From Anadara kagoshimensis (lineage: Eukaryota; Mollusca; Bivalvia; Arcoida; Arcidae): a stretch of DNA of 64,000 nt. Both the position numbers and the translations under genes were made by a program. This document shows positions 1 through 64,000 of this stretch, piece after piece (the first letter of the stretch is position 1; each line of letters starts with the position of its first letter). The notes under the pieces were generated by a model. The model did not search any database. It was not told where the DNA came from and worked only from the letters and a program-made list of their open reading frames with translations. The stretch spans positions 50,458,234-50,522,233 of the forward strand of contig CM037869.1 of NCBI GenBank assembly GCA_021292105.1. The letters run 5' to 3'.

Positions 1-504
1 TCTATGGTCTATACGTCTTTCGCCTGTAGTGTTTGTTCCACAGGGGCCAGTTTCATAATAAAATTTAAAAAATACTGATAAGTATATAAAAAAGTGTTAA
101 GGGCAACAACGAATCGGATCGTTCAAGTGTAGGTGGTCCGATAAAACTCTACATTACTTTTTTAATTTGTGTCCGATCATCGTGATCTTAGTGTCATTTT
201 GTTCCCAGATAAATATTCCTTAAGTTGGCATTCAATTTTTGGACATAATTTAAAATCTAAATAAAATGTTCAAACGGAAATCACAGAAAAACAGTGTAAT
301 TTTGCCCGATGTAGCTAAGCCCGTCCATGTAAAAGTAGCTTAAAATTCGCATTACGCTCATGTTTTTCACTATCAGCGTCCGTGTCAACTACAAATGCTG
401 ATGCGAATCGAAGAACTAAATAAAAAGCAATAAATTTCAAAGGTAACCGTTACTTATTCTAAATCTATAAGCGATTATATCCTATTTTGTTCCAACACGG
501 ACCA

Positions 505-580
505 ACGTTGGACCGGATTTCGAACCCGGACTTCCCGCACTTTTGGCGAGTGCTCTACCACTAAGGTACCCAGACCGCTA
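505..580 (-). repeat. tRNA-like sequence, SINE head or tRNA pseudogene
   Basis: Minus strand reads TTAGTGGTAGAGCACTCGCC (A box) and GGTTCGAAATCC (B box) at tRNA spacing. Acceptor pairing is poor, so a functional tRNA is unlikely. Confidence 0.5.
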
Positions 581-629
581 CATTCTATTATATATCATAA
601 TTACATATTATACCAGTTTTAATTTAACA

Positions 630-673
630 GCACTAGACGGCCGTTTCGGAATACAATTCCTCATCAGTAGTGC
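630..673 (-). ncRNA. Type I hammerhead ribozyme, intact core
   Basis: On the minus strand: stem I GCACTA, core CTGATGA, stem II GGAAT/ATTCC with TGT loop, core GAAAC, palindromic GGCC loop on a two-pair stem III, cleavage triplet GTC, then TAGTGC closing stem I. Every catalytic core base is present. Minimal stem III with a palindromic loop is known from Penelope-like and retrozyme hammerheads and is thought to work as a dimer. Confidence 0.85.
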
Positions 674-967
674 TTGGACCAAAATTATGAAACCAAAATT
701 ATTTTGAAGAAGTTAAAAAACTACCCAAAGGACCAGAATATATTTTACCAAATTAAACTAAGGAAATACTTTGCATGAGGGAGTATACCTAAGTTTTGAG
801 AAATTTCAAATTTTGATTTGCAGGAAATTTAGACAAGTATAGTACATTTCTGACAAGAATACGAAATCATTGACTACTGAGTTTGTGATATCCTCGGGGC
901 ACCAGCAATCAGCAGAGATATCGGCTCAGAAGTTTAAATTACATATTAAACCAGTTTTAATTTAACA

Positions 968-1011
968 GCACTAGACGGCCGTTTAGGAATTCAATTCCTC
1001 ATCAGTAGTGC
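968..1011 (-). ncRNA. Hammerhead ribozyme motif, core mutated
   Basis: Same layout as the 630 copy, but GAAAC reads TAAAC after stem II; the changed G is a catalytic base, so this copy is probably inactive. Stem II arms still pair (GGAATTGAATTCC). Confidence 0.75.
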
Positions 1012-1305
1012 TTGGACAAAAATTATGAAACCAAAATTATTTTGAAGAAGTTAAAAAGCTACCCAAAGGACCAAAATATATTTTAACAAATTAAGCTAAG
1101 GAAGTACTTTGCATGAGGGAGTTTACCTTAGTTTTTGAGAAATTTCAAATTTTAACTTGCAGGAAATTTAGACAATTATAGTACATTTCTGACAAGAATA
1201 CGAAATTATTGCTACTGAGTTTGTGACATCCTCGGGGCACCAGCCACCAGCAGAGATATCGGCTCAGAAGTTTAAATTACATATTATACCAGTTTTAATT
1301 TAACA

Positions 1306-1347
1306 GCACTAGACGGCCGTTTCAGAATTCAATTCCTCATCAGTAGT
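1306..1347 (-). ncRNA. Hammerhead motif, core intact, stem I split by insertion
   Basis: CTGATGA, GAAAC, GGCC and GTC are all present, but the CACTA-end foldback element has landed in stem I right after AGT. Confidence 0.75.
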
Positions 1348-1971
1348 CACTAGAAGGGGGTTTTACCGGAATAATTGCGAAATTCCGGAATAGTAAGACA
1401 CTTTCCGTAATCTTTGCGAAAATCCGGAATATTTAGATCAAATCCGGAAATTTTAGACCAAATCCGAAATAATCAGACAAAATCCGAAATAATTGGTCAA
1501 AATCCGGAATAATAGGAATATTTTTACGGTAAATTTTACGGATTCTAAAAATTCCGGTAAGTGTCTGATTATTACGGTAACTTGTCTGATTATTCCGGTA
1601 AAAGACTGATTATTACGGTAAAAATCTAATTATTCCGGCAAATGTCCAATTATTACGGTAATTTTTTTTTTTTTTTAAATTATTTTTTAGAAAATTTCCC
1701 GTAATAATTGGACATTTACCGGAATAATTATACTTTTACCGTAATAATCAGTCATTTTCCGGAATAATCAGACACTTACCGTAATTTTTAGATTATGGAA
1801 AACTTACCGTAACAAAAAAGTCCAATTATTCCGGATTTTGCCTGATTATTCCGGATTTTACCGGTTTATTCCGGACTTTACCTGATTATTCCGGATTCTT
1901 TTGGTTTATTCTGGAATTGGTCTGATTATTCCGGATTTTCGCAATTATTCCGGTAAAACCCCCTTATAGTG
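1348..1971 (+). mobile_element. 624-bp CACTA-end foldback element, copy 1
   Basis: Ends CACTAGAAGGGGG and CCCCCTTATAGTG, flanked by AGT on both sides; removing element plus one AGT restores the hammerhead unit (cagtagtgc). Almost the whole element is two inverted arms built from variants of ccggaataatcag and tacggtaa, so it can fold into one long hairpin. CACTA ends with 3-bp duplication are hallmarks of CACTA (CMC/EnSpm) DNA transposons; no transposase, so non-autonomous. Confidence 0.8.
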
Positions 1972-2033
1972 AGTGCATGGACCAAAATTATGAAACCAAA
2001 ATTATTTGACGATGTTAAAAAGCTACCCATAAA

Positions 2034-2657
2034 CACTAGAAGGAGGTTTTACCGGAATAATTGCGAAAATCCGGAATAATCAGACCAAATCCGGAATAAA
2101 CCAAATCAATCCGGAATAATCAGGTAAAGTCCGGAATAAACCGGTAAAATCCGGAATAATCAGGCAAAATCCGGAATAATTGGACTATTTTGTTACGGTA
2201 AGTTTTCCGTAATCTAAAAATTACGGTAAGTGTCTGATTATTCCGGAAAATGACTGATTATTACGGTAAAAGTCTAATTATTCCGGCAAATGTCCAATTA
2301 TTACGGTAAATTTTCTAAAAAATAACAATTTTCTTTTAAAAATTTACCGTAATAATTGGACATTTGCCGGAATAATTAGATTTTTACCGTAATAATCAGT
2401 CTTTTACCGGAATTATCAGACAAATTACCGTAATAATCAGACACTTACCGGAATTTTTAGAATCCGTAAAATTTACCGTAAAAATATTCTTATCATTCCG
2501 GATTTTGACTAATTATTCCGGATTTTGTCTGATTATTTCGGATTTGGCCTAAAAATTCCGGATTTGATCTAAACATTCCGGATTTTCGCAAAGATTACGG
2601 AAAGTGTCTTACTATTCCGGAATTTCGCAATTATTCCGGTAAAACCCCCTTCTAGTG
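2034..2657 (-). mobile_element. 624-bp CACTA-end foldback element, copy 2, inverted
   Basis: Same 624-bp length, ends CACTAGAAGGAGG and CCTTCTAGTG, flanked by AAA on both sides. Its right arm is the reverse complement of copy 1's left arm, so the two copies are in opposite orientation 62 bp apart. Confidence 0.8.
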
Positions 2658-3440
2658 AAATAAAAGAATTGGGCAGAAAAGTCATTATGAAAAGTTTAGT
2701 GGGTTTATTTTACATTTATGAACTTTTTTAAAATTAAATTAATTCAGTTTTATTTATTCATGTTATTTGTTTATTTTTTATGACCTATTAAATAGTATAT
2801 TTAAATTAACAATTTGGAATAAAAATTTATCATTTCGATTCTCATCATTTTCCTAATAGTAATCATTGAAATTATTTTTCTTACGCTTACGATTAATTGA
2901 AATTTTAATTGTCATCATTTTTTCCCTATAGGCTTTTTACCACACACTTTTATTCTAATCGGTTTACTTGCGATTATTTTCAGAAAAAATAGTTTTAAAT
3001 TGTATTAATTGTTTTAAGCCTCCTCCGTAGATTTTTTTATGTAATAAATTCTTTTGTTTAGAATGGTTTTATCTCTTCAATTTAAAATGTATGGTCAGTT
3101 GAGGAATGGTGGAGGGAACCTAAGAGCCGGTGAAATCCACCGACCTTCGATTAGCAAACTTGGAAACTTTATGCGACTAAAACTGCGAATTTTAGGAGCG
3201 AGAGACGTTTTAATCCATGATTTCTCGGCTATCGATTTTTTTTTTAAAAAATCCTTTTATCTATCGCAAAAAATTAACTGTCTCTTGGTGATTGAAATGA
3301 CAAGTATTTTCATTTGCCAAATGTTTTCTGTTGATGTCAGCAGTTACTATTGATTCAATCGCCACTTCCTAGTATGTGCACTGCGTTATCTATGCAATGT
3401 GTTTTTTATATAAAGATCCAACAATCAGTTTACACTTAAA
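2658..3440. other. AT-rich sequence, no gene seen
   Basis: Low-complexity AT-rich DNA. A 99-codon open frame at 3054-3353 has no recognisable domain, signal or splice context and is judged chance. Confidence 0.5.
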
Positions 3441-3640
3441 CTTAAACTGAAAATGCCACATCAGATCAAACTCGTGAAAGTTCACTACAGAGGTGAGGCC
3501 GGTGCTCCGGGATGTTAACACACCCGTTTATCTAGCTACACCCGCAACGTTTGAAATCAAAATTGGAATTTAAAAAGATTAGTAACAATGGAGCTTGAAA
3601 TATATCCAGATATATCATGCTTGTCGATATTAGTGTGATG
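3440..3640 (+). repeat. Repeat B copy, diverged
   Basis: Carries gtgaaagttcac, gaggccggtgctccgg and tctagctacacccg, the middle of repeat B described at 26225. Confidence 0.6.
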
Positions 3641-3659
3641 ACGGTTATTGAAATTTTGG

Positions 3660-3960
3660 GGCCCTTTATAAGCCTAGTCTTGAAATATTCTTGAGTCGAC
3701 CATTTTTTTGTAAACACTTTGCTTCGTTATATAAGGTTTCCGTATATTGAGAACAAGCTCTACCATACTGTATTAATTGCAAAAAGTAAAAGACAGGCAT
3801 ATCGTTGAATAAAAAAGAAAAGTTGACAAAAAACAATTGAAGTCATTGCGTTTGTCATACAGTTCTCTATATATCATGTTATGTAAAAATGGTAACGAAA
3901 GAAAGATAAAGAAATTTGAATTGAGCTCTGTATAATTTTTTTTGTCATCCTTCAAAGCGA
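3660..3960 (-). pseudogene. Penelope-like RT fragment
   Basis: Minus strand reads ELYDKRNDFNC then IQYGRACSQY in neighbouring frames, matching the segment after the YIDD motif of Penelope-like reverse transcriptases (KLYDKRNDF...IRYGRA). Frames are broken. Flanked by repeat B as at 24.8 kb. Confidence 0.6.
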
Positions 3961-5841
3961 TACCAGTTTCATTTTTTACTTCGATTTCGTATTATTTGAC
4001 GCGTTGGAGCCGTGTGTTAATGGAGTCCTATATTTTTGTGATATACGAGTTTCTTCCCTTTTACCGCGTCGCGTTCGTTTATGATTTCCGAACATATTTC
4101 CATGTACCACGGCAAGCTAACCAACCGCTATTGGAGAGGTTTTTAGAGGGTTACAATATAACTTATTTTTATCAAGCCAAAACCGTAATAAACAAACGCG
4201 GGATGCTGGTTGGTTGAAAGTTGCGTAACGTCGCATCAGCGATTTTTCAGCTATTCTCGACGAAAAATGTCTTGGTAATCTCTATGGGTTAATATATGAA
4301 CAAGTTCGTGTATGCATGTGATGTGCGAGTGTTTTATGGTCTGATTTGAACTAGCGCGCATTCAGGGCGACTTTAATGTACTAGCTCACAGAGTACGCCG
4401 CAGACAGGCGTACCACTCCCCAAGTTACATTATACTGATATCAGGTGAACCAGTAACGATCAATGGTAGACTATTTACTTTCCAACATGTGGTCTGAGAG
4501 GGGCTCAAATTCAGTGGTTAGAGACCCTGGATTTGTAGACTAAAGTCATGCCATTAGGCCAACGCGGCCTCCAGCAGATTAATAATGATATTTGCCCTAG
4601 TCGAGATTCTCTCATTCATATCTTGGCTATTCATATATACACATCGGAGAACTTTCGGAATTCGAACTGGCAAACTAGCAGTATACTCTTCCAGATTCGA
4701 GTCTTAACCTAGCCAGCGAGAGGTGATGTGATCCTTAAGTAAGCCATGAATATATATAAAATATTGATTTGATATTATTATGCTATTTTATGGAGTAAAA
4801 GTCAAATTTGAAGCGGAGTAGCTTTATATCCTTCTCGAGCATCTTGAAGGTCATTTCAAGAATTGATATCTGATTACCTTTGGTCAGCAAGCTGACACTC
4901 TTTCTTGCATAAAAATCTCCCCGCTTAAAAGATCGAACGTAGGTAACCTAAAGGCTATTTGATAAGCAAGCTAAAGTTTTAGATAGTTCGACCATTAAGA
5001 CCCCTAGACAAAAATGCAAAGGTAGAAACTCTATTTATAACAGCGTGTATCGAGTTCCCTTAATTAAATTAGTGTTTCTAGGCGCCACAGTGAGTAGTAT
5101 CGTCAGAAATGGCGATACTTTGAATTCGCCAGTATCTAATATCGCGGAATTACAAAACAAGTATGTCGCTAGAATATGCAAGTTATGATAGTGATCTTCC
5201 ATATTTTGTTTTTATTTGGAACTTTGATGATAATCCTGTCTTTCATGTTAAAACTGTATGGTTTTACAAGTTTTCAAATATTTTAAGGCACTTTCATCTA
5301 ATGACGCTCTAAAAAAAGCTAAACTAGCGGAATTTTGATAATTGCGAGCACTGGATTTCTTAGTTTTTATCCTTTTAAGTTCGGAATAAAAACAAAATAT
5401 GGGGGACTACTATTATTAATGGCGTGTTCTAGTTGCATCTAATTTCGCGTGCCGACACATAAGCATCAATCGTAGAAGAAAACCCTCCCTGCCATTGCAA
5501 TAAGCGCACTGCAAAAGTGCTACTTTCTTTTCGGACAGATCCTTTAGTGAAAAAGTATCAGCTTGCGTTTTTTTCCTCCACATCTGACTTCCTTGATTGA
5601 TGTATGTTAAAAATCTTGACGGAATGTATAAAACAATGATAATACGTTTCTCCTATATTCACTGAAAGTGTGAAAAATAACATGTAAAAAGAAATGAAAT
5701 TGAAAGAACATATATAAAACTCATAATGTGTCCATTAAACATTCATAAAATGATAAAAATATTATATAATTAATCTGGTATTTTAATATCGCCTCAATTG
5801 ACTGGTGGGTCATATGGGGCTGGAAGATCATGGAGCAATAT
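3961..5841. other. Spacer, no gene or clear repeat recognised
   Basis: Mixed AT-rich sequence. The 91-codon frame at 3942-4217 has no recognisable features. Around 4380-4600 there are faint tRNA-SINE-like words but nothing firm. Confidence 0.4.
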
Positions 5842-6084
5842 TATAGGCAAAGAGCATTGACCTGTCCGCTTGACTTTTGATTTAAATATTCATTATGGAC
5901 GAGTAAATTTAGGTAATAGGGAACACGCGTGTATATTTCCTATACCTGATGTGAACTCTAATCATGGGCAATGTGTATATGTATTAACTGCGAATACTTA
6001 TACTACCTTTGCATTTAGTGGACCTTCCTATATGAATTTTACTAATGAAAGGTTAAAGGGACAGGTCAATGTTGTTAACCTATA
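5842..6084. mobile_element. Element C copy 1, inverted-terminal-repeat MITE-like
   Basis: Starts tataggcaaagagcattgac ctgtccg and ends with the near reverse complement ggacaggtcaatgttgttaa cctata, giving terminal inverted repeats of about 35 bp. The interior matches the copy at 39751-39990 in reverse. The 87-codon frame inside is a by-product. Confidence 0.7.
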
Positions 6085-6861
6085 CATGCTTTGGTTAAAA
6101 AAATGTTTACAATACAAAAAAGTACCTGCATAATGATGATTTAGTTAATTAAAATTTCAAACATTAAAAATAAATAATCAAAACATATTTGTCTTACAAT
6201 TGCTGCATTGTTCCTGATAAGAGTTGTGGACGGAGAAACATATTGGCATCAAAAGTTTAAAAGCCTAAGTGCAGCGAACGATACGTGGCTTAAAACAGGT
6301 TGTGGCCTATTTTTGAATTCAGCGTATTTCTTACAAAAGCAAAATTTACCCTCATCAAATATGCACACTTTGTAATCAGAAAACAGTTTTAATTTGTATT
6401 TACACTATTGGTTATTTCAAAGAGAAGTGTGGTCAGCCCTTTTCTTTTTAAAATATTCAATTATAAGATTGTTCATCTTTTAACGATGTTTTGGAAAATT
6501 AAGCACATCTTTTTTTATTAAAATTTCCTTAGAATTTTCGAACGAGCTCATCTTTGCTCATTTTTATACTGGCCCGATTTGTTCCCTGTTTGCTTAAGTT
6601 TATTACATAGTGACCCACATTTATTATTTTTTGGTTAGGTATTGTATCTAAAGTAAAACAAGATGTTAATATAAGTACCAACATTCAATCTCTTCTCCAG
6701 TTGTCGGTAAACCGTAATTCCCCCCCCCCCTTTTGATTAACTTGTAATTGAAATGGAGATCAGATTTAAATCAACAATACGTGAAATATTTAACTAAATA
6801 ATGATAAAAAACCAAATGATATTTCAAATTACCAAAATAAATTTGAAAGTTTTTAAATATT

Positions 6862-7053
6862 GAATTACATATTATACAGCACTAGACGGCCGTTTCAGAA
6901 TACAATTCCTCATCAGTAGTGCTTGGACCAAAATTATGAAACCAAAATTATTTTAAAGATCTTGACGAGCTACCTTAAGGACCGAAATAAAGGACCGAAA
7001 TATATTTTACCAAATTAAGCTTAGGGAATACTTTGCATGAGGGAGTTTATCTT

Positions 7054-7095
<42 letters not shown>

Positions 7096-7185
7096 CAAAT
7101 TTTAATTTTCAGGAAATTCAGACAATTAAAGTATATTTCTGACAATAATTCGAAATTATTGCCTACTCCGTTTGTGATATATTAG
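6862..7185 (-). repeat. Retrozyme-like unit, single copy with poly-T
   Basis: Body matches the 338-bp unit (gtgcttggaccaaaattatg, gcatgagggagtttat). A run of about 37 T at 7056-7092 replaces part of it. Confidence 0.75.
6879..6922 (-). ncRNA. Hammerhead ribozyme motif, core intact
   Basis: CTGATGA, GAAAC, GGCC and GTC all present; stem II closes with one G-U pair; stem I GCACTA/TAGTGC intact. Confidence 0.8.
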
Positions 7186-7186
7186 T

Positions 7187-7265
7187 ATAACTTCCATTGC
7201 CGCACAAAGCAAACTGAATAACGCTTTAGCAGGATTAGTATACTGTGTAAGGCAATGGAAGTTAT
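7187..7265. mobile_element. 79-bp element with perfect 15-bp inverted ends
   Basis: ATAACTTCCATTGCC at 7187-7201 is repeated inverted at 7251-7265. It lies at the end of the retrozyme-like unit. Small MITE or recombined relic; no further evidence. Confidence 0.45.
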
Positions 7266-7945
7266 AGCATTATAAACGCCATTTCTAAATAATTCAATGA
7301 TTATATATACATTTTGCATTTTTTTATTTTCGTTTTAGTTATTCTGAAAAAAATAAAATAAAAACACTGTCGTGAATATAGTGTATATGGATTAACATGT
7401 TTGTTTTAATGGATATGAATTATCAAAATATATACATAAATAAAATAATGAAACTCTTGCATCAATATCTTTCCATATGTATTTTATATGCGTGAAACTG
7501 TAAAAAAAACACGAAATAACGAACAAAATCAAACAAAATTAGAATGAACAAGTATTAAAACCAAAGGAAAAACATTTGCATATTTAATATGTAATATTAA
7601 ACTTCTCCATTTAGATGTAAAAATGTTAATACAGGAATAAAAAAAGCATGAATTCCGAAAACCAAGGTATTACAAAAAACAGCATACTAAATAACAAAAA
7701 TATATATGTTGAGATAGACTTTGAGATAGATACATATTCCTAAAACAAGATTACTTCTTTTTCTATAAAAGTTCAATGTCACTTTTATCACTATTTACTC
7801 TTTAAATGTGTAGGCTCTTTTTAAAGGTACTTCATAGCTAACCAAGAGGTTGTCAACTTTAATTTAAACATATTTGAGATATGTACTTTCAGGTAACATA
7901 CCACCGTAACAAATCGATGTGAATTCGGCGCAAAAAAGCAAAGAC
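7266..7945. other. AT-rich spacer, nothing recognised
   Basis: No coding frame or repeat signature seen. Confidence 0.4.
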
Positions 7946-8225
7946 CATTATCTACCCTAATAACCTTACAAAAACCGCTGTCCTTTTGGAAAACTTTTTC
8001 AGAGACTGAGACAAAAGTAACAGACTACGTCAAATAATGTCACGAAACATTTATTTTGGAGATACAGGAAAAACAAATACCAAAAGAGTTATCTACCCTA
8101 ATACCTTTAAGGCACAAAAACTGCTATTATTTTGCAAAAAATTTCAAATTCAAAAGTAAAATTCTTTAACTACGTCAAATGATGCTACGATACATTTTTA
8201 GGAGTCACAGGACAAGTATATAAAT
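7946..8225. repeat. Diverged tandem duplication, about 140-bp unit, two copies
   Basis: Both halves share ttatctaccctaat, acaaaaac, gctgt/gctatt, aaaagtaa, actacgtcaaa and the order of these words. It lies in the 3' flank of gene 1. Confidence 0.6.
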
Positions 8226-8792
8226 CGCCAAAAACCAGATTATGCGCCATTTCTATTTATTTTAATACAACATGTAATATCAATAAAAATTAGAATGGAA
8301 CTGATAAAATGGTACGTTTTTTGCTTAGTAACAAAATGAAAAGCACTGTGTCAAACAAAAACAAATTATTGTTATTTCAATAAAGAACATTAGTAATTTA
8401 AATATATCCATGATCATTTTGGATATAGAGCTAAGATTTGAAAGAATGGTGGTAGGAAGGATACATCTGCAATAAACAAATAAAAGCCTCTGTGTTACTC
8501 AGAAACTAAAAGTAGCATTTACAGAAACGTGCGTTTTAGTTCAGTTGGACTGAGTAGTACGGATACTCTACAACACATCAGAAAATGTATTGGTAGCATC
8601 TTCAAAATCACTCACAAACATATCGGTCTAGGTCAGAAAAGCAAACTTTGGAGAACTGACCTGTATTTGCCACTTTAATTTATGTTATAGTACATTTTAA
8701 AAATACCAGATTCATGTTTTTAAAAATCATTTTCTCATTTCCTTTTTACGGAAATTCAAATCATTGGAAATTGAAAACATTAACTTAACTGT
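8226..8792 (-). other. Probable gene 1 3' UTR
   Basis: AT-rich stretch directly downstream of the stop; reverse-strand AATAAA hexamers occur (e.g. about 8255). No other feature. Confidence 0.3.
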
Positions 8793-9504
8793 TTAAGTAT
8801 CAAGCATGTCAATTGCCCTGTCGATTATATCATTTGAATCTGAATCATTTGAATCAGATTCTGACAAAGTTGTTATTGATTCGCTTGAATTTTGTGAATC
8901 TGGCTTCGATTCGGTAAAAACTGGTAATGGTACATCGTTTGAATAGGGCGATGCTTGAATTGGTCCGTTTGCAGCTGGTAAACTAGGCCTCGATTCGTTT
9001 GAAGCAGGAAAACTCGGCCTTGATTCGTTTGAAGCAAGTAAACCTGGCCTTGATTCGTTTGAAGCAGGTAAACTCGGGATTGTTTCATTTGAAGTAGGTA
9101 TTGATTCGTTTGAAGCAGGTAAACTCGGGCTTGTTTCATTTGAAGCAGGTAAACTCGGGCTTGTTTCGTTTGAAGCAGGTAAACTCGGGCTTGTTTCATT
9201 TGAAGCAGGTAAACTCGGCCTTGTTTCGTTTGAAACAGGTAAACCCGGCCTTGTTTCGTTTGAATCAGGTAAACCTTGCCTTGATTCGTTTGAATCAGGT
9301 GAAATCGGCATTGATTCGATTGAAGCAAGTGAACCCAGCCTTGATTCCTTCAATTTAAATTCTATTGTATTTGCTGATGTTGGCCTTCCGTTTGTAGGTC
9401 CAGCTGTTTCGAAGAGAAATGAAGACAGGTTGCTGTTTGTCCTTTTCTTGAAAAAACTTAAGGTATCATCTTCCTTTGGCTTACCACACGCAATGATGGA
9501 GTGA
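8793..9504 (-). CDS. Gene 1 exon 19: cytoplasmic tail with decapeptide repeats
   Basis: 712 nt ending TAA at 8795-8793. After a 60-residue lead (CGKPKEDDTLSFFKKR, FLFETAGPTNGRP) come about eleven copies of a ten-residue unit, SNETSPSLPA and variants (SNESRPGLLA, SNETRPGLPV), then an acidic end with SESDSNDSDSND. Serine- and proline-rich, low complexity, probably disordered. Gene 2's tail has no such repeat. Long open frames on other frames here are shadows of the 30-nt repeat. Confidence 0.85.
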
Positions 9505-12500
9505 CTGAAAATAAAAGATTCAAGTATGGAAAAATAAACTTATAAAATAGTTTTGAAGACATCGTATCTAATAAACAGCAAAAGCTTGAATTGTTTCAGT
9601 CTGGTATTTACGTAACTTTTGTTAAATAAACCTGAAAACATCTAAATAATTGTTATTTTTCAATTTCAATATTGCTTAGCTTACAAAGTAATAGTTTTCC
9701 TGTATTGTAAATGTTCTTGAAAACGTTGGGTGTTTAGTACATAATTTTAGTTACAATTTTTATTTTCTGCTATTTAATTATATTTTAAATATATAGGTGT
9801 TTAGTGATTTTTCTATGATCTCGTACGTCATGCTTAAAATCTATCTGAACAAATCCATCGTAATTTCTGTCTAATTCTAGGTCTGAAAAGCATAACTTTT
9901 TTGTTCATTTTTTTCGATGAGCGTTTGGTTGATTTAGATTCAAAACCAATAGTAGTCATACGCCATGTATTAGTGTTCACCATATGTAAAAGCCGTACAC
10001 CCTGTGGATATTTTATAAAGACAATTTGAATGGGTTTCTACATGAAGGAAACCATGCAATCAATGAAGAAACTTTTGAGACATCGGGAAAATAACTGTTG
10101 GACTAGAAAAACATCTGAAAAAAAAAAAAATAAAATAAAATAAAAAATAAACGCCTTAAGTTTTAGTTTCTGCCGTTTATCTTGTCTTTTGCAGTACACG
10201 GCTGTCGTTTCAATATAAATTCTTCACCAGTAGTGACTGGACCACTATTGTGGAATTATAAAAATTAAGATGTTGAAACTACAAGAGTCTGTTCTTAAAC
10301 ATATAACAGAATTTGCCTATAATAAGTGTCCTATCAACCCTTACATATGAAAAGTATTTCAAGTGTTATTCGTATGATATGTAGAAATGTATATTTACCG
10401 ACAATTGGTCTTTTTCACAATACAAACAGCGACAACTACTGCTACAACTAGAAAAATAATTGCGGCAAAAACACTAAGTCCAGTTATTAAGTCATTGTTG
10501 CTCTTTTCTGATTTAGTTGCACAATCTAAAACATAATAATTAAATTAATTATTTCTGAACACAGATAATAGTTTTTTAATATTTATTTTTGACAGCATAG
10601 ATTGAATCAAAAGAAAAAAGTTCAAAAACAAAGTAAAAACTGGAAAAATCGAGATTAACGAAACTACTAAGGTGCGCCGGAAGGGTAAGTAACCGGTGAT
10701 AAGAATTCAAACTGAATTTTGATTACACACCTGATGGCTGTAACTACCTAAACAGAAGATCCTCACTTGCCCTTCCAGACCATCGACCTCATGGACATCA
10801 GGGAAATGTAGGATTGGTGATCTTGAAGGTAAGGAACCTCTTATTCAATTAGCTGCTCTACGGTAAAACATGTCAGTAAAATATATCATTTTCAAATATT
10901 CAAACAATACTTTCTATCTTTTATTACTGAACATGTTTCAATTTAGTAGCCCTTTGAGGCCGTTTTGGAACACAATTCTTATTAGCAGTTCTAGGCCCGA
11001 AGTTGTGAAAATCTAAAATTTTTTAAGGTTTTGAAATAACAAAAGTCAAAGGAGCAAATTTATATTTTATTCTTTCATACTTCAATTATTAATACCACAA
11101 AACCATGCCTCAATCCAAAACACAGTAAAAAAAACTTTGAAACTGGCGACCCAAGTTAACGTATTTTTTTATCAACTTTATATATCTAAATGGAATTGAA
11201 ATACCAAATGATATGTTAGATATCTCCGTGAAAAAGTTTAATTGCTGTTATCATAGTATTGTTAATAACTTTGATGTCTTTGTGTCCAGTATTGCCCTGG
11301 AAAGTTCACGTGTCTAACCTAACTTGCCAGTTCCAAAGTTTTTACTTTGCTTCTGGATTGTGCTTCGGACATAGATTAGTATGTTTTTTTTATATCTCCG
11401 TCAAGACCTAATTTCACATAAAAACAAAACTTGAAAATATCTACCGAATGAAAATGTTGCAAACTAAGGAGAGTATAGGTTATAGTACTTACCACCTTCA
11501 TTTGAGGTTGACCACTTGAATTTTCCTTCGTACTGTTGCATATACTACACGATTTGATACATCGATAGCATTATGAATATGGCAAATGTCTTTTATGTAG
11601 CAATAGTTGTTCTGAAATAATTATATTCATTTCATTTATTAACAACATACGCGGAATATTTGAAGCTCAAATATATACAGTAAATCAAGTTAATAATGCA
11701 GCCCTGAGAACTGTATTTTAAGTTTGTAATACAGTGTATAGAAGATTAAACTGGTCCAGTATATGACTTCATACTATCCATGTTTTATACGCGTGTTCGT
11801 TATATTCGTGTTTTACCATATAAATATAATGCGTAAACGGTATCAAAATATAGCGTGTGTCATGGTCTTGAAATTTAATTAATTACACTACTTTTACTTA
11901 TCAAACAAATATGAAATGAACAATGTTTTAAGAATTTTCTATGTGCTATCGACTAAGCATGGTAACTTTTCTTAAGATCTCGGTGCACAACTGTATAAGG
12001 TATTTGAAACCGAAAGAATATAAGAAGTGTTAAAAAATACACATTGAGAAATAGAAACGATATAAAGCAATCGAAGTTTAATACAATACGTTTTTTACAA
12101 CTTCTTGTGTGTCCTGTACTACAATGTCAATAACTATTTGACACGTTTCTTTATGGATGACAACATACCGGTCCGTCGTCACTACAAAGTCCAAAAGAAA
12201 ATCTTTAAAGGATATTCATCATGTTCTCGGTCAAAATTTGTGACTATTTGTGACTATGCCTCTGTTGTTGTATCGGTTTGTTGACCAATGTAGAGGCTCG
12301 GTCATTTCACTTGCGATGAACGTGAAGATAAATACCGAGCACCTCACTTCCGTGGTGTCAGTTTTTTGTTTTTGTTTTTTTTTTTTTTTTTGGCGGAGGG
12401 GGGGGGGTAAATAAGCAAACGTCTGACGATGTTGTTTTCTGAAAAAATACAAGTTCTGAATTGTGATAGTTAAGAACAGTTGTCTACATTAAATATTTAA

Positions 12501-15500
12501 GGGGAATAGTAGATATTTTAGTTCAACAGGCCCGGTTTCATAATCATTCCTTAGCTAAAATTTTCCTTAACTTAAATTAAGCAAATTTTGATATTCTTTT
12601 TGGAACTATTGATGAATATTTCTGTTAAAACTAAATGCAAATGTTTTAATCTTGAGGCCATCTTAAGAATAACACCTTGAATTTCTGAAGATCTTGAAAA
12701 CTAACAAAATTGTGAAGATTTGAAAATTTGCCAGATGTAAGTTCAGGAAAATCTTAGCTAAGGAATGATTGTCAAACCGGGGCCAGTAGTTTAATAGTGT
12801 AAAAAAGAGGAAGCGGGTGTTCAATTAGCAATCAAATTGTAGATAAAAATTATAATAATTTTGTATGAAACTTTACCTTCAGCTTGTAGGTTATTCCAGC
12901 TGCACTGTGACTAACCTCTTGACAGGTTGCGTGAAACACATGAAGCTCCATCACATTTCCAAAGTTAACTCCATCATTAGATATTTCATATGTGTATTGT
13001 GTAACGAAAACGTCCGTTGGTAGGCTTCCTGTATCCAAGTTACAAGTAATCTCAAATTTTCCTTTCCATGTGCATGACACTGTATACTGATTGATGAGAT
13101 TTCCTCTGTAAGATGTCGTTATCTAAAATATTGTTTAATATACCATATGATAGCCGAACCCCTTGCTTGTTTAACTATGTCGGTAGTAAGACAGGAGACC
13201 ACTGCGGTAGCTTGGTTGGTAGAGTGCTTGCTTCGTAAGTGGAAGGTTGTGGGTTCGAACCCCGGCCGGATCTGACCCAAGTCTGTAGTGACTGTTCTTT
13301 TGCCAAGCACTCTGCATTACTAAATAAAAGTCACGGTTCTTTCGGATGGGAACTTAAAATAAACGAGGTCACGTGTCAGGATGGGCTTGACACGCTAAAG
13401 AGCCCTGCTGTGTAATGTCATCAGTGCAACGCACAGGCAAATTTTCTGCGCTTTCGCCTATGGCTGGCGACGTCCTGATATAAGTGAAATATTCTTGACT
13501 GGGACGTTAAACACCATTACTCACTCACTCAGTAAGACATAAAATAGGGACATTGTCACGAGACCTCAAGCAATGGATAATGTTGGATTATCAATATTAT
13601 AAGATATTTAAGATATCTAATTAAAACGAATGTACTAGACTAGTACATGTTAAATTGTTATCCGAAACGTGAAGTAAAAACTGGCAAATTAAATTAATCA
13701 AAATGAACTTTCTGTGTAACTAACAAGCTAGCCATAGCCTAACCTCGCAACATCCCTAAATATCTACTTGTGACACTCCTACAATCAGGTAAATATAAGT
13801 ATTTGAATTATCATACAAGGTAATAACAAACACATATGCTACTGCCACGGTTTGTATGTATGGTGATACCAGTGCAGTGTGGTTGAAATCAGATTGAAGG
13901 ATTAAAACATTTATAATGCTCTTAGCTAATTTATATAATTAAAATAAATTCTAATTATTTGAAAATTGCTTATGTATTATTTTTTTTGCCCGTACGCTAT
14001 TCCAAAAAAAAAATTTGATTATTTATATTTAAACCTTTTCGATACGTAAATAGTGATTTTAACAGACCAATTAAACCTTTCGTTATCGTACTAATTTCTC
14101 ATGAAGTGAGTGTGTTAATTCCGCAGTTTTTATGGAACATTTTCTAGAACATCCAAAACATAAAAATGTATGCATTTCATTGTTTTAAACACACAAACAC
14201 AATTCCATAAAATCACATACCCCATACTTTTTTATTCGCATTACTGGAGGGGGGTCATATATATATCCTTGACCATACAGCTCTATCACTTGACAATTTT
14301 CTGTGGACCTATCACAAGAATATTTGTGCGTTGAACCCTGTACCAGTTGATGTGACGTGCCGAAGATCTCTGGTGGGTGAGCTTTATTAACCGAGCAATC
14401 CGTCTCCTCATAGCCATTGTTACAAATACATGTCCCTAGATATATAAATTATATAATATATATTTATTTTCAATTATAAAAAATGAATTGATATCCTAAA
14501 GTCATCATTGAAAAATGTAATACGAAACACAAAAATACGGGTTCATGTATAAACAACAATTTCAAAATTTTAAAATTAGGTATTACACTTGAACATTTAC
14601 CAGGGCAGAAAGTTCAGCTAGAAGGAAAAACAACTATATCAATCACGTAAAATGAAAATTGAGGATTAATGTAACTTGTTTCTATTGGACGTCAAATATA
14701 CAGGAACGTTTTAGGTATATGTAATTAAAAGAAGACGAGCAAGCGTACAACCTTCCACTTTATACAAATATTAATAGACACAGTGTATTAGTGTTAAAAA
14801 GGTTGAATATTGGTTTTGCAATTTACTATTACTCTTACCAGTTTTAGCAAACAAAACATTGAAACAAATTATTTTACTTTCTGATTCCATAAACACTATT
14901 TATATTTTAACTTCCAGTTTTGGCAATACGTTTACATTGATTTGACATAAAATTAGTAGGAACAGAATATAAATCAATCGTATATAAACGTAATACTTTA
15001 CGTTTTGGCAACATTTCGATTTAAACAACAAACGCAAAAACAATGTGCCCAAACGAAACGTTTAAGCCGACATAAAAGGCATATTTTGAATTTTAAAAAT
15101 AACAAACATTATATACTGTTCAAGAACAATTAGTGAAAATCGACAAAATCAACATTTTATACCACACTTAAGTTTGCACTTAAACGGAACAATTATTTAT
15201 AATACGATCCCAAGTAATGGAATTAACATTGTTCATATTTTCATACCATTTACACATGATCCTTGACCCGAACAATTATTTTGACAGGCTATACTCATAA
15301 TGGCAGCGGTAATATTTGCCATTTCTCTTTGTAGTGTTTTGTTGAAGTCGACTGCGTGTACGCATTGTAGTCTTGCACTCTCGATTTGTTGTGTTATCAA
15401 TGAATCATTTCCAGTTATCTACAAAATAGACTTACATCATATTATATACAACATATCAGAACCACCCTTTTTATCAGTTGGAGTTTCAATTTGAAAGCTC

Positions 15501-18500
15501 TCTTGAAAGCTAATAAACTAACCAGTGTTTCCAGCATATCCTTGGATATATTTGACGTCCTATAATTCCATGTTTCTTTCACACAATTTTGATTACACAC
15601 GTGACGGGTGTAGCTAGCTAAACTGGAGGCGCTTACCCTTCAAGAGCACCCGGCCTCACTTCCCTGGTGGAAGTTTACGTGTCTAACCTAACTTGTCAAT
15701 TCCAAAGGTTTAACTTTGCTTCTGGATTGTGATTTTGACATAGATAACTATCTCTTGCATTTCGAAATTATCGGTCTTCAATTAATTGTCGGACTCATAC
15801 TCGGTAATATATGTTTTCTTTATTGTAAAAAATCTAAAACCCGATCAGACTGTAGACAATTTGTGTCTTAAACAGTAATCGCTACATAATCTCTGTTTAA
15901 TATTATATAAACAAACGACTGAAATGTATTCGTGACACTGGTTGTTTTGATTTGTTACATTTTTATCGTGTTAAATGGTGTTGATATACTATAGAATTTC
16001 TCCGAGCTTCGGTTTTAACATTTGGAACATAGTAAAATTTACCATAAGGGACTGTTGGTGCAGTCATGTCATTTCGGTCAATATCGTCTAATGGGTAGTA
16101 TTCAATCAATTAGTGGAAAAAGTAGTAAATGTGAGATCCAAATAAAAATCAGATTCTTACACGAATGATTGTTTAAAATTGTATTCATGAAAAAAGTTGA
16201 ATAACATTTTTGAAACAGATTTTAATAAATTAAATAATACAGAAACACGCAAATTTAAGATCCTGGTTTTATTATCGTATAACAAAGAAAGATTTTTGTC
16301 TTTTTCTTATGTTTTCTCGTCTTTAACAAAATTACTGCGAAACCATATTTGTTACAATAATTTTATGATGCATAATAACCATATCTACATAAAAAAAGGT
16401 CGTGGTTTCCTAATGGATAATACGTAGGTCTACAAATTCAGGGTCTCTCACAGCTGTATTGAGTGCCGTTCAGACTACAAGTGAAAAAGTTAAATTTCCT
16501 TGACATTGGTCTTTACTAGTTCAACCGGTGCCAGAATGATGTGATGTGGGAGTCGGTCGCCTTAACTGTGCCCTGGTACAACACGGGCCACAAAACGCAC
16601 GAACATCACATGCATACACAAAGTTCTTCATAGAATTTAATAAAATAAATCTCGTCGCGAACAGATAAAAAAACTGCTGATGCGACAAGCAATAATTAAC
16701 AACAACATCTATATGATTATAATTACATATGTGTAATCAAAAACAAACTTACTAATCCATGCCCCAAGGTCTTTTATTACATGCGTTATTTCGGGTTATT
16801 ATACCTTAAATTCACATATAAGGCGTTAATACAAAAATAAAGTGATTTAAAATAATAGAAAATGATAAAATTATCTGAACTAACAGCAATGTATTTGACT
16901 TACCATAAGATCTGCCACACACAGATTTAAGGTTGAATTGTCTATCAGATCTGCTCCCGAGCATAGCTGAATTATTTCCGATTCCAGAAATTTTGGGAAC
17001 AACGATCGTACGCCTCTGCTTGGGAATATGTTGTAGATTTCTTCTTTCTCACTTTTATTTCATTCTTAAAGAAAAAAAAATGAATTTGTAAATATTAATT
17101 GGTAGGTAAGAAAAGTGGCGATTATTTTTCTGATCTCGGGATTTATGATTACAGAAGTGACAGATACTAAAATTAAAGTAGGTGTAATAATAAAAGCTAC
17201 AACGCGTTTGCTTGAGTATATGTTACAAATCTCGTTTGCGTTTTTTTTTTTTTTGGCATTCTTAAAGAGCAATTTTTAAATTTGTCAATGTTGGTTGGTT
17301 GGTGGTTAGGTAAGATGACGATTGCTTTACTGATCTCAAGGTAAAAAAGACAACCAAAAGTACAGGATTTGATTAATTATTCTTACATGCACAGATGGCC
17401 TATTGGAATTTTAACCATCAGTCCACGACAAAAACCGATTCCTGAATTTGTAACATAATGACAGGTGTCCAAGTCAGTGTAATTGAATTCACGTACTCTA
17501 TATCTGCCTTAAATAATGTAAAAATTCTGAACATTTCCAGAATAGAGAAATATAAACAAAACTTTACCTAATAAACCGTGTGTAAAAGTAAAAAAAATAA
17601 CCAAACCAACTAGTACATAAACATATAAAACTCCCATCGGGTCTGCATTGCTTCTTGCAAATGAGGTAAAATTAAAACTGGTATAATATGTAGCCGATAT
17701 CTCTGTTGGTGGTTGGTGCCCCGAGGATATCACAAACTCAGTAGCCAATAGTTTCGTTTTATTGTCAGAAATATACTAAAATTGTCTAAATTCCCATCAA
17801 GGTAAAATTTGAAATTTCTCAAAACCTAAGTAATACTCCCTCATGCAAAGTATTTCCTTAGCTTAATTTAGTAAAATATATGTTAGTCCTTTTGGGTAGT
17901 TTTCCAACATTTACAAAATAATTTTGGTTTTATAATTTTTGTCCAAACACTATTGATGAGGAATTGTTTTCCGAAACGATCGTCTAATGCTGTAAAAATG
18001 CTGTAAAATTAAAACTGGTATAATATGTAATATTAGGAATAATGCACACGATAAATTTTTATCTTAAATTTATCTTAAGTCTCTTTTTTATTATTGAGTA
18101 AACAACCTCTATCCATATCGAAACCATACCAAGAAAGAGAGATCTAATTGGATGAAAACCGACACAAAATTTATAATATTTCATTAAGATTAGAAAACTT
18201 TACGCATTACATATGCTAATTTTAATTAATTATTTTGTAAACAAAAGTTTTTATTTTTCAACACTAGACTGTTTCGGGATTACATTTGTCAACAGTTATA
18301 AATGTTTGAAAACTGAAAATTGATATATTGCAAGCTGAAATGAGAAACATTGACCAATATCTATATTCCAACATGCCATGAATTATTGAGGGATTTTACA
18401 ATTTTTAAAAAAACATAATTTAAACTAATACTTTATCTTGCAATACTAATGAAAAATTCTATATATTAAGTGTATTCATTCTGTTTTATGAATGAGAGTC

Positions 18501-21500
18501 GGGAATAGCATATTTAACACGGACTGTTTCCTGTTAAATATGTTATTCCTGACTCTCATTAATTAATCGAATTAATGCACTCAAATAGAATGTTATTTCT
18601 TAAATTTACAATCATAATATATTTGATAACATGTCAGAAATGTCAATTTATCGCTACAATAATTAATTTTATTCAAGATTTCGACAAACATATGGGATTG
18701 ATGGAACAACCTTGTTCCAAATAAGGATAGTCACGTCGGGACTAGACTTGTATGCTGGCCAATGAAACAATACAGGACGTAATATGATGGCATTCGTGAC
18801 ATAATCGCATAGTTAAACGTTACGAGGTAATGACCCAATACTGAGTTCAAGGAACTAAATGCCAGTAAAACATAAGATTCATCTAAAGATGGTCAATTCC
18901 AATTGTAAATATAATGTAATGCCTTCTGGGTAAACGTTGATTAATCCACCAGGAGTCAACTCTCACTTATTGTTTTATAACGTACCTTGTTTGCGTCTTG
19001 GATAAAATATTTATGCATTGGGTGAACGGAACGCTTTGCCTTATGATGGTCACAAGTAAATGGTCTACCTCTTGTGTCAATACAATCTGCATACCCTCGA
19101 TAATCACATCTTGCCTCTGGGATACTAATTCCAACATTTTGCTCTGCACTATTTAACTCACAGTAGCAAAACTGGATACTATTTGGCATCGGAGAAAGCG
19201 AGTTATACTTGAACACGACATTGGCATGAGGAAAGAGATTTTCACTTTCCATTAACCTAACAAAAAGAAAACTATAATTAATGACAGATTTGACACTTTT
19301 ATGAAGAGAAAGCAATAAACGATAAATGCAAAAAGATGAAACGCATAAAATACTACGATGCAACTTTAATAAAAAAATTTCTTTGATATATTTGACGACA
19401 AAAAGTTGCATGTTATGTCATTTTCAAATTTTGATTGCATAGGTGGTGTGTGTAGCTAGTTAAACAGGAAGTGCTTTGTATCCTGAGAATCTAGCCTTTT
19501 CCCTTGTCGGTATGTTTATTTGCTATATTCGGTTTCAACTTTGCTTTAGGATAGTAATTATTATTGGATCGTTTTGTTTTACTTGATTACAATCATCTTT
19601 TTACTTAAATGTTCTTTCTACACGTATTTATAAATAAAAAAATGCATGTCAAGATATTTTGAATGCATCAAGATTCACGCGTTTTACCGCGATAGAGCAT
19701 ATCCAAAATTATCGGAACATTAATAATGATATCGACTTTAAACAGATGGATATATTGAAAGGCATTAAGTGGTTTCATTTTTTGTAACTTTTTTTTATAT
19801 CGATGAAACCTATCCTGTATATATTCCACAATGAATGATTTCGTTAAAATATAATAATAATGCAAGCATATATGGAGCTAATATTTGTATATAGTACAAT
19901 GTAACGTGAATTTCTTTTATTTAAACATGGTACTTACTTCCAGCTATTTGAGAATTGATCAACGTGTGTAAAGGGAAAAACCGGCGTAGGACAGTTTACT
20001 CCTGATTGAAGTTCCCCGGTTCTTAATTGAAAATCATTCGAAGGATTTCCGTCAAAAGATCCACAAAGTCCTTCGGTTTTGCCTTTATCCAGAACAGACG
20101 GGTAAATATAAATATTTATCCAATCCGATGATATTATCCGCACGTAAACAATGGTTCCAGTTGATAGAAAAACCTAAAATGTATAAAGCCAAAACAACAT
20201 CAAACATTGTTTTAAAATTACATATTATACAGTCTTTATTTTTTAAAGCATTAAACGACTGTTTCGGAATACAATTTCTCATCAGTAGTGTTTGGACCTA
20301 AATTATGAAACCAAAACTTTTTTATCTAAAATGTTAAACATAAACCCAAATACAGAACCATAATCAGCTGAGAAAATAATTTGCATGAGGTAGTATACTT
20401 TATTTATCGATGAATTCGGATTTTAAATAGCAGGAAGTTTAGACAATAGTGCATTCCTGACAATAATACATAATGTTTGTCTACTGAGATTGTGATATTA
20501 GAAAAACCGCAGAAATACCGGCTATTTGATTTAAATTACATATTATACCAGTTTTAAATTTACAGCTTTAGACGGCCGTTTTGGAAAACAATTCTTTATC
20601 AGTAGTACTTAGTCTAAAATTATTAAAAAAAATTACGAAGATGTTGAAAAGAAACCCAATTGATTTTTCACATTTCATTCCATGGTCCCTTTCCAAAACT
20701 GTTCAGAGAAATAATATAAAATTTTAACCACTGAGCTCGTGTTTCTGCTGGTGGATGTTCTCGAGAATATCACAAACTCAGCAGGCAATTATTGGGTACC
20801 ATGTCAGAAATATATTATTTACTGAATTTGCTGCCGGTTATAGTCAAGTACGGTATACTCCCTCATGCAAAGAATTTCCTTTGTTAAATATGGTAATATA
20901 CATTTTGGTCCTTTGGACATCTATTCCTTATTTTACAAAACATTGTTTGCAATTTTGGTCCAAACACTACTGATGGGGAATTTTATTTAGAAAGCTCCTT
21001 TATTTCTAAATAGTTAAATGCACATATCATGTGTAACCAGTAATACATAAGAACGTACCCTTCGGAGCACCGGGCTTTGCTTTTCTGGCATTTAACTCAG
21101 TTTGCTTTAGTTATTTTTGGCTTTTAATTTAAACAAAGACGATAATGTTTGTTTTACAGAAGCACAAAAATTGTTCTATGCAAGAACATATTTTAGTTAT
21201 TTTTGGCTTTTATATTAAACAAAGACGATAATGTTTGTTTTTATAGATGCACAAAAAATGTTCCATGCAAGAACATATTTCATGAACGCTTCTACTTTGT
21301 TATATTTACATTATACTTAAAGTCGCCTTTTTGTAATGATAATTCACTTACCTCATACTCGGAACCTCCTTTGCTTGAAGCTTTTAGTAATCCATCTCCA
21401 CATCGCATGAAGCGATCAAACTTTACTGGATAATCTGGACATACGTATATCATAAAAACGTCCCTTCCTGCATTGATGACAATACCACAGAAGCAGTATG

Positions 21501-24500
21501 CACCCCAACAAGTAGTTGTTTTTGCTTGGATCTAGAAATAATCAATAACCGTACATATGCATTGTATGAGATATTATCAAGTGTATATATAGTGTTATAG
21601 CACTATAAATTCAATTGTTTTTTTTCCTGAAATGTACAGATGTTTACAAATTACAGTAACAGCAATTAAACGACGTCTAATGTATATTCATCAGCGCAAA
21701 CATGTGCATTTATAATCCCTTGACCTACATTTAAGACTGGCAAAGTTTGAATTTATTAAATGAACTGCCGCTAAAATGGTGAGGCTTGGTGGTCCAAACA
21801 AAATAACAGAATTATCTATGTTTAAATATAAGAAGAATTCGAAAACGAAGAATTGTCTTTACTCACCGATATATTTAATGTGGTATGTCTGTACATCAAA
21901 TATGCCCCTGCCATTTGCATTTCGTAGTAACTAGATAAATAGTCATTGCAAAACAATAAATAATAAAATAAACACCGTGGCCTTGGTCATTTCAAAAATG
22001 CAAAGTGAAAGCTTTGAGACTAAAAGTGCACCGGAAGGATAAAGATTCCCTGTTGAGCTGCCTAAACCCGTCATATTTAAAATCTCATTGTGAATGAAAG
22101 GAACATGTAACTATGTGCGTCAAATACATCCAGGGTAATTTTGGGTACAGAAAACATCATACTTTTCAATATTACTGTGATGACGCCAATTAAATGTTTA
22201 AGGACCTTGATTAAAAAGAACGGATTTATTCATCTAAAAACATTACGGTAGGTCATTAGTTTTGACTAAAGGGGTACCTTAGGTTTCTTAACCTGATTAT
22301 TTATTTGTTTATTTACAAAATTAATTTAGTTCCATTTAAATAAATCTTACTTTCCGTCAAAGGTGCGCATATGTGGGTCAACAACACCATAGCATACTTT
22401 CTCTCTCCATACCTGTACTTCTGTTGGGATAATGATCACCTTAAAAAAAACCAAAAAAGTCTCTACATATCAAAATGAATATAAATAAATAAATCGAAGA
22501 TTTGACGTCTTAGTAGCATGGTTAAAACGCTTTCGAATAATCGAATTCTGATACCGTTAAAGATAAATGTTTATCGATATTTTTTCTAGCACTCCAAAGA
22601 GAAACAAATGTTAAAGTCATCAACTAATCAGTCATTTGAAAAACAAAGATGCCATTCCAAATGGAATAAATCACAAGCCCATCACAAATTAAACGTAAGG
22701 AAGCAAAAATTCAATGGCAAGATTTCCGAAGATGATATCGATACCAAATCTATACCACAGTAAAATACAAAGATAGACATATTACCTGTACATCATCTAG
22801 CACCGTTCCTTTGAGTATTTCGTTGAATTGTGTATTACTAACTCTTAGTTGTAGACTGTACATTCTGTCTCTGTCAAAAGTGGTTTCGGTTCTGTGTTTT
22901 ACCAACATTGGTATTTCATTTTCCCATTGTCTTGTATTAAACCATTCTGTTTCATCACCTTTAGCTCCTCTCATGTTTACTCCGCATCTTTGATTGGATT
23001 GTATGTTTTGTCCTTTGCATTCATATGCATTATAATCTTCAAACATCCATATGCCATACTCGCAAAAACGACTTGGATTGTATGATGGGCATGGTATAGG
23101 AACGGTCGGTTTTAGATATATATATGCTTCACCGCCGGATTGGACATAAATCGTTCGATTCAAAACCTAAATAGGAAAACAAAATAAAACTATAAATTAA
23201 AATAAGCCGATCGAAACGTGTCTCTATCGGTTTGATTAAGTGTTTATCATGCAATCCATGATAAGAGTTTTAATGTAGCACTCTTAACTTCATTATTCGC
23301 CTCCTAGGAACTCAATTCAATACAATAAATGACCAATAAAATAATTTTTTTTAAACACTTCAGCTGAAAGAACTATAGCAAACACTGAAAAATATTTCAT
23401 TCAAATACCACAATGCTCAAAAGAGTATAAAAAGACATAAGTCTACTCAATGGCACAAGTATACAACATGTTCTCATTATTGCATCGTATAGATTGAAGT
23501 CCAAATGATCGGTTAAAGTGTTATCGTTGCGTAAAAATACCTTCTGGTGCAACAAAATAAAACTGGGGAAGGTGTGAAAACAACATACATTAAAGATCAA
23601 AAGACATCTTTGTGTGTTTTATAATCAACATCAAACATAAACATACCAGTGAATTCCAAATCCTTAAGCAAAGCAAACAGTTTTACAATTCTCAAATTAA
23701 GTTAATTATGTGGATATCTATTAGGAGAGTGAGACTGTGTGTTTGTTGTAAGTACTTCGTGTTTAGCTAGCTAAGTGCCGGGTGTGAAAGCGATATTGTA
23801 GAATGAAAGGAATATGAGGCGTCACATATGGCCATATAGAGTAATTTCGCAAACAGAGATATAATACTTATTATTGTGTGATTACAGCCATGCATATTTT
23901 TGAGGGCCCTCTTACCCTTACGTCAACAATTTATTTGTTTGCATCGTTGCATAAAATTCCTATTTTTAGAACAAGTACTACCATAGCGTATTTACTGTCA
24001 TGTAACTACACGACATAAGCAGGGAAGCAGGTTTTTTGCTGCATAGAAAAGGAAAATATACGTCATGATGTTTGTCACACGCGGCTTTATTAATATTATC
24101 AAAGATGGTCTTCAGTCTTATTCAGAAAAAGTATATTTTACATCTGGAATCAACCAAATGTGGATTCTCAAAAATTCTAAAGAATTACTTGAACATCTTG
24201 CCTCTAATACTTTATCTCATGTAAAAAGTATTTAACATTTGATTTTTCTACACTATACACCACAAGCCCTCATTCTAAATTGAAAGAACGTCTTAAAGAA
24301 ATTATTCACTTGTCTTTCTTCTACAAAAACGGTAAGCCAAGATACAAATATCTGGTGCTGAACAGGGATTCTGGTTATTTTGTCAAGCATCATACGGATT
24401 CCAAACAAAAATATACTGAAGATACCATCAACAAAATGTTGGAGTTTTTGATAGATAACATATTTGTTGTGTTTGGTAATATAGTTTTTCAGCAAACAAT

Positions 24501-27500
24501 CGGTATACCAATGGGTACAAACTGTACACCATTGCTTGCTGATTTGTTTCTTTATTCTTACGAAGCAGAATTGATGCAGAACCTTTTTAAATCTGGATAG
24601 AAAATTGTCGCCAAATCATTCAACTCAACATACAGATACATAGATGACGTTCTGTCTCTTAACATTCCTAAATTTGTAGACTATGTAAATGTCATCTATC
24701 CTAGTGAGCTTGAAATAAAAGACACGACTGATTCCTCAAGTTCTGTTTCATATTTAGACCTATACCTGAACTATGACGCACAAGAAAGGCTACATTTGAA
24801 ACTTTATGACAAAAGTGATGACCTCACGTCATCACAGTATTGTGATAAGTTTGATGTCTCTGTGTCCAGGATTGCCTTGGATATATTTGACGTCTCATAG
24901 TTCCATGTTCCTTTCACACAATTTTGATTACACACGTGACGGGTGTAGCTAGCTAAACAGGAGGTGCTTACCTTTCCGGAGCACCCGGCCTCACTTCCCT
25001 GGTGGAAGTTCACGTGTCTAACCTAACTTGTCAGTTCCAAAGTTTTTACTTTGCTTCTGGATTGTGATTCGGAAATGGATAGGTATGTTTGTTTTTGATC
25101 TAACTAACATTCTTACCCTTATCCCAGCATAGAAATCCGCGCTGTGAGAATAATTGCCTGGCTCTCCTTGTATTGATTTCACCGCTATTACACCACAAGA
25201 TAACTGAAAGTAAAAAAATAATATCTACATGAAAAACGTCTGTAGAGCAACTTCGGTTGCATGTTTTATCTTTCTTGAAGTAATTAAACATAATCAAAAC
25301 TAAAAATAACTTTCAATGTTCATATCCCAAGATAATATAAACCAATGAAGATTGGATAAATTCTGCAAGCGTTACCCTTATTGACTAGCACCTTAAATAT
25401 TCATTGAAAACAATACAACAGTTATTTGTATACCTTAAATTATCACTTTACACAAATACAACAGTTATTTTTATACCTTAAATTATAAGTTATTTTTACA
25501 CCTTAAATTATCACTTTACACAAATACAACAGTTATTTTTATACCTTAAATTAACATTGTACACAAGTACAACGCAGTTATTTTATAAAACATCCAAAGT
25601 TACTGTGAAAATATGGCATCAAAAGTCCCCAACAATAAATTCCCAATATACATCTTAGAATGAATTTTATAAAGTAAAGTAAATCCGATCTCTTTGTATA
25701 TACGAGTTATAACCCTTTAAACGACACTGTCTTACAGGTTCGTATACAGCATTGCATTTTAAGGTTTATTGTTGTGTTTGTAAATAGGCCGTCTTAACAA
25801 ACAAAGACTACAGTCCAACAAAGACTACAGCCTAACAAAGACAACAGTCAAACCTGCTCTCAAGGTCACTTCTATGTTAGGACTATCTTGCTTTAGATGC
25901 TAGTAAAATGTATATTTTTGTACATCTTCATAACAAATTTTGGTTTAATAATTTTAGTCTAAGCACTACTGACAAGGATTTAAATTCCGAAACGGCCATC
26001 TAGTGCCGTTAAACAAACTGGTATAATATGTAATTTATACCAATAATTCTTTATTTGGGTTATTTGAACATGTATAAAAGGGTCATCTGTCCATCTTTAC
26101 AGCTTCCATTGGGTGACCATTATTAACGGTTATGTCCCTACTTTAAGGGAAAATATTAATATATAGACATATTATTTTAAAATTCTCGGGGTCCAGTGCA
26201 TTGTGTCATTTACGCATCAGTTATCATCAAAAACAAACATACTAATCCATGTCTGAATCACAATCCAGAAGCAAAGTAAAAACTTTGGTACTGACAAGTT
26301 AGGTTAGAAACGTGAACTTCCACCAGGGAAATGAGGTCGGGTGCTCCAGAAGGGTAAGCACCTCCTGTTTAGCTAGCTACACCCGCCACATGTTAAATCA
26401 AAATTGTGTGGAAGGAACATGGAACTATGAGAGGTCAAATATATCCTGGGCAATCCTGGACACAGAGACATCAAACTTATCAACAATACTATGATGACGG
26501 CCATAAAATTAGTAAATGATTCTTATGTAAAGTTTTTCTTACCATTATATTTAGTTTGTAGTTCCTGGTTGTCAAGTCAATTTGTGTCAAACGCCCTGAA
26601 TTCGCCATGTCACTCTCAGTTAAATATCCGGTTTCTTTAATTTTGGCTGAATTTACAAACCATGTTATTTTGTATAAAAGTGCTTCCGTCGTTTCTGTAG
26701 TAAAACTACAGGTGAAATAATATGTTGGGAAAAAAGGCACTGTGTCAAAATCTACATCCGGAATAACAGTAACCGAGCTTGGTGTCCAAGTAGGTGCTCT
26801 ATCTAAAATAGAAAGAATATTTTTTGTCAACTTTCCCAGATTGTCAAGGTGCATATAAATATTTTCGAAAATATATCAAGTTACAAAAACGTACACAACG
26901 TTTAGTGGTAAAATGAGAGTAACAAAAGAGTGTTCTCTCCAGATTTGAAATAGGTTCTACGTATTTTTTGTTATTTTCTTCTCGTAATAATCTATTATCA
27001 TAATATAAAATATATAACATTCAGTGTTGGTTTAATATCATAATATACAATAATTTCTGTTTTATTCTATGAGGTGTATATTGTCAGGGTTATACATACC
27101 TGAGAAATTCCGTGATGCATCTGAAAATGAAAAATCAAAACAGAAAAACGACATTAAATAACACGCGTGCGTGGTAAATAACTATAATGCTTAACACAAT
27201 TTGATAGAACTTTTGTTCCCTGTACAAGAAATGAAGAAGATGGCACAAGACAGAGACAGGTTAAACACTTTAGTCCCTGCCCTATGTACCAACGGGCGTA
27301 AAAAAGACTATTTAGGTACAGGAACGTTATATAATAAAGCATGCCTGGTGTCTACAAATAAATTGCTAAAACAGGAATATTACAATCCTAAGGTAGCCAA
27401 GCCTTAAAAAATGTATGGTCATCATTACGGTAATGCTGATAGGTATGATGTTTAAATTTTTGATTTGTTAATATAATGTCATATAAATATTACCTTATGA

Positions 27501-30500
27501 AGCCACTGGTGTAATTTGTAAATATGTTATTGTTTTGCTCATTTTTGTGGTCTCTTTTAATTTCAGATAAATATTGCTGATCAATATTATCCATTTTTAT
27601 ACTTTACTAATGTTTAAAATACTAGCATATGCTTAATCGTTCAAATATTATCTCAGTTGGATTAAAAAATTAATTAGTCGTCCTTATATTTTCTCATTCG
27701 ATTTTGATACAATTCCTTTTTATATTCCAAAACAGCCGTCTAGTGCAGAAAAAATCAATACAGATTTATTGCAAATTATATGGGACTATTTCTCTCTAAC
27801 AAGAGTGCAATATTGTTATTTATAGTTTGGTTCATTAAATTGCAGTTTTTATCGGTTTTTAATTAGGGTTACTGATATTTGTTGAATACTTACAAAAACA
27901 ATAAGTAGACGAACACGCACTAGTAGGTGATAAGTAATACGCCCTGTCTTCATCACACTTCTTAACTCTAACGATAAATGTTTCAGCACATCCTCCATCA
28001 GGCGAAACCAAGCACGCAGTTATGTTATGTATCGCTGTGTCATTTGGCAAACTGCCTGGAATAAAGAAACATATTACATTACCATAAGCTTAAAAAGAAT
28101 TAGTGGCCGGTCGTCAACACAATATTGTTTATGTATCTGAAACATATAAATGTATGTTTAAGCATTATTGTCACTCCTAAATTTGCAAAAAGAAACGTCA
28201 CCCCTTGTTTCTGTATTTAAGAAGAACTAGAAAGTTAACATGAATTTTTATGGAGCACCCGACCGCACTTTCCTGGTGAAAGTTCACGTGTCTAACCTAA
28301 CTTGTCAGTTCCATACTTTTTACTTTGCTTCTGGGTTGTGATTCAGACATGGATTAGTATGTTTTTTATTTTTATAAAAAAAGCTTTTATAACATAAAAA
28401 AGATAATTAAGAGTTGTAATTTAGTTTATGCTCCTCGTGTTTTGTTGACGGCTATTATTAGTCTTGACATACTCTCAAACAGTTCTAAGCAACTTTCTCC
28501 CTTAAATCATTCCACAGATTTCCCACGGGTTTCATGTCCGGAAAATTACCAGGCCATTCTACAACGGGTATATTTAGAGTATGTATAAAATCTGGTTCCA
28601 CCTTTGACAAATATAGCTATAATCGTGCAGCCAAATTTAGAAAAAGGAAAATAAATCAAAAATACTCGATAGAAAAAGCAGATGGAGAAAATCCATAAAT
28701 CATGTTTATAAGGTAAAAAAATATAATCATCCTGACCTCATTCCAATTGTACCATCAAAAACAAACAAACTAATCCATGTCCGCATCACAATCCAGAATC
28801 AAAGTAAAAACTTTGGAACTGACAAGTTAGGTTAGACACGTGAACTTTCACAAGGAAATAAATTCGTCTTATAATTCTGCCTCGTTGGAGCTTTTGCAGT
28901 TGTCAGTATTATTTGAGAATGAAACTTCAACATGTTTTTACAATTCCCATCATAAATTAACCTTTTCTAATTATTAATCTTTGAATTGAAAAATAGATTT
29001 GATTTTAAGTGTTTAACTGTTTAGAGCAAATGTTGTAATTTTATGGATTACAATTGACATTTCAACAGTTCGAATTTAAAAAAAAATCACTTGACATAAT
29101 GATTGGTTTGTCAACAATTAGATTTACTGTTGTAAATACGTGTCTAAATAAAATGTTTATTTGCAAGAACTATTGCAGTAAAATAATGAATCAAATGTTT
29201 TTTATTCCACACAAGGGAGTGACGATTTTTTGTGGAAATTAAGGGGAACGTTACTTTTTGAACGGACTTGTGTATGACGTCAAAAAGTTTGAGGATCAAT
29301 CATTCTTAATTCTGTATTTGCAATTATGAAACTTAAAATTAAATGTTGAATACAGTGACATAAACTTTTAAAGACGATAATGAAACATTTTGAGGGCCTT
29401 GGTTAGCCTGACTTTAAAAACAGTAAGAAATATGTAGCTACATCTGCTAAGTCATGGGTTATGTATAACCATGCAATATTGTGTACCTTGTAAGTAAATG
29501 GGAAATATTGAGCCGCATTTGTTCAGTCCTGGATTCGTAGTTACCATATCATATCTAGGAGTTTTGTACCACCGTGGTGATATGTACGCATCACAAGGGA
29601 TTGTAGCACTTGACAACGGAGATCTGCCGGCTATAGAATGTAACTCTATGCTGTCCTCACATGGGTCAGTGGTGGCCATGCTTCTTCCTAGATTATACAT
29701 AAAGAAATAAGTAAAATAAAATTTAAATAAAAATGCCGTATGTTTTCTATGTTTGTTCTTTTATTTATATTTTCATTGTATTTTAGGAATTAAAATCGTG
29801 TTCATTGAATCTGTATCAATCAACATGAATTTTGGACAACTTTTACTAAACAAAAACATACTTATCCATTTCCGAATCACAATCCAGAAGCAAAGTAAAA
29901 ACTTTGGAACTGACAAGTTAGGTTAGACACGTGAACTTCCACCAGCGAAGTGAGGCCGGGTGCTCCGGAAGGGTAAGCACCCCCTGTTTAGCTAGCTACA
30001 CCCGTCACGTGTGTAATCAAAATTGTGTGAAAGGAACATGAACCTATTTTTATTATGCAGAACTTGACAAACGTTTCTAAAAATATTCCTCTTAAGTATT
30101 GCTCTGTCAAAAATTAATGAAATGCAAATGTTTTTAAGATGCTGAATTTTAGACAATTAGACGAACAAAATGTATTGTACCGAATTTATCTACTGTAAAG
30201 CAATATTGTCCAATCTGCCTTAAATGCCACCTCTATATAAGGGTCACCTGCGTATAAAGACCATTAAAATTGTATTCTTATTGTCCTTTATTTTAACCTG
30301 TATATAAAGACCACCTGCCCATAAAGACCACTTTTACTGGTTACCCTAAGTGGCCTTTATAAAGAGGATTGACTGTACCTTGAACAATTAAGCATTGCTT
30401 TGTTGTTTTTAATTAAACCTTAAAACTATAACAGTATAGAAAGATCTCAACTAGTGTTGTTAGTCTTGGAAAGAAAATGAAATCGTAGTCGTTCATCTTG

Positions 30501-30649
30501 GCTACCTACAAACCGCTTAAAATATTCCAATTGCAAAAAAACTTAACATACTACATTACTTAATTGTGATATTTTAACAATTTTACTTAAAGCAAATAAT
30601 TCTTACCTATAACTACCAACATGATACAAAGCAGTTTTAAGTAGGCCAT
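8793..30649 (-). CDS. Gene 1: VWDE-like single-pass membrane protein, 19 exons
   Basis: Join, high to low coordinate: 30649-30607, 29687-29487, 28055-27894, 27120-27100, 26802-26543, 25203-25117, 23166-22786, 22439-22351, 21930-21867, 21531-21352, 20173-19938, 19256-18986, 17064-16904, 15418-15247, 14435-14221, 13122-12877, 11611-11493, 10525-10399, 9504-8793. All borders are GT/AG. About 1,249 residues if three missing bases are allowed for. Order: signal peptide, D8C-like domain, Ig-like segment, VWD (DPHM.TFDG and GLCGSFDG signatures), KAKR site, EGF, beta-rich module, Cys module, transmembrane helix, repeat tail. This is the VWDE family layout plus a membrane anchor. The role is probably an extracellular adhesive or recognition protein, which is inference. 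Exons 13 and 17 carry frame breaks as sequenced; a literal reading stops in exon 13 after about 695 residues. The paralogue lies head to head at 45-59.5 kb. Confidence 0.85.
8975..9320 (-). repeat. 30-nt coding tandem repeat in gene 1 tail
   Basis: About eleven units of 30 nt; each encodes SNE(T/S)xPxLPA. The middle three units are nearly identical and one unit is short (SNESIPT). Such an array changes length easily between individuals. Confidence 0.9.
10190..10300 (-). repeat. Decayed retrozyme-like fragment
   Basis: acggctgtcgtttcaatat, cttcaccagtagtgactgga retains the hammerhead outline with several core changes. Between gene 1 exons 18 and 19. Confidence 0.55.
10399..10525 (-). CDS. Gene 1 exon 18: transmembrane helix
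   Basis: 127 nt, phase 1-2. DCATKSEKSNNDL, then a 25-residue hydrophobic span (LITGLSVFAAIIFLVVAVVV continuing AVCIV) followed by KKTNCR, a stop-transfer basic cluster. Type I topology expected: VWD outside, tail inside. Confidence 0.85.
10925..11080 (-). repeat. Decayed retrozyme-like fragment
   Basis: gaggccgttttggaacacaa ttcttattagcag keeps the order of the hammerhead but not its core. Intron 17. Confidence 0.5.
11265..11395 (-). repeat. Repeat B fragment, internally deleted
   Basis: Joins tttgatgtctttgtgtccag to ttcacgtgtctaacctaact, skipping the middle of repeat B. Intron 17 of gene 1. Confidence 0.65.
11493..11611 (-). CDS. Gene 1 exon 17: short Cys module with two missing bases
   Basis: Begins NNYCYIKDIC in frame, later frames give CIKSCSICNSTKE and then FKWSTSNEG. 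Gene 2 exon 57908-58022 has the same order intact (GYCFINGAC, TCQNCNAAKK, FEWS). 119 nt against 121 expected for phase 0-1. One base is missing between 11581 and 11561, another in the A run at 11524-11521. Confidence 0.65.
12877..13122 (-). CDS. Gene 1 exon 16: beta-rich extracellular module
   Basis: 82 codons, phase 0-0, intact. Cys at VSCTW, ITCN and ATCQE; YTYEISNDGVNFG aligns with gene 2 YTFAVSLDGSIFS. Related to the segment after the first EGF in VWDE proteins. Donor gtaaag. Confidence 0.8.
13198..13534 (+). mobile_element. tRNA-derived SINE copy 1
   Basis: Head: GCGGTAGCTTGGTTGGTAGAG (A box) and GGTTCGAACCC (B box); body: agtcacggttctttcggat; end: gatataagtgaaatattctt and actgggacgttaaacacc, then ttactcactcactca. 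The A/B box spacing and the conserved 3' end fit a tRNA-derived SINE; similar to bivalve V-SINE types. Antisense in intron 15 of gene 1. Confidence 0.75.
14221..14435 (-). CDS. Gene 1 exon 15: EGF-like domain and following strand
   Basis: 215 nt, phase 1-0. GTCICNNGYEETDCS closes the EGF domain (C-x-C-x2-G...C). Then SCDRSTENCQVIELYGQGY, a Cys pair seen also in gene 2 (FCDTSDGLCTEIEVYGDPF). Confidence 0.85.
15247..15418 (-). CDS. Gene 1 exon 14: helical module and start of EGF
   Basis: 172 nt, phase 0-1, intact. Reads ITGNDSLITQQIESARLQCV, then IMSIACQNNCSGQGSCVN, whose last part opens an EGF-like domain completed in exon 15. Its spacing (25 residues between two Cys) was used to judge gene 2's damaged counterpart. 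Confidence 0.8.
15525..15745 (-). repeat. Repeat B copy
   Basis: Reverse of the repeat B consensus: ggatatatttgacgtcc, gtgtagctagctaaac, gcttctggattgtgat. Between gene 1 exons 13 and 14. Confidence 0.75.
16904..17064 (-). CDS. Gene 1 exon 13: Cys module with one missing base
   Basis: Starts NEIKVRKKKSTTYSQAEAYD, reaches CSQNFW, then hits TAA at 16974-16972. From about 16982 on, another frame gives SEIIQLCSGADLIDN and LNLCVADLM, which aligns residue for residue with gene 2 exon 55376-55512. The exon is 161 nt where phase 0-0 needs 162, so one base is absent near 16980-16986. Either a real lesion or an assembly error. Confidence 0.7.
17655..18030 (+). repeat. Retrozyme-like unit, plus orientation
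   Basis: Nearly full unit: gtgccccgaggatatcacaa, ctccctcatgcaaagtattt, then the hammerhead at 17947 and ttaaaactggtataatatgt. Antisense to gene 1, intron 12. The 79-codon frame at 17509-17748 overlaps it and is not a gene. Confidence 0.75.
17947..17990 (+). ncRNA. Hammerhead motif, degenerate
   Basis: Core reads TTGATGA instead of CTGATGA; GAAAC and GTC remain, with GATC as loop. Probably inactive. Confidence 0.6.
18258..18310 (-). repeat. Decayed hammerhead-unit fragment
   Basis: cactagactgtttcgggatt acatttgtcaacag follows the hammerhead order with deletions. Confidence 0.4.
18491..18560. repeat. Palindrome, 29-bp arms, 12-bp loop
   Basis: Left arm starts aatgagagtcgggaatagca; right arm is its reverse complement with two mismatches. 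Would form a stable hairpin. Intron 12 of gene 1. Confidence 0.8.
18986..19256 (-). CDS. Gene 1 exon 12: post-VWD Cys module with KAKR site
   Basis: 271 nt, phase 2-0. Reads LMESENLFPHANVVF, FCYCELNSAEQN, EARCDYRGYADCIDTRGRPF and TCDHHKAKRSVHP. The KAKR-S tetrabasic-like stretch (codons 19042-19031) sits where gene 2 has PRRKRD, so a proprotein convertase cleavage here is likely. Gene 2 exon 54526-54832 matches (ENLFPGPN, LCYCPYN, CSYKEYADCDYDPGR). Confidence 0.85.
19938..20173 (-). CDS. Gene 1 exon 11: VWD C-terminal half
   Basis: 236 nt, phase 0-2. Holds WINIYIYPSVLDKGKTEGLC, GSFDGNPSNDFQLR and the FSNSWK end. GLCG-x-x-DG-N...NDF is the conserved VWD closing motif. A weak hammerhead motif in sense orientation lies about 75 nt upstream of the acceptor (20248-20292). 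Confidence 0.85.
20248..20292 (-). ncRNA. Hammerhead motif, core present, stems weakened
   Basis: CTGATGA and GAAAC are kept; cleavage triplet is GTT; stem I and stem II each have mismatches. Sense orientation in gene 1 intron 10, about 75 nt before exon 11. Confidence 0.6.
20565..20609 (-). ncRNA. Hammerhead motif, degenerate
   Basis: Core reads CTGATAA and CAAAAC; GGCCGTC kept. Probably inactive. Confidence 0.5.
20730..20990 (+). repeat. Retrozyme-like unit, plus orientation, decayed
   Basis: gatgttctcgagaatatcac, tactccctcatgcaaagaat, ttttggtccaaacactac then tgatggggaa in place of the core. The 72-codon frame here is not a gene. Confidence 0.65.
21352..21531 (-). CDS. Gene 1 exon 10: VWD domain, middle
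   Basis: 60 codons, phase 0-0. Cys-rich core TTTCWGAYCFCGIVINAGRD, then CPDYPVKFDRFMRCGDGLL. Gene 2 counterpart 52025-52207 reads TTSCWSSRIFCTCGIVVQAG. Confidence 0.85.
21867..21930 (-). CDS. Gene 1 exon 9: VWD domain, second exon
   Basis: 64 nt, phase 2-0, reading YYEMQMAGAYLMYRHTTLNIS, the Y-x(4)-G-x-Y-x-LY strand after TFDG. Gene 2 exon 51288-51351 is also 64 nt (PYEMQMEGTFLFYKH). Confidence 0.85.
22351..22439 (-). CDS. Gene 1 exon 8: start of VWD domain
   Basis: 89 nt, phase 0-2. Reads VIIIPTEVQVWREKVCYGVVDPHMRTFDG. The C-x-V-x-DPHM-x-TFDG signature opens von Willebrand type D domains. Confidence 0.85.
22786..23166 (-). CDS. Gene 1 exon 7: extracellular linker module before VWD
   Basis: 127 codons, phase 0-0. 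Four Cys residues: CPSY, FCEYG, ECKGQN and RCGVNM, then TEWFNTRQW and a hydrophobic beta-rich end (SLQLRVS, VLDDVQ). Gene 2 exon 49814-50212 has the same plan (CPKY, CKTR, RCGLEM, TEWFLKELW, LDNVV). In VWDE proteins this lies just before the VWD domain. Confidence 0.85.
24088..24835 (+). pseudogene. Penelope-like reverse transcriptase remnant
   Basis: Reads GINQMWILKNSKELLEHL, then in other frames FDFSTLYTTSPHSKLKERLK, FFYKNGKPRYKYLVLNRDSG, FQQTIGIPMGTNCTPLLADL, FLYSYEAEL, TYRYIDDVLSLNIPK and SYLDLYLNYDAQE. FDFSTLYTT, GIPMGTN and YIDD are RT motifs A/B/C of Penelope-like elements. Broken by a frameshift near 24232 and TAG at 24598; its end is interrupted by repeat B. Antisense in gene 1 intron 6. 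Confidence 0.8.
24836..25100 (-). repeat. Repeat B copy, near full length
   Basis: Reverse of the consensus from gataagtttgatgtctctg to ggataggtatgtttgttttt. It interrupts the Penelope-like remnant. The 69-codon minus frame here is part of the repeat. Confidence 0.8.
25117..25203 (-). CDS. Gene 1 exon 6: short exon closing the Ig-like segment
   Basis: 87 nt, phase 0-0, reading LSCGVIAVKSIQGEPGN then YSHSADFYAGIR. It supplies the second Cys of the Ig-like segment. Gene 2 exon 49210-49296 is also 87 nt and ends GFYAGMK. Confidence 0.8.
25413..25585. repeat. Minisatellite, variants of a 25-68 bp unit
   Basis: Repeats of acaacagttatttttatacc ttaaatta with or without tcactttacacaaat; four passes. 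Intron 5 of gene 1. Confidence 0.75.
25920..26030 (+). repeat. Partial retrozyme-like unit with degenerate hammerhead
   Basis: agcactactgacaaggattt, ccgaaacggccatctagtgc; core CTGACAA and triplet ATC, so probably inactive. Confidence 0.65.
26225..26515 (+). repeat. Repeat B, reference copy
   Basis: About 290 bp. Key words in order: aacatactaatccatgtc, cacaatccagaagcaaag, aactttggtactgacaag, cgtgaacttccaccaggg, gggtgctccagaagggtaag, ctagctacacccgcca, aatcaaaattgtgtg, gtcaaatatatcctggg, gacacagagacatcaaactt, tactatgatgacggcc. No inverted ends, no A/B boxes, no coding capacity found; class unknown. Confidence 0.75.
26543..26802 (-). CDS. Gene 1 exon 5: Ig-like segment
   Basis: Residues about 143-229. 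Starts DRAPTWTPSSVTV; holds YYFTCSF and LLYKITWFVNSAKI, a Cys then Trp spacing like an Ig-type or related beta-sandwich fold. Phase 1 in, 0 out. Matches gene 2 exon 48595-48848 (DKAVTWTPSS, YSCNF, MIKWYINDIKV). The Ig label is a pattern judgement. Confidence 0.85.
27100..27120 (-). CDS. Gene 1 exon 4: 21-nt microexon
   Basis: Acceptor ttttcag, 21 nt coding DASRNFS (first base from exon 3), donor gtatgt, phase 1-1. It keeps the frame between exons 3 and 5. A matching 18-nt microexon lies at the same place in gene 2 (47668-47685), which makes chance unlikely. NFS is a sequon. Skipping would remove seven residues without a frame change. Confidence 0.65.
27722..27750 (+). repeat. Hammerhead 3' fragment
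   Basis: tattccaaaacagccgtcta gtgca matches the last third of the motif only. Confidence 0.4.
27894..28055 (-). CDS. Gene 1 exon 3: Cys-containing extracellular module
   Basis: Residues about 82-135. Begins SLPNDTAIHNITACL and holds VKKCDEDRAYYLSPT and CSSTYCF. It is 162 nt, phase 1-1, the same length and phase as gene 2 exon 47161-47322 (SIPNDTEIHNVTACL). NDT and NIT are N-glycosylation sequons. Confidence 0.85.
28250..28365 (-). repeat. Repeat B fragment
   Basis: gtgaaagttcacgtgtctaa, ttgcttctgggttgtgattc. Intron 2 of gene 1. Confidence 0.7.
28752..28860 (+). repeat. Repeat B 5' fragment
   Basis: aacaaacaaactaatccatg through cacgtgaactttcacaagg. Confidence 0.7.
29487..29687 (-). CDS. Gene 1 exon 2: D8C-like cysteine domain
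   Basis: Residues about 15-81. Contains TDPCEDSIELH, a CD pair, RWYK and NKCGSIFPIYLQG, the pattern of the D8C-type domain found near the N terminus of VWDE and in uromodulin-like proteins (DPC, CD, WY, CG..P.+L.G). Phase 1 at both ends. Aligns with gene 2 exon 46335-46532, which has RWYKAYGYEM and CGSQNPIYL. Confidence 0.85.
29850..30045 (+). repeat. Repeat B copy, 3' truncated
   Basis: aacatacttatccatttccg to aattgtgtgaaaggaacatg. Intron 1 of gene 1. Confidence 0.75.
30607..30649 (-). CDS. Gene 1 exon 1: start codon and signal peptide
   Basis: Reads MAYLKLLCIMLVVI plus one base, then donor gtaaga (phase 1). A start Met followed by a hydrophobic run is a typical secretory signal. The phase matches the next exon's acceptor, so this start is chosen with good support. 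No TATA box was recognised upstream. Confidence 0.75.
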
Positions 30650-30984
30650 TCTTTACTCTGAAAAAAAAAAATAAAAAAAAAATATTTGTACAACCCCAAT
30701 TAAATTGCACACCATTTCAATACATTTAATTGAAAAATTTTGGAATACGAAATTTGTTTAAACTTTAATGTGATATATATATACTTTATGATCAATTGGA
30801 AAGTTGAACTATTTAAATACATTGAAGACAAAAAAATAAGCCAAAATATATTTTATAACATGAATTTCTGATTCGAAAAATAAATGATTGCTTTCTATAT
30901 TTGGTGTTATTTTGGTAATTTTTGGATTTTTACAATTTTAATAACTGAAAAATCTTTCTATGCCACGTCTATGATTTAATAAAA

Positions 30985-31165
30985 ATATATCTCAAATTTC
31001 TCAAAACTAAGGTATACTCCCTCATGCAAAGTATTTCCTTAGCTTAATTTGGTAAAATATATTTTGGTCCTTTGGGTAGCTTTCAACATCTTCAAAATAA
31101 TTTTGGTCCAAGCACTACTAATGAGGAATTGTATTCCGAAACGGCCGTATAGTGCTGTAAAATTA
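30985..31165 (+). repeat. Partial retrozyme-like unit with degenerate hammerhead
   Basis: atactccctcatgcaaagta, tttggtccaagcactact. Motif at 31112-31155 has CTAATGA (one core change) and GTA as triplet. It lies about 340 bp upstream of the gene 1 start. Confidence 0.7.
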
Positions 31166-31572
31166 AAACTAATATAAATATATTGTATCTGTACAATCAT
31201 GATCATATCACAAAAATACTAACCAATGTCCAAATCACATTGAATTTGTCAAAATATTAATGTATAATTATGTAAAACACGTTTTGATATTTGGCAAATC
31301 TAGGCATCCGACTTTCATGCTTTTATCACTAATTAAATGTGGACTACCATAGAGCAAGCCAGATCGGCTTGTGTGGAAGGATTGCCTTTTCGCGTATCAT
31401 CGCCCTGAAAGTTGATAAAAACAGCAAATTATGAGAGGTCAAATATACATACAGTTTAATTTTAAATATAGATATATCGAATTAATCAATAATATTTTAA
31501 AAACTACTGTAATACTTTTAAAGTGCCTTGATTAGCTTAAGCCTGAAATGTCCTTGTTTCAATGCTGTGTGC

Positions 31573-31877
31573 ACCACTGCAGTAACTCAGTTGTTAGAGT
31601 ACTCGCTCCGTGGTGGGAGATTGTGGGTTCCAAACCCGGCCGGATTTGGCCTTAGACTTGAAAGTGGGTAGTGAATGTTCTTTCGCCAAGCACTCGGCAT
31701 TATGAAATGAAAGTCACGGTTATTTCTTATGGGAATTTAAAATAAACGAGGTACGGTGCCACGGTGGGCTTGGCACCTTAAAGAACAATGCTGTATAATG
31801 CCTATAACTGACGGCATCTCGATATAAGTTGAATATTCTTGATTGGGACGTAAAACACCATTACTCAACACCACTCT
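31573..31877 (+). mobile_element. tRNA-derived SINE copy 2
   Basis: agtaactcagttgttagagt (A box), gggttccaaaccc (B box), same body and 3' end as the 13198 copy. Confidence 0.72.
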
Positions 31878-32325
31878 ATACTTTGTGCATGTTTTAAATA
31901 TCACTAAGTTGTCGATGTATCTGTAAGCCGATGTCTTAATTGCAAAACAAACCGGTTATGCGTACGATTCTCTAACAGAGTATTAAGTGAACACACCTTT
32001 TGTATTGTTTATCGTTTACCTTTGATATAGTCGCCGCGTGTGTAATCAAAATTGAAAAATAAAGAATTATGGAGTCAATTATATCGAAAATAATTTTGGA
32101 TACATGGACCTACTTATCAACAATATTTTCATGAAGGTCATTTGAAGGTCTTAATAATTACCTGGAATCTACAATTTGTATAAGCAGCTTACCTAGATGT
32201 ATAAAATTCTCGAGGTGTAAACATACTCTAACATAGTGTATTTATTCTGAAACAAAAATAATAATAAATTTTATAAATGTATCTGCATGTCTAGAGTATT
32301 TAAGTATACCTAAATGGACAGCAAG

Positions 32326-32354
32326 AATAATAACTATAATAATAATAATAATAA
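32326..32354. repeat. AAT microsatellite
   Basis: Short run of aataat units with interruptions. Confidence 0.7.
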
Positions 32355-32699
32355 ATTAATAATTAGTTTTATTATTATTGTAATACTATTATCAGTGATA
32401 ATAACACTCACGTTATAGGAATCGATTAGCTGTGTTGAGTTCCCTTGTGCAGTTTGTTTAAAACAAATAAAAATAGATATGCGCGGTTGTTATATAATTT
32501 AAGATCTGTAAATAGGTATTTTAAATACCTTTTGTTAATTATTACACAAGGAAGTATTCTAATTAAGAATGACTATGATAATAAATAATGCGCAATACTT
32601 GGAACACAATCAATAATCAATGTCAATTGTTTTTGCTCGTTTTTCGCGGAATTGTTGACTCAGTGATATTACAAGTCTGGTCTTATCAAGGCCCTCAAA

Positions 32700-32985
32700 A
32701 AGTTTTATGGCTGTCATCACAGTATGGTTGATAGGTTTGATGTTTCTGTGTTCAGGATTACCCTGGATATATTTGACGTCCCATAGTTCAAGGTTCCCTT
32801 GACACAATTTTGATTGCACACGTGGCGGCTGTATCTAGCCAAACAACAGGTGCTTACCCTTCCGGAGTACCCCGCCTCACTTCTCTGGTGGAAGTTCACG
32901 TGTCTAACCTGACTTGTCAGTTCCAAAGTTTTTACATTGCTTCTGGTTTGTGATTCGGACATCGATTAGTATGTTTATTTTTGAT
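32700..32985 (-). repeat. Repeat B copy, near full length
   Basis: tatggctgtcatcacagtat to agtatgtttatttttgat, reverse orientation. Two short minus frames here are repeat sequence. Confidence 0.78.
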
Positions 32986-34377
32986 TAATACGGTGAAGTA
33001 AAAAAATGAATAAAAAATATACCATTCTATGTCCAATTCCCAATCTTAAAACCATAGAAAAAATTGAAAAGTGGCAAAGTACAGTTAACCACATAAACTA
33101 CCCCACCCCCACCCCCCGGGAAAGTCAGACTAGATAAGAACCTTCTTTAAATTTAGCTACACCCGTTACCTGATGAGAATAAAATCAAAAACAAATATAC
33201 TAATTTGAGTCCAAATCACAATCGCAAATCAAAGAAAACCATTTGAAACTGACAAATTACTGACTAAAACGCTTTAACTTCTAACAGAGAAGAGATGTCG
33301 GTTGTTCTTGGAAGATATTATCTCCTTTTTAGCTGCACTCAGCAAGTGATGATTAAAAAAAAGAAATAAACATGGAACGTGAAATACAAATGTACCAAGG
33401 ATTCTTTTTGATACAGAGATATCAATGTGACGGCAATAAATAATTCGAGGGCTTTGAAGAATCTAGGTTTCTTACATGTATATCAACATCCATGTGTGAT
33501 CTAGTTATTTGGAAACGGCTTGCTCCATTATTCTCAAATCAATAATAAATCAATAATTAAATAAATAAGAAATGTAGAATAACATATATAAACCATTGAT
33601 GCATAAGTTAACAATATGTGTATGATACAAACATTTTCTACAGTGAATTTAATCAATAAAAAATATTGTAAAGCTTTCAGACTATCTTATATTAAACCTG
33701 GTAATTACTAATCGTCTTTATGTCGCTAAAAAGGACGTTATATGGTTTCGACATTGTGTCACAGGAAGTTTCACACAAGTCAGTTCGATGCCTGAGTAGA
33801 TATGTTAAATTAAGAATAAAAAATTAAAGGTCATCGAGGGGAACATTAGACGTGACGGTATTAAATTGTTTTATTTCATATAATAAGTCAAATCTTTACA
33901 TATCTTTTTTTAAAATCTTCATATTAACAAAAGGACTGAAATATCGTAAATTAATCATATATATAGATAATTTCCAAAACGTTTTAAAGCACATTACATA
34001 ATTTTGACAAGGTAACTTTATTGTTTATTGTAACTTACAGCATTGTCATAAATTCAATAAAGAGATATAGTCCGTCAGCGTAATTCTGGCAGAGTGTTTA
34101 TAAAAATTGAAGAGTCTATATAATGTAGATAGCCGGATATATAAAGGTGGGGTTGGCAAAAGAACGCATGGGGTGAACATACGCATACGATAACACGATA
34201 TTAATACCGTGTATAATAAACTCGCCTATGTTTATAAACACTCAGCCACAATATTGCTGACGGAGTTTTATAGACATGTTTTCATTAATATTTATCAAGA
34301 GGCTAGACAGGATCAAAAATATTATGAATACATTTTTAAACAAGTTATCAAAGGAAAGCAATGTGTAATTATCAAGA
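32986..34377. other. Spacer with old repeat B traces, no gene
   Basis: 33020-33450 has two much decayed runs resembling repeat B (actaatttgagtccaaatca, gaagagatgtcggttg). The rest is AT-rich without recognisable content. Confidence 0.4.
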
Positions 34378-34723
34378 GTTGAGTTGAGTTGAGTATAAGT
34401 GTTTAACGTCCCAGTCAAGAACATTTCTTCATAGAAGATACGTCGTCAGCTATAGGCGAAGGTGCAGAATTGTGCCTGTTGTTGCGCTGATGGTATCATA
34501 CAACAGGGTTCTTTAGCGTGCCAAGCCCACCTTGACACAGGACCTCAATTATTTTAAGATCCCATCCGAAAGAACCGTGGCTTTCATTTCGTAATGCCGA
34601 GAGCTTGGCGAAAGAACAGTCACTACCCACTTTCAAATCTTGGGTCAGACCTGGCCGGGGATCGAACCCACGACCTCCCACTTACAGAGCGAGCATTCTA
34701 CCAACTGAGCTACCGCAGTGGTG
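34378..34723 (-). mobile_element. tRNA-derived SINE copy 3, best preserved
   Basis: Minus strand: GCGGTAGCTCAGTTGGTAGA (A box) and GGGTTCGATCCCCGGCC (B box), then the shared body, ending gtttaacg/cgttaaac and a gagttgagttgagt tail (plus strand) as simple repeat. The head resembles a tRNA with anticodon loop ctctgtaag. Confidence 0.78.
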
Positions 34724-34754
34724 TTATTATCAAGATTATAGTGAAATATTGTTA

Positions 34755-34990
34755 AGTCGTTACACGCATATGACGCTATTCGGACTGTTTAGTAAAACCG
34801 TTCAACGCATTAAAAGTTGCACTTCTTATTTAGACTTATGTCTCAATTATGACGCCAACTAAAGTCTACATTTGACAACATATGACAAAGGTGAAGATTT
34901 TATTTTTCTATTGTAAACTCTCCTTTTCTATTCATCAATGTAAATGTTTCTGCTTATGATGTATTCTTTCACAATAAATATTCTATGGGA
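34755..34990 (+). pseudogene. Penelope-like RT fragment
   Basis: SCTSYLDLCLNYDAN, stop, SLHLTTYDKGEDF and later GELVLNIIQRN: the segment after the YIDD motif. Broken frames. It abuts the SINE. Confidence 0.6.
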
Positions 34991-35144
34991 GAGCTTGTTC
35001 TTAATATTATACAACGAAACAATCTGACCATAATTAAATATTGACGCAAGGGTATTGAAGAAACTTTTCGGAACACAAGGTATCACATATTTTTAAAAAA
35101 ACAAATATTGAAAATATAGAATGTATTTATGTTCGTTATATATA

Positions 35145-35275
35145 TTATTTCTTATCAGTATTGCTTTAGCTAAAATTGTTAAATTAAAAGTCTTTTCGAT
35201 CAATTAAGGACGGAAATTATTCTACCAAATTTAGCTGAGGAAATACATTGTATGAGGGAGTATATTTAGTCGGAC
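35145..35275 (-). repeat. Retrozyme-like body fragment
   Basis: attctaccaaatttagctga ggaaatacattgtatgaggg agtat matches the unit body; the ribozyme part is decayed (cttatcagtattgc). Confidence 0.5.
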
Positions 35276-35282
35276 TCGAAAT

Positions 35283-35350
35283 TTGTCCCATTTGCTCAAT
35301 CTGTAGAGCGTTTCGCTAGTATTGGGAACGTCGAAGGTCCCGGTTTCGTC
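35283..35350 (+). repeat. tRNA-like fragment
   Basis: ctcaatctgtagagcgtttc and aaggtcccggtttcg resemble A and B boxes at tRNA spacing. Probably a SINE head. Confidence 0.35.
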
Positions 35351-37425
35351 GCAGGGTATTTTACATTTGGGGGCTCATCCGGCGGTTTGAAGTTGCCAAG
35401 TAACAAGTTGGTTCCAGGGTTAAACTCTGTGGTTTCAAGGCAGTTGAATAGAAACGGGAAAGGAGGAATGTTGCCACCAGGAAGCTCTGTGTGTGGAGCG
35501 TACAGCTATCATTGGAAAAGGTCCGGGTTTAAGTCCCGTTTTTCTCGCTGCATTTGTTTCCTTTCCTGTTACCTTTTTCCTTAGTTTTGAATGATTTTCA
35601 GGTTTTTGACAGCAAAAATAATGAGGAAAAGGATCAGGTTATTTTATTCTGATTGGGATAATAATCAACAACATTTATTGGTATTTGGTTATAGCGCAGG
35701 TTGCGTACATGTGTGCGTCTTATGTTTACTCCAAAACAACTGGATAGATTTCAATGAAATTTTGTCGGAATTATCATTTGTGCAATTCATTTGTTCGTTG
35801 CGTTACCATGCCTTCCATAACTAGATGAAGGTGACCTTTTGATGCAAATCTCTTTGAATTTTTTTCTCTGAAACCGACGATTGGATGAAAAATCTAATGT
35901 GATAATTAGATTCTCTTGGGTCTTAAACTTTTAGTTTGTTCATTTCGTGAAATTCGAATGAAAACTTAGTTATATATTGCCAATTCGAATTTATAATGAC
36001 ACGGAGTTTTTTAGTTTTTACAAAAACTTTTAACTACCTTGAAATTGATGAAAGGTCAAAGGTCAATTCGTGATCAAAATTTTTATTTTTATACTTTTCT
36101 GAATTAGCTTTTAACTGTTTTGTATAAACATGCATATGAGAACATTGTAGGTATTGATACGACGGCCTTTGTGACATATAGATCAAAATTTTGGGTTCAA
36201 AGTTCAAGGTCACAACTAGAAAATAATACTGAAATGTTAAATTACTTAGAAGTATTAAGTATAAACTTTTGTATAGGTATGTATATTAGAATATTATGGA
36301 TATTGATACGGAAATTATTTTCATATATGATCTATTGAACCTCTTGTTATAAATCTTTTTTATCATTTTCAAGTGATTATTTAGTAAGAAAGCTTTTCCA
36401 TTCATAAAACTCCTGGTATAACATGTAATTGGTATATTTTTATAAATAATAATTGTATAATAATTTCATATTGCAATGACATTTTTATAATTCTAGTTTT
36501 ATTATCTCTTCAAATGATTAGTAAATAGCAGGTTAAGCTTATTCTTCCATAGAACTTGGACTACTTTCCAAAATGTAAGTCATCATGTTAAACTAATTTT
36601 GCCGGTTTTCACTTTGCAAAACGGATTGTTTTTTAACACAGATCGTTAGTTTATATTTGATTTTACAAGTTTGACGTTATAATAATTTACAGAAAGGAAA
36701 ATATTCATGGCAATCATTTTCATATATCAAAAATTCTGAATTAACAGTTAAATATTTTGCATGTATCTTAAAATCTTATATACATTTCTAGATGATCTCG
36801 AGGACAGACAATCTTAAATTCATATATATTTTCATAGGGTCAGCTATTCGCTTATTTATCTCCTCGGAAGGGAAGTTTAGGAACTCGTAGTTGATTGGTC
36901 TAAATTAACATTGTCTTTGACCTTGAGTCTTTTTAAAACAAATTATCAAGTGATTGTATATTTAAAGCTTTCTATCTGTAATATTACGTTTGACATAATA
37001 GAGACGAACCTCAACGATAAAATAAAAAAAAGTTATCGTACACCAATTCTTTGATTATTCACTGTGTAGAATTTTTGATTCCTATAAAACAGATAATGTA
37101 CTCAATTTTATTTGTAACTATGGATCATATGTATTTCCAAAATAATTATTATTGCTTTGTAATTGTGTATGATTCGTTTTGATTTTTCTGTTTAAAAATG
37201 CTTTTTAAGTCAAACAAAATATTTCAAATCTGTGGTCCCTGTTTCGCAATTATAAATCTAAAAGAAATAATTAAAAATTAAAAGAAGTTTCATGTGACCA
37301 ATCCATTAAGATATGATTTCGAAACAAAAATATTGATTATTACATTTATTTTTTTATTTAAAAATTAAATTTGTAAGTTGATAATCATTCGCTTACCATT
37401 CCATGCAAGTTTAGGTAAATGTTAG
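35351..37425. other. Spacer between genes, nothing recognised
   Basis: Several chance open frames of 60-77 codons without features. 36838-36960 holds a diverged third copy of the cctcggaagggaag...gattggtc segment of the duplication below. Confidence 0.45.
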
Positions 37426-38180
37426 TAATAATCAGAGAAATAAGATTATATGGTATGCCTATATAGTAATAGATAAATCATACCTATGTGCGTCTTCTCT
37501 TCAGAGCTGATCAATAAGTTTTATGAAACATTTTTATTACAAAAAACAGAATCGTTTAAGAACAAGCAACGGAAAATCAAATCACATTGTGTTAATTACG
37601 TAAGATTTCTTTACATAAGATCTAGGTTAACTTAAACGTCATTTTAATTCCATTTAACTACTTATTTTTGGCACAAATTCATGCCAAGTTTTGTTTTCTC
37701 GGAAGGGAAGATTGAGAGCTTGCTGTTGATTGGTCAATATTAGCTTTTTATGCCGTCAATTGATAATGCATTCCTTTGGTTTTTAAAAATTTACAAAAGA
37801 TAGATATTAATGTCTTTATTTTTGTACATGTTAGGCAATTTTCCAAATACAGCTTTATATGATTTAACATAACCCTGTTTATACATTGACAAAAATAATT
37901 TCAAATGTGTAATTGCTGTTTATGTGTTTTTTCAAATCTTCTTGTTTTAATTACTTATTTATATAAATGACAAATTGCATTTGATAATTTAAAGATTAAA
38001 ATTTAACGTTGCATGCGTGTATGTAATTAATAAAACGATTCTGTGGAACATCCGAAATATCAGTAATTTTATTTTTAACCTATTCTGGTAATATATTATA
38101 CACCTTGACAATCTTACACTTAGTAACATGTAGTTAGTTAGGTCGTCCATAGGTATAACATGTAAAAATACACCCAGTAT
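37425..38180 (+). repeat. Duplicated block, copy 1
   Basis: Shares with 40860-41690, in the same order: gttagtaataat, aagattatat, atatagtaatagataaatca, gcgtcttct, gttttatgaaacattttt, ttacgtaagatttc, ggcacaaattcatg, gttttctcggaagggaagat, gattggtcaat, tgttaggcaattttc, ggatatccgaaatatc-like end. No coding content. Confidence 0.75.
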
Positions 38181-38899
38181 TAATCTTATGCCGAAATTAA
38201 ACTCTAAAAAAAACTCAAAGCTGTCAAACAGACCCAATGAATTGAACAAGGACTTCATACAAGGAAAGTGAGACTGAGTGCTCCTGTTTAGAAAGCTGCA
38301 CATCATCAACCCGCAATTTTTTTTTCAGAATCGATATATTTGAAAAGAAACACAATAAATGCGTGTTGTATAGCATATAAGAACAAAGAACACATTTCGA
38401 GGTAAGCTACACCCACCATATGAAATCCAAATTGAGAGCGAAAGGAACATGGAAGTATGGGCAATCCTCTACACACAGACATCGTACAATGAATAATAAC
38501 TTAATGACTGAAAAAAGTAATATAAAAATGTATCATAACACATCACATCATCAATCTGGATATACTATTAAACATAATTTGGTAAATAATGTTATATAAG
38601 TCCTTTAATTTTAATGCAAATTTAAACAAATTCCCACATTACAAATAAAATAATTAAATCAATCTGTTCGCCTTGCATAATACAGAAGGTAACAGGTATT
38701 AAGTTTTTAAATTTGATCAAAATACATGTATTGCAAAAACGATTTAGAAAGATGTGCATAAACAGGTCTTTTTTGTTGATTAATGCAACCTTTGTCAACG
38801 ATGTTACAAAAACAAATATTATAAAATCCATCATATTTATTTGCTGCATACAAAGTAAAAGTTAACTCTTGTAGAGTCATTATGTCTGATAAAAAGCTA

Positions 38900-39375
38900 A
38901 TTGTTGCCTTAATTTGGTCCTTTATGTTTCTTTTAATCTTTTCATCATCTTAAAAAAGGTTTTGTTTCATATTTAATGTCCAAGCGCTACTGATGAGGAA
39001 ATGTATTTCGGAATTGCCGTCTTGTGCTGTAAATTAAAACTGGTATATTTTTGAGTTTAAACTGAGCCGGTATCTCTGCGGGTGGCTGTTGCCCGAGGCT
39101 ATCACAAACTCGGTACGCAAAAATTGTGTATTATTGTCAAAGATTTATATTGTATAAAATTTGCTGCTAGTTAAAATTTGATATTCCTTAAAAACTAAGG
39201 TATGTTCCCCTGGAAAGAATTTCTCTGCTAAATTTTGTAACTTTTTTACCTTTTGGTTTCTGTTTAACATCTTAAAATAAGTTTTGGTTTCATAATTTGG
39301 TCCAAGTCTTACTGATGAAGACTTGAAATCCAAAACAGCCGTCTAGTGTTATAAAACTAAAAGTGGTGTAATATG
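38900..39375 (+). repeat. Two tandem decayed retrozyme-like units
   Basis: Hammerhead-like motifs at 38983 and about 39305, roughly 322 bp apart; body tgttgcccgaggctatcaca and ttttggtttcataatttggt between. Cores are damaged (GGAATT for GAAAC; CAAAAC). Confidence 0.65.
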
Positions 39376-39750
39376 TAATAATTAAATGACAAGCCCAAAG
39401 AATCTGCAGAGGTAAAACTTGAAAAATCGCTGCTTGATATAGATGTCATCCATATATTGTTTTTATGAAGAAGAACCTTATATCAAGTAAAATTCAATCT
39501 ATGTAATTGTATGATTTAATGACATTATTTTATCCAGATTTTGAAAGGCTTTGCATTAAACATAAATAAATAGAAACTGCAATAAATATATCAAAAACAA
39601 CATCACAACAAGGTTTTGTCTAAAAGATAAAAGAACAGAGAAAAGAATAACTATTCCAACACATCATTAAGATCGAAAAAATAAGACATCTATATAGTGT
39701 TAATTGGACGTAGTGGTTCTGTTTACGTTTACCGAGATTGATTTCTTGTT

Positions 39751-39990
39751 TAGGTAAATAGCATTGACCTGTCTGTTTGACCTTTCATTAGGAATATTTA
39801 TATAAGAGAGGTCATTTAATATATATGTAGCGTTAGGATTTGCAGTCAATACATATACGCATTGGCATGATTAGTGTTCACATTGTATAGACGAAATATA
39901 CACGCGTGATCCCTAAAACTGAAATTTACTCGTCCATAATGAATATTGAAATCAAAGGTCAAACGGACAGGTCAATGTTGTTTGCCTATA
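39751..39990. mobile_element. Element C copy 2, inverted relative to copy 1
   Basis: Starts taggtaaatagcattgacct gtctg and ends ggacaggtcaatgttgtttg cctata; interior acacgcgtgatccc and tactcgtccataatgaatat match 5842-6084 in reverse. Confidence 0.7.
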
Positions 39991-40019
39991 CTAATGAATT
40001 ACTATAATTATTCACTCTA

Positions 40020-40660
40020 CTTATTAGTGTACATAGTGTTTGTTGAAGGCCGAATAATAGGAAAACACACAGTTAATCATATTGAATTTATTATTATCCA
40101 TTTTGTCTATGTGCAGTTTTGAAAATATGTTCGTCGTTATATAATGAACGATCTCAAATCTATAATATTCTGTTGTCATTTTGCCCATGGACTAGTTTTT
40201 TATTTAATATATTCAAAACATGTTTTATGCGTTATGTTCCCTCCTGGGTCGATCTAAAATAAAGACATTTATTTTTTCAATACTTCCTTATTAACACGGT
40301 TATATAATTGGTTCTTTTAAAAATATTTTTATTAAAATTGAACAAAGAATACTCTTAAAGTATTAATGTAGAACTTTATTATGGTGTATATAAAATGGTT
40401 TAAGTTACATACCAGTGGAATTAAATACTCTTTTTTAACCTGATCATGTAAAACAATATGTTTAACAAATATCCATGTCCCTTACACCAAGGCAAATCCT
40501 TATATTTTATGTTAAAATATTTTCGTTAATGTTGATGTCCCAAATAATGGACGAATTGTTAAGAATTATCATTGATATGTATATATATTTATTTCATAGT
40601 GACAGAATTCTTTTAGATCAAAAGCAAACATACTAATCTATATCTAAATCAAATTACAAA
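40020..40660 (+). repeat. Element D copy 1
   Basis: cgaataataggaaaacacac, cgttatataatgaacgatct, tatgttccctcctgggtcg, aatacttccttattaacacg, ttattatggtgtatat. Same order at 42905-43215 and 63060-63680. About 640 bp in the longer copies; no coding frame. Confidence 0.75.
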
Positions 40661-40859
40661 AGCAAAGTGAAATCTTATGTCCCTGAACACGCACTTTAAA
40701 AAACAAAGCAGTGTCATTTTACCTAACAATACAAAAATAAGATTGATACGATTTTGTAACAAAACTGATGAATTATTATTAAGAAAAAATAAAATTGTAA
40801 GTTCACTTTGTGCCTGGATTGTGATTTGGACACGCATTAGTATGTTTGTTTCTGATTAA

Positions 40860-41435
40860 ATGTTAGTAATAATTCGAGAAATAAGATTATATATGACTAT
40901 ATAGTAATAGATAAATCAAACCTTATGCGTCTTCTTTTCAGATCAGATCAATAGGTTTTATGAAACATTTTTTATTTAAAAAAAAAACTGAATCTTTTAA
41001 GAAGCAATGAAAAATCACATTTTGTAAATTACGTAAGATTTCGTAACATAAGATCTTGATTAACTTAAAAGTTCATTGAATTCCATTTATCTACTTTATT
41101 TTTGGCACAAATTCATGTCAAGTTTTGTTTTCTCGGAAGGGAAGATGAAGAGCTTGCTATCGATTGGTCAATGTTACATTTTTAGGCCTTCAATTTATAA
41201 TACATTCCCGCGTTTTGTGAAAATTTACAAAGAAAATATATTAAAGTTTTATTTTCGTACATGTTAGGCAATTTTCAAAGAAAGCTTAAAATGAATAAAC
41301 TGAATGAATACTTTGTTATGCATTGACAAAAATAGTTTCAAATGTGTGATTGCTTTTTATGTTTCTTAAATGCTCTTTTTGAATTACTTATTATATGAAT
41401 AAAAAATTGCACTTAACAATTAAAAGAGTACAATT

Positions 41436-41510
<75 letters not shown>

Positions 41511-41690
41511 TTGAAAAATTCTGTCGGATATCCGAAATATCAATAGCGATATTTTTTATATTTTTATTTTTTAGCTAATCTGGTAATATGTTATACACCT
41601 AGACAACCGTATACTTAAGAACATGAAGTTAGCTAGGTCGTTAATGAGTTTAACATGTACAATTACATAAAATGACCATGGCATGGAAAA
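40860..41690 (+). repeat. Duplicated block, copy 2
   Basis: Second copy of the block at 37425, about 3.4 kb downstream in direct orientation, with an AT/GT microsatellite inserted where copy 1 has none. Confidence 0.75.
41440..41509. repeat. AT then GT microsatellite
   Basis: About 40 bp of alternating AT followed by about 29 bp of GT, uninterrupted. Confidence 0.95.
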
Positions 41691-41764
41691 AGTTATATCA
41701 CCAATTACCAAACGTGATATTCGTGTTGTGACGTAAATGCATATATTTTAAAATCGCATCATCA

Positions 41765-41970
41765 GTAAACAATCCTATCCATGTTGAAATCACACTGCAA
41801 AAGAAAACTAAATCTGTCAAACTGGCTAAATAACTGTAGCAAGGAATTCGTAACAAAAATGTGTGAAAACAACTTAAACTATCGGACGTCAAATATATCC
41901 AAGGCAACCGTAGACATAGAAACATCAAATTTATCAACAATACTGTGATGACGGTCATAGAATATTTGAG
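41765..41970 (+). repeat. Old repeat B copy
   Basis: tatccatgttgaaatcacac and the well kept 3' part cggacgtcaaatatatccaa, acatcaaatttatcaacaat actgtgatgacgg. Confidence 0.6.
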
Positions 41971-42504
41971 AGCATTTATAAGCTTGTGATTGGAATTTCC
42001 CTACTTACTCGAATGAATACTACATAGTCGATCTTTAATTCTTTACTTAATTAAAACAATACGATTTTCTTTCAAATTATGGAGACAGTATTTGCAATTT
42101 CTGTACCCTACAGGGATTCAGTTCAGTGGGTTTATATTTGCCCCTCATATAGAAAAATAGTTTTTTTTTGTAATTTAAGCATTTTTATATAACCTTAAGT
42201 TTACTCAACTAATTGATTGTTTATATCACATGATTTCAATAAAGTATATCTATATATAGTAAACAGGTACATGTTTGGGGGTGAAACATACAAATATCAT
42301 TCACGGGTTAATTCATACCCTTCCTTCTCTCATTTAAATAGGGGTTTTGACGGGGCTGTAATATAATGTATAATTAACTTAAAAGGCAATTTTCTCTCTA
42401 TAAACAACATATTTGGACTGCTTGTAAAACAAAATAAAAATTCATTTTGTTGGCTACATATATTTTGAACGCATAAACATCAAATTCATTTAATTTTTCC
42501 TGAT

Positions 42505-42750
42505 AATTCAATTTTGAAGGCGGATACATCGACTAAATAGTTTTTTTGAAATAAAGTAAGTCAACAATTTTTTTGCAAGCAGCCTGCTCCGTTGAACAAA
42601 ATCCCCATCGTGGGAACCAGCTCTACCATATCGTATGAATTGGGTTACATATACACCAGGAGAACCAGCTACAGTGATGCATAGAAAAGGAAAGTTGATA
42701 ATAGAAAAAGTAAAGTCATTACGCTTGTCATAAAGTTTCAAATGTAGGCT
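42505..42750 (-). pseudogene. Penelope-like RT fragment
   Basis: Open over 77 codons: KLYDKRNDFTFSIINFPFLC, GVYVTQFIRYGRAGSHDGDF, VQRSRLLAKKLL. This is the thumb-side region after the YIDD motif. No catalytic motif here, so a 5'-truncated relic. Confidence 0.75.
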
Positions 42751-42904
42751 TTTGTAGGCTTCATAAATGAGGTATTAGTCTAAATATCAAGCAGAAGTTA
42801 AGAAATCAGTCTGATCTTTCTTGAGGCTCACAAAATTATATGACATTCATATAGTCTCAAAATTTTAAATTTCTAAAGAATTACAAAATTTTCCTCTACT
42901 TATT

Positions 42905-43215
42905 ATTGTATCTAGTGTTTGTTAAAGGTCGAATAATAAAAAATACAGTTTATCGTTTTTCATTTATTATTTTCTAATTTGTGTACATAGTAATATACAG
43001 ATTTTAAAAAATACAATCGTCGTTACAACTTATGGACGATCTCGGACCTATATTATTCTTTTGTCAGTATAACCTGGAGTCAGTGTTTTAAATTATACAA
43101 AACATAATTAATACGTCATGTTCCCTCCTGGGTCTACCTAAAATAAATAATTTATTTATCCAAAACTTCCTGCTCAACACGGTTGCATAAATGATTCTGT
43201 TATTATTTTTGTTAA
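42905..43215 (+). repeat. Element D copy 2, shorter
   Basis: aaaggtcgaataataa, cgttacaacttatggacgat ctcgg, tcatgttccctcctgggtc, aacacggttgcata. Confidence 0.7.
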
Positions 43216-43342
43216 GCACGTTAAAAATTAATAGAGTATTGTTATTTTTTTTTGTTGAAATATGTATTTATATTATTCTGGGTTACGTAAAGAAGTTTTG
43301 TATTCAATGTAATTCGATATCAAGTTTGTTTGAAACCAAATC

Positions 43343-43382
43343 ATGTTAATCTTTGTATTATGTATTTTTACAAAAATATTAA
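43343..43382 (+). CDS. Gene 2 candidate signal-peptide exon
   Basis: ATG opens MLIFVLCIFTKIL plus one base, then a weak donor (gttaac). 13 codons plus one base gives phase 1, as needed by the EGF exon at 44987, and resembles gene 1's 14-codon signal exon. Only the hydrophobic run and phase support it. A second candidate starts at 44844 inside the end of a repeat but needs one more T in a T run. Confidence 0.25.
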
Positions 43383-44120
43383 GTTAACTTGATTCGAGAC
43401 AAGACACAAACAGAATGGCCAGTTCCTTTTATAGAATCAATGATCCTTATAGAAATAGATATATGTGTGTATACAGCATATTTCAAAAATCTTTAACTTT
43501 GTTTTATTACCAATGCTTTAAATTATTGTTTAATAAACATGGTGAAAAGTTTTAATTGTCGATAATTTATTTAAAATTAATTTTTTACAAAGTCAAATAC
43601 GATGCAAATTTATATTTATATAAATGACTACCATTTATATTTTTATATATCCTTTATATTTTTTATCAAGTGAACACATTCATAAAGGTAAAAATCCTAA
43701 GAAAACGTTTTCGAGCATGCGGTCTTACTTTCTAGGTTGAACATCACTCGTTTGACTGTTTTTTTACTTAGAGTCGTAAATTGACAGGGATTGGTATTTT
43801 TGTTTTTGAAGATCATGTATAAATTTTATTAATGTCATTTTAAAGAACAAAAAATAACCGTCAAGATATATTCAATTAGACTATTTAAATGTTAAAATGC
43901 TATTGTGTGGATTTTATTTAAGTCAGCAGTTCTTTGAAATAGCTTTCAGTCTTCTGAAATACTTCCTTGTTGACACTGTATGCATACACGTCATACTTGA
44001 ACTACGTTTTCGTCTATCAGTCGCATAATGTTTATTATAGATGAATGATTTGAGAAATTATGTATGTTTCGTGGTGTATTTTTAGGAGATGTAATTTAGG
44101 TTTGTATTCTTTATTAATTT

Positions 44121-44123
<3 letters not shown>

Positions 44124-44164
<41 letters not shown>
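44124..44164. repeat. CT microsatellite
   Basis: About 20 uninterrupted ct units. Confidence 0.95.
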
Positions 44165-44169
<5 letters not shown>

Positions 44170-44627
44170 GTCTAAAAGCTAGACTAATGCTTTATCAATA
44201 CCTAAATGAATACTGATTGACTTGTGCAATTGACTTTAAAATCATATTTGCAATTCATACAATGATTCATTCCAAATTATTATGAAGTGTTATTGTGTTA
44301 CAAGTTATTTGTAGTTATTTTTATATTATTGTTTTCTCTTGAAAATTAAACATCTTCTAAAAGTTTAAATGCAGAAAAATGCATTGTTTTCAAAAAATAA
44401 AAATGATAGGTTTAAAATTACTAAGAATGTGTCTCGTATTTAGTGGGCGGAGACATACAAAAACGGAGTTTTATAAAAAAACGACACGTTTGGTTTGCCC
44501 TAAAGTTTTAGAAACAGTAAACATCAGGCTTGTAGAAAACACCAATCAATAATTATGTAAAAATAGAGGACGAAACACATTATATGCATAACGTTTAAAA
44601 GTGATTCTTAAAGGATTTCAAATTTGA

Positions 44628-44858
44628 TATTTCTGATTAAGTTTGATGTCTCTGTCTCTAGGATTGTCCTGGGTATATTTGACGTCCCATTATTCCTTGT
44701 ATGTTCTAAACAGGTTTTGCTTACCTTTCCGGAGCAGCAGCATCCAGTCTTACTTCCATGGTGGAAGTTGACGTGTCTGACCTAACTTGTCAGTTCCAAA
44801 GTTTTTACTTTGCTTCTATATTGTGATTCAGACATGAATAAGTATGTTTTGTTTTTAA
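44628..44858 (-). repeat. Repeat B copy
   Basis: aagtttgatgtctctgtctc to aagtatgttttgtttttaat. It ends about 130 bp before the first seen exon of gene 2. Confidence 0.75.
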
Positions 44859-44986
44859 TTTTTACAATTGTGATGAAGATTTTAGGTATGCTTTCCATTC
44901 TAATAAAATTCAATTCTTGTATTATATTTTTTTTCATAATTAAAGTTTTGAACTTTATTTTAACTTTATTTTAAATTAAGTTTTAG

Positions 44987-45094
44987 ACTGTTCAACGTAC
45001 TATTGTTACAACGGTGGTACTTGTTGGTCCAGTTCCAATTCCCGTGGTTGTAATTGTGAACCAGGATGGGATCCAGCGACAAATTGCCAAACAG
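44987..45094 (+). CDS. Gene 2 EGF exon 1
   Basis: 108 nt, phase 1-1. Reads CSTYYCYNGGTCWSSS then RGCNCEPGWDPATNCQT: six Cys in EGF spacing. A symmetric exon, so it can be lost or gained without a frame change. No equivalent in gene 1. Confidence 0.85.
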
Positions 45095-45686
45095 GTACAT
45101 CTAATATAAACACCACCCCCCAAAAAAGCAATCCCTGTAATATCGTTACTACAATTTGGCTTTCTCATCATAGCACAATACACGAGACAAAAAACATTTA
45201 AGCAACGGTTTTCTTTTTTTCGTTGATAAATAAAATGTAAACAAAATTTAATTACTCTGACACTTTGAAATATAATATGTTAATATTTATTATAATTTAA
45301 TACATTTTTTAATTTTCATTTTTAGCGCTTGATCCATGTTTGAATGTCATTTGTCACAATGGTGGTACATGTAAAACTAGCGGAACACAATATTATTGTA
45401 TGTGTAATGCAGGTTTTGATCAAGCTACAAATTGTCAGACAGGTACGAAACAAATATTATAATTTATTAGTTTTTCGTCTATCCGTTTTAATACTATATT
45501 TCCCATCATCCTTATTAGAACCATTTTCGTTATTTCACGGACATGTTTAAAAATAAAAAGAACCGAAACGGTTTTATACTAAAGGCTATACGTTATCCTT
45601 CCTCACTACCCTAATGGAAGTTTACGTGTTTCAATAAATGCCACAATTAAAAGTTTTGGTATTTTGATTGAACAAAGATCGTATTT

Positions 45687-45729
<43 letters not shown>

Positions 45730-48700
45730 TATGTGTCTCAATAATGTATTAAATATTTCTTTTTTTTATTTATCGCTACATGTATACGATTCACAAATCG
45801 TATGAACCTATGTCTAAGCTACATTTCATTGCAAAGCATCAACTTTGAAGCTGGAAAATTAAGACTTTCATAGTGGAATTGGGACCGGGTCTTCCGAAAG
45901 GGTTAGTACCTCCCGTTTAAGTCGGAATCCCAGTCACGTGTATAATAACAATGATAAATAAAAGAACCATTGAAGTTTTGTAACTAAAGTATAACTAGGG
46001 CAATTTTTAATACTAATCAACAATATCGTGATGATGGCCATATAATTTTCAAGGGGTTCATAACACCATAGCGTCAACAATTAATATAGAAGGAGCTTGC
46101 TCCGTTTTATTAAGATCTCTTGCTGGTTTGTTGGGAACAATGTCTACAACACCGCGTAATACACCAATAACAGCAGAGACAGGTTTATTACTGCATAAAA
46201 AAGAAAAGTTGAAAAAATTGAAGCCTATAAACACAATTGTGATGGCGGCCATAGAACTTTATAGGGTTCTTCATATGCCTAGGTCTAAAATATCGCTGCG
46301 TAACCCATCGGTATTGTGTTTGTTATTTGGACAGAAATAAAAGTAGATCCCTGTGATGGTGTCAATACCGGTGAACTAGAAGATCTTGAGAGAAGAACCT
46401 CGTCAACACCTAATGTTGGCTTATGTGACCAAACCCTGACCGAAAGGTGGTACAAGGCGTACGGATATGAAATGATTACACATGATCCTGGAAGTAATAG
46501 ATGTGGTTCGCAAAATCCAATCTACTTAACGGGTTTGTTAACTGTTATGTATTTGATGTTAGCAGGGCATGTAGTATTTGTTGTAGTAATATGTGATAAC
46601 AATTAATAAAAACCCATACTAATCCATGCCCGAATCACAATCCAGAAGCAAAGTAAAAACTTTGGAACTGACAAGTTAGGTTAGACACGTTTACTTCCAC
46701 CACGGAAATGAGTGCTCCGGAAAAGTAAGCACCTCCTGTTTAGCTAGCTACACACACAACTAACACTTGGCGCTTTAGAGATAAAATAAATTGCCGGAAA
46801 ATCGCTTTGTCTAAATGCAAGTTACCTGTCAAACCTGTTTATTAAGGCAACCCAATGGAACCAGTTTAAGAAGCCTATATCGGCAGGACGCCTTCATATA
46901 CAGGTTAAAAATATGCATAAGAAACAATTGGGATACAATTCCTCTGACCTTTGTAAGCAAATCACCTTTATATAGAGGTGGCCTTTAAGGCAGGTTGGAT
47001 TGTATTACCTCTTTACAACAATAAGTAAGGTCCCAGAGCTAATGCTCGACAACAAAAATAAAACACAACAAGAGGGTCTGGACAGACAAATGATTCTTCG
47101 AATGTAAAATCTCAATCTTTTTTTCAAAGGTTGGGATAACTATGAAGTATTTTATTCCAGGTAGTATACCAAATGACACAGAGATTCACAATGTGACAGC
47201 TTGTTTACGAGACCAATATGATGCTTGTTCTTCTAATTTGTCAGTCCCAATTAAGAAGTGTAACGCAGACACTGTGTTTTACTTGTCACCCACGCCGTCC
47301 AGCAACTCCTCTTATTGCTTTGGTGAGTATAATAAGAAAATAAGAAGTCCAATTTTGAAAAAGAAATTAAACTACTAATCCATGTTCAAATCATATTTTA
47401 AAAACAACAAACTTAAAAAAACTATCTATATTATTTATCATGAACAAATTTTCAATTATTTTTTACTTCGTACTGAAAAAGAAAATTTATATGATTTCTA
47501 TAATAGTGTAATTAGAAACAAAAACCATACACTGATAATTTACATAATTTTAAGTTCATGCAAGTTGATCATATTATATTTGTTCGATATATGACTCCGA
47601 TTTGAATATATACTTGGCACAGAAATAGTTATTGTTTTTTAATGCTCTTTTGTTAATATGTTTTTAGATCAAGTCGACATGTCAGGTAAATAGAGAATTA
47701 TTATATCATACTTAGCGAATACAATAACAATTCTACTTAAATACATGATTATTCACCCTGATCTATAAAAAACAAATAAACTTGTTAAGGTGTTATGATA
47801 TGCAAAGACGAATTTAAACATATATGCTTCTATAATAAGTGAATAACAGTTATCGATATTTCAATTGATACATCAATGTTTATTTTTTACTAACTTAAAT
47901 TTAAATTTTAAATATTGAGACTTTATAACTTAAAAGCAGTATAAATAAAGAAATTCTTGGTAAAATAAGCTTTAGCTGTGAATCTACTGCGAAAAATAAG
48001 ACTGGTTTGAAAATTTTATGAACAATGAACATTTTTCACAAAAAGTCAGAAATTTCGTAACACTAATCACTGTTGGTGTTTTCCATTCAGGGTTGACTGC
48101 ATTTAAAATTTTGTTATATTTCACTGTGTTCTCTGTTGCAAATCAAAAACAGACTTATCCAAGTCCGAATTACAACCCAAAAGCAAAGTGAAAACTTTGG
48201 AACTCACAAGTAAGGTTAGACACGCGAACTTCCACCAGGGAAGTGAGGTCGGGTGCTCCGGAAAGGTAATCACTTCCTGTTCAGCTAGCTTCAACCGTCA
48301 CGTGTAATCAAAATTGTGTGAAAGAAACATGGAACTATGGGATGTAAAATATATCCAAAGCTATCTAAACATTTATATATCCAGTTTTTCTTTTTACTTT
48401 TACTTATGAGGGTTTTGCTTCGTTAATTATACGTATAAAGGAAGTTTGAAATTATGATAAATTTGACTGAAATAGAATATGATAGGCATTTGTTTTCCAT
48501 ATCAACAATATATTCGCTGTTAGAAATTTCTATTTTATCCCATTTTTTTCTTACATGTACCTCTGTATAATAATGTCAATTTTTGTCTTTTTAGATAAAG
48601 CTGTCACTTGGACACCGTCATCTATGCATATAAATTTCACAATGACATGGACAAATGATGCAATACCCACACCTGGACTAGTATATAGTTGTAATTTTAG

Positions 48701-51700
48701 TTTTTCGACTGGTGACCTATGGTATATGATAAAGTGGTACATCAATGATATCAAGGTAGCAGAATCTGAATTTGTACAGAAAGAGTCCGTAGGTTACGCG
48801 GAAAATACAACGTTAACAGAGAAATATATAGAGAGATATGGAGTGACAGTAAGTCACAATAAGACACAATAAGTCACAATCCATTATCAGAGAAAACAAA
48901 AAAGCAACATTGTTTATATTTAATTATAACTAAATCTGTTTTAAGTTGTCAACTGTAGACGATCATTTTATAATAAAAAATATTTATCAGTATTACTCGA
49001 AACAAAAGGATTGAAATCCAAAAATAGATATGAAATATGTATCTGAATGACACGAAAGATAATATAGGTAACTAAATACTAGCCCTAAGAATATTGTAAT
49101 ACAGTTGTATATGAGAACGTTTATTGTCTTTAGTGTAAAACATGTGTTTGGTAAATTGTTTCATAAAAAAACTTCAATGTTACAATCATTATATGTTACT
49201 ATATTTCAGATAAAATGTTCAGTGACTGCAGCATATAGCACAGAAAGCCCTCCTGGTGTCGAGACAAAAAGTCCAGGATTTTACGCGGGAATGAAGGTAA
49301 TGCATTTTTGACTGAATCAAGTCTTTTTTGAAAAAAAGATTGCTTTACCATTCTTTAGAACCAGTCCTTTTTTCAATGGTGGAAGTTCAAGTGTGTCAGT
49401 TCCAAAGGTTCAACTTTGATTGTGGTTTGTAATTTTAACATAGATTGGTATTTTTGTTTTTGATTATGAAATATAAGGATTTTAATATAAAATTGAAAAT
49501 TGAAAAATAAAAATACACCTCTGAACTCATACCTATATTTTTAGATTTTGAAAATAATCTGCGGATTTCAATTAGTTTCAATACAATAATTTGTAGGAAT
49601 ACAGGGGGTATATGTTTTTTTTAATTGAAACTAAAATATCACACTCAGATAAATTATATTTTGTTTTATTGATTCTCCTTGGATAAAACACATTTTCGAC
49701 AGGTCAAAGTGTATACTCATTTTAAAACCAATTTCTTGCTCTCATAAACAGTATGTCCACGACTTTTTGTGCTTAGGTACGAACAATTACCCACAGTTTT
49801 ATTTTTATTCCAGGTTCACACACCATCAATTTCTATAGAAAGGGGGAAATCCGGAAATATAATTATGGAACCCACTATACCATATGGTTGTCCGAAATAC
49901 TCTAACGTTTGTAAGACTAGAATTTTAATGACTGATCCTCAGGCCAGGAACAAATGTGACAAATCGCAAATAATTATAAGGAGCACCCAGAATGACAGAT
50001 GTGGCCTGGAGATGGAAGGAGGGTTTATTTCAAATACAGAATGGTTTTTAAAAGAACTTTGGAGAAAGAATTATACACTTAGCATTAAACATAGAGAGGA
50101 AGATCAGAATTATATTCCACGCAAGACATCATATGTATTAGAGCTTCAATTTGAAAAACAGTCAATTCCCATTCATTCTACATGGGCATTGACTTACTTA
50201 GACAACGTTGTGGTAAATAATAATACCCTGTTCTTCTGTGTATTGTGGTAATGATGAAAAGGAAAAACAGTTTATTTGTAAATAAAGACCAACCATTTAA
50301 ATTAGTATTATTGTTTACAGGTTAATATGTACACAAATAAGATATACTTAAGATAGCTACTTAATCGCATAGTTGTTTTTTATTTCAAGGTCACATATGT
50401 TGTTTAAATGAAATATTGTTTTATATAGAGAAGTCGAAAGAATGTTTAAGCTGATTCATGATAAAAAGCACTCGATTCTATGAGAAAAATCATTCATGTA
50501 CATAATATATACTCACCTGGTATTTATAAGGGAATGACTCTGTGATCTAATATATTTGTGTATTTAAGGTAAATGTGTATACCAGTGGCACATGGATGAA
50601 CAAGAAGTGTTATGCCGTTATTGACCCACATATGATGACATTTGATGGAAGGTTTTTATTATTTTATTGTTTCATTGATTTACCTCGTTATACCTAACTA
50701 TTTGAATTATTGTAATATAGTGGAGTAAGAGGAATTTTTTAACTCTAAAATGAAATTTCCTTAACTGATATCGAGGCGGTTTATTCTAGAAGATTGGATG
50801 GAGATGAAAAACTTGCTTAAGAAAGAACTAATTAGTACTAATAAGAATCGACTGGACTGGGTTTCGAAGGATTGGACCTGATTTAATAGGTAACCGGGAC
50901 CAATTGGACTTTAAGAGATGGACAAGATACTTTTAACATTATAAACATCCATTTGCTTAGGCTTAAGGTTGCTGTATCCGAGAGTCAATCATTTATTGGT
51001 ACGCGGCCTCCCTCGATGCCGAGAAGTGGTAATAAATAATAAAACTATTCCTTTTGAAATAAAAAAATAAAATGTTTCATCTTTTATAATGCTCACGTGT
51101 ATAACATGGGTAATTTTATTCAGAAAAAGTTGTTCAGTGCTTCAAAATTAAAAGAGGTTTAATTATTAATAATATATGGCAGTCCCATATACTCTAGATT
51201 TAGAATATGTCATGAGTTATGGTACATGTATTAACACATGATATGTTTACATATTGAAGTTCACAAATTCTAAATTTTACATTTTAGACCTTATGAGATG
51301 CAGATGGAAGGTACATTCCTGTTTTATAAACATACAGAACGCAATGCTGCAGTGAGTATTTTATATCCACATACCCATGTTATGTTAACAAATTCTATCC
51401 CAATAGTAATAAATCACTAATTCACACAACGAAAAAAAAGAATTCATCACTAGCACCTATGTTGAAGTTCCAGTAAAATGTCTGGTGTATATTTCAGACG
51501 TGCATAATTCAAAACAGCCAAATCAAAAACACAAAACGACGGCAGACAAGATTCATTTTGAATGAAGATATAGATTGCATTAAGTTAAATATTGTTTTAA
51601 GTTTCCGCTTTCCCAAAAGACAACTTTGGTGAAATGGAATTAGTGTCCTCAGTGGTCGAACATTCGCCTTGAGGTCGAGGTTTGGATCCCTGGTCGGATA

Positions 51701-54700
51701 AAATATAAGATTTTAAGATATGTGATACTGTTTCTAGAAAGAGGGTGGATTACCTTTTTTATTTACACTGTATCAGTATAATAATTCTGGGGAATAGTAT
51801 GTTTGTTCGAGACAAAGTATTTTTGTGTAAGCACTCGAACCAACAAGTGCGAGATAATATAAGACAAACCGATAAAACACAACTCGAATACATTCGAACT
51901 TGTTCTTATATTGATTTCTAGTGGTAAAGACATAAAATCACGTATATAAGATTACTGATGCGATGACACAAAGATAACAAACAGAACGTTCATTAATTAG
52001 AAAATTTTGTTTTGATTGAAACAGGTTATTATAAAGACAACATCCTGTTGGAGTTCTAGGATATTTTGTACTTGTGGAATAGTGGTACAAGCAGGGAGGG
52101 ATGTATTTGTAATAAACACCTGTCCGGGATCAATACCTTTCATGAGATTCTATAGATGTAACGAAGGTTTACTGAGAGTGTATTCCAATGGAGAACATTT
52201 GTACAAGGTTTTATTTTTAAAATATTATTAGCTCATCCTTTACTTTATCAATAAGGCAGAACTTGTTTTGTGATATTACAAACATATCCATGAGGAAGAA
52301 TTATCTGAAAGTAATCGCTGAAACACATATAATCTCGAATCAGAGAATACTAACGGTTCTCAGCGTAATGTTCTTAGTTGACTTTTTGTATTGATGTAAA
52401 AACAAAATTGTTCGGAAAATGGTAAGACGTTTCAGTTAATTCCGCTTTAAAGTGGGTTGTCAATGGTCTGTGATTATTTTAAATTGAATTAGTTTGACGT
52501 TTATTCAGCATTGAATATTGTCAAGTATATGTGTTCCGCCGCTATAAATCACTATACAGTCAAAATAAAAAACAAACATACTAATCCATGTCCGAATTAC
52601 AATCTAGAAGCAAGGTAAAGACTTTGGAACTGACAAGTTAGGTTTAACACTTGACCTTCCACCAGGGAAGTGAGGCGGGATGCCCCGGAAGGGTAAGCAC
52701 CTCCTGTTTAGCTAGCTTCACCCGCCACGTGTGTTATCAAAATGGAACAATGGAACGTCAAATATATCCAAGGCAATCCTGGACACAGAGACGTCAAACT
52801 TATCAACAAAACCTATTTATGATTCGGACATGGATAAATATGTTTGTTGTTGATTAGAAAGCTTATCCAAAAAAACTAGTAAAGTGACATTTATGGTTGT
52901 GGAAAATTGTGGTTATATATAAGTTCAAATACTATAAATCAATTAAGAAATGACATTCTGATCATGGTATTTCAAGGGGTAATGAAAGATAGTTTGGCAC
53001 GCGCCACACTATCTTTCATTACCCCTTGAAATACCATGATCAGAAATGTCATTTCTTATATTTACAATTTTTGTTTATTTATTTTTTTCTGTTTAAATAA
53101 GTTTAGATTATGCTGATTGACAGTTTGACTCCGCCTCCGATTTCCGACAGCTGTCAAAGAAAAATATAATCAGAAGTATTTCATGCTATTTTTTTATTTA
53201 TAGTCATATAATTTTGCAAGAAATATTATATCTTCATGCTAAGATTAAAATTGCAATTATTAAAAGTAGAATAATACTGCAAGTAATATACTGTTTGTAA
53301 ACAAATCTACGTGGTATGCCATGTGCTTTCTGGGACTACTATACATCAAAGGTCATGACCCCTGTTGCCTTTCAACGGGAATTGAAATGCAATTGCTTCT
53401 GCATATTTCATCGAAAACAGGTACAGTCATATTTTAAATATTTGCGATTAAAGTTAAATGGCCTTTAAAGTCAGGTGGCTCTTATATAGACGTGACTGTT
53501 AATATTAGTGTTGTTTAGTGATATATTGTTAATTGAAAGTGATTGGTGATTGATATAGGTTTTAGCAAATTTTTCAGAACAGAATCAATGGTATTTTATA
53601 TCAGGAATATGCATTTCTCGTCGAAATACCGCTCTCTTATTTATTCGTATATACTAAGGTACTTGTTTCTGATACCTAGTTGTTGTTCCGATCCTTCAGG
53701 CAGTTTTTTATAGCAACTTTGAAAATTATGAATTATTTTAGCCCGAGTTAGTGATATGAACATACTTTCACCGTTGACGTTTGAACGGGTTTTTGGGCTA
53801 TGGATTAACTTTAATTTTAAATCATAATAAATCAATACATTTACTTTAGATCTATTTGCCGACTGGAACACGGGTAGAGGCTCATTTACGAAACTACAAC
53901 ACGAGATATTGGGACGTTTATATCTACCCCACAAATATTGATGTTGGGAAGACTTCAGGACTATGTGGAACACTTGATGGGTATTGCGATAACGACTTTG
54001 TATTGAGAGATGGAAGTTATAGCACTACTGCAGGAGCTGCTAACCCTTGTTACGTTCCAAATGACTGGCTCTGGTATCCGAACGACTTTTCAAATAGTTG
54101 GAGGTATTTTCATTAATGCAATGCTGAGTATGGTATCCGAATGATTTTTTTAAAAAGATGGATGTATTTTCATTAATAAAATTCTAACGTAGTATTTCGT
54201 TTTCAAATTCCTTTCATGTATTTACAAAACTTATAGGCGTTTTGAACCTAACCTGTATACAACAAAATTAATTGTTTAATTTATCTGTGTTACATAAAAA
54301 TCAAACTGCTATGCGTATTATTGTTAGAGATACATTCCATGTCAAATATTAATTGAAATATTTGAGCATACTAAACATACAGAGAAATACACATTACGGA
54401 ATTCGTTTGAAATAAACTACTAGTAATGTTTTGTATTTGAAATGAATAATGTGAATCAATTTTCTAGTAAAAGGCATAACCAATCGTTTGTATTTTAAGT
54501 GAATATTTATGAATCAATTTTCTAGGATTACAGATGATGAAAACTTGTTTCCAGGTCCAAATTTCGACAATGTATATAATGCATTAAGTCCATGGTCAGC
54601 ATCTCTTCAGTTATGTTATTGTCCGTATAACAGCCTGGAAAACCATACAAACACAGGTGGACTAGTTAATGAAGCACATTGCAGTTATAAGGAATACGCA

Positions 54701-57700
54701 GATTGTGATTATGATCCTGGAAGGGAGATAATTTGCCGCCATCTTCAACAATCTTCACCAAGGAGGAAAAGGGATACTATGTTTAATTCGTATGGTATTT
54801 CAAAATCACTGAACACAAAATATCTGCAAAAGGTAAGTATTATTTACTGGGTGAATCGGACCATATGAATTGGTCATGCTGGAAAGAAGAAAGGTTGTAA
54901 TAACAAAATAAAACACCGATTGTGTTCTAAATCATTGTCGTAAAGCAGAGTAAAACTGTACAGTTAATAACTCTGGTTTCATTTCACTAATGAAGTGAGG
55001 CCGGTTGGTCGGGAAAAATAATCACCTCCTGTTTAGATTTAACTTATTTTTGTAAGTATATGTTGCTGCATACTTAAATATAAATCACAACAATAGGCGA
55101 ATTGATTTTTATACTTTTTAAACTTTTTTACTAGCTATACCTGTGTGTCGAGATCGAGTGTTAAACGCTTAAATGTTGTACTGAGAATATTTGTATTAGA
55201 ATAAATAAAATCGTATTTGGTGAATTTACAATATGGAATAAAACATAGATTTGAATAGTTTCGTATAGTGTATTCATAATGGTGATGCTTACGGTTATTT
55301 CAAATGTTTGCGTTGATTTAGATTAAAAAATTCAGTGGTTAAAGACTTTACAAAAATAATTATAATTAATTACAGCGATCAACAACGATGTCAACAGCTG
55401 ATGCCATGACTGCTTGTAACACAGTATTTAACGAATCGGTGACATATCAAAAGTGCTTTGATCTGGATTTAGTGGACGAGGAGTATTTCAACTTTGTGTT
55501 CAAGATCTAGTGGTAAGTGCTGCAAAAAAAAACAGGCTAAATCATGATTTAATTAGATGTACACGTTTAGCTAATTAAAAAACAGAAAAATAAATGAGAC
55601 CACAATTTTTATTCTTTGTCAGAAATAATAATCATTATGAATAAAATCATGAAGAATTAAAAAAATAATTAAAATCATATAAATAATGCTTAAACTTTTT
55701 GTTGTCGTTGTTTTTTAGGCAACTAGTGATATTTCCGTTGCATATTCGCATCGAGAACGAGCTAAATCGGAATGTGCGGATGTACTTTCCAGAATCACAC
55801 CCTCCGACAAGAATATCCTGATATGGTGACTGTAATTGAAGCCAACAATTGTCCAAATGAGTGCAGTAATCACGGAATGTGTAGCAGGTATCTGTTATAT
55901 CATTCAAACGCAGGGGGAGTACCCCGCTTATGAAGATGCTTACCAGGCCTAGCTTCTCTTGTGAAGTTCAACAAAATTTCTCCGCTATATTAGTTCGACA
56001 TGGTGATTGGTCATATTGGCATCATATTTGTTGAAACATTGTATATATACGTGTATATTGAGACGGTAAAAAGTGTATAAGAAATACAATCACAACGTGC
56101 GGAAATGTCACGTCAAGAACAATTATCGTAGAGATTCCTAGAGGCGGTGGCGGTTTTCTGTTTAAAAATGTTTTTTGTTCTATCAGGGATGAAGAATGCT
56201 CCTGCATTCTACAATAATGCGTTTTGAAATTTAAAGGTAAATGTAAAATATGTTTTGACTGAATATAAATAAAGAATTCTTATTATTTTATCTGTTTAAA
56301 TAAATACTACTTTTGAAAGTTTGAAAAATTATGCGATTTGCGAGTGAGTCATTTGTTTATCACCTCATGAATAACTCAGTTAATTCGTAAAAAAAGAGCA
56401 GTTTAGATGTTATTGTGGCCTTAATTGTGATTATAATATAAAACACAGAAATCAGAAATCTCATACAAATATGTCCATTTTTGTTACATAAGGAAACTGC
56501 ACGTGCGAGAACGGATTTGCTGCAAAGGATTGTTCGATGAATTTAACAGCAGGGATAAATATTAATGGGAATTCAGAAAATGGATTTTGTGATACATCGG
56601 ATGGTTTGTGTACAGAGATAGAAGTGTACGGGGATCCATTTCCAGAGGACATACGTCCAGTGTCACGTTTTACTCCATTTACACAGGTAATGCTACTATA
56701 GTCCCTATTTTTTATAAACAATGATTTTTTTTCATATTACTCTTCATTTTAAATTGTCAATAAAATGGTAAATTTTAAAAGTATTTCGAAATGTAACAAC
56801 GATTTCACAAAGTTGCATTAAAAATGCTTCTTAATAAACGACTACTTTAAATGCAATTGATATATTTACTACTAGGTTCTGAAATAAACTTCATATATTT
56901 TGCTCTTGATAATCTATAAGATCACCATGTTTTCATGATCTGTATAAAAATTACGGATCTACGATTAGTTGTTTTTTAGTATGAATTTGTACTGAGAAAC
57001 ATCTTACTACTACACAATTTAAAAGTTATCGTCATCTCTTTATATTTTAGGGTATACAAAATGGAACAAAGACATTTTATTCACCAGTGCAAACAACAGG
57101 AGAACAACAAAGTAGATTTTCCGCAATTTTTAACTACCCCTCAACAACCAGCTGGCCAAAGCCTGTTCCAAGCAATGCTTCATTTGTGCATGGCTACACA
57201 TTTGCTGTTTCACTTGATGGAAGCATTTTCAGTGAAGAAATCATAGTATTTATACATGATTCTAAATGTCAATTTTACCAAGTTGCAGGCGGCTCCGTAG
57301 TATTTCCTTGAAGTAAGTACGTATAGAAGTATGGATGATATATCTGAATTGCTTAGTTGTTTGAGAAATGATAAAATTTAATAAGTAGATACTTTTGATT
57401 TATAATGTTTTTCTGAAATACCCCCTGGGTTAACAATATCGTCGTTAACATATGTGTTTAGTTATAAATATTTAAAAACACTTATTTTTTGTATCCATAA
57501 TTACTGCATCCGTGCTTCTTTCATTCACAATTTTTAAATATCACCTGAAAGATAGCTATCTGAATAGGAGATGCTATGTATATCGCAAGCCTAGGATTAT
57601 AATTACAATCAAAAAAGTTTTATGGCCGTCATCACAATATTGTTGATTAGTTTGATGTGTATGTATCCATGATTGTGGTAAAACATTAATGTTTAACATA

Positions 57701-59512
57701 CTTTATAAGTTTCAAAGTCTCCACTTGGGTTTGAAATTGTGCTTTTCACATGGAAAATAATGTTTGTTTTTTATCAAAATAGATATCGTATAGATTGCGA
57801 TTTGTTTCCAATTTGGCCCTTAGTTTAAGTTTAGCCATAAAAAGCATGGTTCACTGCTATATATCATTTATTACTGAGACGAATTTTCTTGTATATTTAA
57901 ATTTCAGAAAGGGTATTGTTTCATTAATGGGGCATGTATATCTAATGGAACTGTCAATCCGTCTCAAACCTGCCAGAATTGTAATGCGGCTAAAAAGAAG
58001 TTTGAATGGTCATACTTACCTAGTAGGTTTAATTTTGTGTTAAATAATATAGTGATGGTCTTTTTCTTATATTATCACAATCTACAAACACATTATTTCT
58101 ATTGATTTCCCTTTGTTTTGGTTAGCCTTCCGGTGCACCTGGTCTCAATACCCTTGTGGAAACCTGTGTGCTTATTTAATTAGCCAGTTTCAATATTTTT
58201 ACTTTGGTTTGGGATTGTGATAAGGACATGGATTGATATGTCTGTTATAAATGTACATGACAGTACTTAACTTAAGATGGAACACACGCCTTTGCATCAC
58301 AAGCAGCATTTAATATGAATTTCAATAAGAGCACCGTGCTGTAATCGAACAAAGATAAAGCAGACAACAAAGTACAAGGCGAGTTAGCCTATGTTTTTAG
58401 GACTTTTGTACCATTTTATGTTAAGGTTATATTCCCAAAATAGCGAATAGTAAAATAGATATTGAACAGATTCTAAAATATTTGAGATGGTTAGAGTGTC
58501 CGCAGTGGTACTATAGCCATACCACATTATACTGGAAAACCTAAATATTACATATTATACCAGTTTTAATTTTACAGCACTAGACGGCCGTTTCGGAATA
58601 CAATTCCTCATCAGTAGTGCTTATATAATAGTGCTCATATAGTAGTCGTAGTTAGAAATATAGGCTCTTTTTTTTCCATGTTTGGCTGTTTTATTATTTA
58701 TTTATAAATTGTCATGTTATCGATTGTAATGGTTGTTGCTAAGAAATTAAACATGTTATTCACTTACAATTTTTTTTTAAATTTTATTTTCAGAATGTGC
58801 CATTTTGTCGGGAAGCTCCGACGATGACAAACTTCGAGGATGGGTGATTGCTGTTATAACTGTTGGTCTATTGGTCATAGTAATTAGTGTTACAGTTGTC
58901 GTGATAGTAAAGAAATTTGGCAGTAAAAGGTAGAATAAAAACAAATATACCGACTTAAGTTCAAGTAAAAATGGATCGGTATGTATGGTTATGGTTAATA
59001 AGTACACACCAACTATGTGGTGTGGAAGTATATAATATACGATATAACTTCAAATCAAAGATTTAAGATATCTTAAAGCCTTTAATTAAATATAAAATGT
59101 GTTACTTCATATATCTATCTTTAACAGTATCAAGAATTTAGTGTTTTCGAAACATTAGTGAAGCTTCACTACCATGAAAAAAGTTATTTAAAACATGTTT
59201 ATTGTGTTAACAAATTTGGTAGTTTCAAAATTTTAATTTTGTTTTGGGGTTTTGATGTGGACACTGTTTTGTATTATGTTAGTCTGTAAAAATTTGAATA
59301 AACTTTTAATTAACAGGACAAATAGAAACTCAATTGCAGATTTTAAAGAAACGACCGATCAAGATGACTCTGTAAATAAACCAAGCTTTCCCAGCAGTAG
59401 AATATTTGAGACAGAAGGATCTAACAAGGAAAAGGAATGTTACCGGTGCACGCCAGATTCAAGCACCGGAGACATACGACCAACTGAAGAAAAATCTACC
59501 ATGCAGGATTAA
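44987..59512 (+). CDS. Gene 2: VWDE-like single-pass membrane protein, 20 exons seen, 5' end missing
   Basis: Join: 44987-45094, 45326-45442, 46335-46532, 47161-47322, 47668-47685, 48595-48848, 49210-49296, 49814-50212, 50569-50651, 51288-51351, 52025-52207, 53850-54103, 54526-54832, 55376-55512, 55719-55887, 56493-56686, 57052-57312, 57908-58022, 58794-58929, 59317-59512. Paralogue of gene 1 with two extra EGF exons at the N terminus. Order: EGF, EGF, D8C-like, Cys module, microexon, Ig-like, VWD, PRRKRD site, EGF, beta-rich module, Cys module, transmembrane helix, tail; about 1,150 residues plus signal peptide. Exons up to 54832 are open; those at 55376, 55719 and 57052 have frame breaks, so a literal reading stops at the TAG at 55508. 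The first exon should end in phase 1 and was not found with confidence. Confidence 0.83.
45326..45442 (+). CDS. Gene 2 EGF exon 2
   Basis: 117 nt, phase 1-1. ALDPCLNVICHNGGTCKT then YYCMCNAGFDQATNCQT, a six-Cys EGF domain. Its end (ATNCQT) matches the previous exon, suggesting an exon duplication. Absent from gene 1. Confidence 0.88.
45688..45727. repeat. Poly-T run
   Basis: About 40 T. Long homopolymers of this kind are error-prone in assembly. Confidence 0.9.
46070..46215 (-). pseudogene. Possible Penelope-like RT fragment, much decayed
   Basis: Minus frame FNFSFLCSNKP...VSAVIGVLRGVVD resembles the NFPFLCSN...YGVYI stretch of the better fragments. Low similarity. Confidence 0.35.
46335..46532 (+). 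CDS. Gene 2 D8C-like exon
   Basis: 198 nt, phase 1-1. EIKVDPCDGV, LCDQTLTERWYKAYGYEM and NRCGSQNPIYL follow the D8C pattern (DPC, CD, WY, CG). Counterpart of gene 1 exon 2. Confidence 0.87.
46607..46760 (+). repeat. Repeat B, 5' half
   Basis: cccatactaatccatgcccg to ctcctgtttagctagctaca. In the gene 2 intron after the D8C exon. Confidence 0.75.
47161..47322 (+). CDS. Gene 2 Cys module exon
   Basis: 162 nt, phase 1-1, same length as gene 1 exon 3. SIPNDTEIHNVTACLRD, IKKCNADTVFYLSPTP and SSYCF. Confidence 0.87.
47668..47685 (+). CDS. Gene 2 18-nt microexon
   Basis: Acceptor tttttag, 18 nt coding DQVDMS, donor gtaaat, phase 1-1. Same place and phase as gene 1's 21-nt microexon; sequence similarity is limited to the leading Asp and the Ser before the donor. 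Confidence 0.55.
48142..48365 (+). repeat. Repeat B copy
   Basis: cttatccaagtccgaattac to gggatgtaaaatatatccaa. Confidence 0.75.
48595..48848 (+). CDS. Gene 2 Ig-like exon
   Basis: 254 nt, phase 1-0. DKAVTWTPSSMHINF, LVYSCNFSF, MIKWYINDIKVAESEF. NFT and NFS sequons. Counterpart of gene 1 exon 5. Confidence 0.85.
49210..49296 (+). CDS. Gene 2 exon closing the Ig-like segment
   Basis: 87 nt, phase 0-0: IKCSVTAAYSTESPPGVE, then SPGFYAGMK. Confidence 0.82.
49370..49465 (-). repeat. Repeat B end fragment
   Basis: caatggtggaagttcaagtg, cagttccaaaggttcaactt, agattggtatttttg. Confidence 0.55.
49814..50212 (+). CDS. Gene 2 linker module before VWD
   Basis: 133 codons, phase 0-0. HTPSISIERGKSGN, then CPKY, VCKTR, RCGLEMEGG, TEWFLKELW and LDNVV. 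Same Cys plan as gene 1 exon 7. Confidence 0.86.
50569..50651 (+). CDS. Gene 2 VWD start
   Basis: 83 nt, phase 0-2. VNVYTSGTWMNKKC then YAVIDPHMMTFDG, the VWD opening motif. Confidence 0.87.
51288..51351 (+). CDS. Gene 2 VWD second exon
   Basis: 64 nt, phase 2-0: PYEMQMEGTFLFYKHTERNA and a final Ala. Confidence 0.86.
51636..51702 (+). repeat. tRNA-like SINE head
   Basis: gtcctcagtggtcgaacatt (A box) and gaggtttggatccctgg (B box). Confidence 0.45.
52025..52207 (+). CDS. Gene 2 VWD middle
   Basis: 61 codons, phase 0-0: VIIKTTSCWSSRIFCTCGIV then GRDVFVINTCPG and RFYRCNEGLL. Confidence 0.87.
52565..52815 (+). repeat. Repeat B copy
   Basis: aaacaaacatactaatccat to gacacagagacgtcaaactt atcaac. 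The 68-codon frame here is repeat sequence. Confidence 0.78.
52944..53058. repeat. Near-perfect palindrome, about 55-bp arms, 4-bp loop
   Basis: Left arm taagaaatgacattctgatc atggtatttcaaggggtaat gaaagatagtttggc; right arm is its reverse complement with one mismatch and one indel. In the gene 2 intron within the VWD region. Confidence 0.85.
53850..54103 (+). CDS. Gene 2 VWD C-terminal half
   Basis: 254 nt, phase 0-2. WDVYIYPTNIDVGKTSGLCG, TLDGYCDNDFVLRDG, then a PNDWLWYP insertion and FSNSW. GLCG..DG...NDF is the VWD closing motif. A degenerate direct repeat of the last codons follows in the intron at 54130-54180. Confidence 0.87.
54526..54832 (+). CDS. Gene 2 post-VWD Cys module with PRRKRD site
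   Basis: 307 nt, phase 2-0. ITDDENLFPGPN, LQLCYCPYNSLEN, CSYKEYADCDYDPGREI, then SSPRRKRDTM. RRKR (54761-54772) before Asp is a strong furin-type consensus (R-x-K-R). Confidence 0.87.
55376..55512 (+). CDS. Gene 2 exon with one missing base
   Basis: RSTTMSTADAMTACNTVFNE, CFDLDLVDEEYFNF, then TAG at 55508-55510. The paralogue has LCVADLM where another frame here gives CVQDLV. 137 nt against 138 for phase 0-0. The break fits one T lost from the T run near 55494. Confidence 0.72.
55719..55887 (+). CDS. Gene 2 helical module and EGF start, frame broken twice
   Basis: ATSDISVAYSHRER and KSECADVLSRITPSD in frame 0 (TGA at 55827); after about 55809 frame 2 gives EYPDMVTVIEANNCPNECSN and HGMC. Allowing one missing base restores exactly 25 residues between the two Cys, as in gene 1. 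The exon also ends two bases short of the phase needed by the next EGF exon. Confidence 0.7.
56493..56686 (+). CDS. Gene 2 EGF completion exon
   Basis: 194 nt, phase 1-0, open. NCTCENGFAAKDCSMN closes an EGF domain; then GFCDTSDGLCTEIEVYGDPF. Counterpart of gene 1 exon 15. Confidence 0.85.
57052..57312 (+). CDS. Gene 2 beta-rich module, frame broken at both ends
   Basis: Frame from 57060 reads NGTKTFYSPVQTTGEQQ, HGYTFAVSLDGSIFS and KCQFYQVAGGS, aligning with gene 1 exon 16. The acceptor side is one base short (A run at 57059-57061), and the donor side is two bases short near 57297-57303, giving a TGA just before the donor. Confidence 0.7.
57610..57775 (-). repeat. Repeat B, decayed and internally deleted
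   Basis: tatggccgtcatcacaatat tgttgattagtttgatgtg, then ttgtgcttttcacatgg and atgtttgtttttta. Confidence 0.6.
57908..58022 (+). CDS. Gene 2 short Cys module
   Basis: 115 nt, phase 0-1, open. KGYCFINGACISNGT, TCQNCNAAKKKFEWSYLP. Four Cys. Confidence 0.83.
58545..58625 (-). repeat. Partial retrozyme-like unit
   Basis: acatattataccagttttaa t followed by the hammerhead and gtgctt. Only the ribozyme end of the unit remains. Antisense in the intron before the gene 2 transmembrane exon. Confidence 0.75.
58577..58620 (-). ncRNA. Hammerhead ribozyme motif, fully intact
   Basis: All 44 bases agree with the copy at 630-673: CTGATGA, GGAAT/ATTCC stem II, GAAAC, GGCC, GTC and GCACTA/TAGTGC stem I. Confidence 0.82.
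58794..58929 (+). CDS. Gene 2 transmembrane exon
   Basis: 136 nt, phase 1-2. CAILSGSSDDDKLRG, then the hydrophobic span WVIAVITVGLLVIVISVTVV and VIVKKFGSKR as stop-transfer. Confidence 0.87.
59317..59512 (+). CDS. Gene 2 cytoplasmic tail and stop
   Basis: Joins in phase 2 after SKR. TNRNSIADFKETTDQDDS, SFPSSRIFETEG, CYRCTPDSSTGDIRPTE and MQD stop. Length 64 residues; polar, no repeat. FETEG/FETAG and the Cys are the only hints of kinship with gene 1's tail. Confidence 0.85.
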
Positions 59513-60130
59513 GTTTTATGACTTTCTTCAGGTTTTTATAAGTCGCGGTTAAAGTGTTGACTTTTGCAACAATGTTATCATTATATATCAAAGCCAGAAT
59601 GACAATCAAAATCGAATTACATCAGATTTAGATATAAATTAACAGTCTGTGATCCCTGGAAAGTTTGTTACATATATATATAATGTCTATTTTTTATTTA
59701 ATGTATCTATGCAAGATATGTGAGAGTATTATAACTGTAGATTTTCAACTTTAGGAATTCACGTCTTTCTCCGTACATTATTTCGTGTTTTATTATTAGT
59801 AGTTTGATTTTGAATTTTTCCATGCTTGTCTTTGTTTTACTGTTTAACAGGCAATCTGTATTTTGTCGACTTCATGGTTACATAGACTATTGCTTACATT
59901 ATTGCTTACCTTGATTATTTCTAATAACTTTGAGGTAATAAATATTATTATAATAGTTTACAGATTAATCACAGTGGAGACGATATATGAATTATACAAA
60001 TGTATAATGATACGCTAGGATTGATCTTGTTTCCACTACGGGAATTTTATACAACGATGTAAGCTGCTTACAAATAAATTCTTGACCCAAGGATATTGCA
60101 AACATAATCTTATCAGGGACCAAAAAAACA
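59513..60130 (+). other. Probable gene 2 3' UTR and flank
   Basis: AT-rich, no coding frame. AATAAA-type hexamers occur, e.g. in gaggtaataaatattat near 59935, so polyadenylation within this stretch is plausible but not proven. Confidence 0.35.
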
Positions 60131-60139
60131 ATTATAGCG

Positions 60140-60375
60140 ATCGACACAGCATTGTTGGTAGGACTGATGTCTCTGTGTCGAGAATTGACCTATATATAGT
60201 TTGATATCTCATAATTCCATGTTTTTTACCCGATTTTAATTACACACGTGGCGGTGTAGCTATTTAAATAGGAAGTGCTTACGCTTCCTGGTGGAAATTT
60301 ATATGTTTAGCCTAATTTGTCAACGTTTTAATTTTGTTTCTGGATTATGATACAAACATTAATTAGTATTTTTTA
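60140..60375 (-). repeat. Repeat B copy, diverged
   Basis: tggtaggactgatgtctctg, attacacacgtggcggtgta gc, gcttcctggtggaaatttat, tctggattatgat. Confidence 0.65.
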
Positions 60376-60907
60376 TTATATTACGAAATAACAACAAACA
60401 AACAAGGTCATAATCAGGTCTCAATAAAAGAGCTTAAAACTGTGAACACTAAAAACATTTAATTCAACACGAAGAAGAGAAGTAATGCTGGGTGATCCTA
60501 AGTAAAATCCTTCTGTTTAGCTAGTAATTTCCGCTACAAATGTAATGACATTGAAATGAATGGATCATCATCAAAGATACCCGGGATAACTTTGGATAAA
60601 TTGACATCATAATTATTAACAATGAAGCGATGGCGGTAATTGAAACTTCTGAGGGCATTTGTAAGCCTTTGCAGGTTTATTCGTTGTTAAAATTTCCCAT
60701 AGTTGGAAAACGCTATATCATAGCGTTGTAATTGTGTAATGCTCTTACATAGATTAAAAACTGTGAAACGAATATACCATCAACATGAAAAACATCTTCA
60801 TACAATCATTGTAATTTTATTTGCTCATTGAGATCTGAAAATACTGCTGTAATGTACATTTGAGTGTTTATGTTTTTGCGATGAAAATAAAGCATACATG
60901 CAATTGA

Positions 60908-61000
60908 AATATTGAGAGAGTGAAGTTGTAGGTTTGAACCCAGGACGGATCACACATAAGACTTGAAAATTTTAAAGACTGATTTCTTGCCTAGAGCTCA
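60908..61000 (+). repeat. tRNA-like SINE fragment
   Basis: gtaggtttgaacccagga (B box) and cacataagacttgaaaattt shared with the copy at 61365. Confidence 0.45.
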
Positions 61001-61364
61001 GTAATAAGAGAACAAATTATCGACTGGCTCACTAGGTATCGGTTTAATGTCACTGACAGAGTCCCATGCTTATCTCCAGTATCTCCAGGATGCTGACTCT
61101 GTGAACAAGTTTTTTCTGAGTGCTTTGGCATCATAGAAATATAAGAAACTTGTATTTGTTTATTAATATGCTTCATTTTGTTTTGCTCATTGAGATGTGT
61201 GTATACTATCACTGTAATGTATATTTATTTTGGGATGATGTATGTTCGTATTATGAAAATAAAGCTTAAATGCAATTTTAATTTATTAATTTATTTGATC
61301 GAAAGACGTTAATCTTGAAGTCAAAGCGCTTAGTTTTAGAAGTCAATTCCATTTCAATCATACG

Positions 61365-61480
61365 TTATCACACCGATAGAGCGTCCGATTTGAGAGCGAG
61401 AGGTCGTAGGTTCAAACCCAGATCAGATCGTACATAAGACTAAAATTTTAGCTACTGATTTCTAGCTTGAAGCTTTATAT
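61365..61480 (+). repeat. tRNA-like SINE head
   Basis: caccgatagagcgtccgatt and gtaggttcaaacccagatca give A and B boxes; followed by tacataagactaaaatttt as at 60950. Confidence 0.5.
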
Positions 61481-62345
61481 TAAAATACTGGTTCACCTGG
61501 TATCGGGATTATGTGACTGCCTTACTGTGTAAGATGGCAGCTTAAAGTCGCGGTAGTACAAATTAGACACTCGAACATCTCTTGTAAACATCCAATGACC
61601 TAAATACAATGCATAATTTGTATTTCTCATGATATATCACTGAAATAAGTGGAACTTACCCTTACTGTCCATCTAATCTTATTTCCCTAATGAATGTTGG
61701 CGTTTTGAGCAACTTTGTAATTTAAAATAAACTTTTACTTTACTTTCGAATTTTGATTGTGAGATGGTCATGGGCTGGTATGTTATGTTTTTAATCTTAA
61801 CCAAAGTACATACTGTTTATTATAAATATAAGGAAAAAGAACTATCCAACACAGTTCATCCTTAAATTTTACTTTTAGAAATTCAATTTATTGCTTTCCT
61901 GAAATCGAATGACGTTTACTCTGGGTTAGGTTTACATAAACTAAAGAATAAATCGATTATCATATTAGCAAAACACTACCAGCACTCCTTTCTAACTGAA
62001 AAATAAGTATAATGATATACTATTAACAGCAGACCCTCTTTGAGGTTCGCGTGTTTAGGTGTTAAGCTTAATTTATAAGTTTCAAACTTTTTGCTAAAAG
62101 GATTGTGAAATGGGCATAGATTTCTGTGTTTTGCTGTGTTGATTTATATTTGATTTTAAAATTTCAGTTTTGTTTGTCGTTACCTCAAAGTAAATCTAAT
62201 TATTTTAAACTCATACTTGATCAACAATGCAACATTTTGACATAAGTAATCATAATCTCTCCAGTTACGAAAAATAATAAAAAAATTTAATGCCATACTC
62301 ATTTAATTTTTTTCTTTATTGCAGCTTAGAATTGGCGTTTTTAAC

Positions 62346-62378
<33 letters not shown>

Positions 62379-63059
62379 TGAAACAATTAGCTATAGAATT
62401 TATTGTTGTACATTTTACAAAATGCATTTAAATCTTCACTTTTGTTTTGTTTTTAAGGTGAAAAACATTAGCTTAGACAAGTACTGGGAGATCGAGATCA
62501 AGAAAGATAAAAAAGAATATTTTAAGATTATTATTATGAGATAATAAGACCTACATTTTAACTATTCTTATTCTGTTTTTGTTAATTGTTATGTAACCTA
62601 TATTCAAACAATGGATGAGTCGTGTCTGTTTGTGTGTTTAAATATTGTTCGGAGATGGATTGATATTTCTTTGTTTTATTAAGATGATTATCATGTTAAT
62701 TCAATAACAGTGACTCGGAAATAAATTTAAACAAAGTACAAGAAAGTGACGTTGTAATTTACCAACAAATCATGTCACTTCAGAAGCTAATCTGATCATT
62801 TACTCTTTGTGGTTGGACTTAACACGTCATTTCTCATTGTATGAATCACAGCATTGCTTTGTTTTCGGAAAAAAACATTGTTTATTGAATATGGATATGG
62901 TCTGACACGCCATTGTCTTTTTTAAATGTTTAACCGTTTGAAAATTAGATAGGGGTTTTTGGTATCGTTACAGATTTACCTCATAAGTAAAATTTTTATA
63001 ACTATTTGAAATAGATTGAGCCAGAAGAAAACCCAAACTAATGCCTTTTTGATCGAAAA
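61481..63059. other. 3' spacer, no gene recognised
   Basis: AT-rich with a 31-bp AAT microsatellite at 62346-62376. No coding frame with features. Confidence 0.45.
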
Positions 63060-63680
63060 TGGTCGAATAATAAGAAAATATATTTTATCATTTTTTATTT
63101 ATTGTTATCTATAAAAGTACCTATATACTACTTTATAGTTTTGAAACTACATTCATCGTTACATCTTATGAAAGATGTCGGACCTATATTATTTTTGTCA
63201 CTATACCGTTGGTCAATGTTTTGAATTATACAAAACATAATTTATACGTCATATTACCCCCCGAGTAGACCAAAAATAAAGACATTTATTTCTTCAATAC
63301 TTCCTTGTCAAAACAGTTACATAATTGATTCTTTTGAAAATATTTTACTTAATTTTGAATAAAGAATACCAATAAAGTTATATTGTTAGAATACATATTC
63401 TATTATGGTGTATGTATAAATGATTTGAGTTATTTACCTGGTGAAATGTATTTGTCATCTTGTCTGAAACTAATTATGTTATTCAATATATTGAACAAGA
63501 TATCAATTTACTTACACCAAGGCAAAACAAATGCTGTCTTCAAAAACAGATATATGTTAGCCTTTTTCATGTTAAAATTGAGATTCCATATTGATGATGC
63601 TTCAAATTATTGGCGATTTGTTTGAATTATCATTTATATGTACATATATGCATTTCATAGTGAAACAATTCTTTCAGATA
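63060..63680 (+). repeat. Element D copy 3
   Basis: gtcgaataataagaaaat, catcgttacatcttatgaaa gatgtcgg, tacgtcatattaccc, aatacttccttgtcaaaac, tattatggtgtatgtata. The 80-codon frame inside is not conserved in the other copies. Confidence 0.72.
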
Positions 63681-63900
63681 AAAAAAAACAAACATATGAA
63701 TGCATTTGTAAATCACAATTAGGAGCCAAGTAAAAATTTTGGAACTGACAAGTTAGGTAAGAGAGAGAAGGTAACTTCCACCAGGGAAGTAAGGCCGGCT
63801 GTTCTGGAAGGGTGGGCACTTCCTGTTTAGCTAGTTATACCAGCCACGTGTGTTATCAAAATTGTGTGAAACGAACAGGAAACTAGAAAAGCCTAGGTTT
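63681..63900 (+). repeat. Repeat B copy directly after element D
   Basis: aaacatatgaatgcatttgt, ggaactgacaagttaggtaa, cttcctgtttagctagttat, gtgttatcaaaattgtgtga. A repeat B trace also follows element D copy 1 at 40615, so D and B may be parts of one larger element. Confidence 0.7.
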
Positions 63901-64000
63901 ACAATATCCCTTGGTCAAAAACTTGTTCACAAGCAGCCTGCTTCTTTGAACAATGTGTGGACCAAAGTCCAAAGTTCCCGTAGTGGGAAGACGTCTACTA

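Follow-up and report, generated by a model that had tools for sequence, protein, structure and literature searches.

The tandem array at positions 599 to 1347 on the minus strand of the window (the whole 64,000-nt stretch of Anadara kagoshimensis contig CM037869.1 analysed here) raises the question of what kind of element it represents, and of how such elements are copied. The insertions in this genome bear on the enzyme that mobilises animal retrozymes and on the form of RNA on which it acts. No prior work on such retrozyme junctions was found by title or by the start of the abstract in the literature searched, which was mostly without subscription papers.

The 338-bp tandem claimed in an earlier note on this DNA was borne out by Tandem Repeats Finder, which gave a period of 338 bp, 2.2 copies and 94% matches over 599-1347. 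Unit 1 (599-936, minus strand, 338 bp) was delimited by the repeat finder and by similarity, and in RNA sense the insertion has its 3' end at position 599; unit 2 (937-1274, minus strand) is 94.1% identical to it. The 3' part of unit 3 occupies 1275-1347 on the same strand, and its 5' continuation, 91.5% identical to unit 1, is found at 1972-2029 (minus strand), past an inserted foldback element. This foldback (1348-1971, 624 bp) was recognised from its sequence by CACTA...TAGTG ends and a 3-bp target duplication, AGT, and lies within the third hammerhead. A second, related foldback with CACTA/TAGTG ends and the target duplication AAA, identified likewise, also resides in unit 3 (2034-2657). 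Both foldbacks contain 20-bp internal repeats resembling TTCCGGAATAATC. Rfam microRNA matches at 1618-2392 fell below the cut-offs and were discarded as being the foldback elements.

Each unit carries on the minus strand CTGATGA and GTC together with a stem II of five pairs and a stem III of two pairs capped by a GGCC loop; three such motifs with CTGATGA, GGCC on a two-pair stem III and GTC had been pointed out before, and all are present. The TGT loop of stem II that had been ascribed to every copy holds for unit 1 and not for units 2 and 3, which have TGA. The closing stem I, also ascribed to all, is complete in units 1 and 2, while the foldback leaves about four pairs of it in unit 3. The one copy said to be mutated in GAAAC is unit 2, which reads TAAAC and has thus lost G12; units 1 and 3 keep GAAAC. 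Unit 2 was the only damage flagged in the earlier note, and that of unit 3 had been overlooked. The type I hammerhead of unit 1 (630-673, minus strand) therefore has an intact core, that of unit 2 (968-1011, minus strand) is predicted from its core to be dead, and that of unit 3 (1306-1347, minus strand) is disrupted in stem I. Cleavage of the intact hammerhead is presumably between 636 and 635 by hammerhead core numbering, which we take to place the cut between u301 and u302 of the RNA-sense unit (u1-u338).

In small-region Rfam searches both 630-673 and 58577-58620 matched Hammerhead_1 (RF00163) with 28.1 bits (E=1.8e-5). A covariance-model match above threshold at 630 and 58577 had been named beforehand as what the identification should stand or fall by; both matches lie below the gathering score of 34, so that formally the identification falls by this standard, yet they span the full model (1-45). 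A low Rfam score would fit a hammerhead whose stem II loop has three bases and whose stem I has no internal loop. The two hammerheads were not listed in whole-window Rfam searches, and an RF00163 search of 940-1346, which covers units 2 and 3, gave no match at E<=1. Genome-wide, no RF00163 match was obtained at E<=0.001 among the 73 of 112,716 candidates that were scored, a search in which 14 controls were also silent. The CTGATGA..GAAAC pattern occurs five times in the window versus a mean of 0.18 and a maximum of 2 in shuffles. Comparison of 12 copies revealed no ribozyme pair changed on both sides, and paired cells were no higher than in shuffles; the ribozyme core is kept no better than the remainder of the unit, and the predicted structure of a 338-nt circle is not unusual (z 0.2 and -0.6). 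Retention of a palindromic stem III loop for dimeric ribozymes was considered and rejected, as 62 copies showed no excess of palindromes (GGCC in 47, one other palindrome, GATC).

Metazoan non-LTR retrozymes are described, in the part of PMC7229834 consulted, as small tandem repeats of low GC that have a type I hammerhead and do not code for protein. The array displays the same features: no listed stop-to-stop frame of 90 aa lies within 599-1347, and a GC content of 33.4% is below 50% as in that group. No constant flanks were seen around the retrozyme insertions read. Its assignment to the metazoan non-LTR retrozymes is supported by unit size and tandem arrangement, the type I hammerhead, the missing long ORF, the low GC and the thousands of dispersed copies. 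The earlier wording that the array is or was an animal retrozyme fits in its second half. As a single ribozyme of the three is intact, the release of a 338-nt monomer by cuts at adjacent ribozymes, which had also been put forward, is not expected from the array at present. The array is a relic, a decayed old insertion of a kind of element already known.

The unit matches at ten further places in the window (E<=1e-8). On the minus strand these include a 76-bp 5'-truncated copy with an intact hammerhead (58547-58622, by similarity and RF00163; hammerhead at 58577-58620), a diverged copy with an intact-looking core at 6892-6916 (6863-7180), and a diverged copy of 1.3 units with two ribozyme motifs (20216-20659), the latter two recognised by pattern and similarity. 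The plus strand carries, by similarity, a copy of about 85% comprising one unit and 27 nt (17666-18031), a diverged 1.3-unit copy (38939-39379), and 5'-truncated copies of 121 bp (25915-26035) and 184 bp (30994-31177, 87%). A run of 37 T is present at 7056-7092, within a diverged retrozyme copy. The retrozyme is very abundant in the genome, as exact patterns counted in the 1.115-Gb assembly (36 contigs; reversed controls 0) gave 6,691 matches to the 18-nt 3' end, a number that includes internal sites, and 1,377 to a 23-nt tandem junction. A 33-nt pattern covering the ribozyme from G8 to within stem I, in which the stem III loop could be any sequence, was counted 3,986 times. The same insertion was found within an apparent mariner-like transposon on two chromosomes (L010 and L011). 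The host element at these loci was considered as a partner and rejected, since the retrozyme sits, as read, inside the transposon; it seems to have been carried along by it.

Other features were noted in the window and the genome. A tRNA-like stretch at about 483-575 on the minus strand, in which words resembling an A box and a B box occur, adjoins the retrozyme 3' end; judged by eye it is probably a tRNA-derived SINE, and ARAGORN reported no tRNA for it. A 248-aa frame at 8793-9539 contains a 30-bp minisatellite coding SNETRPSLPA-like repeats. Exon-like frames occur in pairs on opposite strands (18956-19417/54503-54868, 22750-23166/49748-50251 and 26489-26875/48486-48872), their likeness, judged by eye, being as of two inverted gene copies; Pfam gave no family above cut-off in the five of these six frames that were scanned. 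Four COX1 matches with in-frame TGA at C4:4487676-4537603 represent mitochondrial DNA within a chromosome-sized contig; for a COX1 fragment the top match had 58% identity and the highest value listed was 63%.

The mode of copying was approached through the ends of insertions, scored on the RNA-sense numbering u1-u338. Sixty loci were read, L001-L030 being chosen by whole-unit similarity and L031-L060 by the exact 3' end, together with incidental copies from the window and other loci. All 27 listed loci of the whole-unit set have their 3' ends at u337-338, and an automatic count placed 23 of its 25 distinct loci at u334-338. The corresponding 26 of 27 in the tail-selected set is partly built in, because those loci were chosen by the tail itself. 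Among window copies 9 of 17, and among incidental copies 15 of 27, end at u334-338; several of the copies with other 3' ends have diverged or been broken up, one of them being the copy at 6876 with a tail deletion. Most insertions read therefore share a fixed 3' end, u338, which lies 37 nt beyond the cleavage site; in the window array the insertion junctions assign this 37-nt segment to 599-635 (minus strand).

The 5' ends, in contrast to the fixed 3' end, are scattered. Loci picked for full length hinted that 5' ends gather at the cleavage site or after a complete turn, an idea that was abandoned when the 47 insertions not so picked showed no departure from a uniform distribution (KS p=0.15); single 5'-end values are approximate, since they are set by alignment. 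Altogether 70 insertions were evaluated, including two duplicated-locus pairs as well as the window array, in which the foldback insertion determined the 5' end. Only two have 5' ends at u300-304. Of the 70, 68 are longer than 37 nt and were thus copied across the cleavage site; 21 exceed 375 nt, and the arrays measured extend from 0.1 to 3.8 units (maximum 3.84). In these 68 of 70 insertions the template ran unbroken through the ribozyme cut site, and therefore the copied RNA was uncut, religated or circular.

The relatedness of units was examined at 12 loci, one of which (L046) is two separate copies. The nearest relative lies within the same locus for 14 of 26 units, against a mean of 0.7 and a maximum of 5 in 500 label shuffles. 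Repeated copying of a single circle should leave such likeness, and exchange between neighbouring units would produce it likewise. The window array is exceptional, as each of its two units is nearer to another locus than to its partner. No excess of target duplications was detected in 46 loci, the longest shared word being 4.67 vs 4.57 +- 0.15. No recurrent second element bearing the tail was found: a collinear retrozyme is missing upstream of 18 among 138 tail-like sites, in which some loci are counted twice, and most of the 18 read as short truncations or broken copies.

Penelope-like elements (PLEs) are regarded as strong candidate movers of animal retrozymes on account of co-occurrence, tandem copies and hammerheads present in both, as stated in the part of PMC7229834 consulted. 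The Anadara genome contains an abundant PLE (L091/L093) whose ORF has GIY-YIG ahead of the reverse transcriptase. By this N-terminal position of GIY-YIG we take it to be Naiad. A fragment of its reverse transcriptase (RT) gave 13,141 first-look candidates in the genome, of which 150 were scored, and the best-ranked species-named relative of the main PLE protein, among the best 120 of 170, is from Pinctada imbricata (55%). Copies of the PLE have a common 3' end, which is unlike the retrozyme tail, and are 5'-truncated; neither L091 nor the 390 nt upstream of it yielded a hammerhead. A fragment of the Naiad-type PLE with RT and 3' end and an internal gap lies at 24099-25099 of the window, 97-99% identical to L091 where matching, and related PLE 3'-end fragments recur across the window.

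The two elements share a leader motif. Just before the start methionine of the closest homologue, P0001, the PLE leader reads TCTCTGCTGGTGG, seven bases, and CCCCGAGGATA. The well-kept L010 retrozyme unit has both words with equal spacing at u19-49, and the motif begins 18 nt downstream of where synthesis is taken to start. The ungapped composition-weighted score of the L010-PLE match is 43.4, compared to a mean of 19.0 and a maximum of 28.1 in 188 same-length real genome stretches with retrozymes masked. By plain identity over the best 32 nt, the L010 unit reaches 26 and unit 1 of the array 24, where the maximum is 24 in 300 shuffles and 25 in 34 real stretches; a gapped motif score was equalled by 1 of 200 shuffles. 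In the window array, segment u16-61 of unit 2 (1214-1259, minus strand) carries the motif as tested on the L010 unit, and by sequence comparison that of unit 1 (876-921, minus strand) has a changed first arm and a weaker match. The motif arms are slightly less variable than most of the unit in about nine copies.

The two-word motif occurs 2,036 times in the genome (reversed control 0). Among the 47 places listed with their sequence, 43 resemble the retrozyme, another two carry the loop of the PLE, and the last two differ from both in having a third loop. These third-loop variants, ACTCAAGCATC and ATTAAGCATT, at C1:834836-834863 and C1:4249402-4249428, are perhaps another family with the same leader. 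A 35-nt PLE version of the motif is found 83 times; six of these sites lie 2.14-2.17 kb before RT places, as matched by hand against the 150 listed, and the open frames there range from 188 to 1,067 aa. Many other sites of this version form head-to-tail arrays, mostly with 114-126 bp spacing, which by motif positions include C4:1356248-1365975, C4:52466504-52467412, C5:59583710-59585254 and C10:19777201-19777700. The residues that the motif would specify are present in P0002, P0004 and P0029, that is, in 3 of the 120 homologues scanned as protein sequences, many of which begin further downstream. These residues fall in two different reading frames, which suggests that the motif is conserved at the nucleic acid level. 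Template-jump chimaeras between the Naiad-type PLE and the retrozyme were sought as well; three suggestive junctions among 70 were seen, and a genome-wide pattern count gave 13 matches in one orientation and none in the other, of which one was read as such a junction. Chimaeras of this sort are rare, and the idea was dropped.

An unlikely reading is that another non-LTR element, a LINE, recognises the tail and moves the retrozyme, the PLE motif being a functionless ancestral scrap. A truncated 5' end with a fixed 3' end is also typical of LINE and SINE insertions, and the retrozyme tail is not matched by the 3' end of Naiad, both of which agree with this reading. However, the motif adjoins the start site as a recognition element would, it has counterparts in homologues in two frames, its weighted score is far beyond chance, and no other element with the retrozyme tail was seen among the DNA examined.

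It is improbable, too, that the array is a pseudo-LTR of a hammerhead-bearing PLE, so that the copies would be fragments of an autonomous element rather than a separate non-coding retrozyme. Type I hammerheads, tandem arrangement and an internal start are known of PLEs from the part of PMC11167929 consulted, and the leader motif common to the retrozyme and the resident PLE favours such an origin. Against this, the 70 insertions, which are a small part of all copies, have no common coding flank. Four pairs among them share a 5' flank at the junction, two of which look like duplicated loci with matching 3' flanks, while the other two abut at different unit positions. Furthermore, 6 of 31 PLE loci carry retrozyme sequence, at differing places and on differing strands. 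An ordinary satellite with a fossil ribozyme, spread by unequal crossing-over, would account for the likeness of units within arrays and for a ribozyme without covariation, and is very improbable in view of short arrays at thousands of dispersed places with a single 3' end and scattered 5' ends.

The preferred reading, to which a probability of about 0.7 is assigned, is that the array is an old insertion of an abundant non-LTR retrozyme copied via the enzyme of the Naiad-type PLE, which would recognise the common leader motif. From the sequences we infer that this PLE copies the retrozyme, with cleavage, circularisation, recognition by the PLE and target priming as proposed steps. Tandem copies would be transcribed from the minus strand into multimeric RNA, which the hammerhead could cut. 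Uncut or religated (circular) RNA would then be bound, through the leader motif, by the reverse transcriptase/endonuclease of the PLE. The cDNA, primed at a genomic nick, would start at the fixed internal site u338, which lies 37 nt downstream of the cleavage site and 18 nt upstream of the motif. Synthesis may proceed over a random distance, sometimes for more than one turn of a circle or along a multimer, and would yield insertions of 0.1 to 3.8 units with one 3' end and scattered 5' ends. Several results speak against this scheme: the ribozyme shows neither covariation nor better conservation than the rest of the unit, the circle has no unusual structure, target duplications are not in excess, PLE and retrozyme have unlike 3' ends, chimaeras between them are rare, and plain measures of the motif match are weaker than the weighted one. 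The more specific proposal, that the retrozyme is a template parasite of the Naiad-type PLE which mimics its leader motif and has its cDNA made from a fixed point of circular or uncut RNA, independently of the ribozyme cut, is given even odds. If it is true, the leader-motif arrays of 114-126 bp spacing would be a second, smaller class of template. The insertions give a start site, template continuity across the cut, and one resident PLE to which a short motif points, and the question of the mover becomes a direct test of one protein and one RNA.

Compared to known systems, the Anadara element resembles the retrozymes of Mytilus galloprovincialis, which, in the part of PMC7229834 consulted, are described as being about 350-390 bp long, present in about 5,000 copies, reported as circular RNAs, and provided with hammerheads that lack most loop 1-loop 2 contact nucleotides. 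By that description both are mollusc repeats with a type I hammerhead devoid of most loop-loop contacts, and they differ in that the unit here is 338 bp. Plant LTR retrozymes are likewise non-coding, with a hammerhead and repeated units; however, according to the parts of PMC4918200 and PMC7761336 consulted they have a type III hammerhead, LTR, PBS, PPT and 4-bp target duplications. The retrozyme shares with the resident Naiad-type PLE the leader motif, the pattern of 5'-truncated copies with one 3' end per family, and high abundance, whereas L091/L093 encodes GIY-YIG and RT and has another 3' end. In the part of PMC11167929 consulted, the protein of PAc, a Poseidon PLE of Anolis, starts reverse transcription inside its own RNA downstream of the hammerhead, 111-118 nt into the ORF, with the cut site at +26. 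The ends of PAc genomic insertions coincide with these start sites, hammerhead mutants leave in vitro insertion unaffected, and AT-rich targets are preferred (PMC11167929). As far as that part of the source goes, PAc is autonomous and coding with a C-terminal GIY-YIG, unlike the retrozyme, which starts 37 nt past its cut site; the two are alike in a fixed internal start downstream of the hammerhead cut, in insertion ends that fall on it, and in a template that is uncut there.
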